Source: Alphaproteobacteria bacterium
GTDB lineage: Bacteria; Pseudomonadota; Alphaproteobacteria; Rs-D84
Assembly (NCBI GenBank): GCA_017535105.1
Contig: JAFXUI010000005.1
Span: 60,107-124,106, forward strand
Direction of reading: 5' to 3'
DNA: 64,000 bases
Position 1 is the first letter of the stretch. The number at the start of each line of letters is the position of its first letter. The notes below the pieces were generated by a model that was not told the DNA's origin, did no database searches, and worked only from the letters and a program-made list of their open reading frames with translations. A program made the position numbers and the translations under genes. This document shows, one piece after another, positions 1-64,000 of the stretch.

Positions 1-2
1 TC

Positions 3-659
3 GGCGCATTGGATTTTTTCAATAATTGTCGCATTGATGATGAAAAACGCCGCGCAAATGCGGTCATAATCACACCTTTTCGTGTGGTGGCTGAAAATAT
101 AAATACAGACAGATTGAATAAAATTGCCGCGCCGGCGATAACATACAACGGGGAATTGACGGGGACTTTTTCCGAACGTGATGTGCCGGCACCAATGAAC
201 CTGACATTAAAGCAGGGGGCGTTGGTTGTTTTTGTTAAAAATGGTGATAAGTGGCATAACGGTTCAATGGGGATTGTCGAACGCCTTGGCATACACGAAA
301 TAATCGTCCAGTTGTTAAACAAAACACGTGATGTAGTGGTTGTACGGCCGGAAAAGTGGCAAAAAATAGAATATTCGCGCGATGAAAATGACCGAATCCA
401 AGAAAACGAAGTTGGTTCATATAAACAGTTTCCATTAAATCTGGGCTATGCGATGACGATACACAAGGCCCAGGGTAAAACATTGGACGCGGTTGTTGTT
501 GATATTTCGCGTGGCGCATTTGCGCATGGACAAACTTATGTTGCGTTGTCACGAACACGTGATGCGGCCGATATGCATATTGCAAATCCATTACGTCCAC
601 GCGATGTAATTTTTGATAATCGCGTCACTGATTTTATAAAAAATATATGTGATTTTTAG
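3..659 (+). CDS. PIF1/RecD-like DNA helicase, C-terminal part (5' end outside window)
   Basis: The reading frame is already open at the left edge, so this is the C-terminal part of a longer gene; a TTG at position 9 is not a believable start. The visible end matches the last motifs of superfamily 1B helicases of the PIF1/RecD2 group. It has a TPFRVVAENIN segment like motif IV, a KNGDKWHNGSMG beta-barrel region, then GYAMTIHKAQGKTLDAV and YVALSRTRDA, which are motifs V and VI that couple ATP hydrolysis to DNA unwinding. Family members unwind 5'-3' in repair or recombination. The Walker A part lies outside the window, so the exact subfamily is open. Confidence 0.8.
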   Translation, partial: GALDFFNNCRIDDEKRRANAVIITPFRVVAENINTDRLNKIAAPAITYNGELTGTFSERDVPAPMNLTLKQGALVVFVKNGDKWHNGSMGIVERLGIHEIIVQLLNKTRDVVVVRPEKWQKIEYSRDENDRIQENEVGSYKQFPLNLGYAMTIHKAQGKTLDAVVVDISRGAFAHGQTYVALSRTRDAADMHIANPLRPRDVIFDNRVTDFIKNICDF

Positions 660-679
660 GGGTGTTTTTTGATGCGTTT

Positions 680-1066
680 TTATAACGCCTTTTTCATGAT
701 AATTGCGTCAACACCATCATAGTATTTTGGACGCTTTCCGGCCACCAAAAACCCCATTTTTTCATACAGTTTTATTGCTGGATAATTTACTTCATTAACT
801 TCTAAAAACACATTGACAACATTTTGTTTTTTTAATTCTTGTTCCATTAAAATTATCATCGTTTCGGCGATACCATTACGGCGTGCGTCGGGTGCCACAC
901 CAATGGTGATAATTTCGGCTTCATCTGCGACAACGCGCCACACGATAAAACCGTTTTTTGACGACACAATTTCGCACCCAGATTTCTTTAATTCCATAAA
1001 GTCATTTTCCGACCATGGTTTATCTGGAAAGCATTGTTTATGAAGAGCGACAATTTCATTTAACAT
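680..1066 (-). CDS. rimI: Ribosomal-protein-alanine N-acetyltransferase (RimI, GNAT family)
   Basis: A GNAT acetyltransferase of 128 residues, the usual RimI size. RimI transfers acetyl from acetyl-CoA to the N-terminus of ribosomal protein S18. The acetyl-CoA loop is seen as ITIGVAPDARRNGIAETMI (R-x-x-G-x-A), followed by VFLEVNEVNYPAIKLYEKMGF, the typical beta5-alpha4 signature, and YYDGVDAIIMKK at the end. The start is placed at the Met of MLNEIV because the longer frame reads about 29 unrelated residues through the upstream gene. It overlaps that gene by 11 bp and closes an operon with tsaB, a frequent neighbour. The exact substrate is family inference. Confidence 0.85.
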   Translation of the reverse strand: MLNEIVALHKQCFPDKPWSENDFMELKKSGCEIVSSKNGFIVWRVVADEAEIITIGVAPDARRNGIAETMIILMEQELKKQNVVNVFLEVNEVNYPAIKLYEKMGFLVAGKRPKYYDGVDAIIMKKAL

Positions 1067-1373
1067 GTTCGTTTTTTCTGTTCCATTTGCGTTGCATTTT
1101 ATGATACATACGCTTTGCGAATTTTTCGTCCAAACTGTTACTGAAATACCCATCGCGTAATTTTCTGTCCGTTGGAATAAGGCTTACATAATATTGCGTG
1201 TTTTGTGATTTCGGTTTAGACATCAGGTATGAATCAACCTGAAAATCTGGGGTTACAACAGAAAATCGGTCCATAAACTTATATGTTTTATGATATATTG
1301 TGTTGGACCGTACCAGTGCGCGTATTCGCAGATGAGTTTTAATTTGTGCCAGTTTATTAGATATATTCGTCAT
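1056..1373 (-). CDS. Small unknown protein, paralogue of the next two ORFs in this operon
   Basis: A predicted basic protein of 105 residues with no domain I recognise. Its C-terminal part (a DRKLRDGYF stretch and FAKRMYHKMQRKWNRK) lines up by eye with FADKVYNKMLKHY of the gene at 1388-1765 and with the end of the gene at 2309-2695, so the three look like diverged paralogues around tsaB. The start is chosen at MTNISNK, because AAGG lies 7-10 bases upstream within a 24-bp sequence repeated before the neighbouring gene. It overlaps rimI by 11 bp. No Cys pair is present, unlike its neighbour. The function is unknown. Confidence 0.6.
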   Translation of the reverse strand: MTNISNKLAQIKTHLRIRALVRSNTIYHKTYKFMDRFSVVTPDFQVDSYLMSKPKSQNTQYYVSLIPTDRKLRDGYFSNSLDEKFAKRMYHKMQRKWNRKNEHVK

Positions 1374-1394
1374 CTTATTTACCTTGCTTATCTG
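1371..1394 (-). repeat. 24-bp repeat carrying ribosome binding site and start codon, copy 1
   Basis: Reads as CAAATAAGCAAGGTAAATAA plus ATG, with two mismatches between this copy and the one at 1763-1786. It contains the AAGG Shine-Dalgarno and the ATG of the gene that follows. Each copy sits over the end of the upstream gene, so both junctions look like products of one duplication. Confidence 0.7.
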
Positions 1395-1765
1395 CACACC
1401 GGGCAACCGTGTTGTTTTATATAGTGTTTCAACATTTTGTTGTAAACCTTGTCCGCAAAATCACCATGTTTATAATTTATGTCGTATAAACTGCATAATT
1501 TACAAAATGTTCTGTTTTTGTCTGCGTCGGTGCATGTAAAGAAATAACGTGTTGTGTTGTCCTTATGTTGATATTTGGTAAGGCACGCTTCTAATCTGCG
1601 TGTGTCGTTCCAAATGCGCACAATATGCCTTGTGCCAACCGGATAGCCATTTTCGGAAAGTTCGGCCTGTTTGTCGTATTCTATGGATTTCTTGTTTTCC
1701 TTGATGAAATCCAAAATTGCGCATTCAAATGGTGTATAACGAATTTGTTGAAATATGTTTGCCAT
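1388..1765 (-). CDS. Small unknown protein with C-terminal cysteine pairs
   Basis: A protein of 125 residues without a recognised domain. It has FCKLC in the middle and ends in GCPVCR, two CxxC pairs that could bind a metal or form disulfides (inference). FADKVYNKMLKHY near the end matches its downstream paralogue. The start at MANIFQQ lies one base after the tsaB stop, with an AAGG ribosome binding site inside the end of tsaB; the longer frame would overlap tsaB by 29 bases and duplicate the QISKVNK stretch that is really leader sequence. It sits between tsaB and a paralogue in the same operon. The function is unknown. Confidence 0.6.
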   Translation of the reverse strand: MANIFQQIRYTPFECAILDFIKENKKSIEYDKQAELSENGYPVGTRHIVRIWNDTRRLEACLTKYQHKDNTTRYFFTCTDADKNRTFCKLCSLYDINYKHGDFADKVYNKMLKHYIKQHGCPVCR

Positions 1766-1786
1766 TTTATTTACCTTGCTTATTTG
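1763..1786 (-). repeat. 24-bp repeat carrying ribosome binding site and start codon, copy 2
   Basis: Second copy of the element at 1371-1394. It overlaps the last codons and stop of tsaB and supplies AAGG and the ATG of the 125-residue gene. Confidence 0.7.
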
Positions 1787-2312
1787 TTTCGACATAACTT
1801 GGACGCAGATACATTGGAATTACCGGTTCGCCGGTGTTTGCTTTCAATTTTTGTTGAACAATTTGAACGCCCTGTTTTAAATCAAATGGTTTATGCCCAA
1901 CGGTACGTGGCCATTCCATTTGCTTGGTTTCAATTTCATCAATTGACATAGTGCAGGGCGCCAATGTGTTCGCGCCGACAAAGAAATCACCGTGTCCAGA
2001 TTCAATCGCAACAAACGCGTCCGGCGTTGCCGCCAAATACAATTCAAATGCGTTGATTGGAACAACCGGAATATTTAATCCCATCGCCAAACCCTTGGCA
2101 TATGCGATGCCGATACGAATGCCGGTAAAACTGCCGGGACCAACGACAACACCAATTGCGGTAATGTCGCCCCAAGTTGCGCCACATTCGGCAATGAATT
2201 TTTCCGTTTCGGTGGGCAAAGCCAATGATTGTTTGTCGGTTGTGACACGTTTGTATTGATTATCCAACACAAACTCCAAATCGGCCGAAGAAGAGTTTAT
2301 TATTAAAATCAT
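1767..2312 (-). CDS. tsaB: tRNA threonylcarbamoyladenosine biosynthesis protein TsaB
   Basis: An ASKHA-fold protein of 181 residues, partner of TsaD and TsaE in making t6A37 in tRNAs that read ANN codons; tsaD is also in this window. The family signatures MILIINSSSADLEFVL and VVVGPGSFTGIRIGIAYAKGLA are clear, and the C-terminus is a short tail (VIPMYLRPSYVE) as in TsaB. The start is the ATG that overlaps the upstream stop by four bases (ATGA), preferred over an ATG four codons earlier. It is shorter than many TsaB proteins (about 230 residues) but no core block is missing. It belongs to the lon-like to rimI operon. Confidence 0.9.
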   Translation of the reverse strand: MILIINSSSADLEFVLDNQYKRVTTDKQSLALPTETEKFIAECGATWGDITAIGVVVGPGSFTGIRIGIAYAKGLAMGLNIPVVPINAFELYLAATPDAFVAIESGHGDFFVGANTLAPCTMSIDEIETKQMEWPRTVGHKPFDLKQGVQIVQQKLKANTGEPVIPMYLRPSYVETNKQGK

Positions 2313-2695
2313 TTTTGTTTCCAATTATCGAACAGTTGATATAACATTTTGGACCCGATTTCACCAGGTCTTTCAATCGGGAAATAGCGTTTGTTCATAA
2401 CAACACAAGAATATACCGCCGGCATAATTACATTGTTGTCGGGCAAACTATCCACCTTTCTTTTTATCACAGAAATGTTATACAGGTTGGTGTGTACCAA
2501 CATACAATAATCAACAAAACCGCCATCGGCCACGTTGAACAATTTGCCTCTTTCTATGCGATTTGACCACGGGTTTTTGTGAAAGTCATCTTGGATAAAA
2601 TCATACAACAGAAGATCGTATTTGGTTTTCGCGTCTAATTTAGTTTCGTCAACCTTGGTTCCTGTTGCTGTTTTGTTATTCATTTTGTCGTTCAT
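2309..2695 (-). CDS. Unknown protein between the Lon-like ATPase and tsaB
   Basis: A predicted soluble protein of 128 residues with no recognised domain. It is translationally coupled on both sides: its ATG overlaps the lon-like stop (ATGA) and its stop overlaps the tsaB start (ATGA). It is not a displaced Lon protease domain, as no PKDGPSAG serine motif or catalytic lysine block is present. The last 40 residues (VYSCVVMNKRYF, then KMLYQLFDNWKQK) resemble the ends of the two small ORFs further down, suggesting one small family spread around tsaB. The N-terminus is Lys/Thr/Asp-rich and probably disordered. The function is unknown. Confidence 0.65.
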   Translation of the reverse strand: MNDKMNNKTATGTKVDETKLDAKTKYDLLLYDFIQDDFHKNPWSNRIERGKLFNVADGGFVDYCMLVHTNLYNISVIKRKVDSLPDNNVIMPAVYSCVVMNKRYFPIERPGEIGSKMLYQLFDNWKQK

Positions 2696-4449
2696 AACCG
2701 CACCCCAAATCCAATCTTTTTATTCAATCCAACCGAGTGGTGAACCGACAATAATTCATCAATTTTGGCAATGGTAAAGTCCGTTGGAGCGTCATTGCCG
2801 TCATTTTTCAGTAACGCACGGCGTAACATTGCGGTTATTTCACGTTGTAATTCACGGACGCCTTCTTCGCTTGTGTAATTTTGAATAATATGGCGAATAG
2901 CATCGTCCGAAATAGTGATGTTTTCAAATGCCCAGCCAGTGTCGTGTGCCGCACGCTTGATTAAATGCTCGCGTGCGATACGGACCTTGTCGTCCATGCT
3001 GTACCCTGGAATTTCAATAATTTCCATACGGTCTTTTAATGCACTTGAAATATTCAATGAATTTGCCGTTGCGATAAACAGAACGTTAGACAAGTCGAAA
3101 TCAACCTCTAAATAATGGTCTCGGAAAGATTTGTTTTGTTCGGGGTCCAAAATTTCCAATAATGCGGACTCTGGATCGCCACGCCAATCGCGTCCCATTT
3201 TATCAATTTCGTCCAGCACGATAACCGGATTATTTGCCTTGCAACGCTTTAATGCGTCCATAATACGACCCGTTTGTGCACCGATATATGTTTTGCGATG
3301 ACCGCGGAAATGCGCTTCGTCTGAAATACCACCCAGTGATATGCGTTGATATTTCCGGCCCAACGCCGCCGCAATAGATTTACCAAGCGATGTTTTACCA
3401 ACGCCCGGTGCACCAACGAAACACAAAATGCTGCCCTGGTTTTTGCCGGTCTTTTTCATAACGGCGATATGTTCCAAAATGCGTTCTTTGACCGCGTCCA
3501 TACCGGTATGTTCGCTGTCCAATACCGCACGTGCGGTTTTCAGGTCAATCGGTTGAATATCCATTTTATCCCATGGCATAGACAGCAATTCGTCCAAATA
3601 TGCTTTTAACAGGCCGCCTTCGTTCGACATTGGGGACAATGTGCGCATACGCCGCCATTCAGACATTGCTTTTTCTTTCGCTTCATCGGGCATTGCGGAT
3701 TTTTCAATACGGCCACGCATATTTTCGGCATCCATTTCTTCGTTGTCTTCGCCCATTTCATGCTGGATAGCGCGCATCTTTTCCTGTAAAATCGCTTCGC
3801 GGCGACCTTTTTCCATTTGCTGATTGATACGGCGGTTGATTGAATCTTCAATCTTCATCGTTTCCGCCATAAGATTCACTTGTTCCAGCAAAATGATAAG
3901 TTTTTCACGCCAAGTCGGTGCGCAAAGAATATTGATTGCAACATCTGTTTCCACGTCCAGCATTTGTACAACCGCATCAACAAATGCGGGCAGGGGGTAA
4001 TTTTGTACCACCGCGCGCAGTTTATCCATCTTGAATTTGCGCGATGCGGACATTGCTTGGATATTATTGGCAATTTTATCACGCAGGGCGATTGTTTGGT
4101 CAAATTCACTGTCGTCTAAAATCTCAATCTGGGAAACTTCGCCCATAAATATACCATTTTCGACGGTGATGTCGGAAATACGTACCGCGTTTGTTGTACG
4201 CACAATTGCGTGTAATGAACCGTCCGGCATACGTAAAACTTGGGCGATTTCGCCAATTGTACCGACATTATAAACATCTTCGGGACTTGCGGGGTACGAC
4301 CAACTGTGTTGCGCAGTCAGCACGATATTTTTACCGCTGTTTGCGGCCGCTTCGATACATGCCACCGAAAGTGGATTATCGATGTATACAGGCACAGTTA
4401 AACCCGGATTTACGACCAAATCGCGAAAAGGTAAAATGTATTCTTTCAT
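2692..4449 (-). CDS. lon: Lon-like AAA+ ATPase lacking the C-terminal protease domain
   Basis: 585 residues against about 780-820 for complete bacterial Lon. Visible in order are the LON substrate-binding domain (1-190, starting ILPFRDLVVNPGLTVPVYI), the helical linker with IEDSINRRINQQMEKGRRE (about 200-260), and a full AAA+ module. The module has Walker A GAPGVGKTSL (346-355), Walker B VIVLDEIDK (409-417), sensor 1 ATAN, arginine finger region KDRME, and sensor 2 GVREL. The frame then stops after a short stretch where Lon continues into its Ser-Lys protease domain. No protease domain is found in the next gene or another frame. ATP-driven unfolding could remain but proteolysis should not. 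It heads the tsaB-rimI operon. Confidence 0.85.
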   Translation of the reverse strand: MKEYILPFRDLVVNPGLTVPVYIDNPLSVACIEAAANSGKNIVLTAQHSWSYPASPEDVYNVGTIGEIAQVLRMPDGSLHAIVRTTNAVRISDITVENGIFMGEVSQIEILDDSEFDQTIALRDKIANNIQAMSASRKFKMDKLRAVVQNYPLPAFVDAVVQMLDVETDVAINILCAPTWREKLIILLEQVNLMAETMKIEDSINRRINQQMEKGRREAILQEKMRAIQHEMGEDNEEMDAENMRGRIEKSAMPDEAKEKAMSEWRRMRTLSPMSNEGGLLKAYLDELLSMPWDKMDIQPIDLKTARAVLDSEHTGMDAVKERILEHIAVMKKTGKNQGSILCFVGAPGVGKTSLGKSIAAALGRKYQRISLGGISDEAHFRGHRKTYIGAQTGRIMDALKRCKANNPVIVLDEIDKMGRDWRGDPESALLEILDPEQNKSFRDHYLEVDFDLSNVLFIATANSLNISSALKDRMEIIEIPGYSMDDKVRIAREHLIKRAAHDTGWAFENITISDDAIRHIIQNYTSEEGVRELQREITAMLRRALLKNDGNDAPTDFTIAKIDELLSVHHSVGLNKKIGFGVRL

Positions 4450-4494
4450 AGTAATTTTAAATATAGAATATTTTTCTGAGTTTTCAAGAGATAA

Positions 4495-4520
4495 AAAAAC
4501 ACCGCAATCGCGGTGTTTTT
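4495..4520 (-). terminator. Rho-independent terminator
   Basis: Stem of 11 bp (AAAAACACCGC / GCGGTGTTTTT) with a 4-base loop. On the minus strand it follows the small membrane-protein gene at 4536-4766 and separates it from the Lon-like operon. Confidence 0.8.
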
Positions 4521-4535
4521 CGATTGTTTTAACGT

Positions 4536-4766
4536 TTAACGATGACGATAACCACCGTTGTTATGCTGTTGCGCAGCGCCACTGGAACGTTTTGATAAAT
4601 AGCGTGCCGCAATCAAAACAAACCATTCCAAAGACAAACCGGCCAACCCAGCCATAATTTGTTCAGCATTCAATGTCGCAAATACGAATACCATTTGTGC
4701 GATAAATCCAATGTACAAAATACCGAAAACGCCGGTAAAGAACACTTTTTTGACTTTTCCAAACAT
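4536..4766 (-). CDS. Small two-helix membrane protein of unknown function
   Basis: 76 residues with two hydrophobic segments (about 9-32 and 38-57), so probably an inner-membrane hairpin, ending in a Ser/Gln/Asn/His/Arg-rich tail (SKRSSGAAQQHNNGG). A good ribosome binding site, AAAGGGG, lies six bases before the ATG, and a strong hairpin terminator follows. It lies directly downstream of the tmRNA gene on the same strand and may share its transcript, since I see no separate strong promoter in the short gap. No family is recognised. Confidence 0.7.
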   Translation of the reverse strand: MFGKVKKVFFTGVFGILYIGFIAQMVFVFATLNAEQIMAGLAGLSLEWFVLIAARYLSKRSSGAAQQHNNGGYRHR

Positions 4767-4795
4767 AGTTTCCCCTTTTAATTTATCATTATTTG

Positions 4796-5119
4796 TTGTT
4801 CAAAGTGCTGGATTCTGGTGCCAGGTTCCAGCGGACCCCGCAAAAGCTTAAACGAACGCAACCGACAATTGCCAGCCACATTCAAACGCCATATTAGGCA
4901 GCCATTGCAAGGCGAACGTTGTCGTTCGCAGCGATTCTATCGCCATTCAGTTTTTATTTGGTCTTTAACGACACCACGTCGGATTCAACCAATTTGTCTT
5001 TCGTCATCTGTCGAAGCTATAACACCCCCGTATGTATTATTGGTGGAGGTGCCGGGTACCGCCCCCGGGTCCAAAATGATTATTGCACAACGGCTTCAGA
5101 ATCATCATCGCTTGCGCGA
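4796..5119 (-). ncRNA. ssrA: tmRNA, circularly permuted two-piece form (ssrA)
   Basis: tmRNA rescues stalled ribosomes and tags the nascent protein. Read on the minus strand, the acceptor piece comes first and ends in CACCTCCACCA at 5041. A short spacer (5030-5040) is removed, and the coding piece begins GGGGGTGTTATAGC at 5029. GGGGGTG pairs with CACCTCC to rebuild the acceptor stem. The tag frame (4894-4932) encodes AANDNVRLAMAA and a TAA stop, ending in the AA expected for ClpXP/ClpAP recognition. GATTCTG in the acceptor piece pairs with CAGAATC near the end of the coding piece, as in helix P2. This permuted layout is known from alphaproteobacteria. The outer ends are approximate. Confidence 0.93.
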
Positions 5120-5126
5120 CCCATAA

Positions 5127-6863
<1,737 letters not shown>

Positions 6864-6868
6864 TCATT

Positions 6869-6897
6869 TTGATTTTTTGTGCGCTGGCTGGTAAAAT
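6869..6897 (+). promoter_or_regulatory. Rubrerythrin promoter
   Basis: TTGATT (6869-6874), a 17-base spacer and TAAAAT (6892-6897) preceded by TGG as an extended -10. It gives a leader of about 35 bases with AAAAGGAG before the ATG. Confidence 0.6.
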
Positions 6898-6937
6898 AAA
6901 ACGAATTTTAATAAACTAAGTAAAAGGAGAACATAAA

Positions 6938-7564
6938 ATGGCATTGTCATTAAAAGGTACACAAACCGAAAAGAATTTATTGATTGCGTTTGCGGGCGAA
7001 TCCCAGGCGCGTAATCGTTACAGTTTCTTTGCGTCCAAGGCCAAAGACGAAGGTTTCCAAGCAATCAGCAAAATATTTTTGGAAACAGCCGAACAAGAAC
7101 GCGAACACGCGTCACGTTTGTTTAAGTTTTTGGAAGGGGGCGAAATTGAAATAACCGCTTCTTTCCCAGCGGGCAAAATCGGCACAACACTGGAAAATCT
7201 GCAAGCTGCCGCATTTGGTGAACACGAAGAAAATACAAATATGTATCCAAAATTCGCACAAATTGCCGCCCAAGAAGGTTTTGATGCAATCGCATCGGTC
7301 TTGAAAAACATCGGTTATGCGGAACGTTATCATGAATCACGTTTTCGCGCATTGATTGACGCGATTGAAAACGGCACATTGTTCAAGCAAGATAAAATCG
7401 TTATGTGGCGTTGTACAAACTGCGGTATGTGGCACATTGGAACCGAGGCACCAAAGGTTTGCCCGGCATGCCTGCACCCCCAGGGGTATTTCATCAGCGA
7501 AGGTACAATATCGCGCTGTGATACGAACGAAGGGTTCTGTGAATATTCGAACATTGAAGAATAA
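6938..7564 (+). CDS. rbr: Rubrerythrin (peroxide-reducing diiron protein)
   Basis: 208 residues. The ferritin-like diiron domain comes first (FAGESQARNRY, AEQEREHA, FGEHEENTNMYP, ERYHESRF supply the Glu/His ligands). A rubredoxin-like FeS4 domain follows, with C-x2-C (RCTNCGMW) and C-x2-C (KVCPAC). Rubrerythrins reduce hydrogen peroxide in anaerobes and microaerophiles. A further CDTNEGFCEYSN tail after the rubredoxin domain holds two extra Cys and is unusual. It has a strong AAAAGGAG ribosome binding site, its own promoter and a shared convergent terminator, so it is monocistronic. The partner reductase is not in the window. Confidence 0.95.
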   Translation: MALSLKGTQTEKNLLIAFAGESQARNRYSFFASKAKDEGFQAISKIFLETAEQEREHASRLFKFLEGGEIEITASFPAGKIGTTLENLQAAAFGEHEENTNMYPKFAQIAAQEGFDAIASVLKNIGYAERYHESRFRALIDAIENGTLFKQDKIVMWRCTNCGMWHIGTEAPKVCPACLHPQGYFISEGTISRCDTNEGFCEYSNIEE

Positions 7565-7567
7565 AGA

Positions 7568-7589
7568 AAACCGCCCGTTTGGGCGGTTT
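7568..7589. terminator. Bidirectional terminator
   Basis: AAACCGCCC / GGGCGGTTT with a GTTT loop, between the convergent rubrerythrin and PPOX-like genes. Confidence 0.85.
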
Positions 7590-7590
7590 C

Positions 7591-8016
7591 TTATTTAATC
7601 TTGTCGCTTACAATTTCACCACCAGAATAATATTTATATCCGTCTGGGATAAATGCCATCAGTCCCCAATTTGGGTCATCTGGTCCCGTATAGCCAAACA
7701 TTTTATAAGAATCGTTCCAATAATTGCCACGTTCAACAATGTTATCTTCTATTTTCATTTGACCAAACAGCCGTACAGAACGGTGGGTTTGCGGGTCATA
7801 AAAATACAAACATATCTTTGGGTTCTTTTTCAATTGTTCCATTTTTGGTGAATAGATACCCGTTAAAAAGTGCAAATATAAATTTTCCGCCTTTTCATTC
7901 ATGGTGTTCATTAAATGGCGAATTTCTGGATATTTTTCTTGGTTTATTGTTGCCATATACACAAACGGGCACGAATGCACAATGCCCAAAATATGATTCA
8001 ATACTTCAATTGTCAT
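7591..8016 (-). CDS. Pyridoxamine 5'-phosphate oxidase-fold (PPOX) flavin-binding family protein
   Basis: 141 residues with the split-barrel pattern of the general-stress-protein-26/PPOX group. It begins with a helix and a strand (FVYMATINQEKYPEIRHLM) with the usual start of a flavin site. HFLTGIYSPKMEQLKKNPKICLYFYDP is the typical 'S-x-K-x-x-x-L-x-x-N-P' block, then SVRLFGQMKI. Such proteins bind FMN or F420 and reduce or protect against small molecules; the substrate here is not known. GGGGGAAATT ahead of the ATG is a clear ribosome binding site. It is convergent with rubrerythrin. Confidence 0.8.
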   Translation of the reverse strand: MTIEVLNHILGIVHSCPFVYMATINQEKYPEIRHLMNTMNEKAENLYLHFLTGIYSPKMEQLKKNPKICLYFYDPQTHRSVRLFGQMKIEDNIVERGNYWNDSYKMFGYTGPDDPNWGLMAFIPDGYKYYSGGEIVSDKIK

Positions 8017-8090
8017 AATTTCCCCCTTTGGTTGTACGGCAGAGTATATAACCCGCTGGGGAAATTTGTTATCGGAACGAAATCACAAAA

Positions 8091-8543
8091 CTATTTTTCA
8101 AGTTCATCAAGAATGGTGTTCAATTTGCGCAATGAACTGTTCGCGCAACCGCGCCCGCGCCAAGACATAATCTCGTCTCCGGTTTTCTGGTCTGCAATTG
8201 AAACATTAAAGTTCCACCACCAAAAGCCATTAAACACACACCAAACCGGATTAAAGGTTTCACTGCGTTCAGATGTTTTTATAACATATCTTGCATTGCT
8301 TGGGACATTGTTGCGTTCAATGTCGCCATCAAACCCGTCACCGTCAAAAGATGTGTTGGTTGTAAGTTTTCCAACAACAACCTTGTATCCGCGTTGTTCA
8401 AGGGCTTCTTTGATTCCGCGTTTCATTCCGTATCCGCCACGTTGTGCATAAACAACCTTGGTTTTATCCATTGTGTGTGGTTTGACATAAACACTGTTAC
8501 ACGCGGCAAGTAATAAAATTGGAATCAAAAGGAACTTTTTCAT
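8091..8543 (-). CDS. Predicted lipoprotein of unknown function
   Basis: 150 residues. MKKFLLIPILLLAAC is a type II signal peptide with lipobox LAAC; Cys15 would be lipidated. The mature part is small, with a GGYGMKRGIKEALEQRGYKVVVG start and an unusual aromatic stretch FNGFWWWNF, which may form beta structure. The longer frame upstream would read through tRNA-Arg and is rejected. The start is only 18 bases after the 3' end of tRNA-Arg on the same strand, so both are probably cut from one transcript. No family is recognised, though the layout suggests an outer-membrane-associated protein. Confidence 0.75.
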   Translation of the reverse strand: MKKFLLIPILLLAACNSVYVKPHTMDKTKVVYAQRGGYGMKRGIKEALEQRGYKVVVGKLTTNTSFDGDGFDGDIERNNVPSNARYVIKTSERSETFNPVWCVFNGFWWWNFNVSIADQKTGDEIMSWRGRGCANSSLRKLNTILDELEK

Positions 8544-8561
8544 ATTCGCACCCCATAAAAA

Positions 8562-8638
8562 TGGCGCACCCGGCGCGAGTCGAACGCGCAACCTTTGCCT
8601 TCGGAGGGCAACGCTCTATCCAGTTGAGCCACGGGTGC
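8562..8638 (-). tRNA. tRNA-Arg (anticodon CCG)
   Basis: 77 bases folding as a cloverleaf: acceptor GCACCCG/CGGGTGC, anticodon arm TTGCC-CTCCGAA-GGCAA giving CCG for codon CGG, T arm GCGCG-TTCGACT-CGCGC, and an encoded CCA. It has its own promoter and is followed closely by the lipoprotein gene. Confidence 0.95.
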
Positions 8639-8647
8639 TTTGCGGTA

Positions 8648-8675
8648 ATTATACGATTGTGCGGTGAAAATGCAA
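8648..8675 (-). promoter_or_regulatory. tRNA-Arg promoter
   Basis: On the minus strand TTGCAT (8670-8675), 16-base spacer, TATAAT (8648-8653), ending 9 bases before the tRNA 5' end. Confidence 0.7.
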
Positions 8676-8680
8676 GTGCG

Positions 8681-9743
8681 TTATTGTTGCAACGATGCTA
8701 ACATAAAATCGTCCAAATCGCCGTCCAAAACCGCCGCAGAATCGGTCTTTTCAACATTTGTCCGAACGTCTTTGACCAATTGATATGGGTATAAAACATA
8801 ATTGCGAATCTGGCTGCCCCATTCAATTTTTTTCTGTAATGCTTTGGCGGCATTTTCTTCTTCTGCGCGCTTTTGCATTTCCAGTTCATACAGGCGTGAA
8901 CGCAACATTTTCATCGCCATATCTTTGTTTTGGAATTGGCTGCGTTCATTTTGACACGTCACAACAATTCCAGTTGGAATGTGCGTAATACGTACCGCGC
9001 TGTCGGTTTTGTTAACATGTTGACCGCCGGCACCGGACGAACGGTATGTATCAATGCGCAAATCTTTTTCGTTTATGTCAATTTGGATGGTATCGTCAAT
9101 GTCGGGCCACACATCAACCGATGCAAAACTGGTCTGGCGTTTACCATTTGCGTTATATGGCGAAATACGAACCAAGCGATGAACCCCAACTTCGTTTTTC
9201 AGCCAACCATATGCGCGCAACCCCGAAATACGATAAGTGACGTTTTTAATTCCTGCGGTATCGCCGATATGTTCTTCGACTGTTTCAATGGTAAACCCGT
9301 GACGTTCCGCCCAACGCGTGTACATACGCGCCAGCATTTCCGCCCAATCTTGTGCCTCTGTCCCGCCGGCACCGGCCTGGATAAACAAAAACGCACCGTC
9401 ATTGTCCGCCGGTTCATTGAACAGGGTGACAAATTTTGCGGTGTGTGCGGTTTGTGCCAACTTTTCAATCGCGGAAATAACATCCGTATCTTCGGGTGCA
9501 ATTTGGTACAGGTCGGCAAGGTTTTTATATTCCGACTCTAAATCTTTCAGTTCATTCAGTGATTTTTCAAGCGCAGATTTTTTCTGTAACAATGCGCGCG
9601 CATTGTCTGGATTATCCCATAAATTTGGATCGTTTGTTTGATTTTCTAGTGTGGCTATTTCAGCCGCCAATTTATCGGGGTCAAAGATACCCCCTTAACG
9701 CGCCGATGTCGTTTGCAATTTCTGATAAAATTTCATTTGGCAT
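8681..9743 (-). CDS. prfB: Peptide chain release factor 2, with programmed +1 frameshift
   Basis: RF2 ends translation at UGA and UAA. The gene is in two frames: 20 codons from ATG at 9743 to an in-frame TGA (9681-9683), then the +1 frame to 8681, giving about 353 residues. The main part holds GTEAQDW, the GGQ motif in RSSGAGGQHVNKTDSAVRI that triggers peptide release, and the codon-recognition domain with SPYNANGKRQTSFASV; SPF of classical RF2 appears here as SPY. A start three codons further up is also possible. RF2 senses its own level at the UGA: low RF2 favours the shift and raises synthesis. Confidence 0.95.
9680..9695 (-). promoter_or_regulatory. RF2 autoregulatory frameshift site
   Basis: On the minus strand AGGGGG-TAT-CTT-TGA-C: an internal Shine-Dalgarno three bases before the CTT slip codon and the in-frame TGA. 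This matches the classic prfB site exactly. Confidence 0.95.
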
Positions 9744-9816
9744 AACTGTCATAATTTTAATTTTACCAATTTGTTTTGCCAAATCAACAGATTTATAGAT
9801 TTCGTTAAATCTGTGT

Positions 9817-9845
9817 TTGCGTTCCTGTCCAATTTATGATAAAAT
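9817..9845 (+). promoter_or_regulatory. Promoter of the secreted protein gene
   Basis: TTGCGT (9817-9822), 17-base spacer, TAAAAT (9840-9845), followed by GAGAGGG as ribosome binding site. Confidence 0.55.
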
Positions 9846-9869
9846 CAAAGATAACGAGAGGGATATTTT

Positions 9870-11093
9870 ATGAAAAACCTATTTGCTGTATTTGCATTGT
9901 TTGGATTTATTACGTGTGACGGCGCATTGGCGGCGACCGGCGGTTCTGCGCGTGGGGTGTATACGCAAAACAATGTGACAACGGGCTTGCGCGGGAACCA
10001 GGGACTTGCCCAGGCATATAAAACAAATCAATTAAATACGTATTATATGGTGACACAGCCCGATGTCGATTCGGCTTGTCGTACACGTATTTTTAATTGT
10101 CTTTCTGACTATTGTGGTGATGTAACGGTTTTGCCGGGTCAACGTACCGGTCGTTGCCAATATGCCACCGAAAGCGAATTATACAATTACGCAATGTTGT
10201 GCCTGCAGAAAGATACATCTGTTTTGTTACCACAATACAGTGTGAATGGCCAATATTCTGCAAACGCAATGAATACGGCGGCGCGCCTGTGCCCGTCCTA
10301 TGTACAACAGGAAGTAATGTCATATCTGTCTATGGCAAATATGGCGGAACAATTATCAAAATCGCATTCTGATTTATGTTTACAACGTCGCCAAGAACTT
10401 GAGGCGGCAATGTCTTGCCATTCGGTTGCGTTGGCGTATGGAAACGAAACGTCCAGTATGTTGACATCACAATTGACCGATTACTGTGGCGCTGGTGTCC
10501 CGGGGGGCAGTGCGGAAATGGTAACCCGTTTTGCAAATGCTGGTAATGTTGGTGCAAATATTTGGGGCTGGGCGGAAAAAATTGTCAGTTTGAATTTGAA
10601 TAAAAAGGGTGCTGATTGGCAGGCGGCGGTTGATTCTGTGTTGGCGGGTTATACCAACCGTATGAATTTGGCATGTGGCGACAATATGCAAATAAACACT
10701 TCGTCCTATGCTGGTTCGTCTTCTTCGGAACCAACGGCATTACAGACCGCGGCGGCATTGGTGACGGGCGTTATGTTCCCGGCCGACAGTACCGAAAAAG
10801 AAAATCCGAACGAAGCATGGTCGGTGTATATGGATGTAACCACAATGTCTGAGATGTGGGATTATAACACCGCGTATCAAGTGGTCCAGGCGGCAATGTC
10901 AAACACCGCGACAACGCAAAACGCATTTTTGACAAGTGCACAAATCGATATGATGCAGGACGCATACATTCGTGGGACCAAGGTATTTATTATGCGCGAC
11001 AGTGGCCGTTGTTATATAATTCCGGTTCGTACAATGACGGGTGATGAATCTTCATTAATTTCACGATCGTTCGCAAATTGTATCAGTAAATAA
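9870..11093 (+). CDS. Secreted cysteine-containing protein of unknown function
   Basis: 407 residues with a Sec signal peptide (MKNLFAVFALFGFITCDGALAA). A Cys-rich core (SACRTRIFNCLSDYCGD, then GRCQYATESELYNYAMLCL) recalls GCRDAYATCMDQFCATANDKYRRC of the large protein at 52691-55093, so both may belong to one lineage-specific envelope family. Further Cys are paired in sequence (DLCLQRRQELEAAMSC, DYCGAG), fitting disulfides in the periplasm. The middle is Ser/Thr/Ala-rich with no enzyme motif I can name. It has its own promoter and terminator, so it is a single-gene unit. Structural or adhesive roles are possible but unproven. Confidence 0.75.
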   Translation: MKNLFAVFALFGFITCDGALAATGGSARGVYTQNNVTTGLRGNQGLAQAYKTNQLNTYYMVTQPDVDSACRTRIFNCLSDYCGDVTVLPGQRTGRCQYATESELYNYAMLCLQKDTSVLLPQYSVNGQYSANAMNTAARLCPSYVQQEVMSYLSMANMAEQLSKSHSDLCLQRRQELEAAMSCHSVALAYGNETSSMLTSQLTDYCGAGVPGGSAEMVTRFANAGNVGANIWGWAEKIVSLNLNKKGADWQAAVDSVLAGYTNRMNLACGDNMQINTSSYAGSSSSEPTALQTAAALVTGVMFPADSTEKENPNEAWSVYMDVTTMSEMWDYNTAYQVVQAAMSNTATTQNAFLTSAQIDMMQDAYIRGTKVFIMRDSGRCYIIPVRTMTGDESSLISRSFANCISK

Positions 11094-11096
11094 AAT

Positions 11097-11115
11097 AACC
11101 GCCTTTATGGCGGTT
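11097..11115 (+). terminator. Rho-independent terminator
   Basis: AACCGCC-TTTAT-GGCGGTT followed by TTATTTTA, right after the secreted protein gene. Confidence 0.8.
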
Positions 11116-11132
11116 TTATTTTACTTGTATTC

Positions 11133-11161
11133 TTGAAAGTTGGCATAAAGTTTGATATAAT
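11133..11161 (+). promoter_or_regulatory. Promoter giving a leaderless amidase mRNA
   Basis: TTGAAA (11133-11138), 17-base spacer, TATAAT (11156-11161). Transcription would begin near 11168, so the ATG at 11165 would be outside the mRNA and the ATG at 11171 would be within a few bases of the 5' end. Confidence 0.7.
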
Positions 11162-11170
11162 TTTATGCAA

Positions 11171-12331
11171 ATGAAGGTTACCAGACGTACACTTTTACAA
11201 ATGGGCGGAATTACTTTCGCCGTGGTGGGTTTTGTGCCGCGTATGGCGTTTGCGGCACGTAATGCGTTGCGTTCAATGCGTACGGGTGTGCAACCGGGTG
11301 AAAAAACGCGCCTTGTAATTGAAACGGCAAATCGTCCGTCATACTCATTATCATATCCCGAAAATCAGTTGGTTGTTGATATCGCAAATATGTCGGCTGA
11401 TTCTTCTGTTACCGCAAAATTGGCATCGGGCACATTGATTTCAGATGTTAAACAGGTGCAAGTGGACGACCATTTACACATTGTCGCGAATTTAAGAAAG
11501 CCGATTGCTCATTTGGATAAATCACAAATAATGTTGTTGGAACCAAATGGTGATAACGATTATCGATTGGTGTTGGACTTTACGGCGACGTCTGCGGAAA
11601 AGATTGCTTCGGCGGTGAAAACCGGTGAAAAGACCGAACAAAAAACGCCACAAAAGAAACACGTTATTATAATTGACCCCGGCCATGGGGGCAAGGATCC
11701 GGGCTGTATAGGTAAGGGCGGAACCCGCGAAAAAGATATTGTTTTATCGGTTGGTCGTAAGTTAAAGGCACGGTTAGATGAGGCTGGATTCAAAACATAC
11801 CTTACACGCGCGAACGATACATATATAACATTGGCGGGTCGTGCCGAATTTGCCGAAGCGCGCAAGGGTGATTTATTTATATCACTGCACGCCAACGCGA
11901 ACCCCAGCCGTTCGGTTAAGGGTTTTTCGATTTATACTTTGTCGGAAAAAGCATCGGACGAAGAGGCTAAAAAACTGGCTGAATCTGAAAATGCTGCCGA
12001 TAAAATTGGTGTTGATGGTTTTACCGAATTTGAACGTGATATTCGTGCGGCATTGTCATCATTACAACAGCATGCCGTTGCAGAAATGAGCGAGGAATAT
12101 GCCAATGGTTGTGCGCGCGCGTTCCGTGCGGCCAAGGTTGAAGCCCAAGCCGGCCCAAGCGTTCGTCACGCGCCTTTTGCAGTTTTGCGTTCAACGGTAC
12201 CAGGCGCATTGTTGGAATTGGGACATTTATCAAATGGCAGTGAAGAAAAATTATTAAAGACACCGGATCATCAAAACAAGTTGGTCGCCGCGATTGTCCG
12301 TTCAATTAAAAACTATAATTTTGATGTCTAA
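11171..12331 (+). CDS. N-acetylmuramoyl-L-alanine amidase (AmiC-type, Tat-exported)
   Basis: 386 residues. It cuts the amide bond between MurNAc and L-Ala of peptidoglycan, mainly at division. A twin-arginine signal (VTRRTLLQMGG, cleavage after AFA) comes first. An AMIN-like beta domain (about 35-130) with VQPGEKTRLVIET follows, then an Amidase_3 catalytic domain with zinc ligands His172 (DPGHGGKD), Glu187 (TREKD) and His240 (SLHANA) and the catalytic Glu349 (LLELGHLSN). The helix inserted around 270-310 may gate the active site, as known for AmiB/C that need EnvC/NlpD. The start at 11171 is favoured over 11165 by the promoter position; no ribosome binding site is present. Confidence 0.92.
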   Translation: MKVTRRTLLQMGGITFAVVGFVPRMAFAARNALRSMRTGVQPGEKTRLVIETANRPSYSLSYPENQLVVDIANMSADSSVTAKLASGTLISDVKQVQVDDHLHIVANLRKPIAHLDKSQIMLLEPNGDNDYRLVLDFTATSAEKIASAVKTGEKTEQKTPQKKHVIIIDPGHGGKDPGCIGKGGTREKDIVLSVGRKLKARLDEAGFKTYLTRANDTYITLAGRAEFAEARKGDLFISLHANANPSRSVKGFSIYTLSEKASDEEAKKLAESENAADKIGVDGFTEFERDIRAALSSLQQHAVAEMSEEYANGCARAFRAAKVEAQAGPSVRHAPFAVLRSTVPGALLELGHLSNGSEEKLLKTPDHQNKLVAAIVRSIKNYNFDV

Positions 12332-12340
12332 GGGTTCGTT

Positions 12341-13171
12341 ATGGATAAAAATATAACCAATCGTGTTCATCAGGGAATTAAGGGAACTCCGTATCGTTCG
12401 TACGGTGAAGATATACCCGAAAACGCAAAAAATTTAATGGACTTTTTGGCAAACAAATACGGCTTTTACGACATAACTTTTATTACTGCACGTGTGTATA
12501 ATTTGTTCCTTTTGGCGATGGATAAAAACGACCGTATGTTGTTTATTAAAAGTGGTCGCCACCCCGAACTTTACCGCAATGAATACGTTATGGGGCGCGC
12601 GTTGTGGAAATTGGATAACAAACATTTCCTGGAACCATTATATTATTCCGACAGTGGTAAGTTTTTCTTTTTCGCAAATGAAATTATGAATGGCACATCA
12701 TTGCAAGTCTTGTTCGATAACGGCAAATTGCGCGAAATGTCGCCGGCGAAAAAAATGACTCTGGTACGCGATTTATACAAAATCTTTCAAGCCCTTAAAA
12801 AATCAGACGTTGTGCATCGTGATATTCGCCCCGATAATTTTGCGGTAATCGGCAGGCATTTGGTGCTGATTGATTTTCAGTTGGCGGTATCAAAATCAAA
12901 TTATACGGAACTGGAATCTATGTCGGTGGGGCGTTTGCGGGGTTTGGGAACGCGCAAATATCGTTATAAGACGTGGCAGTGGGATGATTCATATTCATTA
13001 CTTCAATGCCTTAAATTCATTGGCTGTCCGGCACCCGAATATCGCGCGGAATATAATAAAATCGCACACGACATAAAGTCGTATATCGGACATGACGTTA
13101 TAAAATCATCAAAGCATGAGGGCGCACTTCATCGCTTGTTCCGCCATTTAACCAAAAAGCACAAAAAATAA
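12341..13171 (+). CDS. Kinase-fold protein (protein-kinase-like / LPS-kinase-like)
   Basis: 276 residues with a eukaryotic-type kinase fold. FIKSGRHPELYRNEYVMGRAL gives the ATP-binding Lys and helix C Glu, NEIMNGTSL the hinge, and VVHRDIRPDNFAV the catalytic loop (His159, Asp161, Asn at +5). LIDFQLAV replaces the DFG of the metal site with DFQ (Asp178). Catalytic residues are kept, so it may phosphorylate a protein or a small molecule such as a sugar of lipopolysaccharide. The C-terminus is His/Lys-rich. It follows the amidase by nine bases, suggesting one transcript and perhaps an envelope role (inference). The substrate is not deducible. Confidence 0.75.
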   Translation: MDKNITNRVHQGIKGTPYRSYGEDIPENAKNLMDFLANKYGFYDITFITARVYNLFLLAMDKNDRMLFIKSGRHPELYRNEYVMGRALWKLDNKHFLEPLYYSDSGKFFFFANEIMNGTSLQVLFDNGKLREMSPAKKMTLVRDLYKIFQALKKSDVVHRDIRPDNFAVIGRHLVLIDFQLAVSKSNYTELESMSVGRLRGLGTRKYRYKTWQWDDSYSLLQCLKFIGCPAPEYRAEYNKIAHDIKSYIGHDVIKSSKHEGALHRLFRHLTKKHKK

Positions 13172-13178
13172 TTTACCC

Positions 13179-13206
13179 TTGAAAAGACAAACGCTTTGTG
13201 TATAAT
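13179..13206 (+). promoter_or_regulatory. tRNA-Ser(CGA) promoter
   Basis: TTGAAA (13179-13184), 16-base spacer, perfect TATAAT (13201-13206), 14 bases before the tRNA. Confidence 0.75.
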
Positions 13207-13220
13207 ACACCAACGTTTTC

Positions 13221-13311
13221 GGAGATGTGGCAGAGCTGGTTGAATGCGCGCGACTCGAAATCGCGTATACAGGAAACTGTATCGGGGGTTCGAACCCCTC
13301 CATCTCCGCCA
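13221..13311 (+). tRNA. tRNA-Ser (anticodon CGA)
   Basis: 91 bases with acceptor GGAGATG/CATCTCC, anticodon loop CTCGAAA (CGA, codon UCG), the long variable arm of serine tRNAs (TATACAGGAAACTGTAT) and T arm GGGGG-TTCGAAC-CCCTC. CCA is encoded. Confidence 0.95.
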
Positions 13312-13320
13312 GATATAATT

Positions 13321-13662
13321 ATGAAAACCTTCAATGAACAAGTTTATGATATTGTTGCAAAAATCCCGGCGGGTCGTGTAATGACATTCGGGCAAATTGC
13401 GCGTATGATTGGGCGTCCGCGTATGGCACGTTTTGTGGGGTTTGCGTCTAATAATAAAAGCAGTTGGCATCTGCCGTGGCATCGTGTCGTGTTCAAGGAT
13501 GGGCGTTTAATACCCGGCTATGAACAGCAACAGTATAACGATTTGCGTGCCGAAGGTGTTAAATTTAACCCTGATAAAACTGTGAATTTGGCGGAATGTC
13601 AGTGGGATGAAAAACGTGATGGTGTGCCAATGGACATTCGTGATTTACCAATAGTTTTTTAA
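13321..13662 (+). CDS. Alkyltransferase-like (ATL) DNA-repair protein
   Basis: 113 residues matching the DNA-binding domain of O6-methylguanine-DNA methyltransferases: VYDIVAKIPAGRVMTFGQIARMIGRPRMARFVGFA has the helix-turn-helix and the arginine finger region. In place of the PCHRV active-site loop it has PWHRVV, with Trp where the methyl-accepting Cys would be. That swap marks ATL proteins, which bind O6-alkylguanine without repairing it and recruit nucleotide excision repair. The start is nine bases after the tRNA-Ser 3' end; the longer frame reads through the tRNA. No ribosome binding site is present, so tRNA processing would leave a nearly leaderless mRNA. Confidence 0.88.
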   Translation: MKTFNEQVYDIVAKIPAGRVMTFGQIARMIGRPRMARFVGFASNNKSSWHLPWHRVVFKDGRLIPGYEQQQYNDLRAEGVKFNPDKTVNLAECQWDEKRDGVPMDIRDLPIVF

Positions 13663-13679
13663 GTAAAAATATATTTTTC

Positions 13680-13708
13680 TTGATAAAAAAGCCATTTCGG
13701 GCAATAAT
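13680..13708 (+). promoter_or_regulatory. ihfB-accDA promoter
   Basis: TTGATA (13680-13685), 17-base spacer, AATAAT (13703-13708); AGGAG lies nine bases before the ihfB ATG. Confidence 0.5.
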
Positions 13709-13740
13709 ATAGCCATAAAACACAATAGGAGATATGTACA

Positions 13741-14019
13741 ATGAAACGTTCTGACATTATACGGTCAATTCAGGTTAAGTTTAACAATATGCGCGGTACT
13801 GACGCGGCGGCGATTGTCGATACAATTTCCGACAATATGGCGGAAGCGGTCGCGGCGGGCAATCGTATTGAGGTTCGCGGTTTTGGCACTTTCCAGCCAC
13901 GTAAACGTGCAACCAAGGTGGGCTATAACCCCAGTACCGGTCAGCCAATGTATTTGCCGGCCAGCACGACTATATTATTCAAGCCAAGTCGTGAACTGAC
14001 CAAGAAAATGAATGGATAA
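13741..14019 (+). CDS. ihfB: Integration host factor beta subunit (HU/IHF family)
   Basis: 92 residues, the normal length. IHF bends DNA sharply in recombination, replication and transcription complexes. The family shape is clear: two helices (DIIRSIQVKFNN; AAIVDTISDNMAEAVAAG), then NRIEVRGFGTFQPRKRATKVGYNPSTGQPM, the beta arm with its conserved NP that intercalates DNA, and FKPSRELTKKMN. RIEVRGFG favours IhfB over HU. It is followed six bases later by accDA and probably cotranscribed. The alpha subunit is not in the window. Confidence 0.88.
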   Translation: MKRSDIIRSIQVKFNNMRGTDAAAIVDTISDNMAEAVAAGNRIEVRGFGTFQPRKRATKVGYNPSTGQPMYLPASTTILFKPSRELTKKMNG

Positions 14020-14024
14020 TTAAA

Positions 14025-15779
14025 ATGTTTTTCGGTAAAAAATCGGGTATAAAAAACGATAATCGCGATAAGTATGAACGCGTTCGCCGTTTGATGTGGA
14101 TAAAGTGCGAATCGTGCGGGCGATTGGTTTTTTATAAAGATTACAAAGATAATTTATACATCTGTCCGCGCTGTAATCATGCGTTTATGATGAATCCAAA
14201 ACAGCGTTTCGATTTGCTGTTTGATAACAATGGGTGGAACAAGTTGGAAATGCCGATGGTTTCCGATGACCCACTGGAATTTGTGGACAGAATGCCATAT
14301 TCTGAACGATTGGAAGAGGCGCGTGCCGACACCGGCGCAAATGACGCGGTTGTTGCCGCAGACGGTGTAATTGGTGGCGTACCCGCAACGGTTTGCGTGT
14401 TAAATGGGTTCTTTATGATGGGGTCAATGGGACGCGCGGCGGGTGACGGCATTATCGCCAGTATGGAACACGCAATTGAATTAAAACAGCCGTTTATTAT
14501 GGTCACGTCCAGTGGTGGCGCGCGTATGCAAGAAAATATTTTGTCGTTGATGCAAATGGCGCGTACTACGGCGGCGGTGAACAAATTACACGAAAACAAG
14601 ATTCCATATATCGTATTACTGACCGACCCAACGTTCGGCGGTGTAACGGCATCTTTTGCGATGTTGGGCGATATTCATATTGCGGAATCTGGCGCACGAA
14701 TCGGGTTTGCAGGGCGCCGTGTTATTGAACAAAATATTCGTGAAAAATTGCCGTCTAATTTCCAAACGGCTGAATATTTGTACGATCATGGCATGGTTGA
14801 TATGGTCGTGTCACGTGCCGATTTACACGATAAATTGGCGGACGTATTGGCTGTTTTAACCAAACAACCACGTGAACCAAAGCCAATTTCAATCACAACA
14901 CCGAAATATGAATCATCGAAAAAGATTCGCGGTATGGGCGAAAATGAATCGTATGACAAGGTTTTACTGGCGCGTCATGAAAACCGTCCGCACTTTTTGG
15001 ACTATATCAACGGCATTGTTGATGGTTGGACATATTTGGCGGGGGACCGTTTATATGGTGAAGATCCAGCCATGGGGTCGGGTATTGGCTATTGGCGCGG
15101 TATTCCGGCGGTGATAATTGGGCAAGAGCAGGGTCGCACCATTGAAACACGACAAAAACATCGCTTTGGTATGCCAAATCCAGACGGCTATCGTAAGGCA
15201 CAACGTATGATGCAATTGGCAGAACGTTTTGATTTGCCACTGATATCGCTGTTTGATACGGCGGGCGCGTTTGCGGGTCGTGAGGGCGAAGAACGTGGTC
15301 AGTCCCAGGCAATTGCGTCGACAATATCAATGGGTCTGCGCGTAAAAACGCCATATGTCGCCGTAAATGTGGGCCAGGGCGGTTCGGGCGGTGCAATCGC
15401 GATTGGTACTGGCGACCGTATTTTGATGCTTGAAAACGCGATTTATTCGGTAATTGCACCGGAATCTTGTGCTTCTATATTATGGAAAGATAATAAGTTC
15501 AAGGCAATCGCGTCGGCGGCAATGAAACTGACGGCGCGCGATATGTCGGAAATGAACGTGATTGATAAAATCATTGTTGAACCATCGGGTGGGGCACATA
15601 AAGATTGGCAAACGACAATGGAAATGTTGGCATCATCGGTTGTGGAACAATTGAAAGAATTGGAAACAATACCGGTGGACGAATTGCCGGCACGCAGGGC
15701 GGAAAAGTTCTTTGCGATGACGCGTGACGTTGAAATATTCCGACCGTCCATTGAACAATCTGCCGAAGAGCATGAATAA
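14025..15779 (+). CDS. accDA: Fused acetyl-CoA carboxylase carboxyltransferase (AccD-AccA in one chain)
   Basis: 584 residues combining both carboxyltransferase subunits that move CO2 from biotin to acetyl-CoA to make malonyl-CoA. The first half is AccD: a zinc ribbon with Cys28, Cys31, Cys47 and Cys50, then GGVPATVCVLNGFFMMGSMG and TSSGGARMQENILSLMQMA. The second half (from about residue 300) is AccA: the RPHFLDYINGIVDGW start, FGMPNPDGYRKAQRMM, FDTAGAFAGREGEERGQSQAIA and VGQGGSGGAIAIG. In most proteobacteria these are separate genes of about 290 and 320 residues. No stop or frame change occurs at the junction, so this is a true fusion. The biotin carboxylase genes are elsewhere. Confidence 0.93.
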   Translation: MFFGKKSGIKNDNRDKYERVRRLMWIKCESCGRLVFYKDYKDNLYICPRCNHAFMMNPKQRFDLLFDNNGWNKLEMPMVSDDPLEFVDRMPYSERLEEARADTGANDAVVAADGVIGGVPATVCVLNGFFMMGSMGRAAGDGIIASMEHAIELKQPFIMVTSSGGARMQENILSLMQMARTTAAVNKLHENKIPYIVLLTDPTFGGVTASFAMLGDIHIAESGARIGFAGRRVIEQNIREKLPSNFQTAEYLYDHGMVDMVVSRADLHDKLADVLAVLTKQPREPKPISITTPKYESSKKIRGMGENESYDKVLLARHENRPHFLDYINGIVDGWTYLAGDRLYGEDPAMGSGIGYWRGIPAVIIGQEQGRTIETRQKHRFGMPNPDGYRKAQRMMQLAERFDLPLISLFDTAGAFAGREGEERGQSQAIASTISMGLRVKTPYVAVNVGQGGSGGAIAIGTGDRILMLENAIYSVIAPESCASILWKDNKFKAIASAAMKLTARDMSEMNVIDKIIVEPSGGAHKDWQTTMEMLASSVVEQLKELETIPVDELPARRAEKFFAMTRDVEIFRPSIEQSAEEHE

Positions 15780-15783
15780 AATT

Positions 15784-15806
15784 AAAACCGCCAATTTGGC
15801 GGTTTA
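15784..15806. terminator. Terminator between accDA and tRNA-Ser(GCT)
   Basis: AAACCGCCAA / TTGGCGGTTT hairpin followed by AATTTT on the plus strand; the minus strand also has a T run, so it can serve the convergent tRNA. Confidence 0.8.
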
Positions 15807-15812
15807 ATTTTG

Positions 15813-15900
15813 TGGCGGAGCGTATAGGACTCGAACCTATGGACCGCTATTCACGGTCACGGATTAGCAATCCGCTGCATTACCACTCTGCCAACGCTCC
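15813..15900 (-). tRNA. tRNA-Ser (anticodon GCT)
   Basis: 88 bases: acceptor GGAGCGT/ACGCTCC, anticodon arm GGATT-GCT-AATCC reading AGC/AGU, a long variable arm (GACCGTGAATAGCGGTC), T loop TTCGAGT, and encoded CCA. Confidence 0.95.
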
Positions 15901-15912
15901 GAATGTTTTGGT

Positions 15913-15941
15913 ATTATATATAAAGCATTTTTCAATTGCAA
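15913..15941 (-). promoter_or_regulatory. tRNA-Ser(GCT) promoter
   Basis: On the minus strand TTGCAA (15936-15941), 17-base spacer, perfect TATAAT (15913-15918), 12 bases before the tRNA. A decayed copy of this region lies near 16566-16590 as part of the local duplication. Confidence 0.75.
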
Positions 15942-15956
15942 GTATGAAAAGTAAAA

Positions 15957-15985
15957 AACGGCATAACCTTTATTTTATAACCGTT
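15957..15985 (+). promoter_or_regulatory. Conserved imperfect palindrome upstream of duplicated gene 1
   Basis: AACGG-C-ATAA-N8-TTAT-AA-CCGTT, immediately upstream of the -35. The same element lies at 16605-16633 before the second copy. It could be an operator or a hairpin; nothing decides which. Confidence 0.4.
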
Positions 15986-15986
15986 A

Positions 15987-16014
15987 TTGACATAAAAATA
16001 TTTTGTATTACAGT
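15987..16014 (+). promoter_or_regulatory. Promoter of duplicated gene 1
   Basis: Consensus TTGACA (15987-15992), 16-base spacer, weak -10 TACAGT (16009-16014). Confidence 0.45.
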
Positions 16015-16037
16015 TCTTTTTACAAAAAAGAGCAATA

Positions 16038-16520
16038 ATGTATTACAAAATAATTACAACTGTATCGTGGTTTGCAAAGACATTTGAAGGTGTGGATGTG
16101 TTGGATATTCCATACGGTACTGTATTTACTGCGCCCGATGCATGTAAGTATAAACCAGACGATTCTCGAATTTTGTTGAATAAAAATTGTTTTCATTTTG
16201 CCGAAGGTGTTTTGGATACAATGTTGTGGCATACGCGGCTTACCCACTTTAAGAAAGATGTTCAATTATATGCGATTGAACCGCTTGGTGTGGTTACCAA
16301 GGCACGATGTCGGGACGGTATTGGTATTTACCAGTGTGGTGCAGAAAAAATCAAGATTTTGGACAGACCAAATATTGATGAAATGTACGAAATCGCAATC
16401 AAAGAATATGAAGCAAATCGCGACAGATATAAAAACTTTGATATAGATTTAGATTCGTGGAAAAAACATGAAACAACCGCATTTTTCACATACGTTCGTT
16501 ATTTTGCCAAATCATTATAG
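16038..16520 (+). CDS. Unknown protein, duplicated gene copy 1
   Basis: 160 residues, predicted soluble, no named family that I can defend. It begins MYYKIITTVSWFAKTFEGVDVLDIPYGTVFTAP and holds KNCFHFAEGVLDTMLWHT, then YAIEPLGVV, YQCGAEKIKIL and a helical tail IKEYEANRDRYKNF. The layout (an 'f-H-F-a' block, then 'a-I-E-P-l' and 'a-e-K-I-k-I-L') resembles small single-domain proteins found near phage or toxin genes, but this is a loose impression. About 65 % of residues match copy 2 by eye. The ribosome binding site (AGAGCAAT) is weak. Confidence 0.7.
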   Translation: MYYKIITTVSWFAKTFEGVDVLDIPYGTVFTAPDACKYKPDDSRILLNKNCFHFAEGVLDTMLWHTRLTHFKKDVQLYAIEPLGVVTKARCRDGIGIYQCGAEKIKILDRPNIDEMYEIAIKEYEANRDRYKNFDIDLDSWKKHETTAFFTYVRYFAKSL

Positions 16521-16634
16521 TGCACAACGTTTTTGTTTTGACTTTTCATGATGAAATTGGCGTCATATAGAAAGCAATTTTCAAATGCAAGTATGAAAAA
16601 CAAAAACGGCATAACCTTTATTTTATAACCGTTA

Positions 16635-16662
16635 TTGACATAAAAGTATTTTGTATTATGAT
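16635..16662 (+). promoter_or_regulatory. Promoter of duplicated gene 2
   Basis: Consensus TTGACA (16635-16640), 16-base spacer, TATGAT (16657-16662). The -10 is better than that of copy 1, so this copy may be the more strongly expressed. Confidence 0.55.
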
Positions 16663-16683
16663 GTTCTATAACAAAGGGCAAAA

Positions 16684-17211
16684 ATGTATTACAAAATCAT
16701 TACAACTGTATCATGGTTTGCAAAAACATTCGAAGATGTGGACGTGCTGGATATTCCATATGGCACGATATTTACTGCACCCAGAACATGTAAATATCAA
16801 TCGGATGATCCGAAAATTATGGTGGGTAAAAAATGCTTCCATTTTGCCGAAGGTGCTTTTGATACAATGTTGTGGCATACATGGCTTACTCATCCCAATA
16901 AAAAGTATCAATTGTATGCGATTGAACCGCTTACGACGGTTAAAAAAGAACGTTGCTGTGATTGGCATGGTGTTTATCAATGTGGTGCAGAAAAAATCAA
17001 GATTTTGGGCAGACCAAACATTGATGAAATGTATGAAGCGGCAATCAAAGAATATGAAGCAAATCGCGACAGATATACAAACTTTAAAATATCTTTGGAT
17101 CGTTGGAAAAACCACGAAACAACCAATTTTTGTACATATGAATATTATGATGAGATGGTGGCAAAGCGTAATCCGCAACCTAATTTGAATCTTCTTGATT
17201 TTTCAAGATAA
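16684..17211 (+). CDS. Unknown protein, duplicated gene copy 2
   Basis: 175 residues, paralogue of the gene at 16038. The first 17 residues and the block YQCGAEKIKILGRPNIDEMYE are identical or nearly so, while the middle has drifted (TWLTHPNKKYQLYAIEPLTTVKKERCCDW). The tail is 15 residues longer and different, so the copies may have diverged in function. The ribosome binding site AAAGGGC is stronger than in copy 1. A GCAAACA-CTTT-TGTTTGC hairpin at 17281-17298 lies downstream but lacks a T tract. The function is unknown. Confidence 0.7.
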   Translation: MYYKIITTVSWFAKTFEDVDVLDIPYGTIFTAPRTCKYQSDDPKIMVGKKCFHFAEGAFDTMLWHTWLTHPNKKYQLYAIEPLTTVKKERCCDWHGVYQCGAEKIKILGRPNIDEMYEAAIKEYEANRDRYTNFKISLDRWKNHETTNFCTYEYYDEMVAKRNPQPNLNLLDFSR

Positions 17212-17294
17212 AGTTGGCATTATGTCGGTATGACAATTCGTTTTATCAATTTTTACTGTTGTTGTTAAATTGTCTTTTTAGCAAACACTTTTGT

Positions 17295-17323
17295 TTGCAA
17301 TAAATCAATCAATTCGTTATTAT
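17295..17323 (+). promoter_or_regulatory. cysS promoter
   Basis: TTGCAA (17295-17300), 17-base spacer, TATTAT (17318-17323). The -35 overlaps the right arm of a GCAAACA/TGTTTGC hairpin (17281-17298), and AAGGAAAG precedes the ATG. Confidence 0.65.
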
Positions 17324-17349
17324 CATAAAAAAACATAAGGAAAGATATT

Positions 17350-18765
17350 ATGCAAATCAGATTATTTAACACAATGACACGTAAAGTCGAAGATTTCAAA
17401 CCATTGGTTCCGGGCAAAATGGGGTTCTATTCTTGCGGTCCAACGGTTTATTGGGATCAACACTTGGGAAATATGCGCACGTTCTTGAACAACGATATTA
17501 TGAAACGTATGTTTATTGAAAACGGTTATGATGTCACGCACGTGATGAACTTTACAGATGTTGGCCATTTGACCAGTGATGAAGATACGGGCGATGATAA
17601 AATGGAAAAGGGCGCCGCGCGTGAAAATATGTCTGTGTGGGATATTGCGGAAAAATACATTAAAAACTGTGTAAGCGATATGGACGAATTGAATATCATG
17701 CGTCCAACATACACACCGCGTGCAACAGATCATATCAAAGAACAGATAGAATTGATTCAGAAATTGGAAAAACTTGGGTTCACGTACGAAATACCTGGCG
17801 ATGGAATTTATTATGATACGTCTAAATTGGCATCGTATGGTGAATTGGGTGGACAAAACCTGTCTGAATTACGGGGCGGGGCGCGTATAGAAAACAATAA
17901 TAAGCGCAACATTACCGATTTCGCATTGTGGAAGTTTTCACCAACTGATACCAAACGCGCAATGGAATGGGACAGTCCATGGGGCGTTGGTTTTCCAGGT
18001 TGGCATCTGGAGTGCAGCGCAATGAGTATGAAATACCTGGGCGACCATTTTGATATTCATACCGGGGGCCAAGAACATATCAAGGTTCATCATACAAACG
18101 AAATCGCACAAAGCGAGCCAATTGTTGGAAAACCGTGGGTTTCGTATTGGGTACATTGGGCTTGGTTGGTATTAAAAGATGGAAAAATGTCCAAATCTTC
18201 GGGTTCTTTCTGGACGGTTCGCACGTTGCTGGATAAAGGGTACGATCCAATGGCATATCGTTATCTGGTGACACTGGGGCATTATCGTCAGCCAGTAGAG
18301 TTTTCGTTTGAAAGTCTGGACGCGGCATCGAATGGTTATAAAAACATTGTGCGGCGTGTCGCGGACATAATTGCCAATAAATCGGGCGAATTGGATAAAG
18401 CGGTATATGACACGTGGCACGATAAATTATTGGCACCGGTATCGGACAACCTTAAAACCGCAGAAACATTGGTCGTTTTCCAAGAATTGTTGCGTGATAA
18501 TTCGGTGAACAATACGACAAAAGCGGCATTGGTTGAATTCGTGGACCGTCTGCTTGGTCTGCAATTTATCGACCGTGCGGAAAAACTGATTGCAAATGAA
18601 TCTGAATCTGCGCCGGCGGAAATTGTGGCATTGGCAGAACAACGTGCCGCGGCCAAGGCGGCGAAAGATTGGGCAACCGCGGACGCGTTGCGTGATCAGA
18701 TTGATGCGGCGGGGTGGATTTTGACCGACACTCCGACCGGTCCAAAACTGACCAAAAAGGCATAA
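17350..18765 (+). CDS. cysS: Cysteinyl-tRNA synthetase
   Basis: 471 residues, class I aminoacyl-tRNA synthetase charging tRNA-Cys. Zinc and substrate site: FYSCGPTVYWDQHLGNMRTF, where HLGN replaces the usual HIGH-type HIGN. WHLECSAMSMKYLGDHFDIHTGGQEHIKVHHTNEIAQSE holds the Cys/His zinc ligands. KDGKMSKSSGSF is the KMSKS loop. The C-terminal helical anticodon region ends AAKDWATADALRDQIDAAGWILTDTPTGPKL, the canonical end of CysRS. In the catalytic domain the W-D-Q in place of Y-D-Y/A-H is a mild oddity. It is monocistronic, with its own promoter and terminator. Confidence 0.96.
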   Translation: MQIRLFNTMTRKVEDFKPLVPGKMGFYSCGPTVYWDQHLGNMRTFLNNDIMKRMFIENGYDVTHVMNFTDVGHLTSDEDTGDDKMEKGAARENMSVWDIAEKYIKNCVSDMDELNIMRPTYTPRATDHIKEQIELIQKLEKLGFTYEIPGDGIYYDTSKLASYGELGGQNLSELRGGARIENNNKRNITDFALWKFSPTDTKRAMEWDSPWGVGFPGWHLECSAMSMKYLGDHFDIHTGGQEHIKVHHTNEIAQSEPIVGKPWVSYWVHWAWLVLKDGKMSKSSGSFWTVRTLLDKGYDPMAYRYLVTLGHYRQPVEFSFESLDAASNGYKNIVRRVADIIANKSGELDKAVYDTWHDKLLAPVSDNLKTAETLVVFQELLRDNSVNNTTKAALVEFVDRLLGLQFIDRAEKLIANESESAPAEIVALAEQRAAAKAAKDWATADALRDQIDAAGWILTDTPTGPKLTKKA

Positions 18766-18797
18766 ATAAAACCGCCCATTTGGGTGGTTTTATTTTT
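18763..18797 (+). terminator. Rho-independent terminator of cysS
   Basis: AAATAAAACCGCCCA / TGGGTGGTTTTATTT hairpin with G-U pairs, then TTTT. Confidence 0.8.
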
Positions 18798-18818
18798 TGT
18801 AAAAATATAAAAAATTAC

Positions 18819-18847
18819 TTGAATTTTTGCATATTGTGGTGTATATT
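18819..18847 (+). promoter_or_regulatory. trcR-rpoD promoter
   Basis: TTGAAT (18819-18824), 17-base spacer, TATATT (18842-18847), then AAGGGAA before the trcR ATG. Confidence 0.6.
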
Positions 18848-18876
18848 GGGCGCTGTTATAACCTAAGGGAATTTCC

Positions 18877-19404
18877 ATGAATTATCCATATATGCCAAAA
18901 TCTACTGCACTGTGGTTGATTGAAAACACCGCATTAACATTTGAACAAATCGCAGATTTCTGCGGACTTCATGAACTGGAAGTCAAAAATATCGCTGATG
19001 CGGAAACATATAAAATCCAGGGCTTAAACCCGATTTTGAACGGCCAGGTTACGCGTGAAGATATTGAAAAATGCGAAGCCGACCCCGAAGCGCGCTTGAC
19101 TTTGCGTGAAGAAATTGTCGCCGCGCAAAAGGCACAGAACAAGAAAGGCGTTGGCTATACACCAAAATTGCACCGTCAAAATCGTTTGGGCGGTATTTTA
19201 TGGATTATCAAAAATTATCCAGAATTGTCTGATGGCCAGGTGGCTCGCTTGATGCGCAGCACCAATCCAACCGTTGCGTCAATTCGTAACAAAACACACA
19301 AATCTTATTCGCAGATTCAAATTCAAAGCCCAATTGTGTTGGGTTTGGTTTCGGAATCGGCTGTGCATGACGCGGTGGCCAAGGCACAAAAGAAAAGCAA
19401 ATAA
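18877..19404 (+). CDS. trcR: Cell-cycle transcriptional regulator TrcR (DUF1013)
   Basis: 175 residues matching the alphaproteobacterial DUF1013 family. It begins MPKSTALWLIENTALTFEQIADFCGLHELEVKNIADAE, a helix-turn-helix-like segment, then GLNPILNGQVTREDIEKCEADP. A second DNA-binding-like segment has GGILWIIKNYPELSDGQVARLMRSTNPTVASIRNKTH. The family was named TrcR in Sinorhizobium, where it acts in cell-cycle transcription. It is 21 bases upstream of rpoD and likely cotranscribed, a pairing that makes a role next to the housekeeping sigma factor plausible. It is one of the best lineage markers in the window. Confidence 0.9.
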   Translation: MNYPYMPKSTALWLIENTALTFEQIADFCGLHELEVKNIADAETYKIQGLNPILNGQVTREDIEKCEADPEARLTLREEIVAAQKAQNKKGVGYTPKLHRQNRLGGILWIIKNYPELSDGQVARLMRSTNPTVASIRNKTHKSYSQIQIQSPIVLGLVSESAVHDAVAKAQKKSK

Positions 19405-19425
19405 TTTAACGTCAAAGGGTGATAC

Positions 19426-21516
19426 ATGGCAAAGAAACTTGATGACGCAACCAGATTACTGATTGACTCGTTGCCGGAAAACCTTCAAAAACTTGCGACC
19501 AGCGCGGTCGAAGTTGGGTACTTTTCCCAAATGGACTTTAATGCTGCAACCGATGCGGACGAAGTGCCAAATGAAGAGCAAGAAGAAGTTATGGACTTCT
19601 TTAAGCAGGACTTGGGCCTGGAATTGCTGGAAACAGACAACTTCGCACGTGATATGGAAAAATATTACGATGATGACGACAGCGAAGAAAACCGCGACAA
19701 AACGCGTAATTTGCTGAACGCGGACGCGGAACAGGTCGATGTCAACGACGACGACTATGAACATTTCGCAAAACAGTTGGAACGCAGCCAAACCGGCACA
19801 TTGGTTTTGGGTGTCCAAGATTCTGTACAATCATATCTTAAACAAATTGGTACGGTCCAGTTGTTGACCGCCGCGGGTGAGGTTGCAATTGCCCAACGTA
19901 TTGAGGCCGCATCGCGTTTAATGGTGTATGGCTTGTGCGAAAGCCCAATGACTATCCAGGCCATGCTTGATTGGTACCAACAGTTGTTGAACGAAGATAT
20001 CCGTTTGCGCTATATCGTGAATTTGGAAGTCATGTATTCATCGGAAGCCGAACAGAAATCACTTGCCGCGTTGTCCGAAGCCATGAAGTCTAAGGGTGTT
20101 GACGATGTCGACAGTTTGGACGATGAAGATTTGGACGACTTGGAAGAATCAACCGCATCGGCCGACGAAGATGACGAAGACGAAGAAGACGACGAAGATG
20201 AAGATGGTATCAAGAAAGAAGACACACCACGCGGTACATCGGGTGTGCCAATTCCAGTGATGGAAGAATCTTTGATGCCAATGGTTTTGGATTTGTTTGC
20301 GAAAATCAAACGTACGTTTGCGGGTATGCAGAAATTACAGGCAAAACGTTTGGAAAACTTGCTTACATCGTCCAAACCTGATGAAGCGTTGGAAAAGAAA
20401 TACGCAAAAATGCGTCTTGAATTGTTTGAAAACGTCAGCAAGATTCGCCTTAATGACGACAGAAATGCCGAGATTTTGGAACAACTTACCAAGCGTGACC
20501 AGTTGTTGATGGGGCTTGAGGGTAAATTGTTGCGTTTGGCAATGGCGAACAAGGTTAAACGTGACGACTTTTTGGCGGAATATACCGGAAATGAAATCAA
20601 TCGTAACTGGGTTAAAAAACTTGCAAAATCCAAGAATCCAGTTTGGGTCAATTTCGTAAAGAAACACGAAAAAGATATCTTGAAAATCCAGGAAGATATC
20701 ACCGCAATCGCCAATGAAACCGGCCAACCGACAAGCGAATATAAAAAGGTTGTGGAATTGGTCCGTCGTGGTCAAACCGAAGCGGCGCGCGCAAAACGCG
20801 AAATGATTGAGGCGAACTTGCGTCTTGTTATCAAATTTGCGAAAAAGTCCAGCAATCGCGGTTTGGGACTTGATTTTTCAGACCTTGTCCAAGATGGCAA
20901 TATCGGTTTGATGAAGGCTGTTGATAAGTTTGACTATCGTTTGGGTAACAAGTTTTCAACCTATGCGACAAACTGGATACAACAGGGTATTTCGCGCAGT
21001 ATCGCCGACCAGGCCCGTACAATTCGTATCCCGGTGCACATGATTGATAACATACACAAGATTCAACGTGCGACCCGTCAATTTATGCACAAATATGGCC
21101 GTAATCCAACTGCCGAGGAATTGTCCAAGATTATCTACCTGCCGGTGGACAAGATTCACAAGGCAATGAAGGTGAACCTGAAACCAATTTCGTTGGAAGC
21201 ACCCGTCGGTACCGAAGACGACAGCAGCCGTATTGAAATTATTGCTGATGAGACCGCGAAAAATCCGTTTACATCGGCGGCACAAAAGAATCTGCGTAAA
21301 ATTGTTACGCAAATCTTGTCCGAATTGGATCCCAAGGAAGAAACAGTTTTACGCCAACGCTTTGGTATGAGCACCAATAAAACCAGCACATTGGAAGAGG
21401 TTGGTGAATACATCGGCGTTACACGTGAACGTATCCGCCAGATTGAACAAAAGGCGTTAAATAAATTAAAACACCCAACACGTGCGCGTAAACTGCGCAG
21501 TTTCTTGGAAGATTAA
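19426..21516 (+). CDS. rpoD: RNA polymerase housekeeping sigma factor RpoD (sigma-70)
   Basis: 696 residues. Region 1.1 is at the start. Region 1.2 is [30 protein letters not shown] very acidic insert (about 226-267) sits in the non-conserved domain. Region 2 is [74 protein letters not shown] (-10 recognition). Region 4 is [27 protein letters not shown] (-35 recognition). All promoter-contacting motifs are standard, in line with the TTGCAA/TATAAT promoters here. It ends in LRSFLED. A strong hairpin terminator lies just after the stop. Confidence 0.96.
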
Positions 21517-21523
21517 TTTTGTT

Positions 21524-21545
21524 GGCCCGCGCACAATCGCGGGCC
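21524..21545 (+). terminator. Rho-independent terminator of rpoD
   Basis: GGCCCGCG-CACAAT-CGCGGGCC followed by TTTTAT. The tmk gene starts 24 bases later without a visible promoter, so some read-through is likely. Confidence 0.85.
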
Positions 21546-21568
21546 TTTTATGTAATAAAGGAATAAAG

Positions 21569-22246
21569 ATGTTAATAGCAGTCGAGGGCGCAGATAAGGC
21601 CGGAAAACATACCCAAGTTGTAAATATGGTTGATTATTTAAATGTAGCGCACAGTATTCCAACTGAAACGCTTGATTTCCCACAATACAAATCATATTGG
21701 GGAATGTTTATCAAAGATTACCTGAACGGCAAATTTGGTGATAATACACGCACTTTGCCGGCGGAATATACCATGTTGCCATACGCGTTGGATCGTGCGG
21801 CGCATATGCCACAAATTAAAAAGTGGGTCCAAGCAAACAAATGGGTTGTTTTTGACCGCTATACATACAGCAACGCATATTCAATTGCAAAATTACCACG
21901 TGAACAATGGAACGATAAAATAAATCATTTGGAAGAAATGGAATTTAACCAAATGGGTATTATTCGTCCTGATTATAACATATACCTTTATTTGCCAGCG
22001 GAAATATCATACAAAATGCGCCATGAAGGATTAAAGGCGTATCAAAATGGAAAGCCAGATATTCACGAAAACGATTTTAAGTTGTTGGAAGATGTTGCGG
22101 ACGTTTATAAAACACTTGCTGCGCGCGATCCAAAACATTGGACGGTAGTGAATGAAATGAAACCCGATGGTACACGTATGAATCCAAACGAGGTTTTCGC
22201 ACAAATAAGGCTGATTTTGGACGGTATGATTAGTCGCACCAAATAA
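21569..22246 (+). CDS. tmk: Thymidylate kinase-like dTMP/nucleoside kinase
   Basis: 225 residues of the thymidylate kinase family, which makes dTDP from dTMP. The P-loop is VEGADKAGKHTQ, with Lys-His-Thr in place of the usual GKTT/S. VVFDRYTYSNAYS is the DR[YS] motif, and YIYLYLPAEISYKM lies where the LID and base site fall. ENDFKLLEDVADVYKTLA is the normal C-terminal helix. FPQYKSYWG in place of FPR resembles the eukaryote- and archaea-type enzymes more than E. coli Tmk. The start is the ATG with AAAGGA upstream; a longer frame into rpoD is rejected. It is convergent with the glycosyltransferase, one base apart. Confidence 0.85.
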   Translation: MLIAVEGADKAGKHTQVVNMVDYLNVAHSIPTETLDFPQYKSYWGMFIKDYLNGKFGDNTRTLPAEYTMLPYALDRAAHMPQIKKWVQANKWVVFDRYTYSNAYSIAKLPREQWNDKINHLEEMEFNQMGIIRPDYNIYLYLPAEISYKMRHEGLKAYQNGKPDIHENDFKLLEDVADVYKTLAARDPKHWTVVNEMKPDGTRMNPNEVFAQIRLILDGMISRTK

Positions 22247-22247
22247 C

Positions 22248-23699
22248 TTATTTTGTGTGTTCGTCGCGTTTTTTTATTTCTTTTGCAATTATTGCAGACA
22301 GATCAGCCAATTCTTTTTTAGATAAGCCATATAACAAATGTGGTTGCAGTGTGGAGCGTTGTTTTTTCTGCCAGTTATGCAACAATTCACTTAAATATTG
22401 TGCTGCATCATCAAACTTGCGCGCTCTGTTCTGGGCTTGTCTGAGTTTAAGATATTCATCTGTGGCTTCTGGTAAAGTATTGCAAGTAGTTGTACCACTG
22501 TCAGAGGCGCCACCTGGGCCACCATTACCAAATGGACACGAAAGGCACGCGTCTTTTTCAGTGTTGTATAATATCTTGCATGTAAGGCAGTGTTCAGGCA
22601 AAATTTGAGACATTTCTACCAGTTTTTGTGCGTTTTGTGGTTCTGGACGAATAGGGTTGTCAGAAGTTGCTATAGACTCAAGGTGTTCTTGAACCTTTCT
22701 AACCGTTGAACGAAAATCCATTGATAATCTTCTGTATATTTGAGAAGACATGCCCAAATCTTCGCGATTTTTGACTGTTTCCATCATAGAAGCGTAATAG
22801 AACAAAGAGTCGTCCGCTTGTCTTGTTATGCTTGACCATTTTTTGTCAGATATTTGGTTTGTTTCGCCCATAACAGAAGCCGTGTTTTTACGATACCAAT
22901 AATATGATTCTGGCCATTCAGGGCGTTTCAACTGACTTACGGTTGCTAAGATATATTTGTGTTCATAGGAAGCAGACAAAGCATATCGCATCACAAAATC
23001 AGTATCTTCGTGATATCTCAAATCAGTATTAAATTTCAAGTTATATTTGTTGATGATGTCTGTACGGTATAATACGGCACAACTACTGTTTCGACCATTT
23101 AAAAACTGTAATACTTTATCCAGTGTGAAAGGTCGTTTGTTTTTCAGCCATGAAGATGGTATACAGTCGTAATTTGTGAACGTATCTGTATCCAACCCAT
23201 ATTTTTCATAAATTTCCGTCTTGATTATATCGCCGGTTACCATTGACACAGGTTTATTATACCCGAGCACAATTTTGTCGTCATATGTTATGTTAGGTTG
23301 TTGTAAAACATCATAAAAGTGTTGTAAATAATACGGATCAAAACCTTCTTTTTTTCCGTTTTTTGCCGGTGTCCACCCAATTTTATCGTCATCATCAATA
23401 AACATAACGGTGTCTTTTTTTACATGAGACAGGCCTGTATTACGTGCAGAGGCAGCACCATAATTTCCAAGTTTTCTATTTTGGCCGTAACCGTGATAAT
23501 TAAGGACAAGGTCAATGCCACGCTGTGCCTTTAACCTGTTTAACAAATTGTTATCCTTGTCATATGCTTCATTATAGACACAAATAACCTGGTTCTGAAT
23601 ACCAGAATCCATCCGTTGTTGTAACACGGATTCCAGACATTCTTCCACATATTCCCATTGATAATGACATGGAATAATAATAGAAATACCTTTGTCCAT
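22248..23699 (-). CDS. Family 2 glycosyltransferase with a cysteine-rich C-terminal region
   Basis: 483 residues. The N-terminal GT-A domain has ISIIIPCHYQWEYVEECLESVLQQ, the nucleotide-sugar site, and FIDDDDK (about 99-105) as the DxD metal site. YHEDTDFVMRYAL is the ED-type catalytic region. Long extra sequence follows the usual 250-residue core. It includes CLTCKIL and ACLSCPFGNG, four Cys that could bind zinc, and a helical C-terminus ending in KKELADLSAIIAKEIKKRDEHTK. It probably adds sugars to a surface glycan, but donor and acceptor are unknown. A near-consensus promoter precedes it. No other glycan genes are beside it, so it stands alone. Confidence 0.82.
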   Translation of the reverse strand: MDKGISIIIPCHYQWEYVEECLESVLQQRMDSGIQNQVICVYNEAYDKDNNLLNRLKAQRGIDLVLNYHGYGQNRKLGNYGAASARNTGLSHVKKDTVMFIDDDDKIGWTPAKNGKKEGFDPYYLQHFYDVLQQPNITYDDKIVLGYNKPVSMVTGDIIKTEIYEKYGLDTDTFTNYDCIPSSWLKNKRPFTLDKVLQFLNGRNSSCAVLYRTDIINKYNLKFNTDLRYHEDTDFVMRYALSASYEHKYILATVSQLKRPEWPESYYWYRKNTASVMGETNQISDKKWSSITRQADDSLFYYASMMETVKNREDLGMSSQIYRRLSMDFRSTVRKVQEHLESIATSDNPIRPEPQNAQKLVEMSQILPEHCLTCKILYNTEKDACLSCPFGNGGPGGASDSGTTTCNTLPEATDEYLKLRQAQNRARKFDDAAQYLSELLHNWQKKQRSTLQPHLLYGLSKKELADLSAIIAKEIKKRDEHTK

Positions 23700-23725
23700 A
23701 GTGATTGTCCTCTTGTTTCGGAAAT

Positions 23726-23753
23726 ATTATAGACAAAAAAATAAAAATGTCAA
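23726..23753 (-). promoter_or_regulatory. Strong promoter of the glycosyltransferase gene
   Basis: On the minus strand perfect TTGACA (23748-23753), 16-base spacer, perfect TATAAT (23726-23731). It starts two bases from the stop codon of the upstream gene. Confidence 0.8.
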
Positions 23754-23754
23754 C

Positions 23755-25683
23755 TTATATATGGCCTTTTAATGCCGTGTAAATCTTACCCAGGTCGGTG
23801 CGCAATAGCGCTGTTGCGATTTTATCGGGGTTATCCACTGATTTTGATGTGGTCATAATGTTGTCAAAACTGCGGACGAATTGTGTTGCCTGGGAACGAA
23901 ATACAGAATCATTTTTAAGCATTTCGCGAATTTGTTTTTTATCCGCCGCGGTCAGCATTTTCGCCAGCCATTTGGAAAATATCGCCTTGTCACCGTCATG
24001 ATATTTTTTCCATATTGTATCTGGTATTTCTACGCCTGTTGCGCGTGTTAAATCCAGCGATTGTTCATGCATCTTGGAAAATACTTTCTCGCTTTGTTCC
24101 AAGAAATCTTTGGTTGATACACGACCATATTGTTGCGCAGGTGCGGTTTTTATCGCTTCCATTGGTGCGGACGCACGTGCAACCATCATTTGCTTGTTCA
24201 ATGTCTGCATTGTATCAACAGCCTTGGCATAATCGGACATTAAATCAATCATTTGTTGACGTGAACTGCCGGCCAATTCGTCTAACTTTTCTGCTGATTG
24301 TGAAACTGCTGTGGTTGATTCATTTACTGTGGACTTCATACGGTCAATTGTCGCATTTAATTCGGCAACAATTTTGCCCAATGTTTCACCAGCGGCCACA
24401 GAATCGCGCGATAAATCGGGCAGTGCGGTGAAATACTTTTCAATTAATTCAGATAGCGGTTGTAATTGTTCGGTCGTTTCGCGTGACATCTTAATCAAGT
24501 TTTCAGATTGTCCCGACAATTGTGTATGAGCGGTGTTCATTTCAATCAAAGTCTCGCGTACACCGGTTCCCATTGTTTTGACAGATTCAGAAAAAGCGTT
24601 CGCAGCGGTTTTTGTGTTTTCAAGTGTTGTGTTTGCAACACCCGATACGGTCTTTAATTCTGAAACGACATCGGACGCGAATTCTTTGATTTCACTGTCG
24701 AATTGGTTGGTTAATCCCGTCATTTCCTTGGTTATGCCACGAATAGCGCTTTCGGTTGCTGTTGCCGAAGATGTCAAAGCCTCGACCGCATCAGACAATT
24801 TGCCAATCTGTTTTTGAATAGATGTTTCTGTAAGTCGAACCTGGCCAGAAACAACGTTAGCGGTGTTGATAATAGTGTTTGTTTGATTGGTTAATAATTT
24901 CTTGGACTGCTTATTAAACACGTCCAGTTTATTTAAATGGCTGTCCATCATATCGTTATTCTGTTGCATAATTCCCGAATAATCAGATGCGGCCGTTTTA
25001 ATGTTATTGAAATTGTCCACGGTTTTCGCAGATAATTCTTGTAATTTAGTGCACAGAGTGTCGGTATTTTCGCTTAACGATTGCATTTGATTTGTGTTTG
25101 ATTCAAAGTCATTGTGCAGTGTTTGGTTTAATTCGTTCGCGCTTGCTATCCAGGAATCAATTTGTCCCTGAAGTTGAGATGTTTTGTCGGTCGTGCCCTG
25201 GGTCGTTGTGTTAATTTGTGACATTAATTCGTTGATATTTGCGGTAAATTTTTCAGATGCGTTTGTGACATCTGACCAAGACGATGAATTCACAATTGTC
25301 TGCATTCCGTCCAGTGTATTATCCAGGCGCCCCGACATTTGCACCAATTTCTTTGTCGCGTCATCTGCGGTTGCAATTAATTTATCGTTTTGTTCTGATA
25401 ACTGCTTTTTCAGTTCATTTGCGTGTGCAATTTGTGTATTTAATGTTTCAACAATGTTTTTAAAAGCAGAGTCTATTTTTGCCATTTCGCCCGCTAAAAC
25501 AGACTGTAACACGCGGCTTGCGTCTTGGACGCGCACAGATTCCGGCCGTAACAATATATCCAACATTGATTGCATAACGCGTTGCGATTTGCGCGAAACC
25601 ATAAACAGAATGAGTAATGAAATGGCCAAGAAAAATCCCAAACCACCAGCGATATAAAGAATGATATTATTTGCCACTAACAT
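23755..25683 (-). CDS. Membrane-anchored coiled-coil protein of unknown function
   Basis: 642 residues. One transmembrane helix near the N-terminus (NIILYIAGGLGFFLAISLLILFMV) is followed by about 450 residues of Thr/Ser/Asn/Gln-rich heptad sequence, a long coiled coil like RmuC-type or methyl-accepting rods but with no nuclease or signalling domain. The last 120 residues form a separate compact region (EIPDTIWKKYHDGDKAIFSKWLAKMLTAADKKQIREML, then TALLRTDLGKIYTALKGHI). The start is the second Met, with AAGGAA upstream. The gene is divergent from addA. A cytoplasmic or periplasmic scaffold is possible, but no function can be assigned. Confidence 0.8.
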   Translation of the reverse strand: MLVANNIILYIAGGLGFFLAISLLILFMVSRKSQRVMQSMLDILLRPESVRVQDASRVLQSVLAGEMAKIDSAFKNIVETLNTQIAHANELKKQLSEQNDKLIATADDATKKLVQMSGRLDNTLDGMQTIVNSSSWSDVTNASEKFTANINELMSQINTTTQGTTDKTSQLQGQIDSWIASANELNQTLHNDFESNTNQMQSLSENTDTLCTKLQELSAKTVDNFNNIKTAASDYSGIMQQNNDMMDSHLNKLDVFNKQSKKLLTNQTNTIINTANVVSGQVRLTETSIQKQIGKLSDAVEALTSSATATESAIRGITKEMTGLTNQFDSEIKEFASDVVSELKTVSGVANTTLENTKTAANAFSESVKTMGTGVRETLIEMNTAHTQLSGQSENLIKMSRETTEQLQPLSELIEKYFTALPDLSRDSVAAGETLGKIVAELNATIDRMKSTVNESTTAVSQSAEKLDELAGSSRQQMIDLMSDYAKAVDTMQTLNKQMMVARASAPMEAIKTAPAQQYGRVSTKDFLEQSEKVFSKMHEQSLDLTRATGVEIPDTIWKKYHDGDKAIFSKWLAKMLTAADKKQIREMLKNDSVFRSQATQFVRSFDNIMTTSKSVDNPDKIATALLRTDLGKIYTALKGHI

Positions 25684-25731
25684 TGTTCCTTGACCTTCCA
25701 TTTCTTGCGCCCCCTACGTATAATAACGTTC

Positions 25732-25760
25732 TTGCAGTTCATCTGAATTTATACTAGAAT
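25732..25760 (+). promoter_or_regulatory. addA promoter
   Basis: TTGCAG (25732-25737), 17-base spacer, TAGAAT (25755-25760). Confidence 0.55.
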
Positions 25761-25784
25761 CTAAATCATAAAGCAAGGGCATAA

Positions 25785-28433
25785 ATGAATAAAAAACCGG
25801 AACTTTCTCCAGACCAAGACCGTGCGGCTGATCCGCTTGTAAATGTTTGGGTCCAAGCGAACGCTGGAACCGGAAAAACAAGCGTGTTGATTCAGCGCCT
25901 GTTGCGTATTTTATTCCGCAGTGATGAAAAACAACCGTCCGGAATACTGTGTTTGACATATACAAATGCGGGGGCGGGTGAAATGCGCAATCGTATATTA
26001 CGTGCTTTGCGCGAATGGGCGGTTGCAACAGACGAAGAATTGATTGAATTGTTGGACGGTGTTGCGTTAAATAAACCCGCAACGGCCGCCGATGTCGCAC
26101 ATGCGCGCGCTGTTTTCTTTTGGTATATTGATAACGCGGACGCACTTAAAATCAAAACAATTCATGGTTTTTGCGAGGAAATATTACGCCGTTTTCCGTT
26201 GGAGGCCGGTATTTCACCGGCTTGGACGTTGATTTCTGATATGAATCAGCGTGTTCTTTTACAAGAGGCGTTTAATACACTTATTGAAACATCAGGTAAC
26301 GATAATACGGGGCGGGTTAGTGCCGCGTTTGAACATATTGTCGGTCGCATCAGCGAATATTCCCTTGGCGATTTAATGAAGATAATAAGTGAACAGTACA
26401 AACACTTTTTTCCAGTCGATAATATTGAAAGATATCGTGAATATTTTATTAACACGGTAAAGAGTTTTTTGGAACTGGACAAAGTGCCAAATGTTGATGT
26501 ACCAACAGTCGAATTACAGAAAATATTGTTGGAATTAGATGATAAAATAAGTTCGACAAAAAAGCCGGCAGGATACTTAACAGATTTGTTTAAGTTAATA
26601 AAACAATATATTGATAATACTGTTAGTTTTGACGAATACAAACTTGGGTATTTAAACAAAGACGGGACGCCAAATGTACCTATTTCCAAGATCGATTTTC
26701 TGGTTGCCGAACAAGAACGTGTTTATAAAATAGATCAATACGCAAAAAACAAAAAAGTGTTTGATGACACGCTTGCGTTGTTTGATTTGTCGGCGGCATT
26801 TACGACAATTTATCGCGACATTAAACATCAAAGAAATTTATTAGATTTTGATGACCTGGTTTTATACACCAAAAAACTGTTTTCAAAACCCGATATTATG
26901 GGTTGGGTATTGTCGCAACTTGATTTATCGCTGTCGCACATATTGGTGGACGAAGCCCAAGATACGCCCCCAGAACAGTGGGACATCTTGCAAATGCTGA
27001 TAAGCGACTTCTTTGTTGGTGGTGATACGGGTAATTTGCCGAATACATTGTTTGTTGTTGGTGATACTAAACAAGCAATTTACGGCTTCCAAGGCGCAGA
27101 TTTCCAGGCTTTTATGACAAGCCATGATGATATAATTCGTCAAATAAAAAACAATTTGCGTACAATATCTGAAATACCGTTGTTGCAAAGTTTCCGTTCG
27201 TTGTCGTCAATTTTATATGTGGTGGACGGTTTCTTTGGTAATGAACAAGTCGCGCGTGAGACGGGTTTTCATAATAATTCACACAAATGTTTTCGTACTG
27301 ACGATGGCCAAGGTTTGGTCGAGATGCACAAATTGGTTGCGGCGCAGGCCAGCGATAATGTTTCACTTGCAACATATATTGATGATATTGTAACAAAAGT
27401 CCAAGAAGTATTAAGTAGTGGAAAATACAAGCCATGCGATATTATGATTTTGGTTCAACAACGTGACCCATTGGTTGCGCCGTTGGTTTCTACATTGAAA
27501 CGCAAGGGAGTTCCTGTTGCGGGTGCGGACAGAATAGTTTTGCCTAATTTTGCACCAATTCGCGATCTTATGAATCTGGTAAGATTCTGTCTTAATACTG
27601 CGGATGATTATAGTTTATGTTGTGTGTTAAAAAGTCCAATTTTCAGATTGAATGAAGCTGATATTTTTAATTTGTGTGATATAAGAAATAATGAAAATAA
27701 AGGCAAAGAAGAAGCAGAAAAAATAACTGTTTTTGATGTCCTGCGTGATGCTCGTCCCGACATATATGAACGTCTGAAAATAATGGTCAAAAAGTCAGAA
27801 ACTTTTGCACCATATTCATTCTTTTCTGATGTGTTAAATTCGGGTGTGCGTTCCGAATTTATATCTGCATTGGGAGATCAAGTAATTGATCCATTAGAAG
27901 AGTTTATGACAATTTGTTTGGCGTATGAACGTACACAACCTGGAACATTACGTCATTTCTTGAAGTGGTTTATAACAGGTGGTAGCCAAGTAAAACGCAA
28001 TATGAACGCTGTATCAGGGGTGCGTATCGCAACCGTGCACGGCAGCAAGGGCCTGGAGGCGCCGGTGGTATTCCTTATTGATACAACGCAAATCCCAGAT
28101 CCAGAAAAGATTTTACCAATTGTGCCAGAAATAATGCCGGCAAATGTGCCGGTGAATGCGACACTGCCAACGCCGTGGTTATGGACCGTGTCCACCAAGG
28201 CGAGTAAAAAATGTGTGCTGGCACTGGACGAACTGATGAAGTGGCGTATGGAAGAGTATTACCGTTTATTATATGTTGCGATGACACGTGCGCGTAATGA
28301 ATTGTACATATATGGTTACATACCGAACAAAAATCCAAAAGAACAATCGTGGCATTCGATGTTGTGGCGCGTATTGGGTGGTCTTGACGGTGCAGTGGCA
28401 GATGATGAAAAAATAAGGGTGATTCATGGCTGA
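25785..28433 (+). CDS. addA: AddA-type recombination helicase, lacking its own nuclease domain
   Basis: 882 residues of a UvrD/AddA superfamily 1A helicase, which processes double-strand ends for RecA. Motifs in order: Q-loop LSPDQDRAADPL, Walker A NAGTGKTSVL (26-35), Ia CLTYTNAGAGEM, Ic IKTIHGFCEEILRRFPLEAG (typical of AddA), II ILVDEAQDTPPEQW, III VVGDTKQAIYGFQGA, IV LLQSFRS, V IATVHGSKGLEAPVVFLID and VI YRLLYVAMTRARNELYIYGY. The chain ends right after motif VI, where AddA normally continues into a RecB-type nuclease. That nuclease is the next ORF, in another frame and overlapping by eight bases. AddB is not in the window. Confidence 0.9.
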   Translation: MNKKPELSPDQDRAADPLVNVWVQANAGTGKTSVLIQRLLRILFRSDEKQPSGILCLTYTNAGAGEMRNRILRALREWAVATDEELIELLDGVALNKPATAADVAHARAVFFWYIDNADALKIKTIHGFCEEILRRFPLEAGISPAWTLISDMNQRVLLQEAFNTLIETSGNDNTGRVSAAFEHIVGRISEYSLGDLMKIISEQYKHFFPVDNIERYREYFINTVKSFLELDKVPNVDVPTVELQKILLELDDKISSTKKPAGYLTDLFKLIKQYIDNTVSFDEYKLGYLNKDGTPNVPISKIDFLVAEQERVYKIDQYAKNKKVFDDTLALFDLSAAFTTIYRDIKHQRNLLDFDDLVLYTKKLFSKPDIMGWVLSQLDLSLSHILVDEAQDTPPEQWDILQMLISDFFVGGDTGNLPNTLFVVGDTKQAIYGFQGADFQAFMTSHDDIIRQIKNNLRTISEIPLLQSFRSLSSILYVVDGFFGNEQVARETGFHNNSHKCFRTDDGQGLVEMHKLVAAQASDNVSLATYIDDIVTKVQEVLSSGKYKPCDIMILVQQRDPLVAPLVSTLKRKGVPVAGADRIVLPNFAPIRDLMNLVRFCLNTADDYSLCCVLKSPIFRLNEADIFNLCDIRNNENKGKEEAEKITVFDVLRDARPDIYERLKIMVKKSETFAPYSFFSDVLNSGVRSEFISALGDQVIDPLEEFMTICLAYERTQPGTLRHFLKWFITGGSQVKRNMNAVSGVRIATVHGSKGLEAPVVFLIDTTQIPDPEKILPIVPEIMPANVPVNATLPTPWLWTVSTKASKKCVLALDELMKWRMEEYYRLLYVAMTRARNELYIYGYIPNKNPKEQSWHSMLWRVLGGLDGAVADDEKIRVIHG

Positions 28434-28857
28434 AAAATTGCGTGACATTTTGACCAAATACGACAAAGACCAGTACGCAAAAAATACGGGTTCACAAATG
28501 CATAAAAAAATGCGTTTTGTGAACACACTAAGTGCCGATGATGAAGTTGTAAAACAAATAAAATCACGCCCAGATTTAGAAGTGTTTTTCACCGACAATG
28601 CGCGTTGCGAAGTTCCAATCGCGATACTAGAAAACGGTAAATTATTAAGTCGGCGAATTGACCGAATGGTTGTCGATGACGATAGCAAGGTTGTTTATAT
28701 TCTTGATTACAAAACAGATGTTGATAAAAAAGCATTTCACGCAAACTATGTTGCCCAGGTCCAAGAATACATCACGATTATCAAAAAAATATATCCAAAG
28801 TATAAGGTTTATGGGTACATACTGTGGCTGCATGATTGGACACTGGAAAAACTATAA
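28426..28857 (+). CDS. RecB-type nuclease domain of AddA as a separate protein
   Basis: 143 residues. PD-(D/E)xK nuclease motifs of AddA are present: His26 in TGSQMHKKM, Glu62 in RCEVPI, Asp79 in RRIDRMV, Asp94 and Lys96 in YILDYKTD, and QVQEY (111-115) as the QxxxY motif. These bind Mg and cut DNA. The ATG overlaps the helicase stop (ATGGCTGA), and the frame is closed by TGA just upstream, so it is not simply the helicase frame with a missing start. Translational coupling would give equal amounts of helicase and nuclease. A sequencing or recent indel could also split the gene; coupling fits a stable split better. Confidence 0.85.
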   Translation: MAEKLRDILTKYDKDQYAKNTGSQMHKKMRFVNTLSADDEVVKQIKSRPDLEVFFTDNARCEVPIAILENGKLLSRRIDRMVVDDDSKVVYILDYKTDVDKKAFHANYVAQVQEYITIIKKIYPKYKVYGYILWLHDWTLEKL

Positions 28858-28863
28858 AACACC

Positions 28864-28892
28864 TTGAATTGTGGGATAAAATTTAGTAATAA
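28864..28892 (+). promoter_or_regulatory. Promoter giving a possibly leaderless recN mRNA
   Basis: TTGAAT (28864-28869), 17-base spacer, TAATAA (28887-28892). The ATG at 28900 is seven bases beyond the -10, near the expected transcription start. No ribosome binding site is seen. Confidence 0.5.
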
Positions 28893-28899
28893 TTTTCGT

Positions 28900-30558
28900 A
28901 TGCTGACAACACTGAATATCACAAATATTGTACTGATTGAAAAACTGAATCTTGAATTCGGTGCAGGCTTGAACGTGCTGACGGGTGAAACGGGCGCGGG
29001 CAAAAGTATTTTATTGGACGCGTTGGCATTGGCATTGGGTGCGCGTTCGGATACGGGCCTGATACGGCATGGTTGTGATATGGCATCGGTGACGGCAGAA
29101 TTTGATACAACCCCAAACACAGTGCGCGATATATTGAATGAAAACGGTATTACAATTGATGATGGGGCTTTGATATTACGGCGTACATTGGCGACCGATG
29201 GCAAAAGTCGCGCATGGATAAACGATGAACCGGTTTCAATCCGTGTGTTGCACGCGGTTGGCGACGCGTTGGTTGAAATTCATGGCCAGTTTGCAAATCA
29301 TCGGTTGTTGGATCCAACAACGCACCTTTCCGCATTGGACGAATTTGCCACGGCGCACATTGACGGCTTTGCGAGTGTGTTGAACGATACTCGGGCGGCT
29401 TATTCGGAATACCATGCTGCCGAATTAAGATTAAAAGAATTACAAGATATTGTCGCGCGGGCGGAATCTGAACGTGAATTTCTGGAACACAATGTTGCCG
29501 AATTGCGTGCGTTAAATGTACAGCCCGGGGAAGAGGCGATGTTGGCCGACAAGCGTACCGCGATAATGAACGCGGAAAAGAATACGGCGATTTTGTCTGA
29601 TGCGGTTGCGGCTTTTTCGCCAAATGGGAAGTCTTTGGATTCGGCGGTGTTTGATGTTGCACATATTTTGGAACGTATCAAAACCGACCCAAACCCATAT
29701 GCCGAACAAATCGAAAGTTTATATGAAATTGCGGACAACTTGGCAACGGTGTCCCAGCATCTTGCGCCGTCAGACGTGGACGTTGAGAACATAGACAGTA
29801 TCGAAGAACGGCTTTTTGCTATTCGTGCGGCCGCGCGCAAACATCGGGTTTCGGCGGACGAATTACCAGATAAATTGGTGGAAATGGCGGAACAATTGGA
29901 TGTAATCGATAATTCAGATGCCGAATTAAAAAAGCAAACAACTATTGTTGCCCAAAAACGTCAAAATTTTGACGCGTACGCAACAAAATTATCAAAACTG
30001 CGTAAAGATGCTGGCGACAAACTGTCGGCGTGTCTGCGGGCAGAATTTCCAGATTTAAAACTGGCCCAGGCGGACTTTATGGTCGAATATACCGAAAGTG
30101 CGCCATCGGGGTCGGGGTGTGACAGTGTCGTGTTTATGATAAAGACAAATCCGGGATCGCCATTTGCTCCGTTACATAAATCGGCATCGGGGGGCGAATT
30201 GGCGCGTTTAATGCTGGCAATGCGTGTGGTTTTGGTGACCGATGCAGATGCACATACATTTGTGTTTGACGAGGTTGATACGGGTATAAGTGGCGCAACA
30301 GCATCGGCGGTTGGCGCGCGTCTGAACAAACTTGCGGACACATCACAAGTATTGGTGGTCACCCATTCGGCCCAGGTTGCCGGCTATGCCAATAAACATT
30401 TCAAGATTGAAAAGTTTGTCGAACAAGACAGCACTACAACAACGGTCCGTGAAATATCGGGTGACGAACGTGTAAACGAAATTGCCCGAATAATAAGTGG
30501 CACCAAAATCACCCCAGAATCACTTGCAACCGCTAAAACTTTGTTGCAAAACCAATAA
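28900..30558 (+). CDS. recN: DNA repair protein RecN (SMC-like ATPase)
   Basis: 552 residues. RecN helps bring broken ends together in double-strand break repair. LTTLNITNIVLIEKLNLEFGAGLNVLTGETGAGKSILLDALALALGAR holds Walker A, and two coiled-coil arms fill about 150-370. SGGELARLMLAMRVVL is the ABC signature, HTFVFDEVDTGISGATASAVGARL Walker B, and VLVVTHSAQVAGYANKHFKIEK the H-loop. The start at the second Met is favoured by alignment to RecN and by the promoter; the earlier TTG would add 12 unrelated residues. It follows the split addA by about 40 bases, so two end-repair functions sit together. Confidence 0.94.
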   Translation: MLTTLNITNIVLIEKLNLEFGAGLNVLTGETGAGKSILLDALALALGARSDTGLIRHGCDMASVTAEFDTTPNTVRDILNENGITIDDGALILRRTLATDGKSRAWINDEPVSIRVLHAVGDALVEIHGQFANHRLLDPTTHLSALDEFATAHIDGFASVLNDTRAAYSEYHAAELRLKELQDIVARAESEREFLEHNVAELRALNVQPGEEAMLADKRTAIMNAEKNTAILSDAVAAFSPNGKSLDSAVFDVAHILERIKTDPNPYAEQIESLYEIADNLATVSQHLAPSDVDVENIDSIEERLFAIRAAARKHRVSADELPDKLVEMAEQLDVIDNSDAELKKQTTIVAQKRQNFDAYATKLSKLRKDAGDKLSACLRAEFPDLKLAQADFMVEYTESAPSGSGCDSVVFMIKTNPGSPFAPLHKSASGGELARLMLAMRVVLVTDADAHTFVFDEVDTGISGATASAVGARLNKLADTSQVLVVTHSAQVAGYANKHFKIEKFVEQDSTTTTVREISGDERVNEIARIISGTKITPESLATAKTLLQNQ

Positions 30559-30571
30559 TTTGTTGTATATT
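30544..30571 (+). promoter_or_regulatory. Promoter of the 30600 gene pair
   Basis: TTGCAA (30544-30549, inside the recN end), 16-base spacer, TATATT (30566-30571); AAGGAT precedes the ATG. Confidence 0.6.
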
Positions 30572-30599
30572 CCCAGTGTAAAATACAAGGATTACCTAT

Positions 30600-31004
30600 A
30601 TGGAAGATCATTTTTTAACAATAAACAAGGACGGTGTGTTTCTTGGTAAAAATGCTGCAACTAAATATCGTGGTCAAGAATTGGATAAATATCATATTCA
30701 AGATATAACGAAATGGTTTGCTGTTGAAAATGACAGTTTGTCGCCAAAACCACAGTTTACCGAATTACATGTGATGTCTTCGGAATCGGCGGGTTCGTTT
30801 TCAATTGCGGGTAAACCATCGTTAAAGCACGGAAAACATATCTGGGCGCGCGTCAAGAAATTAAGCGGTGCGGTTTCTGATTGGGCATATTTATGCGAAC
30901 TTAAAAGCCCGTCTGATGCGGCGAAGTATGCCATAATTTCTGTTATGACCGGCATAAGTCTGGGTGTTGTTTTTGAGTACAAGAAAAATCAAAGAATTCG
31001 TTAA
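30600..31004 (+). CDS. Unknown protein, pair member 1
   Basis: 134 residues with no recognised domain. It begins FLTINKDGVFLGKNAATKY; its core FTELHVMSSESAGSFSIAGKPSLKHGKHIWARVK matches VAEVHIIASSTEQEIVNGKPH and SSKPGPNLWYRVK of the next gene, so they are paralogues. A hydrophobic segment YAIISVMTGISLGVVFEY near the C-terminus may be a membrane contact; the next gene lacks it. It shares a promoter with the gene after it, 11 bases downstream. The function is unknown; the repair neighbours are probably coincidental. Confidence 0.65.
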   Translation: MEDHFLTINKDGVFLGKNAATKYRGQELDKYHIQDITKWFAVENDSLSPKPQFTELHVMSSESAGSFSIAGKPSLKHGKHIWARVKKLSGAVSDWAYLCELKSPSDAAKYAIISVMTGISLGVVFEYKKNQRIR

Positions 31005-31015
31005 AGGGTAATAAT

Positions 31016-31540
31016 ATGCATAACGCAAAATATGTTACGATAAAAGAAAACGGAACGTTTGTTGGTGGAAAACCGACAAATGTGTACCAGAAGTTCAATA
31101 TGGTATCGATGGACATACCAGAATTAAGAAAATACATATTTAATAAAATTCAACAAAGGATGGCGGGGCGGGGACTTGATGTTGCCGAAGTACATATTAT
31201 CGCATCAAGTACCGAACAAGAAATCGTAAATGGTAAGCCGCATGCTGTGGGCAATCCGTCATCAAAACCGGGACCAAATTTGTGGTATCGTGTTAAAACC
31301 AAAAATGGCAAAGAAACCAATTGGCGTTTTGTTATGAAACACACTGGACCGGTTGTATCAACACGTGTCTATGCTTGTTTTGACCAATTAGCCGGCGGTG
31401 TCAGTTTACACGAAGTATCTATGGTGCTTGACCCAAAATATGAACTGAAACAGGCCAAACTTTTGCGCAAAGAAATTCGTAAGTTCATAAGAAACACAAA
31501 TTATGTGCCATTTCTTAGTAGGAAGATGAGTGTTAGATAA
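31016..31540 (+). CDS. Unknown protein, pair member 2
   Basis: 174 residues, paralogue of the previous gene over its first 110 residues (YVTIKENGTFVGGKPTNVY and NGKPHAVGNPSSKPGPNLWYRVKTKNGKETNWRFV). Its C-terminus is longer and basic (YELKQAKLLRKEIRKFIRNTNYVPFLSRKMSVR). No signal peptide or enzyme motif is seen. AAAGGG lies before the ATG. It is convergent with xseA across a strong terminator. Confidence 0.65.
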   Translation: MHNAKYVTIKENGTFVGGKPTNVYQKFNMVSMDIPELRKYIFNKIQQRMAGRGLDVAEVHIIASSTEQEIVNGKPHAVGNPSSKPGPNLWYRVKTKNGKETNWRFVMKHTGPVVSTRVYACFDQLAGGVSLHEVSMVLDPKYELKQAKLLRKEIRKFIRNTNYVPFLSRKMSVR

Positions 31541-31542
31541 TA

Positions 31543-31568
31543 AAAAATGTCCCTTTTGGGACATTTTT
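31543..31568. terminator. Bidirectional terminator
   Basis: AAAAATGTCCC-TTTT-GGGACATTTTT between the unknown pair and xseA, with A/T runs on both sides. Confidence 0.85.
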
Positions 31569-32808
31569 ATTTGGATATGTTTGCAACGCCGTCTGCGAAT
31601 TCAATAGTCGCGATTTTATCAACCTTGGCGGTTGTTGATATAATGTCACCGTTATCATCACGCGCAATCGCATAGCCACGATTTAACACGTTTTTATAAC
31701 TTAATGATTCAAGCATTTTGCCGGTGTGGTCAACGCGCTGGGCCAACATTGTCAGTTTGTTGGTAAGCACGTCTGGCATTTGCGACATTATTTCCATTTT
31801 GTGTCGTGCGTTCATCATCTTGGAATCAATAATAATTCCCAAAGTGCGTGTAATATCGTCCAATCGCTGCATTTGTTCCATCACCGTTTGGTGCGGACTT
31901 TTTATAACGATTGATTCAAGACGTTGTTTTGTGTTGCTAAGGCGTGTTATAAACGCGTTTGATATATGATGCCAGAAATTATCAATCTCTTGCGACAGGG
32001 CAAGTTTGGTCGGTACAACCATTTCGGCGGCACCGGTCGGTGTTGGTGCGCGCACATCGGCGGCAAAGTCAATCAACATCCAATCTGGTTCGTGACCCAC
32101 ACCCGATATAAGTGGTATGTGGCTTGCCGCGGCGGCACGAACAACAATTTCTTCGGAAAAAGGTAACAAGTCTTCCAACGCACCACCACCGCGCGCAACA
32201 ATAATCACATCAACATTGTTCATACGATTGAAATATTCAATACCGGCGGCAACCTCGGTCGCGGCGGTTTCCCCCTGAACCGTTGCTGGATAGAGTAATA
32301 CGCGTACTGGGAAACGTTCGCGCAAACGGTTTTGTATATCTTGAAATGCGGCGCCGGTGGGACTGGTTACGACACCAATTGTTTGGGGCAAGCGCGGTAA
32401 TTGTTTTTTGCGTGATTCATCAAATAATCCCTCGGCTGCCAACTTTTGCTTGCGTTCTTCAAGCATTTTAAGAATCGCGCCAACACCCGCCATTTCAATT
32501 TCGTTCACAATAATCTGATAATTACTGCGTGCTGGATATGTTGTAAAACGGCCGGTGACAATAACCTCGGCACCTTCTTCCAATTTAAAGGGAACGGGTG
32601 TGCTGCGCCAAATGATTGCAGAAATTGCGGCATTGGCATCTTTGATTGTCATATAAACGTGGCCCGATGTTGCGCGTGTTATTTGCGATAATTCACCACG
32701 AATACGGATTGATGAAAAAGCGGTTTCAACCACGCCTTTTAATAACGCAGACGCGTCAGATACGCTGAAAATTGTGTTTGGTGAAATAACTGGTTCTGGT
32801 TTTTGCAT
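31567..32808 (-). CDS. xseA: Exodeoxyribonuclease VII large subunit
   Basis: 413 residues; with XseB it degrades single-stranded DNA. The N-terminal OB fold (FSVSDASALLKGVVETAFSSIRIRGELSQITRATSGHVYMTIKD) is followed by the catalytic region IGVVTSPTGAAFQDIQNRLRERFPVRVLLYPATVQGETAATEV, RGGGALEDLLPFSEEIVVRAAAASHIPLISGVGHEPDWMLIDF and RAPTPTGAAEM. Long helices and ENVLNRGYAI-like NVLNRGYAIARD close the protein. The small subunit gene is not in the window. It overlaps its terminator by two bases and follows the YunG-like gene by one base, so both share a transcript. Confidence 0.95.
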   Translation of the reverse strand: MQKPEPVISPNTIFSVSDASALLKGVVETAFSSIRIRGELSQITRATSGHVYMTIKDANAAISAIIWRSTPVPFKLEEGAEVIVTGRFTTYPARSNYQIIVNEIEMAGVGAILKMLEERKQKLAAEGLFDESRKKQLPRLPQTIGVVTSPTGAAFQDIQNRLRERFPVRVLLYPATVQGETAATEVAAGIEYFNRMNNVDVIIVARGGGALEDLLPFSEEIVVRAAAASHIPLISGVGHEPDWMLIDFAADVRAPTPTGAAEMVVPTKLALSQEIDNFWHHISNAFITRLSNTKQRLESIVIKSPHQTVMEQMQRLDDITRTLGIIIDSKMMNARHKMEIMSQMPDVLTNKLTMLAQRVDHTGKMLESLSYKNVLNRGYAIARDDNGDIISTTAKVDKIATIEFADGVANISK

Positions 32809-32809
32809 T

Positions 32810-33301
32810 TTATTTTCTTTGCAGTTCGCTTACAATTTCTTTGATAAAAGCATCTTTGTTCGGTGTCTTCATATCTTTGACACGTTTATTTATTGGTGTT
32901 GCAACATCGTACGGCACAACCAGTGGCGCAAATTGATCACCCGTTGGGTCAAACGCACGGCCCGACATTCTGTCGCGTAAAAATACGACTGGTGCGTGTT
33001 CCCACGTTCCAAGTTTTATTGCCGATGGTTCCCATATTGAATCGCCACCGTACAAGTCATAAATACAAATTGTGGTTAACGCACAGAATCCCTTAGCGTA
33101 CGGTACAAAACCATTAAATGGCATGTTGCCCACATATTTCTTACGAAAAGCGGGATTTTTATATTTATTACGCAAAACTTTTACAATATCGACCAAAGAA
33201 TAATCCAAGTCGTACAGCGGCATAAAATCGCGATCGATTTTTTCTGCCAATTTCAGCACTTCCTGGGTCGCTTTGTCATATTGTTTTATGTAATCTGTCA
33301 T
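32810..33301 (-). CDS. YunG-like protein with a papain-like Cys-His pattern
   Basis: 163 residues starting at MTDYIKQYD; the longer frame runs into tsaD and is rejected. GFCALTTICIYDLYGGDSI, EHAPVVFLRDRMSGRAFDPTGDQF recalls the B. subtilis YunG family, which has G-x-CA and DxTxxQF around a His. Cys, His and Asp lie in the order of a papain-like catalytic triad, but activity is not known. The leading 80 residues are helical and lysine-rich. It is coupled to xseA by one base and lies downstream of tsaD. A hydrolase or an inactive fold are both possible. Confidence 0.65.
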   Translation of the reverse strand: MTDYIKQYDKATQEVLKLAEKIDRDFMPLYDLDYSLVDIVKVLRNKYKNPAFRKKYVGNMPFNGFVPYAKGFCALTTICIYDLYGGDSIWEPSAIKLGTWEHAPVVFLRDRMSGRAFDPTGDQFAPLVVPYDVATPINKRVKDMKTPNKDAFIKEIVSELQRK

Positions 33302-33339
33302 GTGTGCGATTATAGCACAATTATATAAAATTTCAAGAT

Positions 33340-34470
33340 TTACAGTTCGGTCAATGGCCAACGGGGGCGGGGCGCCACGGGTTCACGTACAACGTTTCCA
33401 ATGTTATAATTTTCAAGTCCGGCCCACGCAATCATAGCACCGTTATCGGTACATAAATTCATTGGTGGTGCGGCAAAAACGACATTATGTTTGTGTGCCA
33501 AATCTTCCATTGCGGCGCGAATTGCGCTGTTTTTCGCAACACCACCCGCAACAACAAGTGTTTTTGGTGCGGCGTTTATTACACGTTCGTCAGCAAACGC
33601 GTGATTCAAACGGTTTATGATACAATCAACAACAGAGGCTTGGAACGATGCGCAAAAGTCGTTTATAAAATCGTCATCGCGTTTTGATTCTTCGGTTTTA
33701 TCCAAAAATGTGCGTGCGGCGGTTTTTATTCCACTGAAACTGAAATCGCAACCCGGTTTGTCACACAATGGACGTGGAAAATCAAATGCGCGTGGGTTGC
33801 CCATTTTTGCGCGTTTATCAACAATCGGGCCACCGGGGTACCCAAGTCCCAACATTTTTGCAACCTTGTCAAAAGCTTCACCAGCACTGTCGTCCAGTGT
33901 TTGTCCAATCATTTCATATTGACCAACACCACGTACAAGTAAAATCTGGCAATGTCCGCCCGATGCCAACATTAACAGGTATGGAAATTCAACAGAAACT
34001 TTTTCATCACCACCCGATGCCGATGCGGCGTGCAGACGTGGTACCAATGCGTGACCTTCCAAATGATTTACCGCGACCAATGGTTTGCCGGTTGATTGTG
34101 CGATGCCGGTTGCCGCCATCCAGCCAACCAAAACGCCCCCAATTAAACCCGGACCCGCCGTTGCGGCGATAACATCAATGTCTTCAATAGTTTTATTTGC
34201 GTTTGATAAGGTTTGTTTGATAACTTCGTCAATTGCTAAAATGTGCGCGCGTGCCGCCAATTCGGGTACTACGCCACCATATTTTTGATGTTCGGGTATT
34301 TGCGAATAGATAATATGCGACAAGATATTACGGTTAGAATCAACAATCGCCGCGGACGTTTCGTCGCACGATGATTCAATGCCCAGGCACAGCAACGGCT
34401 TGTCATTGTTGTTGCCTGTGTTGCTGGCAAGTTCGCCCATATCCATACGTAAAAGTTTATCTTGTGTCAT
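33340..34470 (-). CDS. tsaD: tRNA N6-adenosine threonylcarbamoyltransferase TsaD
   Basis: 376 residues. TsaD makes t6A37 with TsaB and TsaE. LCLGIESSCDETSAAIV, VPELAARAHILAI (metal ligands H-x3-H type), AATAGPGLIGGVLVG, NHLEGHALV, LMLASGGHCQILLV, LDDSAGEAFDKVAKMLGLGYPGGPIVDKRA, LVVAGGVAKNSAIRA and LCTDNGAMIAWAG are all in order, so the ASKHA fold with Fe/Zn site is complete. The first 24 residues are a low-conservation extension. The ATG overlaps the stop of the DUF1460 gene by four bases. Confidence 0.96.
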   Translation of the reverse strand: MTQDKLLRMDMGELASNTGNNNDKPLLCLGIESSCDETSAAIVDSNRNILSHIIYSQIPEHQKYGGVVPELAARAHILAIDEVIKQTLSNANKTIEDIDVIAATAGPGLIGGVLVGWMAATGIAQSTGKPLVAVNHLEGHALVPRLHAASASGGDEKVSVEFPYLLMLASGGHCQILLVRGVGQYEMIGQTLDDSAGEAFDKVAKMLGLGYPGGPIVDKRAKMGNPRAFDFPRPLCDKPGCDFSFSGIKTAARTFLDKTEESKRDDDFINDFCASFQASVVDCIINRLNHAFADERVINAAPKTLVVAGGVAKNSAIRAAMEDLAHKHNVVFAAPPMNLCTDNGAMIAWAGLENYNIGNVVREPVAPRPRWPLTEL

Positions 34471-35165
34471 TTCTGTTTTATTCCCAATAGTACAACACCA
34501 ATATTGTTGGGCTTTTTTTTGCGTTTTGCAACATATTCATCAAAATTTATATCGACAACACCGCCACCGCTGGACGAAGCATGACGAAGTGTGCCGTCTG
34601 GTAATAAAAAACCCATATGATGAACCGACAGGTCGGTACCGGTCTTTTCAATAATTTTTGGGTCGCCGTTGAACGCAAACAATACGATAAGCGGTTCCTT
34701 GTTTTTGATTTTGCCCAAGTTTTCGTACGGTATGTATTCCAACTGGACGGTTTTGTTTGGCGTAGAATCAATCACGTTATGTACGCGCTTCATCCATTCT
34801 GAACGATTGATTGTGATTTCACGAAAGGCGGTTTTTCCGTATTTTGCACTTACGTTTTCAACAATGTCGGAATTGTTTGGTAACCATTCTGTTTCGATAA
34901 AATGATTGCGGGACATAAAATGAACCTTGCCGTCTTTGTATCGAATTTTGTTTAACTTTTGAACATCGCCATCGGCCAAGACTGTTTCAACAAACGTTGT
35001 GCAATCAAATGCGTCAAATCGAATAAGGGGGTCGGTATCGGGCATCTTTTCTTCGCCCAGTGGATCCAGTATGTATGGTTTGCCCAAATATTTTTCGCCA
35101 ATTGTCGCATCGCGTTCAGTCGCAATACAAAGTGTCGGAAAAAACAATAACCACCATAGTTTCAT
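34467..35165 (-). CDS. DUF1460 family periplasmic amidase-like protein (NlpC/P60 fold)
   Basis: 232 residues with a short signal peptide (MKLWWLLFFPTLCIA). IRFDAFDCTTFVETVLA matches the D-C-T-T-F-V-E motif of the DUF1460 family, whose Cys is the nucleophile of an NlpC/P60-like fold. VHHMGFLLPDGTLRHASSSGGGVVDI supplies a His and the HAS block. The family cuts peptidoglycan peptides in known cases, so a cell-wall recycling or trimming role in the periplasm is likely. It is translationally coupled to tsaD, which is probably a shared transcript rather than a shared pathway. Confidence 0.85.
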   Translation of the reverse strand: MKLWWLLFFPTLCIATERDATIGEKYLGKPYILDPLGEEKMPDTDPLIRFDAFDCTTFVETVLADGDVQKLNKIRYKDGKVHFMSRNHFIETEWLPNNSDIVENVSAKYGKTAFREITINRSEWMKRVHNVIDSTPNKTVQLEYIPYENLGKIKNKEPLIVLFAFNGDPKIIEKTGTDLSVHHMGFLLPDGTLRHASSSGGGVVDINFDEYVAKRKKKPNNIGVVLLGIKQK

Positions 35166-35462
35166 TTAGATGTTTTCTTTGATTGTGTTGCCGGTGTGGC
35201 ATAACACAATCGCGGTTGAAACGTCCATTTCACCAGAATCGGGCAGGGACGCAATTTTACTTACACACGCGACAATTAAATCAATGTCGCCTTCGCCGGC
35301 CACCGCCACCTTGACCGCGGCAACACGTTGGTCATTTGATGCGGCAAGCCAATGTTTTAACGAACCTGTTTCCAAATTGTTTGTATGCTGTGTATAGAAA
35401 AACACAAAAAATACAGTCAATAATACCGCAATACCCAAAACAAACTTTAACACAAATTTCAT
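35166..35462 (-). CDS. Small single-pass membrane protein of unknown function
   Basis: 98 residues: one N-terminal transmembrane helix (FVLKFVLGIAVLLTVFFVFFY), then a 70-residue soluble part with two Cys (IVACVSK; VLCHTG). The soluble part looks alpha-helical and Ala/Val-rich. It abuts the DUF1460 gene, with its stop just before that start. No family is recognised. Confidence 0.65.
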   Translation of the reverse strand: MKFVLKFVLGIAVLLTVFFVFFYTQHTNNLETGSLKHWLAASNDQRVAAVKVAVAGEGDIDLIVACVSKIASLPDSGEMDVSTAIVLCHTGNTIKENI

Positions 35463-35491
35463 TTTTTCCCCCGATTAAAAACGATTGATTT

Positions 35492-35836
35492 TTATTCACA
35501 ACGAACAAGCCATATATCATAGTCTGCGTTCTGCAGTGGGTTTTCCCCAGGCTCGTTTTTATTCATCCAGCCACTGAAAATCATATTATTGTTCTGTGAT
35601 ATTTCAATGAACATAAAAGCATTTTCCGCCTCAAACGGATCGGTTTGCTTACACGAACGTACCAACAGATTTAATTTTTCGTATGGTGTATCTTGGTTTA
35701 CTGGGACATTTAATACGTGATTTTTTCCCGATGTTTTATCCAATATATCAACAACCGCGGTTGCGCGGTCAATATAGGCGTTCGCGTTAAACACAAACAA
35801 AAAAGTTGCGATAAAAATTGCGAATATTTTTTTCAT
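35492..35836 (-). CDS. DUF2155 secreted protein
   Basis: 114 residues with a clear signal peptide (MKKIFAIFIATFLFVFNANA). RATAVVDILDKTSGKNHVLNVPVNQDTPYEKLNLLVRSCKQTDPFEAENAFMFIEI, then FSGWMNKNEPGENPLQNADYDIWLVRC, is the hallmark of DUF2155, an alphaproteobacterial periplasmic family of about this size whose two Cys (in RSCK and at the C-terminus) can form a disulfide. The start is the second Met, at the signal peptide. The function is not known. It follows rplS on the same strand after a terminator and is then followed by the small membrane gene. Confidence 0.85.
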   Translation of the reverse strand: MKKIFAIFIATFLFVFNANAYIDRATAVVDILDKTSGKNHVLNVPVNQDTPYEKLNLLVRSCKQTDPFEAENAFMFIEISQNNNMIFSGWMNKNEPGENPLQNADYDIWLVRCE

Positions 35837-35895
35837 ACCCAATATATTACTTGTATGCATTTACAATGTCAAATTTATAAATCATAAATAAAAAA

Positions 35896-35919
35896 ATATC
35901 CCACATGACGTGGGATATT
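35896..35919 (-). terminator. Rho-independent terminator of the rpsP-rplS operon
   Basis: On the minus strand AATATCCCAC-N4/5-GTGGGATATT followed by TTTTTTA. Confidence 0.8.
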
Positions 35920-35938
35920 AAAACAAGGTGTGACAAAC

Positions 35939-36328
35939 TTATTTGTTTTCGCTTGCCTTTGCGTTCGCAGACAAATCTTCGACAATACGTGCCTTTTTGC
36001 CCGACAATCCGCGCAAGAAGAACAATTTTGCACGACGAACACGACCCGTACGAACCTTTTCAATCTTTTCGATTGCAGGTGTGTACAATGGGAACTTGCG
36101 TTCAACACCAATGCCATATGATTCACGACGTACAGTGAACGAAGCGTTATTGCCATTACCACCATCACGTGCGATAACAACACCTTCGAACATCTGGATA
36201 CGGAATTTATCACCATCTTTAATTTTTACGTGAACTTTCACTGTATCACCCGCCTTGAAATTCGGGATTTTCTTATCTGCTGCAACTTTTGCGATATTTG
36301 CGGCTTCTACTTTTTTCAAGATACTCAT
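35939..36328 (-). CDS. rplS: 50S ribosomal protein L19
   Basis: 129 residues. L19 lies at the 30S-50S interface. [95 protein letters not shown] is full length and highly typical. A short Ala/Ser/Glu tail follows. Its ATG overlaps the trmD stop by four bases, the usual trmD-rplS coupling. Confidence 0.97.
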
Positions 36329-37011
36329 TTTTTATTTTCCTTTATTAAGTCCGGACGACGCTCTTTTGTTATTTCGTCCGATTGTTGTTTCCGCCACCGT
36401 TCGATATTGCCGTGGTGGCCAGACAGCAGGACTTCTGGGACATTACGTCCACGCCATACTGACGGTCGGGTATACAACGGCCATTCCAACCCGCCGATTT
36501 CAAAACTTTCATTGTCGGTAGATTCAGATCCACCGTGCAGCACATTATCTAACAGACGAACGCAACTGTCAACAAAAACTTCTGCGGCAATTTCGCCACC
36601 CGACAGTATATAGTCGCCAATCGACAATTCCATGATATCGTATTCATCGATAATACGCTGGTCAATTCCCTCGTACCGCCCACAAATCAGGGTATATGTT
36701 GTGTTCGTGTCGGCAACAAATTCTCGCACCATTTTTTGATTCAAACGCGGCCCGCGTGGTGAAAAGTATATGATTTTACCGCGGTTTTTAATTGAGTCAA
36801 TCGCCGCCGCCAATGGTTCGGGACGCATAACCATACCGTTCCCACCACCAAATTGTTCGTCATCAACACTGCCATAGTTGTTTATCGCAAAGTCGCGAAT
36901 ATTGATAACATCATATGTCCAAATCTTCTTTTCCAGTGCACGACCAACAACCCCCGCGCCAAGTGTGCCTGGAAACATTTCTGGAAAGATTGTCAGTATA
37001 TTAAAGTGCAT
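36325..37011 (-). CDS. trmD: tRNA (guanine-N1)-methyltransferase TrmD
   Basis: 228 residues; TrmD methylates G37 next to the anticodon, preventing frameshifts. [65 protein letters not shown], the knot [31 protein letters not shown] (SAM site and catalytic Asp) and HYTRP-like [29 protein letters not shown] are all present. It comes after four small ORFs that separate it from rimM, instead of directly following rimM. Confidence 0.97.
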
Positions 37012-37266
37012 TTATCTTGTCTTTTCTTGCGTTTTACGACATTGTTCCGCGCAATCTTGTAATTGTTTCAGAACAAATGGCAATTGTTGCGAAGTGTCAA
37101 TATCGGTTGTGTGTTCTGTTTGACTTGCCTTGTAATTAATTGACATCCAAAAATTGTACTGCTTTTGCAGGGCATTTGCCTGTTTTATAACCTCGCATTC
37201 CGTAAAAGTTTTTTCACAATCACAATCACAAACAGAATTGCCACGATAGCGAATGGACTTTTTCAT
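37012..37266 (-). CDS. Small Cys-rich protein (SIRYR/TIRYC pair, copy 2)
   Basis: 84 residues starting MKKSIRYRGNSVCDCDCEKTFTECEV; the frame upstream of this Met is likely not coding. Four Cys in the first 27 residues and one in DCAEQCRK at the end match the neighbour at 37278-37541 (TIRYC..CNCDCEKPLTEC, ECAAQCRK). The pattern C-x-C-x-C then C-x3-C suits a metal site or disulfides (inference). It abuts trmD and is part of the rpsP-rplS operon. The function is unknown. Confidence 0.6.
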   Translation of the reverse strand: MKKSIRYRGNSVCDCDCEKTFTECEVIKQANALQKQYNFWMSINYKASQTEHTTDIDTSQQLPFVLKQLQDCAEQCRKTQEKTR

Positions 37267-37277
37267 TGTATTGCCTT

Positions 37278-37541
37278 TTATCTTTGTAAGCCTTGGAGTT
37301 TGCGACACTGTGCGGCGCATTCAGTTAAACGTTTTTCAACAAAATCTAATGGTTTGAACGTATAAACGATAATTTTGCGTTCAAACAAATCGGCCTCGTT
37401 AAACAGGGCGGTTGATAAATCGTGCTGCTGTTTGGTCAATGCGTCCATTTCTTTGACGACACTGCATTCGGTCAGTGGTTTTTCACAATCACAATTACAA
37501 ATAACCTTATCATCACCACAATATCGTATAGTCGTTTTCAT
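37278..37541 (-). CDS. Small Cys-rich protein (SIRYR/TIRYC pair, copy 1)
   Basis: 87 residues, paralogue of the next gene in the operon: MKTTIRYCGDDKVICNCDCEKPLTECSVV at the start and LTECAAQCRKLQ at the end. It has seven Cys. The middle is helical and charged. The TIRYC-CxCxxxCE start also recurs in the 223-residue protein (DTIRYCTCVHLCEQ), so one motif is shared by three products in the cluster. The function is unknown. Confidence 0.6.
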   Translation of the reverse strand: MKTTIRYCGDDKVICNCDCEKPLTECSVVKEMDALTKQQHDLSTALFNEADLFERKIIVYTFKPLDFVEKRLTECAAQCRKLQGLQR

Positions 37542-37556
37542 TTTAATTAAATGTCC

Positions 37557-37814
37557 TTATTTTGTGTTCTGTTTGTTTTCCATTTGGCATTTCGTACAGA
37601 TTTCGTACATCTGTTCAATATTGCTGCGCACTTCTTCCCATGAATTTTGATTTGATTTTTCCAAAATCAATTTGTCTTCATCTGGATAAAAGATTGTTTT
37701 TCCATCGGCAACATGTTTACGCAATGGACATGTTTGTTTGTTCATGTTTTCTGGGCAACCATTATATGTTATTGGTATCACCACATCTAAACCTGTCAGA
37801 ATTGTCTTTGGCAT
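37557..37814 (-). CDS. Small Cys-rich protein with CP-x-C motif
   Basis: 85 residues. NGCPENMNKQTCPLRKHV, W-x2-V-R-x3-EQMYEICTKCQMENKQNTK corresponds almost residue by residue to the second half of the 223-residue protein upstream (YCPVGQTNDTCELRKQF, W-x-K-CRRELDAMYKICAKCQAKHRQNTK). It is therefore a duplicated domain. Cys are in a C-P-x(n)-C pair and a C-x2-C pair. The ORF lies 12 bases after the neighbour and within the rpsP-rplS operon. No database family is recognised. Confidence 0.6.
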   Translation of the reverse strand: MPKTILTGLDVVIPITYNGCPENMNKQTCPLRKHVADGKTIFYPDEDKLILEKSNQNSWEEVRSNIEQMYEICTKCQMENKQNTK

Positions 37815-37826
37815 TTTATTTCCTTT

Positions 37827-38498
37827 TTATTTTGTGTTTTGTCTGTGCTTTGCTTGGCATTTTGCACATATTTTATACATTGCATCAAGTTCTCTGCGAC
37901 ATTTTTTCCAATCAGCACTGTCTGGTAAAAGATTTGGATCACTGGAAATTTCGTACACACCACGATGGGTTGGACCATAAAATTGTTTCCGTAATTCACA
38001 CGTGTCATTTGTTTGACCAACCGGACAGTATTGTACAAACGCTGGTATTTTAATATCCAAACGCGTCACCATATCAAACTTTACTGGTGTCATGGTGTTT
38101 TGTTTGGTTTTCAAGAATTTGGTTCTTGTTTTGGTATTTTGCTTGTTATTGTCAAAACGCGGTGCTTTAAGATTTTTCATTATGTCAACATCTGGGGTGT
38201 CAATTTCGCAATTCACATCACGACCGTTTGCAAAAAGGCGCGAACCTTTACATTGTCCACCAAATGGACATTGTTGATATAATGGAATGCATCTTATTCC
38301 GCCGTTTGTAGTTGGATATGTTTGAAATTGTTCGCACAAATGAACACAAGTACAATAACGAATCGTGTCATTTATTTTCATATATTGTGATGGTTTATAA
38401 ACTATGACGCCATCCTTTTTTGTGTCGTCGTTGATGTCTTTTTCAAACACAAAAGGTTTTGGTGTAAAAATCTTGTAAAATTCTGGTTCTTTACTCAT
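37827..38498 (-). CDS. Two-domain Cys-rich protein
   Basis: 223 residues. The N-terminal half has RYCTCVHLCEQ, GGIRCIPLYQQCPFGGQCKG (CP-x3-C) and a Cys in VNCEI. A lysine-rich KQNTKTRTKFLKTKQNT linker joins it to the C-terminal half that is paralogous to the 85-residue gene just downstream. At the linker the ORF looks like two units fused in frame, with the second beginning near an internal MTPVKF. The protein is soluble, has no signal peptide and carries 12 or more Cys, so metal binding is more likely than disulfides in the cytoplasm (inference). It begins two bases after rimM. Confidence 0.6.
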   Translation of the reverse strand: MSKEPEFYKIFTPKPFVFEKDINDDTKKDGVIVYKPSQYMKINDTIRYCTCVHLCEQFQTYPTTNGGIRCIPLYQQCPFGGQCKGSRLFANGRDVNCEIDTPDVDIMKNLKAPRFDNNKQNTKTRTKFLKTKQNTMTPVKFDMVTRLDIKIPAFVQYCPVGQTNDTCELRKQFYGPTHRGVYEISSDPNLLPDSADWKKCRRELDAMYKICAKCQAKHRQNTK

Positions 38499-38499
38499 A

Positions 38500-38964
38500 C
38501 TATTTCACCATAATTGTCTTTGTGGTCATATCAACATTTGCGCCAATGAACGAAATGTAATCACCATTGTCCAATTCGATTATGTCGCCGGCACCAAAGT
38601 TTTGAAAACCCGCAACTGTACCAATCTTTTCACCATCGCGCATAACGACAAACCCAATCAAATCTGCCTGGTAATATTCATCAGATGAAAGTTCGGGCAG
38701 GGTGCCACGGTCAATATAAAGTTCTGTGCCACGCAGTGTTTCAGCGGCATTACGGTCATCAAACCCAGCAATGTGTGCGATGATAACCGTTGAATTTGGT
38801 ACAACACGAATGAATTTAAAATCACATTCTTTGAACTTTGTACTTTGTACTTTAAACTTTTGAAAATCTTGTGGCTTTTCAGAATATGTCTGAACACGCA
38901 CGTCGCCCCGAATACCCTGGGGGGCAACAATTTTACCAACCAAGATTTTGCTTTCGGTCGACAT
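38500..38964 (-). CDS. rimM: 16S rRNA processing protein RimM
   Basis: 154 residues; RimM binds S19 and helps 30S head assembly. ILVGKIVAPQGIRGDVRVQTYSEKPQ starts the RimM N-domain, DDRNAAETLRGTELYIDR leads to the PRC barrel, and YYQADLIGFVVMRDGEKIGTVAGFQNFGAGDIIEL, then VDMTTKTIMV, completes it. An unusual stretch KFKVQSTKFKE (residues about 36-46) is encoded by four heptamer repeats and is not part of the family core. It is separated from trmD by four small ORFs and preceded by two more, which departs from the normal rpsP-rimM-trmD-rplS. Confidence 0.93.
   Translation of the reverse strand: MSTESKILVGKIVAPQGIRGDVRVQTYSEKPQDFQKFKVQSTKFKECDFKFIRVVPNSTVIIAHIAGFDDRNAAETLRGTELYIDRGTLPELSSDEYYQADLIGFVVMRDGEKIGTVAGFQNFGAGDIIELDNGDYISFIGANVDMTTKTIMVK
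38830..38857. repeat. Four tandem heptamers inside rimM
   Basis: Plus strand TTTGAAC-TTTGTAC-TTTGTAC-TTTAAAC (38830-38857). The 28 bp cannot shift the frame to a stop and insert Lys/Gln/Ser/Phe-rich sequence in the RimM N-domain. Two more such heptamers occur at 63095-63108. Confidence 0.75.
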
Positions 38965-39257
38965 TATTTGCCTTTGGTTAATTCCTGTTTACGCAGAAAC
39001 TGTTTATAGATTGCGCATTCTTTTTCGTATGGGCAACCTTCGCCAGTAAATATGTTATAGTTGATATTGTTTTTCGCATAATGCTCAATCGCGCGCGCCC
39101 ATTGATTCATATGGTCAGAATATTTTCTGCAAATAAGCTTTTTATCATACGGACAGCAATATGTCTTGTACGGCGTGCGTGGTGCAGACGCAACCAAAAG
39201 TGGTCGCACATCAATTTGATACGAACTTGTAATTGGTTTTACGTATGCTTTTCTCAT
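38964..39257 (-). CDS. Small Cys-rich protein between rpsP and rimM
   Basis: 97 residues. KTYCCPYDKKLICRKY and GEGCPYEKECAIYKQFLRK contain two CP-x4/5-C units, the same style as the CP motifs of the downstream small ORFs. The N-terminus is basic (MRKAYVKPITSSYQ). The stop overlaps the rimM ATG by one base (TAATG), so its translation is coupled to rimM. The function is unknown. Confidence 0.65.
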   Translation of the reverse strand: MRKAYVKPITSSYQIDVRPLLVASAPRTPYKTYCCPYDKKLICRKYSDHMNQWARAIEHYAKNNINYNIFTGEGCPYEKECAIYKQFLRKQELTKGK

Positions 39258-39259
39258 AG

Positions 39260-39514
39260 TTACTTCCCAATTTGCGATCTTTTGTACACACCGTTTGTTG
39301 TTGTAATAATATCTTTGATTTCCATAAGATATTGCTTAAGGCTCAATTGGTGTGCAGTTGCGTATTGTATCAACGGTTCCAAATTCAGCATGTAACTGTC
39401 ATAGACAATGGCGCGCATTTCCGCGTCTTTAAACCACAGACCGCTGAACACATCACTTTTTAAGATGCACGCGCCATAGTGTCTATAATATTCCATACTG
39501 CGTTTGTTTGGCAT
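39260..39514 (-). CDS. Small unknown protein coupled to rpsP
   Basis: 84 residues starting MPNKRSMEYYRHYGACILKSD, helical, a single Cys. Its start overlaps the rpsP stop by one base (TAATG). It has no link by sequence to the Cys-rich group apart from position. No domain is recognised. Confidence 0.6.
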   Translation of the reverse strand: MPNKRSMEYYRHYGACILKSDVFSGLWFKDAEMRAIVYDSYMLNLEPLIQYATAHQLSLKQYLMEIKDIITTTNGVYKRSQIGK

Positions 39515-39990
39515 TATTCAGCAGTTGTTTCCGTTGCTTCTGTTGCTGGTGCTTCTTCAGCGGCTGGTTCTTCGGCTGGAGTTTCTGCTGGTGCTTCTGC
39601 TGCGGCCTTGGCTGCGGCTTCTGCGGCTGCTTTTTCTTCGGCTATTTTGGCCAACTTGTCGGCTTTATCTTTTGCCTTTTGCTGTGTTTTTTCAGATGGT
39701 TGATTTTTCTTTGTCTGATTTGGAATTGGTTTTGCAGCAACCAAGCCCGCTTTTACCAAGAACTTGTACACACGGTCAGATGGTTTCGCACCCTTGGCCA
39801 TCCAAGCCTTGATATCATCAATGTTTAACGTAACGCGTTTGTCGCTGTCTTTGGCCTGCATTGGATCGTATTTACCAACAACCGCCAAGATGTTTCCAGA
39901 ATTACGTGCGTTACGAGAATCTGTAACAACAACGTGATAATATGGGCGTTTTTTCGCGCCATAACGTGCCAAACGAATAACAGTAGCCAT
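39514..39990 (-). CDS. rpsP: 30S ribosomal protein S16 with long acidic Ala/Glu tail
   Basis: 158 residues against about 80-90 in most bacteria. The core (1-86) is canonical: VIRLARYGAKKRPYYHVVVTDSRNARNSGNILAVVGKYDPMQ, RVTLNIDDIKAWMAKGAKPSDRVYKFLVKAGL. It is followed by about 70 residues of lysine-rich then Ala/Glu/Pro-rich low-complexity sequence (KAAAEAPAETPAEEPAAEE). Alphaproteobacterial S16 proteins are often extended, but this is at the long end. It is the first gene of the operon; the ATG is preceded by AAAAAGGATAAA. Confidence 0.95.
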   Translation of the reverse strand: MATVIRLARYGAKKRPYYHVVVTDSRNARNSGNILAVVGKYDPMQAKDSDKRVTLNIDDIKAWMAKGAKPSDRVYKFLVKAGLVAAKPIPNQTKKNQPSEKTQQKAKDKADKLAKIAEEKAAAEAAAKAAAEAPAETPAEEPAAEEAPATEATETTAE

Positions 39991-40041
39991 TTTTATTTAT
40001 CCTTTTTGTTTTTTATGACTTTTGCCCACAAAGAAAACCAC

Positions 40042-40070
40042 CGTCAAGAGCGAAAACTCGCCGGATGACG
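40042..40070. promoter_or_regulatory. Hairpin in the rpsP leader
   Basis: CGTCA ... TGACG enclosing GAG-CGAAAA-CTC, with internal mismatches. It lies between tRNA-Gly and rpsP, in 183 bases of otherwise featureless leader. It could control the ribosomal protein operon or be a processing site, but this is only a shape. Confidence 0.3.
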
Positions 40071-40173
40071 TTCCAATGCATACCGCATCTGGATAGTTAG
40101 TAATGGCAATCTTTGGGATTTGCAGGGCTATTATTACCCGAAAAATACGTAAAGTCAAATAAAATAACAGATT

Positions 40174-40247
40174 TGGTGCGGGCGAAGGGAATCGAACCCT
40201 CGTCTTCAGCTTGGGAAGCTGACGTGCTACCATTATACCACGCCCGC
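40174..40247 (-). tRNA. tRNA-Gly (anticodon CCC)
   Basis: 74 bases: acceptor GCGGGCG/CGCCCGC, anticodon arm CAGCT-TCCCA-AGCTG (anticodon CCC, codon GGG), T loop TTCGATT, encoded ACCA end. It lies upstream of rpsP on the same strand. A TATAAT is present about 20 bases upstream (minus strand), but no good -35 was found. Confidence 0.95.
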
Positions 40248-40341
40248 AATTGCGAAATGATTTTATATTATAATACCAACGATGTCCAGAATAAACTAAT
40301 TATAACAATGAGCGTTTCGCCGGTTATATTTTGTCTGTGAA

Positions 40342-42564
40342 TTATCGTGTTTTACATACGATTTTGTCGTTTATTACATCCATCAGCATCTGGTTGTGTT
40401 TACGTTTGCCCTTTGGTACATCGGTGTTTTTGATAACTTCAAGTGCCAATGGCATTTCAACTTCTTGTTTAAATGTGTTTTTGATTATGCGCGCCCCAAG
40501 TTCTGGACGGAAACCTTTTTGTATCACAAAATCGCGTACAGCCGGGCTGATGTCCAACCTTATGTTGTATTGTTGTTTTATTTGTCCGCATAATTCATAG
40601 CACAATGTATCTACAATTTGATGTAATGCCGGCTGGTCAAGTGGTGTAAATGTTACGATTTGGTTTATGCGTCCCAAAAATTCAGGCAAAAAGATTTTTG
40701 ATAACTGACTCTGTGTCATATTTTGCGGGGTGCCTGCGTTGCTGTATCCAATGTGATTATTAGAACTGCCGGCATTTGTTGCCATTATTATAATCGTGTT
40801 GTTGAAATCTATGGGCATCCCCTGATTGTCTGTGAATGTTCCTTTGTCCAAGATTTGCAACAGCAATCTTTGAACGTTTTTGTGCGCCTTTTCAAATTCA
40901 TCAAACAATAATACCGTGTACGGATTCTTTCTGACGATGTTTGTTAATTGACCCCCAGATTCATGCCCTATATATCCAGGTGCCGCACCGGTTAATTTTT
41001 GGACATCAATCTCATTTTGATATTCGTTCATGTTAAATGCGGAAAAACCACGCCCCAACAATGCTGCGACTTCTTCCGCAGCCTTGGTTTTTCCAACACC
41101 ACTTGGTCCACAGAACAAGAAACTTGCTTGCGGGGACGGGTTGTTGTTTGTGTGTATTATGTAAGAATGGGTCAATGTTGTTGAAACTTGTTCAATAGCA
41201 TTTTGTTGGCCGAAAACTTTGTTATTTAATTTATCTTTCAGGGTTAATATCTGCATAGATGTTGATGTTTTCAACATTTCTGGTGGTATATCAAACGAGT
41301 CAACCAATGCCTTGTTAACCATATCAATAGTGCATTTTTTTGAATCTTTGTTATTACACGCCAACACGCAAACATAGTTTAATAAATCAATAGATTTATC
41401 CGGAAAGTTTCTGTTGTGAATATACAAACCAGACTTGTTAACAATATCGGTCAACACTTCGTTCGGAATAGAGATTGAATATGTTTTCTCGTACGATGGT
41501 TTTAATCCCTTTAATATATCCAATGTCATTTCTGGTGTTGGTTCGGATATTTTTATCTGATTAAATCTGCGCAAGAATGCACCATCGCGAATAGACAAAA
41601 ATTCTTCATCAGTAGTTGCGGCAATTACGCGTGTTTTGCCATTGGTTAAAAATGGTTTAAGTATATCGGCAATGTTATTGTCTTTTGCTGAACTGGAGAA
41701 TAGTGTGTGCAATTCGTCCAAAAATAATATACAGTTGCTTTCAGCGATTTTCTCCATCATCTTGGTCACTTTTTGTTCAAGTTGACCACGATACATGGTG
41801 CCACCCATTAATGTTCCAAAGTTCACAGCTATGACCTTGGTATCGTGCAACATCGGGTGTGATAGTTTTTTGACAATGTTATATGCCAATCCTTCCACCA
41901 ATGCTGTTTTACCAGTTCCATTTTTGCCGATTAATACAACATTGCTGCGATTTTGCTTTAACAAATAATTTTCAATCAGTTGAATTTCTTTTTCGCGATG
42001 TAACACCGGCGGCGTGGACAATCCAGTGGCCTTTTGTGTTAAATCTGTTCCAAAACCGATGGGGTTTTGGGCGCTTTTTTGTTTGGCCTTTTCTTTAGTC
42101 AGGTTTTCCTGTGTTTCTTTATATTCTTTTGGAAACAACTGCTCGAATGTTAAACCATACTCTTGTAATATTGGTTCTGTATGTTTTAGTAATTCACCAG
42201 CACAACGGTCTTTGGTAGAAAGACGCGCTTGGAAACAAAGCAACAAGCGTTTTATATCGTCGCCTTCGTAATACATTTGCTCTGTAATGTCATTATCTTT
42301 TTTGGCACGAACTCTGCGTGGCGCCTCATAACATGCTTCATGTAATGTAGAAAAGTTTTTCAGGTGTTCACGCAGTTTTTGTTGAAAATCTTCTACATCA
42401 AACTCTGGTAACTTTTGCGCAAGATATTTGCCAACAGCTGGGCTGAATGCCAACAATACACATTCAATGGCAAATGGTGTTATGTATGAAACACATCCAT
42501 AGAAATACTCAAATGTGTAATCATCTATTTCTGTACCTGTTAAATGGTTTTTGTTTTCAGCCAC
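40342..42564 (-). CDS. ClpA-like Hsp100 ATPase with two AAA+ domains
   Basis: 740 residues starting at GTG (AAAGGA upstream). D1: Walker A GKNGTGKT (213-220), Walker B ILFLDELHT (279-287). D2: Walker A GPSGVGKT (486-493), Walker B LLFDEFEKAH, sensor ATNAG. There is no ClpB middle domain, so this is ClpA/C-type. In D2 the loop that ClpA and ClpX use to dock on ClpP (IGF/IGL) is HIGYSN (604-609), suggesting it may still bind a ClpP. The first 170 residues do not look like the usual Clp_N repeat and may recognise other substrates or adaptors. A canonical ClpA would have a Clp_N domain of 150 residues. Confidence 0.85.
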   Translation of the reverse strand: MAENKNHLTGTEIDDYTFEYFYGCVSYITPFAIECVLLAFSPAVGKYLAQKLPEFDVEDFQQKLREHLKNFSTLHEACYEAPRRVRAKKDNDITEQMYYEGDDIKRLLLCFQARLSTKDRCAGELLKHTEPILQEYGLTFEQLFPKEYKETQENLTKEKAKQKSAQNPIGFGTDLTQKATGLSTPPVLHREKEIQLIENYLLKQNRSNVVLIGKNGTGKTALVEGLAYNIVKKLSHPMLHDTKVIAVNFGTLMGGTMYRGQLEQKVTKMMEKIAESNCILFLDELHTLFSSSAKDNNIADILKPFLTNGKTRVIAATTDEEFLSIRDGAFLRRFNQIKISEPTPEMTLDILKGLKPSYEKTYSISIPNEVLTDIVNKSGLYIHNRNFPDKSIDLLNYVCVLACNNKDSKKCTIDMVNKALVDSFDIPPEMLKTSTSMQILTLKDKLNNKVFGQQNAIEQVSTTLTHSYIIHTNNNPSPQASFLFCGPSGVGKTKAAEEVAALLGRGFSAFNMNEYQNEIDVQKLTGAAPGYIGHESGGQLTNIVRKNPYTVLLFDEFEKAHKNVQRLLLQILDKGTFTDNQGMPIDFNNTIIIMATNAGSSNNHIGYSNAGTPQNMTQSQLSKIFLPEFLGRINQIVTFTPLDQPALHQIVDTLCYELCGQIKQQYNIRLDISPAVRDFVIQKGFRPELGARIIKNTFKQEVEMPLALEVIKNTDVPKGKRKHNQMLMDVINDKIVCKTR

Positions 42565-42647
42565 TAAATATATCCTTTATTATCTTATAACCTAGCACAA
42601 AGGGGTGTTTTGTCAAGCGTCAAAACGGGGAGAAGAGCGTTATTTGC

Positions 42648-43139
42648 TTATTTCCCATTACCGTGATAACGGCGGGCGCGTGCTTGGGCTATTTGTGTAC
42701 AGCGTTGATACATATCTTCAACAGTGTGACACCGTACACTTTCGCGTTGTTTTTGTTTCTTATTATTATGCTTTTTGCGGTGCTTTTTGACCGGTATTTC
42801 GGGGCATTCGAGGATTTCCGGCATTTCTGAACCCTTTAACGAATTACATTCTTTATGCATCGGTTGCAGGTTTTCAATATTGTCTGTGCCACCAAACGCC
42901 TTTGGTTTTATATGGTCAATTGTCAATTCTTGCGTGGCTTTAATTGGTTGTTTGCACCACGGACATTCTGGATACAAAGAGTTTGTTATCGCAATACGAT
43001 ACAGCATTCGTAATCCCCCAACCGAACGGCGCCCCATGTGTTCCAAGTTTTCAAGTTGGCCCAATTGGCGCGGAGTCAGAGTATTCCAACACTCGGTTCG
43101 TATCAACTTGATTAACTTGCGGGTTTGTTGAATTTCCAT
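42648..43139 (-). CDS. HNH endonuclease domain protein
   Basis: 163 residues. PWCKQPIKATQELTIDHIKPKAFGGTDNIENLQPMHKECNSLKG is an HNH/McrA-type betabeta-alpha metal nuclease fold with the Cys pair (CPWC; then K-E-C-N-S-L-K-G) binding zinc and Asp-His for catalysis. The C-terminus is Lys-rich, then helical (VEDMYQRCTQIAQARARR). It stands alone, with no restriction, phage or intron genes next to it, so its role (nicking, restriction, mobility) is open. Confidence 0.85.
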   Translation of the reverse strand: MEIQQTRKLIKLIRTECWNTLTPRQLGQLENLEHMGRRSVGGLRMLYRIAITNSLYPECPWCKQPIKATQELTIDHIKPKAFGGTDNIENLQPMHKECNSLKGSEMPEILECPEIPVKKHRKKHNNKKQKQRESVRCHTVEDMYQRCTQIAQARARRYHGNGK

Positions 43140-43163
43140 CGTGAATGCGCCCCAAGAATAAAA

Positions 43164-44309
43164 CTATTTGGATAAAACTGGAATTTGTAATTTTTGTTTT
43201 GGGAAAATCAAATCTGGATTTTCAATATTATTGCGATCGGCAATAACACTGAACAAAATACCACGACGCATAAAATTGCGTGCAATAATCCACAAACAAT
43301 CACCACGGCGTACAGTGTAATATGTGTCGTCATCGCCAGTTGGTTTTGGCATTGTAAATTGATGTGTGATGTTTGCAATTGTATGACCGTCACCATCATG
43401 CATACGAACGGCCAATTTATATTCACGGCCTGGTTCTAACTTACCAATATCGGCACCCATACCAAAGTGGCGATAACTGGAAACGCGTGTCCAGCCCAAA
43501 AACTTATCGTCCAGCCACAATGATACGCGTAAACGTGGCATCGCATCACCCGAAACAATAATACGGCCGGTATCTAAATAATCGATTTTAGAAACAGTTA
43601 AATCATCACCATATACCATCGACGGTGCTTGTAAAACCGTGCTACCGTCTGGGGTCATCAATAATGATATTGAATTTTCATAACCACGTTCAGAAATGTA
43701 AATAAAAACTTTGTTGCTGGACTTTGCATTTTCATCGGCACCAATAATTGATAATGTATAATTGCCCGCCGCCAATGGCTTTTTTGGTGCATAAACAAAT
43801 TCACCATTTGCATCGGTCATTTCTGTCGCAACAATTTTACCATTTATCATAATGGAAATATTTTTATTTGGTGCCCAGCGGCCTGCGACAACAATGTTGC
43901 CATCTCGTTCAATGCGGACAATGTCGAAAGAGGGGGCTTCGTTTTCCGTCATCGGTTGCGCAACATTTTCAGTCACGACCGGAACGATAACAACACGTTG
44001 TGGTGAACTGGTGCGAATAAACGCAACCCAAATCGCGACAAGTAATACCAATATCGCGCACAGAATAGGGAACCAATAAGAATGTAATGTGTTGTTGTTT
44101 TTCTTGGCAGCAACCTCAGAGTTTTTAATTGCTGGCTTACCAACAACTTTTGGTTCTTCTTTTGGTTTTGCAAATATATGAAATCTTTTCAAGAAACGGC
44201 GCGCATAAGAACGGCGATTTTCTAACCAATCATTTTGCTGTGCAATTGCATCATCAATCATGTTATCGGTGGAACGTTTTGTTTTACCCATATTATTTTT
44301 ATTTGCCAT
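43164..44309 (-). CDS. Membrane-anchored LysM-domain protein
   Basis: 381 residues. It has a cytoplasmic N-tail (1-79), one transmembrane helix (about 80-100, FPILCAILVLLVAIWVAFI), two Ig-like or bacterial-surface beta domains (VRIERDGNIVVAGRWAPNKNISIMINGKIVATEMTDANGEFVYAPKKPLAAGNYTLSI) and a C-terminal LysM (DDTYYTVRRGDCLWIIARNFMRRGILFSVIADRNNIENPDLIFPKQKLQIP). LysM binds peptidoglycan, so the periplasmic part probably anchors to the wall. GGAG is found ahead of the ATG. It is divergent from pfkA. Confidence 0.85.
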   Translation of the reverse strand: MANKNNMGKTKRSTDNMIDDAIAQQNDWLENRRSYARRFLKRFHIFAKPKEEPKVVGKPAIKNSEVAAKKNNNTLHSYWFPILCAILVLLVAIWVAFIRTSSPQRVVIVPVVTENVAQPMTENEAPSFDIVRIERDGNIVVAGRWAPNKNISIMINGKIVATEMTDANGEFVYAPKKPLAAGNYTLSIIGADENAKSSNKVFIYISERGYENSISLLMTPDGSTVLQAPSMVYGDDLTVSKIDYLDTGRIIVSGDAMPRLRVSLWLDDKFLGWTRVSSYRHFGMGADIGKLEPGREYKLAVRMHDGDGHTIANITHQFTMPKPTGDDDTYYTVRRGDCLWIIARNFMRRGILFSVIADRNNIENPDLIFPKQKLQIPVLSK

Positions 44310-44377
44310 ACGAAACTCCTGATACCTTAGTATTGGACAAAATACTACAAAAAGTTATTCTTTGTCAACAAATTTTA

Positions 44378-44386
44378 TGGTATAAT
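44378..44386 (+). promoter_or_regulatory. pfkA promoter (extended -10)
   Basis: TGG-TATAAT with TATAAT at 44381-44386 and TTCTTT as a weak -35 17 bases upstream. Confidence 0.55.
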
Positions 44387-44409
44387 GGTCTGACAATACG
44401 GGGGATTAT

Positions 44410-45489
44410 ATGAAGAAAATTGGAATAATGACAACGGGTGGCGATTGCAGTGGTTTAAACACCGCAATTCAACGTATTATGCGTGGTGCACACCTGCGCA
44501 AATGGCGGGTTTTCGGCATTTTGGACGGTACAGATGGTTTGTGCACAACACCACCAAATGTGGTTGAATTGACCGATGAAAATATGCCAATTGAAAACGC
44601 GCGTTTGTCGGGCAGTTTCCTGCACAATGGTCGCGCAGATGCAGAAAATTTCGCAACCGCTGCGCGTAAGGGTTCATTAAAGGCATTTAACAAAAAACTG
44701 TATAACGCAATAAGCGAATTAAAACTGGACGCGGTTATTTTAATTGGGGGCAATGGCAGCATATCGCTTGCGTGGGCGCACCGTGATATTTACCGTGATG
44801 TACAATTGATTTGTATTCCAAAAACAATTGATATGGATATACCACTTACCGATCATACAATCGGGTTTAATACTGCGGTGGAACAGTTAACGCGTTTCTG
44901 TGACCAATTAATGTTGACGGCGCGCAGTCATCATCGCTGGTTCGTTGTACAAACAATGGGGCGCGATTGTGGTGCATTGGCATTAAACGCGGGTGTTGCG
45001 GTTGGCGCATCTGCGATTTTAATACCGGAAATAAAGTTCAATGTTGATAACTTGGTTAAGCATATTAAAAACGCACCAACAGATTATGGTGTAATTATGG
45101 TGAGCGAGGGGATAACCCTGCGTGGACATTCGGGACGACCGGCGGATATGATTTCGCGCAAATTAACCGCGGCGGGTATCTCAAATCGTACCGCGTTTCC
45201 CGAACACACACAACGCGCGGGCGATACAACCGCGTTTGACAGAATACTGGCAACAACAATGGCGGATACGGCATTGAACGCGATTGAAAACAATGAAACA
45301 TATGTAATGGTTGTGGAAAATTGCGGAAAGTGTAAAACCGTTTCGCTGGCGGATTTTGTCGCGGCGGGCGAGTGCGTTGCCGATCCAAATATTCCAGATG
45401 TTAAAACATCAAACGCCTATGTTGATTTGGATGATCCATTACTGGATACCGCACATGATATGGGAATATATATTGGTGAAATAAAATAA
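44410..45489 (+). CDS. pfkA: 6-phosphofructokinase
   Basis: 359 residues, phosphorylating fructose 6-phosphate in glycolysis. IGIMTTGGDCSGLNTAI is the phosphate site. IGGNGSISLA has Gly at the position that selects ATP (E. coli Gly104), but Asn replaces the usual Asp103 of GGDGS. PKTIDMDIPLTDHTIGFNTAVE has the catalytic Asp (TID), but a Lys at the 124 position, which is more typical of pyrophosphate-dependent forms; VQTMGRDCGALAL binds the sugar phosphate. So donor specificity, ATP or PPi, is not settled by sequence. It is monocistronic with its own promoter, convergent with dnaK. Confidence 0.9.
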   Translation: MKKIGIMTTGGDCSGLNTAIQRIMRGAHLRKWRVFGILDGTDGLCTTPPNVVELTDENMPIENARLSGSFLHNGRADAENFATAARKGSLKAFNKKLYNAISELKLDAVILIGGNGSISLAWAHRDIYRDVQLICIPKTIDMDIPLTDHTIGFNTAVEQLTRFCDQLMLTARSHHRWFVVQTMGRDCGALALNAGVAVGASAILIPEIKFNVDNLVKHIKNAPTDYGVIMVSEGITLRGHSGRPADMISRKLTAAGISNRTAFPEHTQRAGDTTAFDRILATTMADTALNAIENNETYVMVVENCGKCKTVSLADFVAAGECVADPNIPDVKTSNAYVDLDDPLLDTAHDMGIYIGEIK

Positions 45490-45490
45490 A

Positions 45491-45512
45491 AAACCGCCCA
45501 AACGGGCGGTTT
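45491..45512. terminator. Bidirectional terminator
   Basis: AAACCGCCC-AAAC-GGGCGGTTT between the convergent pfkA and dnaK. Confidence 0.85.
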
Positions 45513-45530
45513 TGTTTTGGTTTGTTGCGA

Positions 45531-47429
45531 TTATTCTTTTTCAGAAAAATCAGCGTCGGTTGCACCATCGTCTTTCTTGTCTTCGGACGCGCCGTTTTGT
45601 GCGGCATTTTGTGCTTCCTGTTGCGCTTTATAGACCGCTTCGCCCAATTTCATGGCTTTTTCGGTCAAGGCATCTGTTTTTTCCTTTAATGATTCCGCAG
45701 TTGCGTCGGTCTTTGCCAATTCGTCAGACAACGCTTGTTTTGCGTCTTCAATCGCTTTTTTATCGTCGGCGCTGATTTTGTCGCCGTGTTCTTTCAACGA
45801 TTTTTCAATACTGAATACTGCGGCTTCAGCGTTATTGCGCGCTTCGGCTAATTCACGTTTCTTTTTATCAGCGTCTGCGTTTGCGGCGGCTTCATCAACC
45901 ATACGTTTGATTTCGTCTTCGGATAACCCACCGTCTGATTTAATTGAAATCGCTTGTTCTTTGCCAGTGCCTTTATCCTTGGCCGAAACATGAACAATGC
46001 CATTTGCGTCAATATCAAACGATACTTCAATTTGTGGCATACCACGTGGTGCTGGTGCGATACCTTCCAAATTAAATTGACCCAACAATTTGTTGTCTGC
46101 CGCCATATCGCGTTCACCTTGAAATACGCGAATTGTCACAGCCGATTGGTTGTCTTCGGCGGTACTGAACACTTGTGATTTCTTGGTTGGAATTGTTGTA
46201 TTACGGTCAATTAAACGCGTGAACACACCACCCAATGTTTCAATGCCCAATGACAATGGTGTAACGTCCAGCAGCAATACATCTTTGACATCGCCCTTTA
46301 ATACGCCACCTTGAATTGCGGCACCCAATGCCACAACTTCGTCTGGGTTAACACCCTTGTGCGGTTCACGACCAAAGAATTCTTTGACTGTTTCAACAAC
46401 CTTTGGCATACGGGTTTGACCACCAACCAAGATAACTTCGTTGATTTGTCCCTTGTCAATGCCAGCGTCAGCCAATGCTTTACGGCATGGTTCAATTGTT
46501 TTTTGAATCAAATCGTCAACCAACGATTCCAATTTCGCACGTGTAAGTGTTGTTGTGAAATGTTTTGGACCTGTTGCGTCCGCCGTTAAATAAGGCAGGT
46601 TGATTTCCGTTGATGTCTTGGACGACAATTCGATTTTTGCCTTTTCTGCGGCTTCTTTTAAGCGTTGCAGGGCCAATTTGTCGCCCGACAAATCAATACC
46701 GCTTTGACCACGGAACTCTTCAATCAAATATTTCAAGATACGCGCGTCAAAGTCCGAACCACCCAATGCGGTATCACCGTTTGTTGATTTAACCTCAAAC
46801 ACACCATCAACAATTTCCAATATGGAAATATCAAATGTACCACCACCAAGGTCATAGACCGCGATAGTGCCATCTTTATCTTTATCCAAGCCATAGGCCA
46901 GGGCGGCCGCTGTTGGTTCGTTCACAATACGCAATACGTTTAATCCCGCAATACGACCCGCGTCTTTTGTTGCCTGACGTTGAGAATCGTTAAAGTATGC
47001 CGGAACGGTAATAACTGCGTCTGTGATTGTTTCACCCAAATAGTTTTCGGCATCTTTCTTTAATTTTGCCAAAATCATAGCTGATACTTGCGATGGGGCA
47101 TACTTTTTGCCATCAATTTCAACCCATGCGTCACCATTATCGCCCGCAACAATCTTGTACGGAACGCGTTTTGCGATTTCTTGGACCGCTGGACTGTCAA
47201 AGCGCAAGCCCATTAAACGTTTGATTTCATAAATAGTGTTTGTTGGGTTCGTAACCGCCTGGTTTTTCGCGGTAATGCCAACTAACTGTTCGCCACCCGA
47301 TGTAATTGCGACAATTGACGGGGTTGTACGTTGACCCTCGGAATTTTCGATGATTTTTGGTTCTGTTCCGTCCATGAAGGCCATAGCGGAATTGGTTGTA
47401 CCCAAATCAATACCTAATACTTTTGACAT
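45531..47429 (-). CDS. dnaK: Chaperone DnaK (Hsp70)
   Basis: 632 residues. The ATPase domain has [68 protein letters not shown] and [11 protein letters not shown]. The substrate domain starts near [49 protein letters not shown]. The helical lid and a Gln/Asp-rich tail end it. The start is the ATG eight bases after GGAG; a GTG three codons upstream is rejected. dnaJ does not follow it here. A TTGAAA -35 upstream is compatible with sigma-70 and with the -35 of heat-shock sigma-32. Confidence 0.97.
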
Positions 47430-47463
47430 AGTTTTCACTCCTTACAAATTTCTGTTCTTCGGA

Positions 47464-47491
47464 AATATAGTGACATAAAAATCTATTTCAA
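47464..47491 (-). promoter_or_regulatory. dnaK promoter
   Basis: On the minus strand CTTGAAA (TTGAAA 47486-47491), 16-base spacer, TATATT (47464-47469). The CTTGAAA also fits the sigma-32 -35, but no CCCCAT-type -10 is seen. Confidence 0.55.
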
Positions 47492-47522
47492 GGGTATAGG
47501 AATGAATTTTTTACAAAAAAGA

Positions 47523-47542
47523 AACCGCCCGAACGGGCGGTT
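47523..47542 (-). terminator. Rho-independent terminator of rplY
   Basis: On the minus strand AACCGCCC-GTTC-GGGCGGTT then TTCTTTTTTG. Confidence 0.85.
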
Positions 47543-47562
47543 CATATTGAAACAACTTGACA

Positions 47563-48204
47563 TTATTTCTTTTCTGGTGTCGCAGCAGGTGCAGCAGCCG
47601 CAGTTGCAGCAGCGGCAGCAGCCTGTTTATTATCGGCTTCTTCGGCCATCTTACCACCGATTGTGGCAAATGCCAATTCTGCCTGGTGCAAGCCCAATTC
47701 AATACCGGCTGGCAATACCAAATCGGAACCGTGGACCGTTTCACCAATGTTCAAGTTAGTCAAATCGATTGTAATTTTTTCTGGAATATTCTGGACCAAA
47801 CCACGCAAGGCAACCTTACGTACTGCAAAGTTCAGAACACCACCCAATTTGATACCTTTTGATGTTTCAACATTGATAACTTCGACTGGAACGACCACGT
47901 TAACAGGTTCTTTGACGTTAATACGTTTAAAATCTGCGTGGATAACCTTGTCAGAAATTGGATGATATTGAATATCCATCAACATTGCATCTTCGACACC
48001 ATTTGGGGTTTTAATGTTGAATAATTTTGTCCGCAAAGCAGGCGTTTTCAACAATGTTTCGAAATCGCGACCGTTCAATTCGATTGCGATAGGGGCTTTC
48101 TTTTCGCCATAAATCACCGCTGGAACATTGTTGCTTTTGCGGATGCTGCGTGAGGCCCCCTTGCCAGCGCGCGCGCGAATTTCTGCTGTAATTTCAATAG
48201 CCAT
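47563..48204 (-). CDS. rplY: 50S ribosomal protein L25/general stress protein Ctc
   Basis: 213 residues; binds 5S rRNA. EITAEIRARAGKGASRSIRKSNNVPAVIYGEKKAPIAIEL is the N-terminal L25 domain, LMDIQYHPISDKVIHADFKRINVKEPVNVVVPV leads into the TL5-type second domain, and GIKLGGVLNFAVRKVALRGLVQNIPEKITIDLTNLNIGETVHGSDLVLPAGIEL completes it. An Ala/Pro-rich tail is lineage-type low complexity. It is monocistronic, with its own terminator. Confidence 0.95.
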   Translation of the reverse strand: MAIEITAEIRARAGKGASRSIRKSNNVPAVIYGEKKAPIAIELNGRDFETLLKTPALRTKLFNIKTPNGVEDAMLMDIQYHPISDKVIHADFKRINVKEPVNVVVPVEVINVETSKGIKLGGVLNFAVRKVALRGLVQNIPEKITIDLTNLNIGETVHGSDLVLPAGIELGLHQAELAFATIGGKMAEEADNKQAAAAAATAAAAPAATPEKK

Positions 48205-48308
48205 TTTTAATCCTTTTGATAGCTTTTGGTTTAATTTACACAGCCTCCAAGGGTGCTGTGCGGGGCATATTATTACCGACTTTTATTGAAAAATCAAGGA
48301 TTTTTTAA

Positions 48309-48866
48309 TTACTTTTTGCGCAAAATCAGGAATCGTGCCCGACCGTATGTCTTGTCACGTAAAACTTCCCATGTGTCCGTGTTTGGCTGAACCGAATTGT
48401 TTGATTCTTGTTCCCAAACCAAAATTGTGCCAGAATCAGCCGTTCGGCCCAGTTTGTTCACAAAAGCGCGCCCAATTTCCGCCGTATCATACGGCGCATC
48501 AACAAACACAAGGTTCGCACCTCGTGCAAACTGTGAAATTACGCCAATTGCATCAGCTTGGACGATTTTTGTGCTGTTTTCCATGGAAATTGCGGTGATG
48601 TTTTTGCGTATTGTTGCGATTGATTCTGGGGCAACATCGGTAAATATGGCGGTTGCGTTATATCGCGAAATACATTCAATACCAAATGCACCCGAACCGG
48701 CAAACGCGTCCCAAACAACCAAATTATCAGTGTTTTCAATAATTCCCGATTCCAGCATATTAAACAGGGCGATTCTTGCCCGATTTTGTGTCGGACGTGC
48801 GGACGGTGGCAACGCCAACTTGCGCCCACGATATTTTCCCGAAATAATTTGCAATTTAGATTCCAT
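48309..48866 (-). CDS. rsmD: 16S rRNA (guanine966-N2)-methyltransferase RsmD
   Basis: 185 residues; methylates G966 of 16S rRNA. LQIISGKYRGRKLALPPSARPTQNRARIALFNML is the N-terminal signature, WDAFAGSGAFGIECISR the SAM site, and VFVDAPYDTAEIGRAFV the catalytic motif, here DAPY where most family members have DPPY. It is divergent from tadA. Confidence 0.9.
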   Translation of the reverse strand: MESKLQIISGKYRGRKLALPPSARPTQNRARIALFNMLESGIIENTDNLVVWDAFAGSGAFGIECISRYNATAIFTDVAPESIATIRKNITAISMENSTKIVQADAIGVISQFARGANLVFVDAPYDTAEIGRAFVNKLGRTADSGTILVWEQESNNSVQPNTDTWEVLRDKTYGRARFLILRKK

Positions 48867-48883
48867 ACGTTAAAGTGTACAAT

Positions 48884-49336
48884 ATGAGTTTTATGAAGCA
48901 AGCAATAATTTCGGCGAAAAAAGCATACAAACACGATGATGTGCCAATCGGTGCGGTAATCGTGTGTGGTGGCAAAATTATTGCGCGTGGCGAAAATATG
49001 GTGCAAAAGAAGCATAACCCAACATTACATGCGGAAATCGTTGCGATAAACCGCGCGTGTAAGAAATTGGGGGTCAAATTCTTGGACAATTGCGACATTT
49101 ATGTGTCATTGGAACCATGTGCCATGTGCGCGACAGCCATTTCATTTGCGCGTATCCAAAACGTGTTCTTTGCCGCGGCTGATGAAAAGGGCGGGGGTAT
49201 ATTATCCAACGCACGTGTTTATGATACCGATAAACACCTGTGGTTGCCAGCGGTTCGTCAATTACCCGAATTTGCGGACGAAAGTGCGAAATTATTGCGC
49301 GACTTCTTTGCGAAACGTCGCAAAAAATCAGAATAA
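48884..49336 (+). CDS. tadA: tRNA-specific adenosine deaminase TadA
   Basis: 150 residues from the second possible start; an alternative GTG lies three codons upstream and another ATG three codons downstream. TadA changes A34 of tRNA-Arg(ACG) to inosine. VPIGAVIVCGGKIIARGEN, NPTLHAEIVAIN (His-Ala-Glu) and VSLEPCAMCATAISFARI (PC-x2-C) form the zinc active site. EKGGGIL and FFAKRRKK close it; a deaminase of guanine is less likely. TACAAT directly before the ATG looks like a -10, so the mRNA may be leaderless. Its last nine bases overlap the convergent gpmI. Confidence 0.88.
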   Translation: MSFMKQAIISAKKAYKHDDVPIGAVIVCGGKIIARGENMVQKKHNPTLHAEIVAINRACKKLGVKFLDNCDIYVSLEPCAMCATAISFARIQNVFFAAADEKGGGILSNARVYDTDKHLWLPAVRQLPEFADESAKLLRDFFAKRRKKSE

Positions 49337-50800
49337 TGGTTGTCCGGTCATTTCCACCGGTTGTGGCAATCCCAAAATCTTTAACATTGTTGGTGCAATA
49401 TCACTTAAACCGCCATTGTGTACCGGTGACGCGTTGTTCGACACATAAATAAAGTTCACCGGATTTGTTGTGTGCGCGGTATGTGGCGCGTTGTGTTCAT
49501 TGTCCCACATTTGTTCCGCATTGCCATGGTCGGCAATAATAATCATTTCGCCACCCAATTCCAAAACCCTTGGTACAAGGCGCGATAATTGTTTGTCCAG
49601 TACCTCCATTGCTGTAATTGCCGCCGTTTCATTGCCGGTATGTCCAACCATATCGCCATTGGCATAGTTCAGAATCACGACATCATATTTCGGTAATTCT
49701 TTGATAAGCGCGTCTGTAATTTTTGGTGCACTCATTTCTGGCTGTAAATCAAAGGTTGCGACATCTGGGGACGGAATAAGTATTTTATGTTCACTGCCAA
49801 AGTCAATATTACGTTCCGCGTCCATAAAGTATGTGACGTGATTATATTTTTCTGTTTCTGCAATACGTAATTGAGATAAACCGTTTTGTTCCAGCACATC
49901 ACCCAATGTATTCGGCACCGCAATATCGTCCAACAGAGCGGGGCATTTCTCATTTAACCCCTCGCCATACTGCGAAAAGCACAGCATTTCACAGCCAACG
50001 CCCGTCATGGCGCGCACAATTTGACGCGCACGGTCGGAACGATAGTTTCCAAACAAAAATCCGTCTTTCTTGGTAATTGCAACATCGCCGTCAATAACAG
50101 TTGGATAAATAAATTCATCGCTTTCGCCACGCGCATACGCATCGTCCAACGCGGAATCAATCGTTGGTGCGGTATATTTCGCCATAGAAAGCGCAATCGC
50201 ATTAAACGCGATTTCGGTACGGTCCATATTGTTATTGCGATCCATCGTGTAATAACGCCCCGACAATGTGCCCCACATTACGCGCCCATTTATGAAATAA
50301 TCGGCCAGTTCTCGCTTTATTTCATAAATATATTGCTTTGCACTGTGCGGTGGTGTATCGCGTCCATCGGCAATAAAGTGAATATAAACGCGCAATCCCG
50401 TGTCCAGTATGTATTTCGTGATTGTTATAATCTCATCAATATCGGAATGAACATCACCGTCGGACATTAAACCCGCCAAATGTACCACACCACCACGCGC
50501 GGAAACATTGGATATAAATTGATTTAAGTTTTTGTTGTTTTCCCAATTTTCTAATTGAAACCGGCGCAGAAATTGATTTACAACACGGCCAGCACCAATC
50601 GTTATGTGTCCAACCTCAGAATTTCCCATAACCCCGTCGGGCAAGCCGACCGCCGCGCCACTGGCATTTAACTGGGAATGCGGATATTTCGCCAACAATG
50701 AATCAAAAAACGGCATATCGGCCAATGCGACCGCGTTGTGTTCGCGCGTGCTTGAAATTCCAACCCCGTCCATAATACATAAAACTAATGGTTTTGACAT
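49328..50800 (-). CDS. gpmI: 2,3-bisphosphoglycerate-independent phosphoglycerate mutase
   Basis: 490 residues, Mn-dependent glycolytic enzyme. KPLVLCIMDGVGI and MGNSEVGHITIGAGRVV contain the nucleophilic Ser and first metal ligands. HFIADGRDTPPHSA, WGTLSGRYYTMDRNNNMDRTE, FLFGNYRSDRARQI, ILNYANGDMVGHTGNETAA, IIADHGNAEQMWDNEHNAPHTAHTTNPVNFIYV bring the rest of the di-metal site. The start is at MSKPLVL; the longer frame adds 14 Tyr-rich residues with no support. With pfkA it supports an active glycolysis. It overlaps tadA by nine bases at the 3' end. Confidence 0.95.
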   Translation of the reverse strand: MSKPLVLCIMDGVGISSTREHNAVALADMPFFDSLLAKYPHSQLNASGAAVGLPDGVMGNSEVGHITIGAGRVVNQFLRRFQLENWENNKNLNQFISNVSARGGVVHLAGLMSDGDVHSDIDEIITITKYILDTGLRVYIHFIADGRDTPPHSAKQYIYEIKRELADYFINGRVMWGTLSGRYYTMDRNNNMDRTEIAFNAIALSMAKYTAPTIDSALDDAYARGESDEFIYPTVIDGDVAITKKDGFLFGNYRSDRARQIVRAMTGVGCEMLCFSQYGEGLNEKCPALLDDIAVPNTLGDVLEQNGLSQLRIAETEKYNHVTYFMDAERNIDFGSEHKILIPSPDVATFDLQPEMSAPKITDALIKELPKYDVVILNYANGDMVGHTGNETAAITAMEVLDKQLSRLVPRVLELGGEMIIIADHGNAEQMWDNEHNAPHTAHTTNPVNFIYVSNNASPVHNGGLSDIAPTMLKILGLPQPVEMTGQPLF

Positions 50801-50841
50801 ATAACCCCCATACATATACGAATAATAGTACCATATTTTCA

Positions 50842-50870
50842 TTGCAAAATAAAAAGAAAAATTGTATAAA
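50842..50870 (+). promoter_or_regulatory. Promoter of the XRE regulator
   Basis: TTGCAA (50842-50847), 17-base spacer, TATAAA (50865-50870). GGGGG lies five bases before the ATG. Confidence 0.65.
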
Positions 50871-50913
50871 TATAAGCATCAGGAAAACACTTCACAGCAA
50901 TCGGGGGAAACAA

Positions 50914-51333
50914 ATGGCACAAGTTAAACATTGCGTCACAGCAGTTGATGAACACATTGGACATCGTATTCAATTGCGCCGTGTTATGTTGGGGCTTTCT
51001 CAGAAAGATTTGGCCAAGGTTTGCGGTATATCTTTTCAACAGATTCAAAAGTATGAGGTTGCAGACAATCGTATTTCCGCATCTCGTCTGTTTGAAATAA
51101 GCACCGCGTTGGAAACACCCGTATCGTTTTTCTTTCGCGGATTGCCGGGCAACACACCCGAAGAAACGCGCAGTGGTCGCCGACCATTACACGTGTCGGA
51201 CGGCGGAATGGACGATCCATTGGGCAAAAACGAAACGTTGGAGGTTATTAAATTATATTGGCGCCTTGCCACCGATGACCAACGTAAAATGGTAATGCAA
51301 ATGCTTAAAACCTTGACCGGCGCAGTAGAATAG
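50914..51333 (+). CDS. XRE-family regulator (PraR-like, alphaproteobacterial)
   Basis: 139 residues. VDEHIGHRIQLRRVMLGLSQKDLAKVCGISFQQIQKYEVADNRISASRLFEISTALETPVSFFFRGL is the helix-turn-helix group that includes Sinorhizobium PraR, with SFQQ-x-QKYE recognition helix. The C-terminal EVIKLYWRLATDDQRKMVMQML is a helical dimer part. Such proteins repress stationary-phase, motility or adhesion genes elsewhere; the targets here are not known. The start is chosen at the ATG with a GGGGGAAAC upstream; the longer frame reads through the promoter. Confidence 0.85.
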   Translation: MAQVKHCVTAVDEHIGHRIQLRRVMLGLSQKDLAKVCGISFQQIQKYEVADNRISASRLFEISTALETPVSFFFRGLPGNTPEETRSGRRPLHVSDGGMDDPLGKNETLEVIKLYWRLATDDQRKMVMQMLKTLTGAVE

Positions 51334-51373
51334 GGTTGTTTGTTTTTTTATGACCAAATAAAAGTAAGAAAAA

Positions 51374-51396
51374 ACGCGCCACTCGGCGCGGTTTTT
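51374..51396 (+). terminator. Terminator after the XRE regulator
   Basis: AACGCGCC-ACTC-GGCGCGGTT (one bulged base), then TTTTTGT. It lies between this gene and a convergent secreted-protein gene and may serve both. Confidence 0.75.
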
Positions 51397-51398
51397 TG

Positions 51399-52673
51399 TT
51401 ATTTCTTTAATGTCGTTTTACTAAGTACGCATTGGGTATATTCGGTACCAAACTTTTGCCAACACGGATCCGTATCATTGGCAGATTTATTACCATACAA
51501 CAACTGATCCTTAGTAATTTTTTTCAATTTTTTGCAACCGTTGATGTTTGTGTCAAAAATTTCACCGCTGTTGCATTTAATACATTTACCGGTAATGTTA
51601 TCGACACCGTTACGGGTACCGCTTGTACAGTCAACACATTGAACTTTTCTGTCATCAGCAAACCCAAAACCAGGCATTTTGCAACGATATACATAACAAG
51701 TTGCATTGTTACCCTTGTAAAACTCATGCAATTCATCACTGAAGCCTTCTTTCCATCCTTCACACAAGCTTGCTTCTGTCACTGGTGCTGATGTATCTAT
51801 TGTTGTACCGTTGTCGTCATTGCCAGCTGTATCGCTTCCTGGGGCTGGAATTGGAATACAGTCTGTTTTTTGTGTGTTTGGCATATATCCAATTTTGCAA
51901 ACTAATGTTGGCATATTGCCGTCCACCGGATAAAGAACTGGCCAAGATGTGTTATCTTTCCAACCTTCCATAGCAGAACGCGCAACAACCAATCGTGCAT
52001 ACGCACCATGACCATTGTTCAACCACCCAACTATCATCAATGATGTCATGTGTTCTTCGGCATCACTATCATTGTGGCCACATCCAGCCGTAGACACACC
52101 AAAGAAAGCAGGAACATTCGTATTATAATTGTCAGTTGGTTTATATGCTGCTATAGAGTCATAATTCTGTGGTTGTAATAAAGTATCGTCACGTTGTTCG
52201 TCTGAATACCTTGTGTTTGTATTTACTGGATCCATACACTGTACTCCCGACCAACCACCTTGGCATAACCATGTACATTTAGAGATGTCATTATTAGGAT
52301 TATCTTGATACTTTAACCAAGCAGGATTTTTTCTCTCGTTTCGCGCTAGTATTTGAACTGGACAAAACAATGCACCATGGCTGTTCACTTCCTTGGCAAG
52401 CATCATAAGTGTAATATATTCATCAGAATATTCGTTGTTTGTTTTTCTTGATTGACAACCTTCTTTACGGCTGTATCCAATGCAAGGTAGAGCATTTGCT
52501 GTATTATATACAGCACCACTATCTTTATTTAATAAATCTATTACGTGCGCATTGCAAGTCTTTTGAGAACCGCCACCCCAGTCGCCAGCAAGACTGCTGA
52601 CGTCTTTCTCAGCAAAAGAACTCGTCGTCATTAACGCAGTAAATAATGATAAAAATAATGTACTCTTTTTCAT
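51399..52673 (-). CDS. Secreted Cys-rich protein with an EGF-like segment
   Basis: 424 residues from the Met at 52673; a Met nine bases upstream is also possible. MKKSTLFLSLFTALMTTSSFA is a Sec signal peptide. Conserved-looking parts are CNAHVIDLLNKDSGAVYNTANALPCIG, the EGF-like CTWLCQGGWSGVQC, and the C-terminal CVDCTSGTRNGVDNITGKCIKCNSGEIFDTNINGCKK with C-x2-C and GK-C, like growth-factor-receptor repeats. It probably folds with many disulfides outside the membrane. It is 17 bases downstream of the 800-residue gene and likely cotranscribed with it. The function is unknown; adhesion is a guess from layout. Confidence 0.72.
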   Translation of the reverse strand: MKKSTLFLSLFTALMTTSSFAEKDVSSLAGDWGGGSQKTCNAHVIDLLNKDSGAVYNTANALPCIGYSRKEGCQSRKTNNEYSDEYITLMMLAKEVNSHGALFCPVQILARNERKNPAWLKYQDNPNNDISKCTWLCQGGWSGVQCMDPVNTNTRYSDEQRDDTLLQPQNYDSIAAYKPTDNYNTNVPAFFGVSTAGCGHNDSDAEEHMTSLMIVGWLNNGHGAYARLVVARSAMEGWKDNTSWPVLYPVDGNMPTLVCKIGYMPNTQKTDCIPIPAPGSDTAGNDDNGTTIDTSAPVTEASLCEGWKEGFSDELHEFYKGNNATCYVYRCKMPGFGFADDRKVQCVDCTSGTRNGVDNITGKCIKCNSGEIFDTNINGCKKLKKITKDQLLYGNKSANDTDPCWQKFGTEYTQCVLSKTTLKK

Positions 52674-52690
52674 TTTTCTATCCATATAAA

Positions 52691-55093
52691 TTAATCTTCG
52701 GGTACAAAGCAATTACCACTTTCCCAATAACCGTCAATACTGTTGCATTTTTCTTTGTACCAATCTTCTGTGAATACACACTTATCAGACTTGGTATCAT
52801 ATTTTGCATAACCTTTACCACCAGTTGCCGCATCTTGTTCTTCGCAGCTGGCCTTTACAGTATTTTGCACGCAATATCCCCAATCTTTACCGTTGCCATT
52901 TTCAACTGTACTTAAATCACCGAATTTTTTACCAAATACGGTTAGATAGAACTTATCTTCAAGTGGGTTACCCGACGTATAATTAGCCCAAATGCCACCA
53001 TATGTCGTTTCACAAATATCAGACATGATTCCGTCCATTTCGTCCGACAAATCACGCATAGCATTTACAACCTTGGTTGTTACGTCAACTGTCAGTTTAC
53101 CATCACTGGTGGTTGGATCTGCACAAGTAGATTGCACATGACGTCCCAACATTCCGTACAGTGTTGTCGCTTTTTCAGAACCAATGTCGCCTGAATTACC
53201 CGATGCTATGTTGCGACACTTATATGGATATCCATATTTGCCGTCGCCAGTCGGAGTACACAAATCTTTCAAGTAATTACTGATAACTGTATCACAAGCC
53301 TCGGTCATACGGCTTGTATCAACCGTATCAACAAACGACAACAATGCTTCAAGTCCACAGCGACTTGTTGGGTTGGTGCTACTGGTTAATCTACCATTAC
53401 CATCAAACGCACAGCCAGTTGTATCGCCATATAACGATGCACAGGCGATAACTTTGTCTTGGCACATTGCACGTGCCGCAACAACCGACGCCACACCGGC
53501 ATTTTGTGCCGTTGTTGTATCAAAGTCAATTAACGATGATGTTTGTTTATCATAACATTGTGCCATTGTGCTGACGCAAGACATTTTGATTTCTTCAATT
53601 TTTTCGTCTTGGGCCTGGGCAATTTCAATCAATGCCGTACGTTTAAATTCGGTCCATACCGTATCGGCAATATCACGGCAAGAATCAAGTGCATTTGTCG
53701 CAAATGTACGTTTTGTATCCAAGAAATCATTGAATTGTTTGTTTTGTTTCAATACATCGGCGGTAACACCATCCAATGTAATCAAATTATTCAACTGGAA
53801 CAAACGTGGTGAATAGATTGCATCACCAGTTGTTTGACTGATATATGCACCGGAATAATCCAAGCAACGTTTATAGTTTGTACCGCACGCCGTATCAGCA
53901 AGCAAGGCATTTTTAACCTTACCAATACATTCGTTGATGTCGGCACTGTTATGGGCACGGTATTCTTCCAAACGTGCTTCACGTAAATACTTTTCGGCCG
54001 TACGAACGGTTTGTTTAACGGCTTCTTTCTTGGAATCTATACTTTTTTCATACGCATTACAATCTTGGGTAATCATAATGTTATATGAACTGCGCGCCAT
54101 TTGTAATACGGCGTCACTGGAACAAGAATCGCTGACCATTGCGATACATTGTTTGTTTGATTCGTTATATAAACTTTCACCCTCAAGCTCCGCCAAATTG
54201 ACATTAGAGCCACGGTTTGAGAATATAGAACTACCGAATGTGCTACTGGTGCTGCCACCACTCCAGATATCGTCCAAATCACCACTTGTATTCAACGATT
54301 CAAGATTTAACGTGCCCAGTGAATATGAACTGACGGTTTTGCTTGCCTTGCTGACCTTGGTCTTGCCAGACAACAAATCGCCAATTTGATTCAAAATATC
54401 GGCCGCGCCACTGGTGTCGTTCTTAATTGCCGCTTCACCAACGGTTGCGCTGTACATTGCGTTAACTTCAGCCGCGGTTTTATCAACAGCATTCAAATTG
54501 TTATCTTCAAATTTCATCAATAATGTTTTTGCCTGGTCCAATGCCGCTTCGGTATCACTGAAATCGCTGAAGCGGGAACTGCAGAAACAACGGCGATATT
54601 TATCATTTGCGGTTGCACAAAACTGATCCATACATGTTGCATATGCATCACGACAACCCGCATAACCGCCACCAATCTTGGAAACATCAGAAAATACCGC
54701 AGTTGCACGTGCCATTGACGAACGTGAACCAGCCGTGCCTTTTGCGGAACGCGATACCGATGTGGATACAGGCGCCATCGCACCGCGTACCACCGCGGCG
54801 CGCGAACTGGTTACAGAATTTGCGGAACGTGCCACCGTTGAGCCACCACGCATCGCACTGGACACGATTGCACCACGCGTTCCAACACGCGACACCGTTG
54901 CGCCACCACGCGAATTAAGTGTTCGCGAGGCCGAACGTTGAACGGTCGCCGAATCGGTTGAAGCGGTTGCGCGTGCCCCCGAAGCGTTTGTCGTGCCACG
55001 TGGGTTTGGCGATTGTGCCGCGTTTACAGAAACCGCGCCACACATAAGTGTTACAGCGGTCAATATTCCAACAAAATTTCGTATATTGTGCAT
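52691..55093 (-). CDS. Large secreted Cys-rich protein with low-complexity N-terminus
   Basis: 800 residues (start at MHNIRNFVGI, preceded by AAGAGAG; the Met three codons up lies too close to that site). After the signal peptide (cleaved after VNA) comes a 100-residue Arg/Ser/Ala/Thr/Val-rich stretch with repeated SR-x-G units. Then comes GCRDAYATCMDQFCATANDKYRRCFC, the motif also found in the protein at 9870, and about 24 further Cys in pairs. LYNESNKQCIAMVSDSCSSDAVLQMARSSYNIMITQDC resembles no known domain. It looks like a surface or envelope structural protein. Confidence 0.75.
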   Translation of the reverse strand: MHNIRNFVGILTAVTLMCGAVSVNAAQSPNPRGTTNASGARATASTDSATVQRSASRTLNSRGGATVSRVGTRGAIVSSAMRGGSTVARSANSVTSSRAAVVRGAMAPVSTSVSRSAKGTAGSRSSMARATAVFSDVSKIGGGYAGCRDAYATCMDQFCATANDKYRRCFCSSRFSDFSDTEAALDQAKTLLMKFEDNNLNAVDKTAAEVNAMYSATVGEAAIKNDTSGAADILNQIGDLLSGKTKVSKASKTVSSYSLGTLNLESLNTSGDLDDIWSGGSTSSTFGSSIFSNRGSNVNLAELEGESLYNESNKQCIAMVSDSCSSDAVLQMARSSYNIMITQDCNAYEKSIDSKKEAVKQTVRTAEKYLREARLEEYRAHNSADINECIGKVKNALLADTACGTNYKRCLDYSGAYISQTTGDAIYSPRLFQLNNLITLDGVTADVLKQNKQFNDFLDTKRTFATNALDSCRDIADTVWTEFKRTALIEIAQAQDEKIEEIKMSCVSTMAQCYDKQTSSLIDFDTTTAQNAGVASVVAARAMCQDKVIACASLYGDTTGCAFDGNGRLTSSTNPTSRCGLEALLSFVDTVDTSRMTEACDTVISNYLKDLCTPTGDGKYGYPYKCRNIASGNSGDIGSEKATTLYGMLGRHVQSTCADPTTSDGKLTVDVTTKVVNAMRDLSDEMDGIMSDICETTYGGIWANYTSGNPLEDKFYLTVFGKKFGDLSTVENGNGKDWGYCVQNTVKASCEEQDAATGGKGYAKYDTKSDKCVFTEDWYKEKCNSIDGYWESGNCFVPED

Positions 55094-55194
55094 TTGAAAC
55101 ATCTCTCTTGGTAATTCATTTTACCATATTTGGGGGGTGTGAATCAACAGTAAATTTAACCGTTAAAAACACATTCCCCGCGTTTTATGAATGA

Positions 55195-55710
55195 CTATTT
55201 AATAATCATCCAAAAAATCAGTGTTGTTATTGCCAACGCACCCAATGGCCATACAACCTTTTGAAACGGGAACCACGCATGGCCACCGTTTTTTGCCTTG
55301 ATTCTTTCGTACCATTTCCCAGCAAGGAAAAATACAGTCGAACCAACAACCGTCCCCAGCAAGAACTGGTCAATTCCCCACATAGTCACCGCACCAAAGC
55401 GTAATGTTGGGTGACCCGCCGGTAAAACGTAAATCAAAGCCAACAGACCATAATATATGATGTAATTTAATAGATGTAACAAACGGTTACGAATACCATG
55501 TGCCGTCATATAATTTGATGTCCACGCCGCCAGTGACAGCATTAAACCACCGGCCCAAAGCCCCGTAATAACGTCCGAAACCCCCATAACACGTGCACTT
55601 TCAAGACCCGCACCAACGGCGACTGTACAAACCGGACAAAATGCGTTTGCCGAACCAAACACAGTCATTGACGCGATTGCACCACATGTAATTGCTGATA
55701 ATTTTTTCAT
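55195..55710 (-). CDS. Membrane protein with CPVC motif behind the signal-like helix
   Basis: 171 residues with about five hydrophobic segments. The first 23 residues look like a signal peptide (GAIASMTVFGSANA), then FCPVCTVAVGAGLESARVMGVSD gives a C-P-x-C pair just after the cleavage site. C-P-x-C followed by V/M-A-V-G-A occurs in uncharacterised membrane proteins of diverse bacteria, but I know no function. Four more helices follow, with a short loop holding IRNRLLH. A thiol-redox or metal role could suit the C-P-x-C (inference). It has good Shine-Dalgarno (GGAAAG). Confidence 0.68.
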   Translation of the reverse strand: MKKLSAITCGAIASMTVFGSANAFCPVCTVAVGAGLESARVMGVSDVITGLWAGGLMLSLAAWTSNYMTAHGIRNRLLHLLNYIIYYGLLALIYVLPAGHPTLRFGAVTMWGIDQFLLGTVVGSTVFFLAGKWYERIKAKNGGHAWFPFQKVVWPLGALAITTLIFWMIIK

Positions 55711-55757
55711 TTTTTCCTTTCCTTTCTGTGTATATTACACAAATTTGTATATGTCGG

Positions 55758-56603
55758 TCAACACGATTTTATAACACCACGCATGTGCGCACTGCGCGCA
55801 CGTGGATTGTTTTTTAATTCATCGCCACCCGGGGTTACTGGTTTAATCAACTTAAATGGGGCGGGGTGTGTCACCGGTAATCGTGGGTCGCCCGCCGGTG
55901 TTGTCCAAGCGCGAAAAGTTTCTTTGACAATGCGGTCTTCAATTGAATGAAATGTCACACAGATACATTTTCCACCAGTTTTCAGTTTTGCCGGTACCGC
56001 TGCCAGTGCTTTTTTAATCTCACCAAACTCATCATTTACCGCGATGCGCAATGCTTGAAACACAGGGGCAATATCATTTGGGTTAAAAATCAAATCGCGC
56101 AGGGCAAATGTGGTTTGTGGTTGTGACTCTTTTATCGCACGTGCCAAAATGTTCGCTTTTTTCACATCGCCATATTCGCGTAAGATTTGTGCTAATTCGT
56201 TTTCAGACTTTTCACGAATTAAATCGGTCGCCGACATACCAGTTCCCGACATCCGCATATCCAGTGGTGCGTCCATACGAAATGAAAATCCACGGTCGGC
56301 ATTATCAATCTGCATTGACGATATACCCAAATCAAAAACAATAATATCGAATATTTCATCAATTTCGTTTAAGTGCGAGAAAGGTTTGGGTATAAACCGA
56401 AACATATTGCCGTACTTTTTTTGGAATAATTCGACATCTGAGGCAACATTTGGGTCACGATCAAACGCCACAACACGTGCGCCAGCATCTAAAAAAGCAC
56501 GCGAATATCCACCGGCACCAAATGTACAATCGGCGATAGCGAGTCCGCGCATATCACCAATGGCGGTAATAACAGAATCTAAAAGTACAGGTATGTGTTT
56601 CAT
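55758..56603 (-). CDS. rsmH: 16S rRNA (cytosine1402-N4)-methyltransferase RsmH
   Basis: 281 residues, a little short of the usual 300-315. HIPVLLDSVI, DCTFGAGGYSRAFLDAG (SAM site), VVAFDRDPNV, IVFDLGISSMQID, GFSFRMDAPLDMRM, ENELAQILREYGDVKKA, QALRIAVNDEFGEI, ITFHSIEDRIVKE-type VTFHSIEDRIVKETF and NNPRARSAHMRGV complete the family pattern. Its ATG overlaps the dnaE stop by one base (TAATG). In most bacteria rsmH heads the division and cell wall cluster; here it does not. Confidence 0.94.
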   Translation of the reverse strand: MKHIPVLLDSVITAIGDMRGLAIADCTFGAGGYSRAFLDAGARVVAFDRDPNVASDVELFQKKYGNMFRFIPKPFSHLNEIDEIFDIIVFDLGISSMQIDNADRGFSFRMDAPLDMRMSGTGMSATDLIREKSENELAQILREYGDVKKANILARAIKESQPQTTFALRDLIFNPNDIAPVFQALRIAVNDEFGEIKKALAAVPAKLKTGGKCICVTFHSIEDRIVKETFRAWTTPAGDPRLPVTHPAPFKLIKPVTPGGDELKNNPRARSAHMRGVIKSC

Positions 56604-59600
56604 TATTCTATTTCCACACGTATGCCCAATGCCGCCATATCGGTCGCAGTTGTTGGTCCCAATTCAACACCACCACGCAAACGAACACGGGTCATTGTCG
56701 CCCCAGAACGTAAGATCAGTTCAACCGATGTTGCACCACGTGGTAATGCCGCAAGTGCTTTTTTGACATTTGGCAAAATCTTGGCATTGGAAATATCCAG
56801 TGTCATCTTCTTGGCAATTTGGGCAACCCATTGGGTGAGTGGCATTATTGAATCAACAAAGATTGATACACGGTCGTCACGATTGGATAATTTTCCACTT
56901 ATCAACACAACACTTTCGTTACCCAGTGTGCTTGCTAATTCAACGGCAGAATCACCGAATGCAACCGCCTCGATATTACCAAAACTGTCGGTGGCATTTA
57001 TGGTTAACATTTCCTTGCCCATCTTGGTACGGCGGCGTGAAAACGAACCAACGTTTGCGGCAATCTGTACTTGTTTTCTGTCGGGCATGTCGCCCAAAGA
57101 ATCGCTTGTTGCCAAATGAGTACGCGCAATAAGGTGTTTGTATTGATCCAGCGGGTGCGCCGATATGTAAAAGCCCAAAGCAGACAATTCATTTTCCAAA
57201 CGTTGCGAGAAATTCCATGGCGCCGTTTTGGTCAGATTCTTATGTAATCTGTCTTCGGAAACATCATCTTCGACCGTATTTGCGAAAAGCGACAACGAAA
57301 AGGCATCGTTTTTGGATTTAGACGCATAGGACAAAATCGCATCAGCATTCATAAATATCAGTGCACGGTTTGGCTCCAATGAATCAAGCACACCGACACG
57401 TGCGAACGCTTCCAATATACGTTTGTTCATAAATGGGGCGCAACGTTTTGCAAAATCGGTCAAATTCTTGAATCGCCCGTGTTCATTGCGTTCACGTACA
57501 ATTACATCGGTCGCGGCGATACCAACACCCTTAATCGCGGCCAAACCATAGACAATTTTGCCGTCACGCACAGTGAACAAAGAATCACTGTCATTTATAT
57601 CTGGGGGTACGATTTGAATACCAAAGTTTGTTTTTGCATCGTCAATAAGCGCAATCAGTTTGTCTGTAGAGTTTAATTCGCTGGACATTGCAGCGGCTAA
57701 AAACTCTGGGGTATAGTTCGCTTTTAAATATGCGCACTGGTTCGCGACAATAGAATAGGCGATAGCGTGCGATTTATTAAACGCATATTTCGCAAATTCT
57801 TTGAACTTTTCCCACAAATCTTTGGCCTGGTCTTTGGTCAGCGTACCTTTCTTTTCGCAACCGTCCAAGAATTTGACTTCCATTTCGGCCAACAAGTCGG
57901 CTTTCTTTTTCCCCATAGCCTTACGCACGGTATCCGATTGACCGCGGGTAAAGTCCGCCAACGCACGTGTCAGCAACATAACTTGTTCCTGGTACACGAT
58001 AATTCCGTATGTTTCTTTTAAGATTGGTTCGGCCAACGGGTGTACATATTCGATTTCTTCTTCGCCATGCATACGCGCGATAAATTGCGGAATATATTGA
58101 ATTGGCCCCGGACGGTTTAACGCATTCAATGCCGAAATTTCCAAGAAACTTGTTGGGCGCATTTTGCGCAAAGTCTGTTTCACAAACGGGGCATCGAATT
58201 GGAATATACCTTCGGTAAAGCCATTCTGCCACAGTTTGATTGTCTGTTTGTCGTCGGTCGGTATTGTATCCAGATTGACATTTATGCCGCGCGTTTTCTG
58301 AATCAGTTTAACCGCATTCTTTAATACAACCAACGTTTCCAGACCCAAAAAGTCAAACTTGATTAAACCAGTTGCTTCCAAATAATGTCCGTCATATTGA
58401 CTGGACGGCAACGGGTTCGCTGGGTCGCGATAGACTGGGGCGATTTTTGTTGTTGGGCGGTCGCCAATAACAACACCACATGCGTGCTGGCCCAGGTTAC
58501 GATATGAACCCTCTAATTTTTCGGCAATTTCAACCACCTTGTTCATATCGGCATCGCTGTCCAAAATATTCTGAATCTCGGACGATGAATCAACGGCTTC
58601 TTTTAATGTTGCAGCATCATCAGGAATGATTTTGGTAAATCTATCCGTTTTGGAATAGGGTATTCCGTACACACGGCCAACGTCACGAATTGCACCCTTG
58701 GCCTTTAAACCACCAAAAGTGATAATACGACATACTGATTCTGCACCATATTTATCACAGACGTGCTTTAATACCGCCTCGATTCCTTCTGGCTCAAAAT
58801 CAACGTCAAAATCAGGCATTGAAATACGGTCTGGGTTCAAGAAACGTTCGAAAAGCAAGCCATACTTTAATGGGTTAACGTGCGTAATACCCAATGCCCA
58901 CGCAATAATAGACCCTGCACCCGAACCACGACCGGGACCCGTCAGAATATCATTGTTGCGGCACCAGTTGATGTATTCTGCAACGATTAAAAAGTATCCT
59001 GGAAATCCCATACCAATAACAACACCCAACTCAAACTCGGCCTGTTCATAGTATGATTTTGTGTCTTTGATTTTGTGTTCTTTTAAACGCCGTGCCAAGC
59101 CCGCCATAGTATCATCGCGCAGCATTTGACATTCAACTTCGAAATTTTCACCGAAACGTGGCAACAATGGTTTTTCTTTGACGTTCACCATAAAACCACA
59201 ACGTTTTGCAATAACAACCGTGTTTTCGATTGCTTCGGGCAAATCAGAAAATAGTTCAACCATTTCTTCGGTTGATTTGAAATATTGTTCGGACGATTTA
59301 CGCGCGCGTTTTGGATCAATAACTTTTGTTTGTCCCAAAATACATGTCAGTGCGTCCAGCGCCTCATAATCATCGGGTGTCGCAAAACACACATCGTTTG
59401 TCGCGACAATTGGAATATTCATATCGCGCGCGATTGCCAAAAATTCGGGTTCAGTAGCAATTTCGCTTTCCAGACCGTGACGTTGAATTTCAATATAGAA
59501 CCGGTCGCCGAACATATCCAAGAAACGTTTTGCGTAAGTGCGTGCCAAATCATTTTGTTTGTTTAATATCGCAACACCAATCGGCCCCAGATGCGCACCC

Positions 59601-60046
59601 GACAAACAAATCAACCCGCCACTGTGTGATTCCAGTTCGGCAAAAGTGATATATGGTCCCAAATGGTGATTTTCTGTACGCATATACATAATGCGTGACA
59701 GTTCACACAGATTCAAATAGCCATCGTGGTTTTGTGCCAATAAAACAATTTTGCTTAAACTGCTGGGGCGTAAAATCTTTGGATCGGCATTATGTTGATT
59801 TAATGATAATTCAACCCCAACAATTGGTTGTAAATGCTTTGACGGCATAACATCGGAAAACTCTGCACAGCCCGACATCAAATTAGTATCGGTCATCGCA
59901 CATGCGTCCATACCATACGCCGCACACATTGCCGGTATTGTTTTTGCAACAATTTCCGCTGGCGCTTTTTTGGGTGCAGACATCATCAGTGTCGAATTAC
60001 CAATCGACAACTGGGTGTGCGTATGAAGATGAACAAATTGCCCCAT
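56603..60046 (-). CDS. dnaE: DNA polymerase III alpha subunit
   Basis: 1147 residues, the replicative polymerase. FVHLHTHTQLSIGNSTL opens the PHP domain. DILTGPGRGSGAGSIIAWALGITHVNPLKYGLLFERFLNPDRISMPDFDVDFEP has the catalytic Asp pair (about 412-416). GLIKFDFLGLETLVVL and the KKADLLAEMEVKFLDGC stretch are standard. GVGIAATDVIV with helix-hairpin-helix and the OB fold (QIAANVGSFSRRRTKMGKEMLTINATDSFGNIEAVAFGD) follow. The start at MGQFVHLH is preceded by AAGGAAGG. It lies downstream of secA in the same direction, with rsmH coupled after it. Confidence 0.97.
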   Translation of the reverse strand: MGQFVHLHTHTQLSIGNSTLMMSAPKKAPAEIVAKTIPAMCAAYGMDACAMTDTNLMSGCAEFSDVMPSKHLQPIVGVELSLNQHNADPKILRPSSLSKIVLLAQNHDGYLNLCELSRIMYMRTENHHLGPYITFAELESHSGGLICLSGAHLGPIGVAILNKQNDLARTYAKRFLDMFGDRFYIEIQRHGLESEIATEPEFLAIARDMNIPIVATNDVCFATPDDYEALDALTCILGQTKVIDPKRARKSSEQYFKSTEEMVELFSDLPEAIENTVVIAKRCGFMVNVKEKPLLPRFGENFEVECQMLRDDTMAGLARRLKEHKIKDTKSYYEQAEFELGVVIGMGFPGYFLIVAEYINWCRNNDILTGPGRGSGAGSIIAWALGITHVNPLKYGLLFERFLNPDRISMPDFDVDFEPEGIEAVLKHVCDKYGAESVCRIITFGGLKAKGAIRDVGRVYGIPYSKTDRFTKIIPDDAATLKEAVDSSSEIQNILDSDADMNKVVEIAEKLEGSYRNLGQHACGVVIGDRPTTKIAPVYRDPANPLPSSQYDGHYLEATGLIKFDFLGLETLVVLKNAVKLIQKTRGINVNLDTIPTDDKQTIKLWQNGFTEGIFQFDAPFVKQTLRKMRPTSFLEISALNALNRPGPIQYIPQFIARMHGEEEIEYVHPLAEPILKETYGIIVYQEQVMLLTRALADFTRGQSDTVRKAMGKKKADLLAEMEVKFLDGCEKKGTLTKDQAKDLWEKFKEFAKYAFNKSHAIAYSIVANQCAYLKANYTPEFLAAAMSSELNSTDKLIALIDDAKTNFGIQIVPPDINDSDSLFTVRDGKIVYGLAAIKGVGIAATDVIVRERNEHGRFKNLTDFAKRCAPFMNKRILEAFARVGVLDSLEPNRALIFMNADAILSYASKSKNDAFSLSLFANTVEDDVSEDRLHKNLTKTAPWNFSQRLENELSALGFYISAHPLDQYKHLIARTHLATSDSLGDMPDRKQVQIAANVGSFSRRRTKMGKEMLTINATDSFGNIEAVAFGDSAVELASTLGNESVVLISGKLSNRDDRVSIFVDSIMPLTQWVAQIAKKMTLDISNAKILPNVKKALAALPRGATSVELILRSGATMTRVRLRGGVELGPTTATDMAALGIRVEIE

Positions 60047-60074
60047 ATCCCTTCCTTGTCTTATGCTTGGCAAT

Positions 60075-62681
60075 TTAACTAAGTTTACCGTGACAATGTT
60101 TGTACTTTAACCCCGAACCACATGGACAGGGCGCATTACGGCGAGCCTCGGTCGACTGGTTCATGTCGGCATCATGCTTTGCGTGTTCTGCGGCCGCCGC
60201 ATCAACATTTTCGCGTGTCAGTTCCATACGACAAATATACGACACCGACATTGTCTTGAAAGTGCTGATAGTATTTCTGAACAACCCCAGTGCCTCACGT
60301 TTGTATTCATACAACGGATTTTTTTGCGCATAGCCACGCAATCCGATTGATGTTTGTAAATAGTCCATCTGTTGTAAATGACGTTTCCATACCGCGTCCA
60401 ATGCACCCAACATCATTTGACGTGAAGCCATTTGCATAAGTTCCACACCATATTTTGTTGTCTGTTGTTCATATCTGCGCAGAGCAAGGTTGTTCAAGAC
60501 TTCATACGCCTTGCGTTCATTTATATTTTCATCGGTTTTCCAATTTTCAATATCGGTAATATCCAATGCAAATATACGCATCATTGAATCGTGAATAGCC
60601 GCAATATTCCAATCGGCCGGCATTGCTTTTTCTGGAATATTGTTTTCGCAAATCATTTCGACAACGTCACCAATCATTTCGCGGGCCAGACCACTTAAGT
60701 CTTTTGATGTCATCAAATCATCGCGCTGTTTATAAACAACCTTGCGTTGTTCATTCATAACATCATCATATTTCAACAATTCTTTACGCATTTCGAAATA
60801 GCGCGCTTCTACACGTTTTTGTGCTTTTTCTAACGCTTTCGTTATCCATGGGTGCGTAATTGCTTCGCCGGCTTTCAGACCAAGCGTAGTCAACATTCCG
60901 TTCAAACGCGCGGCACCAAAGATACGCATTAAATCATCGTCCAATGCCAAAAAGAATTTGGAATCACCCGGGTCACCCTGACGGCCGGAACGTCCGCGCA
61001 ACTGGTTATCAATACGGCGCGATTCATGACGTTCGGTACCAATTACGTACAAACCACCTGCATCTAAAACAAGTTTCTTGTTTGCTTCAATTGTGTCATA
61101 TATCTCTTTCTTTTTAGCCTCATAATCTGGCGCGTTTGTGTCCAGTGTCGCAATCAATTCTTCGGCATTACCACCCAGTTTAATATCGGTACCACGGCCC
61201 GCCATATTGGTTGCGATTGTGACCGCACCCGGCGCACCCGCCTGGGCCACGATTTTTGCCTCGGATTCGTGATGTTTTGCGTTTAACACCGCTGGATTGA
61301 TACCCAGTTCACTGCGTACCAACGCCGCCAATTCTTCGGACTTTTCAATTGAAACAGTACCAACCAAAACAGGCTGTTTGCGTTCCATACAATCTTTGAT
61401 TTGCGCCAAAATCGCAGTATATTTTTCCTGTTTGTTACGATAGATTTCATCATGGTGATCAACACGCGCCACAGGGCGATTTGTCGGAATTGACACCACA
61501 CGCAACTTATAAATTTCTTCGAACTCGGCGGCTTCGGTCATCGCGGTACCCGTCATACCCGCCAACGTTTCATACAAACGGAAAAGGTTTTGATAGGAAA
61601 TACTGGATACCGTTTGGTTTTCCGGCTGAACAGTGACATGTTCTTTTGCCTCAATCGCCTGGTGTAAACCTTTACCAAAACGGCGTCCAGTCATAACACG
61701 GCCGGTAAATTCATCGACAATTAAAATTTCGCCATTACGCACAACATAGTTCACGTTTTTCTGGTACAAATGATGTGCCAAAAGTGACTGTTGAATGTGC
61801 ATAACCAACGCCGCATTTTCCGCCGCATAAAGATTATCGCCAACCAATAAACCGGCTTCTTGTAACAAATGTGTCACATTATCAACACCGGATTCGGTCA
61901 GTGTCACGTGTCTGTCTTTTTCGTCTTTCTTGAAATCAGATTCCGTCAGTTGCGCAACAACCGCATCCACTTTGTTATATAATTCACTGATATCTTCGGC
62001 GGGACCGGAAATAATAAGTGGGGTACGTGCTTCATCAATCAAAATACTATCGACTTCGTCAACAATACCGAAATACAACGGACGTAAAACCTGTTGCTCT
62101 TTGGAAAATTTCATATTGTCGCGCAGATAGTCAAAACCCAATTCCGAATTAGTCACATAAGTAATATCGCAATTATATGCGGCACGACGTTCTTCATCGG
62201 TCATATCGTGCTGAATCACGCCAACCGTCAATCCCAAAAACTTGTAAATCGCACCCATCCAATTCGCGTCGCGTGATGCCAAATAGTCATTAACGGTAAT
62301 AAGGTGTGCGCCTTTACCATGCAGGGCTTTCAGATACATTGCCAACGTCGCAACCAGTGTTTTACCTTCACCAGTTTTCATTTCGGCAATTTGCCCGTCA
62401 TTCAGAACCATACCACCAACAAGTTGTACGTCAAAGTGGCGCATACCGACGCTGCGGTTTGCCGCCTCACGCACGGCCGCAAACGCGTCTGGCAAAATGT
62501 CTTTTTCCGTATCCCCAGCATTCAGCCGTTCACGAAAAAGTGCCGTTTGTGCGCGCAGTTCGTCGTCGCTCATTGCGTGATATTTTGGTTCCAAATCATT
62601 GATAATCGAAACAGTTTTATTGTATGATTTAATAAGTCTGTCGTTCGCCGACCCCAAAAGTCGTGTTAAAATATTCAGCAT
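60075..62681 (-). CDS. secA: Protein translocase ATPase SecA
   Basis: 868 residues. SecA pushes secreted proteins through SecYEG. Walker A MKTGEGKTLVA (101-111), DEVDSILIDEARTPLIISGPA (DEAD), and TIATNMAGRGTDIKLGG with GGLYVIGTERHESRRIDNQLRGRSGRQGDPG (motifs V-VI) are present. The C-terminal NAPCPCGSGLKYKHCHG (852-867) is the Zn-binding C-x-C-x8-C-H SecB site. Its job fits the several Sec-signal proteins in this window. AAGGAAT before the ATG is the ribosome binding site. Confidence 0.98.
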   Translation of the reverse strand: MLNILTRLLGSANDRLIKSYNKTVSIINDLEPKYHAMSDDELRAQTALFRERLNAGDTEKDILPDAFAAVREAANRSVGMRHFDVQLVGGMVLNDGQIAEMKTGEGKTLVATLAMYLKALHGKGAHLITVNDYLASRDANWMGAIYKFLGLTVGVIQHDMTDEERRAAYNCDITYVTNSELGFDYLRDNMKFSKEQQVLRPLYFGIVDEVDSILIDEARTPLIISGPAEDISELYNKVDAVVAQLTESDFKKDEKDRHVTLTESGVDNVTHLLQEAGLLVGDNLYAAENAALVMHIQQSLLAHHLYQKNVNYVVRNGEILIVDEFTGRVMTGRRFGKGLHQAIEAKEHVTVQPENQTVSSISYQNLFRLYETLAGMTGTAMTEAAEFEEIYKLRVVSIPTNRPVARVDHHDEIYRNKQEKYTAILAQIKDCMERKQPVLVGTVSIEKSEELAALVRSELGINPAVLNAKHHESEAKIVAQAGAPGAVTIATNMAGRGTDIKLGGNAEELIATLDTNAPDYEAKKKEIYDTIEANKKLVLDAGGLYVIGTERHESRRIDNQLRGRSGRQGDPGDSKFFLALDDDLMRIFGAARLNGMLTTLGLKAGEAITHPWITKALEKAQKRVEARYFEMRKELLKYDDVMNEQRKVVYKQRDDLMTSKDLSGLAREMIGDVVEMICENNIPEKAMPADWNIAAIHDSMMRIFALDITDIENWKTDENINERKAYEVLNNLALRRYEQQTTKYGVELMQMASRQMMLGALDAVWKRHLQQMDYLQTSIGLRGYAQKNPLYEYKREALGLFRNTISTFKTMSVSYICRMELTRENVDAAAAEHAKHDADMNQSTEARRNAPCPCGSGLKYKHCHGKLS

Positions 62682-62710
62682 TTGTAATTCCTTGTCTTTT
62701 TATCAGGAAA

Positions 62711-62739
62711 TATATAGCAATTTTGCGCCTTTCCGTCAA
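62711..62739 (-). promoter_or_regulatory. secA promoter
   Basis: On the minus strand TTGACG (62734-62739), 17-base spacer, TATATA (62711-62716). Confidence 0.55.
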
Positions 62740-62784
62740 TTACTTTATGATATAATACGATTGTTTGCTGGGCGCAAGTGCGAA

Positions 62785-62801
62785 TTGAAAAATATTTTCA
62801 A
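62785..62801. promoter_or_regulatory. Inverted repeat upstream of the small gene at 62873
   Basis: TTGAAAA-ATA-TTTTCAA, a perfect 7-bp inverted repeat in the divergent secA/62873 region. It is about 36 bases upstream of a TATAAT (62837-62842) used by the 62873 gene. It could be an operator for a dimeric regulator. Confidence 0.4.
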
Positions 62802-62872
62802 TATTTATGTGAAAAAATCATAAAAATATGATATATTATAATGGAAAAAATGAAAGCAGGGGGATATAAGAC

Positions 62873-63082
62873 ATGCGAACACCGGTCCAAAATCTTGATA
62901 CAGCCGATATTACAAGTACCGTTTACACCATCGCGCCAAGCCAGATAGAGTTTATCGCGCGGATTTTCGGTGATTCTGTGGCTGATGCGATGAATATGCG
63001 TGCCTTTGCCGGACGTTTCCGTGAAATTGCAACCCAATCATTACATAATGCTCTTTCCCGCGCCAAACACATGGGCGAATAA
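62873..63082 (+). CDS. Small helical protein of unknown function
   Basis: 69 residues: TADITSTVYTIAPSQIEFIARIFGDSVADAMNMRAFAGRFREIATQSLHNALSRAKHMGE. Predicted helical and soluble, without Cys, a signal or a motif I know. The ribosome binding site CAGGGGG is very good, there is a TATAAT 30 bases upstream and a strong terminator after it, so it is a real single-gene unit. A short intracellular regulator or adaptor is possible. It is divergent from secA. Confidence 0.7.
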   Translation: MRTPVQNLDTADITSTVYTIAPSQIEFIARIFGDSVADAMNMRAFAGRFREIATQSLHNALSRAKHMGE

Positions 63083-63094
63083 TTCTTTTTATCA

Positions 63095-63108
63095 TTTAAA
63101 CTTTGAAC
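63095..63108. repeat. Two heptamer repeats like those in rimM
   Basis: TTTAAAC-TTTGAAC, matching in sequence and spacing the array at 38830-38857, here in an intergenic region before a terminator. Confidence 0.6.
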
Positions 63109-63114
63109 TATAAA

Positions 63115-63138
63115 AAAATCCCGCCGAAGCGGGATTTT
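63115..63138. terminator. Bidirectional terminator
   Basis: AAATCCCGC-CGAA-GCGGGATTT with A and T runs, between the small gene and the convergent repeat-protein gene. Confidence 0.85.
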
Positions 63139-63162
63139 CCCTTGTGGTTGGGAAACTTTACA

Positions 63163-64000
63163 TTAGTTCACACTGTCGTCGTGGACCCAATACGTTGTAT
63201 TGCCGTCTTTGACTTTCAGTTTCTTGGATACACCATCACTCATGTTCTTTTCTGTCGTTGACATATTGCCATAGAATGTGGTGCTACCAACCTTGACGTT
63301 CAGGGCTTTTGATCCCTTCTTGGTGCTACGCAGGTACAGATAACCATCGCCCGCGTGGAACTTACGTCCACAGTCACCGGCTTCATCTGCGCCCGGACCA
63401 TATCCAATCGTTGTCAACGGCGATGTACATGCACCACACTGAGCGGAGCTGCTTACACTGTCGCTTGCACTGGTTGGATTCTTCTTCTTGGCACCAGCAC
63501 TGCAGTAATAACCGGCACCAATTCCGCCACCACTGTAACTTGTGCTACATACCGCACCTGTCGCACTGGTTCCGCATCCAGTGTTATAGTATCCAGCACT
63601 TACATTCGAACACGATGTCTGGTTCGTAGAACTCGTATATGTACCAGCTCCACATACTGCACAGGTCGGGGCACTGGTGTTATTCGCGGTTATGCGTCTA
63701 CCAGCCGCTGAGGTTACTGTATACAGTCCTGTTCCCCATGCACTGCCATTGTAACTTACAGTATTTTTGCTTATACCACTACAGTTAGCTGGCGTATCCT
63801 TGTTCGGTCCTACATACCGGCAAGTAGTGTTCGCATTATACGGACTTACTGAACTATATGTACCACCTGTCACACTCGGAGCAGTCAAGTCCGCGCACTT
63901 CTTACAACTCGTCTGGTTCGCTCCATCACTATAGTTCGGACTCGCACATGCACCACAGGTCGGGTTGCTGTTGTTGTTCGATGTGATGTACTTACCAGCA
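63163..64000 (-). CDS. Large Cys-rich repeat surface protein, C-terminal part (5' end outside window)
   Basis: The frame stays open to the right edge (about 278 residues seen). It is made of short units such as AGKYITSNNNSNPTCGACASPNYSDGANQTSCKKC and RRITANNTSAPTCAVCGAGTYTSSTNQTSCSNV: a basic-Tyr start, Asn/Ser/Thr, then C-x2-C, YS/TY, QTSC. This recalls GCC2/GCC3 and growth-factor-receptor repeats of secreted adhesins. The last 90 residues differ: GRKFHAGDGYLYLRSTKKGSKALNVKVGSTTFYGNMS, a beta-rich end without Cys after about position 160 from the stop. It most likely is exported and disulfide-bonded, with an outer-surface role inferred. The start is not in the window. Confidence 0.8.
   Translation of the reverse strand, partial: AGKYITSNNNSNPTCGACASPNYSDGANQTSCKKCADLTAPSVTGGTYSSVSPYNANTTCRYVGPNKDTPANCSGISKNTVSYNGSAWGTGLYTVTSAAGRRITANNTSAPTCAVCGAGTYTSSTNQTSCSNVSAGYYNTGCGTSATGAVCSTSYSGGGIGAGYYCSAGAKKKNPTSASDSVSSSAQCGACTSPLTTIGYGPGADEAGDCGRKFHAGDGYLYLRSTKKGSKALNVKVGSTTFYGNMSTTEKNMSDGVSKKLKVKDGNTTYWVHDDSVN

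Follow-up and report, generated by a model that had tools for sequence, protein, structure and literature searches.

Lon is an AAA+ protease that carries motor and peptidase in one chain; ClpP pairs with Clp-type motors. The window analyzed here, which is the whole stretch of 64,000 nt taken from contig JAFXUI010000005.1 (GCA_017535105.1; source genome G000, 869,733 bases in 6 contigs, 96% complete), encodes a Lon whose chain stops without the Ser-Lys protease domain. This raises the question of what a Lon motor does when its own peptidase has been lost. A preliminary description of the locus proposed either that the lineage keeps this Lon as an ATPase or that it hands its substrates to another protease, and it named the small open reading frame coupled to lon as the possible missing partner. 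The features that bear on this question are listed in Table 1.

Table 1. Features of the window considered in this study, with positions counted from its first nucleotide
Feature	Position	Strand	Basis or remark
Protease-less lon gene	2692..4449	-	ORF of 585 aa, ATG start, TGA stop
Lon substrate-binding N-domain (LON_substr_bdg), residues 5-191	3877..4437	-	PF02190, E 3.3e-24
AAA+ core, residues 342-478	3016..3426	-	PF00004, E 4.8e-22
AAA+ lid (Lon_lid), residues 505-548, includes Arg532	2806..2937	-	PF22667, E 2.4e-13
Predicted flexible arm, residues 571-578	2716..2739	-	Sequence variable, length nearly fixed; pLDDT < 50 for residues 571-585
IGF tripeptide, residues 579-581, candidate ClpP-docking motif	2707..2715	-	Conservation among truncated Lons
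C-terminal heptapeptide IGFGVRL, parallels IGFGANV of the ClpX of the same genome	2695..2715	-	Sequence
Coupled 128-aa ORF, candidate partner, rejected	2309..2695	-	No Pfam/NCBIfam match at E ≤ 0.1
tmRNA gene just upstream of lon	4803-5134	-	Tag AANDNVRLAMAA
ClpA-like two-ring ATPase, 740 aa	40342-42564	-	Under ClpA cut-off

The claim that this is a Lon ATPase without a proteolytic domain was borne out. The N-domain, the AAA+ core and the lid were all recognized, and Lon_C was absent from the 585-aa protein (Pfam, E ≤ 0.1). When 52 sequences were aligned, no variation was seen at the columns of the residues that we take to be Walker A, Walker B, sensor 1, the pore-loop Tyr and sensor 2 (Arg532). 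The chain ends at residue 585, as had been described. The equivalog model for Lon (TIGR00763) covered only positions 2 to 564 of its 795, and the score of 546.5 bits lay below the cut-off of 608.05 (NCBIfam). Set against LonA, the protein therefore has the N-domain and the AAA+ module with its lid and lacks the Ser-Lys protease domain and the TIGR00763 score. All 50 solved structures listed by Foldseek for the model of the truncated Lon were Lon proteases, which makes Lon the nearest fold, and no ClpX family matched the protein at E ≤ 0.1 (NCBIfam). Elsewhere in the source genome no match to PF05362 (Lon_C) was detected, with the same model positive in 13 of 14 control genomes, and no second lon was found, the sole other match being a Clp-type ATPase.

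In order to place the truncation in the lineage, 142 genomes of the order were surveyed, of which 124 belong to the family of the window (f1; four of these form genus g4) and 18 to five other families. A truncated Lon was matched in 118 of the 120 f1 genomes outside g4 (G132 and G137 had no Lon match), and Lon_C in 0 of the 120; the genomes with truncated Lon and no Lon_C include G027, which is a single contig and 99% complete. Lons of about 770 aa that include Lon_C occur in three of the four g4 genomes; G091 is the one with none. In the other families Lon_C was present at E ≤ 2e-44 in 17 of 18 genomes, with only a weak match in G020. Public records classed as Alphaproteobacteria incertae sedis carry the same truncated Lon, among them Candidatus Enterousia avistercoris, excrementavium and merdequi (best 80 of 341 loci). 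Across the class, a Lon frame of about 600 aa was present, among the matches listed in 289 genomes, only in the three genomes of the window's family; the other class members with a Lon frame shorter than 700 aa among these matches were G157 (638) and G324 (694).

A tree was built from 41 Lons, 30 of the 118 truncated ones and 11 with Lon_C, with the tails cut off beforehand and the root placed only by midpoint. All 30 truncated Lons were on one side of a branch with support of 100/99, the g4 Lons adjoined them, and one change suffices. Because sister species from nine genera share the truncated end, including the one-contig G027, a frameshift, an assembly error or a gap concealing the protease domain was rejected, as was recent decay beside a second intact lon, none having been found in the genome. 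The loss of the protease domain is a trait of the lineage, more than decay, shared by sister genomes, in agreement with the earlier suggestion that the lineage has retained Lon as an ATPase. Two copies of the truncated Lon were observed in one genome bin (L060 and L101 in G060) and on one contig, JAIDWS010000009.1 (L210 and L211); such copies could be paralogues, a duplication or mixed bins.

The ATGA overlap between lon and the next open reading frame is real. Of the 141 remaining genomes of the order, only G100 contained a relative of the 128-aa ORF, and a second relative turned up in a named record (L201). Since the ORF is this rare and the truncation is family-wide, the ORF was rejected as the partner of Lon, contrary to what had been proposed. 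On the other side of lon, a tmRNA gene within 1 kb upstream was seen in 6 of 20 relatives examined (L215, L220, L236, L245, L260 and L266).

The C-terminus of the truncated protein itself reads NKKIGFGVRL in the source genome, with IGF 4 residues from the end. The reading of C-termini covered 118 truncated Lons in 117 genomes. It excluded L042, whose frame continues past the end of its contig, the second G073 copy and fragments in G030 and G084, and two partial sequences were counted, L051 (a fragment at a contig end) and L045 (the C-terminal piece of the G135 lon, which is split over two frames). All 118 carried IGF, always after K or R and 3 to 9 residues before the stop (4 in 102 cases), and none of the 11 Lons with Lon_C did, one of which (L133) is cut by a contig end. 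IGF follows the sensor-2 Arg at a nearly fixed spacing (47 in 116 of the 118 Lons, 46 in the other 2). At F+4, 113 Lons have A, I, L, V or M, and in the other 5 this residue is non-hydrophobic or missing. Among the homologues listed by two database searches (best 120 each), IGF stood near the end in 236 of 238, again with a spacing of 47 (219 proteins) or 46 (17 proteins). The exceptions were P0186, which has IAF, and a protein that ends early (P0035, likely the same as L201). Named loci gave a similar picture, with IGF in 79 of 80 (best 80 of 341 loci); in L201 a stop at codon 533 precedes the tail, which is still readable beyond it.

Several observations bear on how this conservation is to be read. 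All 24 synonymous codings of IGF are used, which indicates that the peptide and not the DNA is under conservation, and in the ten columns preceding IGF the majority residue accounts for only 33 to 78% of sequences. As a yardstick for chance, IGF fell within the last 12 residues in 0 of 1063 other frames (stop-to-stop frames of at least 200 aa in the fetched loci, Lon frames removed; 972 distinct), and the looser pattern [ILV]G[FL] did so in 15. In the AlphaFold2 model (52 sequences, mean pLDDT 77) the last helix comprises residues 560 to 570, and the residues from 571 to the end can be read as disordered from their pLDDT (Table 1); the pTM of 0.46 makes the relative placement of the domains unsure.

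The tripeptide (L/I/V)-G-(F/L) is the element by which Clp ATPases bind hydrophobic ClpP pockets (PMC8745299). In E. coli ClpX, the IGF loop packs into clefts of ClpP through Ile268, Phe270 and Val274, and a change in the length of the loop weakens ClpX-ClpP binding (PMC7112951). The ClpX of the source genome carries RRGIGFGANVES; the ClpX loops read in f1 outside g4 have IGFGA, with IGFTA in G128, and those of g4 have LGFGA in 3 of 3. The docking tripeptide is present in the truncated Lon, where it lies on a C-terminal tail and not in a loop of the AAA+ module.

A clear ClpP was detected in 115 of the 120 f1 genomes outside g4 (partial in G100), and ClpX was above its cut-off in 114 of them. 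The source genome encodes its own clpP (L311), on a separate contig from lon; the product passes NF001368 (ClpP subfamily), falls below the TIGR00493 cut-off (270.3 versus 308.6 bits) and is close to solved ClpP chains. In G128, clpP follows the truncated lon on the same strand at a distance of about 260 bases, which is the one such close pair noticed. The position in the ClpP cleft that we take to be Tyr60 of E. coli was never Tyr in the rows compared from the family, nor was it Tyr in 5 of 9 outgroup rows, and in the rows compared (L157, L322-L340) the family's ClpP has a short, Lys-rich C-terminus. A second, weaker ClpP-like match (E about 1e-15 to 1e-20) is also present in about 15 f1 genomes, in frames of 215 to 301 aa.

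Clear clpP and clpX were both missing in five f1 genomes, G019, G021, G092, G123 and G130. The neighboring gene pgk is cut by a contig end in G123 and is missing along with the region in G021, so the absence of clpP fits assembly gaps in these two. In G092 the pgk match spans only 27 residues, and in G130 pgk is present without clpP beside it. G019 (98% complete; locus L320 on contig C1) shares its gene order with G027 from pgk to a point some 1.5 kb short of clpP, and its last 1.9 kb to the contig end differ, which could reflect rearrangement, misassembly or loss of clpPX. The absence of clpP in G019, G092 and G130 has no such explanation.

Other peptidases and motors of these genomes were also considered. 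HslV was rejected as the peptidase of Lon, as it was found in 0 of the 142 genomes with a model that was positive in 9, and above its cut-off in 5, of the 14 control genomes. None of the 142 genomes passed the ClpA cut-off, a result that says little since only 3 of the 14 controls passed it. A ClpA-model match of about 686 aa in the source genome (L310) turned out to be ClpB-like and to lack the N-domain, and it is also under the ClpB cut-off; this protein (685 aa, on contig C3 of G000) spans ClpB model positions 147 to 852, whereas the open frame seen in G033 and G056 is 860 aa long. The 740-aa ClpA-like ATPase of the window was the best single ClpA-model match among the 142 genomes. It has IGY at the position corresponding to the IGL of ClpA, and IGFG in its N-terminal part.

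At the level of sequence, the loss of the domain, the single tree branch of the sampled truncated Lons, the near-fixed position of IGF and the presence of ClpP and ClpX in most of the genomes are established. The reading that we prefer, with a probability of roughly 0.8, is that the truncated Lon docks on ClpP via its C-terminal IGF arm and feeds it unfolded substrates. The AAA+ part would form a hexamer like that of other Lons, with six C-terminal arms hanging from the face that once held the protease ring. In Lon the protease ring directly follows the lid, so that the arm would extend from the very face on which ClpP would have to sit. The Ile, the Phe and the hydrophobic F+4 residue of the tail would then enter the ClpP clefts in the manner of the three E. 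coli ClpX residues named above, and substrates picked by the Lon N-domain would be threaded into ClpP. ClpX and Lon would have one ClpP, and its clefts, in common. Docking is preferred because it explains together the loss of the protease, the conserved motor and a ClpX-like plug of nearly fixed reach.

The wider proposal, which we hold to be probable to almost the same degree, is that of a new natural AAA+ protease, "LonClpP," in which the Lon of a single ancestor of these bacteria dropped its protease, the stump became an IGF plug, and two different motors, ClpX and Lon, share one ClpP by means of one peptide. IGF aligns about where the lost protease domain began, at [VI]G[VITF] in the protease-bearing Lons, and the docking tag may have arisen from what was left of that domain, although the alignment has a gap there. 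As a whole, the interpretation in the preliminary description was partly supported: for the suggestion that substrates are handed to another protease, ClpP can now be put forward as the candidate peptidase and the IGF arm as the candidate device, neither of which had been named.

Several points count against docking. The IGF amounts to three residues on a C-terminal tail, versus a loop of the AAA+ module in ClpX and ClpA. Five genomes are without a clear clpP, the F+4 residue is non-hydrophobic or missing in 5 of 118 Lons, and proximity of lon and clpP was noticed in G128 only. The IAF of P0186, the early stop in L201, the split lon of G135 and a cleft position that is never Tyr point in the same direction. 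Furthermore, a lasso peptide with IGF activated ClpP apparently not via the hydrophobic pockets (PMC8745299), and the ClpB derivative BAP degrades casein with ClpP also without ATP (PMC5540906).

The truncated Lon might instead act as a stand-alone chaperone or disaggregase that unfolds and releases its substrates without a peptidase, IGF serving oligomer packing or some other use. AAA+ motifs kept in the absence of the protease domain would suit such a role, as would the five genomes in which a truncated Lon occurs with no clear clpP, and ClpB, which has no ClpP motif, shows that motors of this kind exist (PMC5540906). Nevertheless, this alternative seems unlikely, as it accounts neither for the near-fixed spacing nor for the identity with the docking motif of ClpX, and the model predicts disorder, not packing, for the tail.

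It is highly improbable, in our view, that IGF survives as a structural leftover from the first strand of the former protease domain, kept to seal the lid and having no partner. Its alignment near the [VI]G[VITF] start of Lon_C, with VGF at that place in one protease-bearing Lon (L139), is what such a remnant would leave; yet IGF is lacking in the 11 Lons with Lon_C, in which mostly acidic residues and not K or R precede this site, and the tail residues are predicted to be disordered and are parted from the last helix by a variable stretch. Least probable of all is a mainly regulatory role, in which the docked tail would, for instance, compete with ClpX for ClpP instead of feeding it. The same docking heptapeptide pattern in the Lon and the ClpX of one genome would be consistent with competition, but conservation extends to the entire Lon motor with its pore loop and to the substrate domain, which a mere competitor could do without.

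The proposed docking of Lon on ClpP can be compared with several known systems. The truncated Lon resembles the LonA protease (endopeptidase La, TIGR00763) in its N-domain, AAA+ core, lid and motifs, with homology over residues 5 to 549, and differs from it in having a C-terminal IGF arm in place of the Ser-Lys protease domain. It shares with the ClpX-ClpP pair the IGF tripeptide (often IGFG), the hydrophobic F+4 residue and the presence of ClpP in most of the same genomes, whereas IGF is at the C-terminus and not in an internal loop, and the motor is of the Lon type with a Lon N-domain. The C-terminal tails of HslU insert into HslV, and this pair is alike in docking by a C-terminal tail; HslV is the peptidase that was not found in the 142 genomes. 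The closest engineered parallel is that of BAP and HAP, in which the IGL/IGF loop (ClpA P-loop) grafted onto ClpB or Hsp104, respectively, allowed work with ClpP (PMC5540906). There, too, an AAA+ motor not using ClpP was made compatible with it by an added IGL/IGF element (PMC5540906). Both BAP and HAP were made in the laboratory by grafting a loop, whereas the truncated Lon is natural and has the element at its C-terminal end.

Among the titles listed in searches of the literature, no report was found of a ClpP-docking or a naturally protease-less Lon. The parts are known, and the pairing of Lon with ClpP is new as far as that literature shows.

If the truncated Lon does dock on ClpP, evolution did to Lon what engineering did to ClpB, and AAA+ motors and peptidases would be re-pairable in nature through a short peptide. 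With its terminal IGF carried by an arm of fixed length, the protein would provide a natural test of the minimal needs for ClpP docking, and it would be a Lon motor whose unfolding is separable from its own peptidase. It would also change the annotation of proteolysis in a group of animal gut bacteria that is large and for the most part uncultured.
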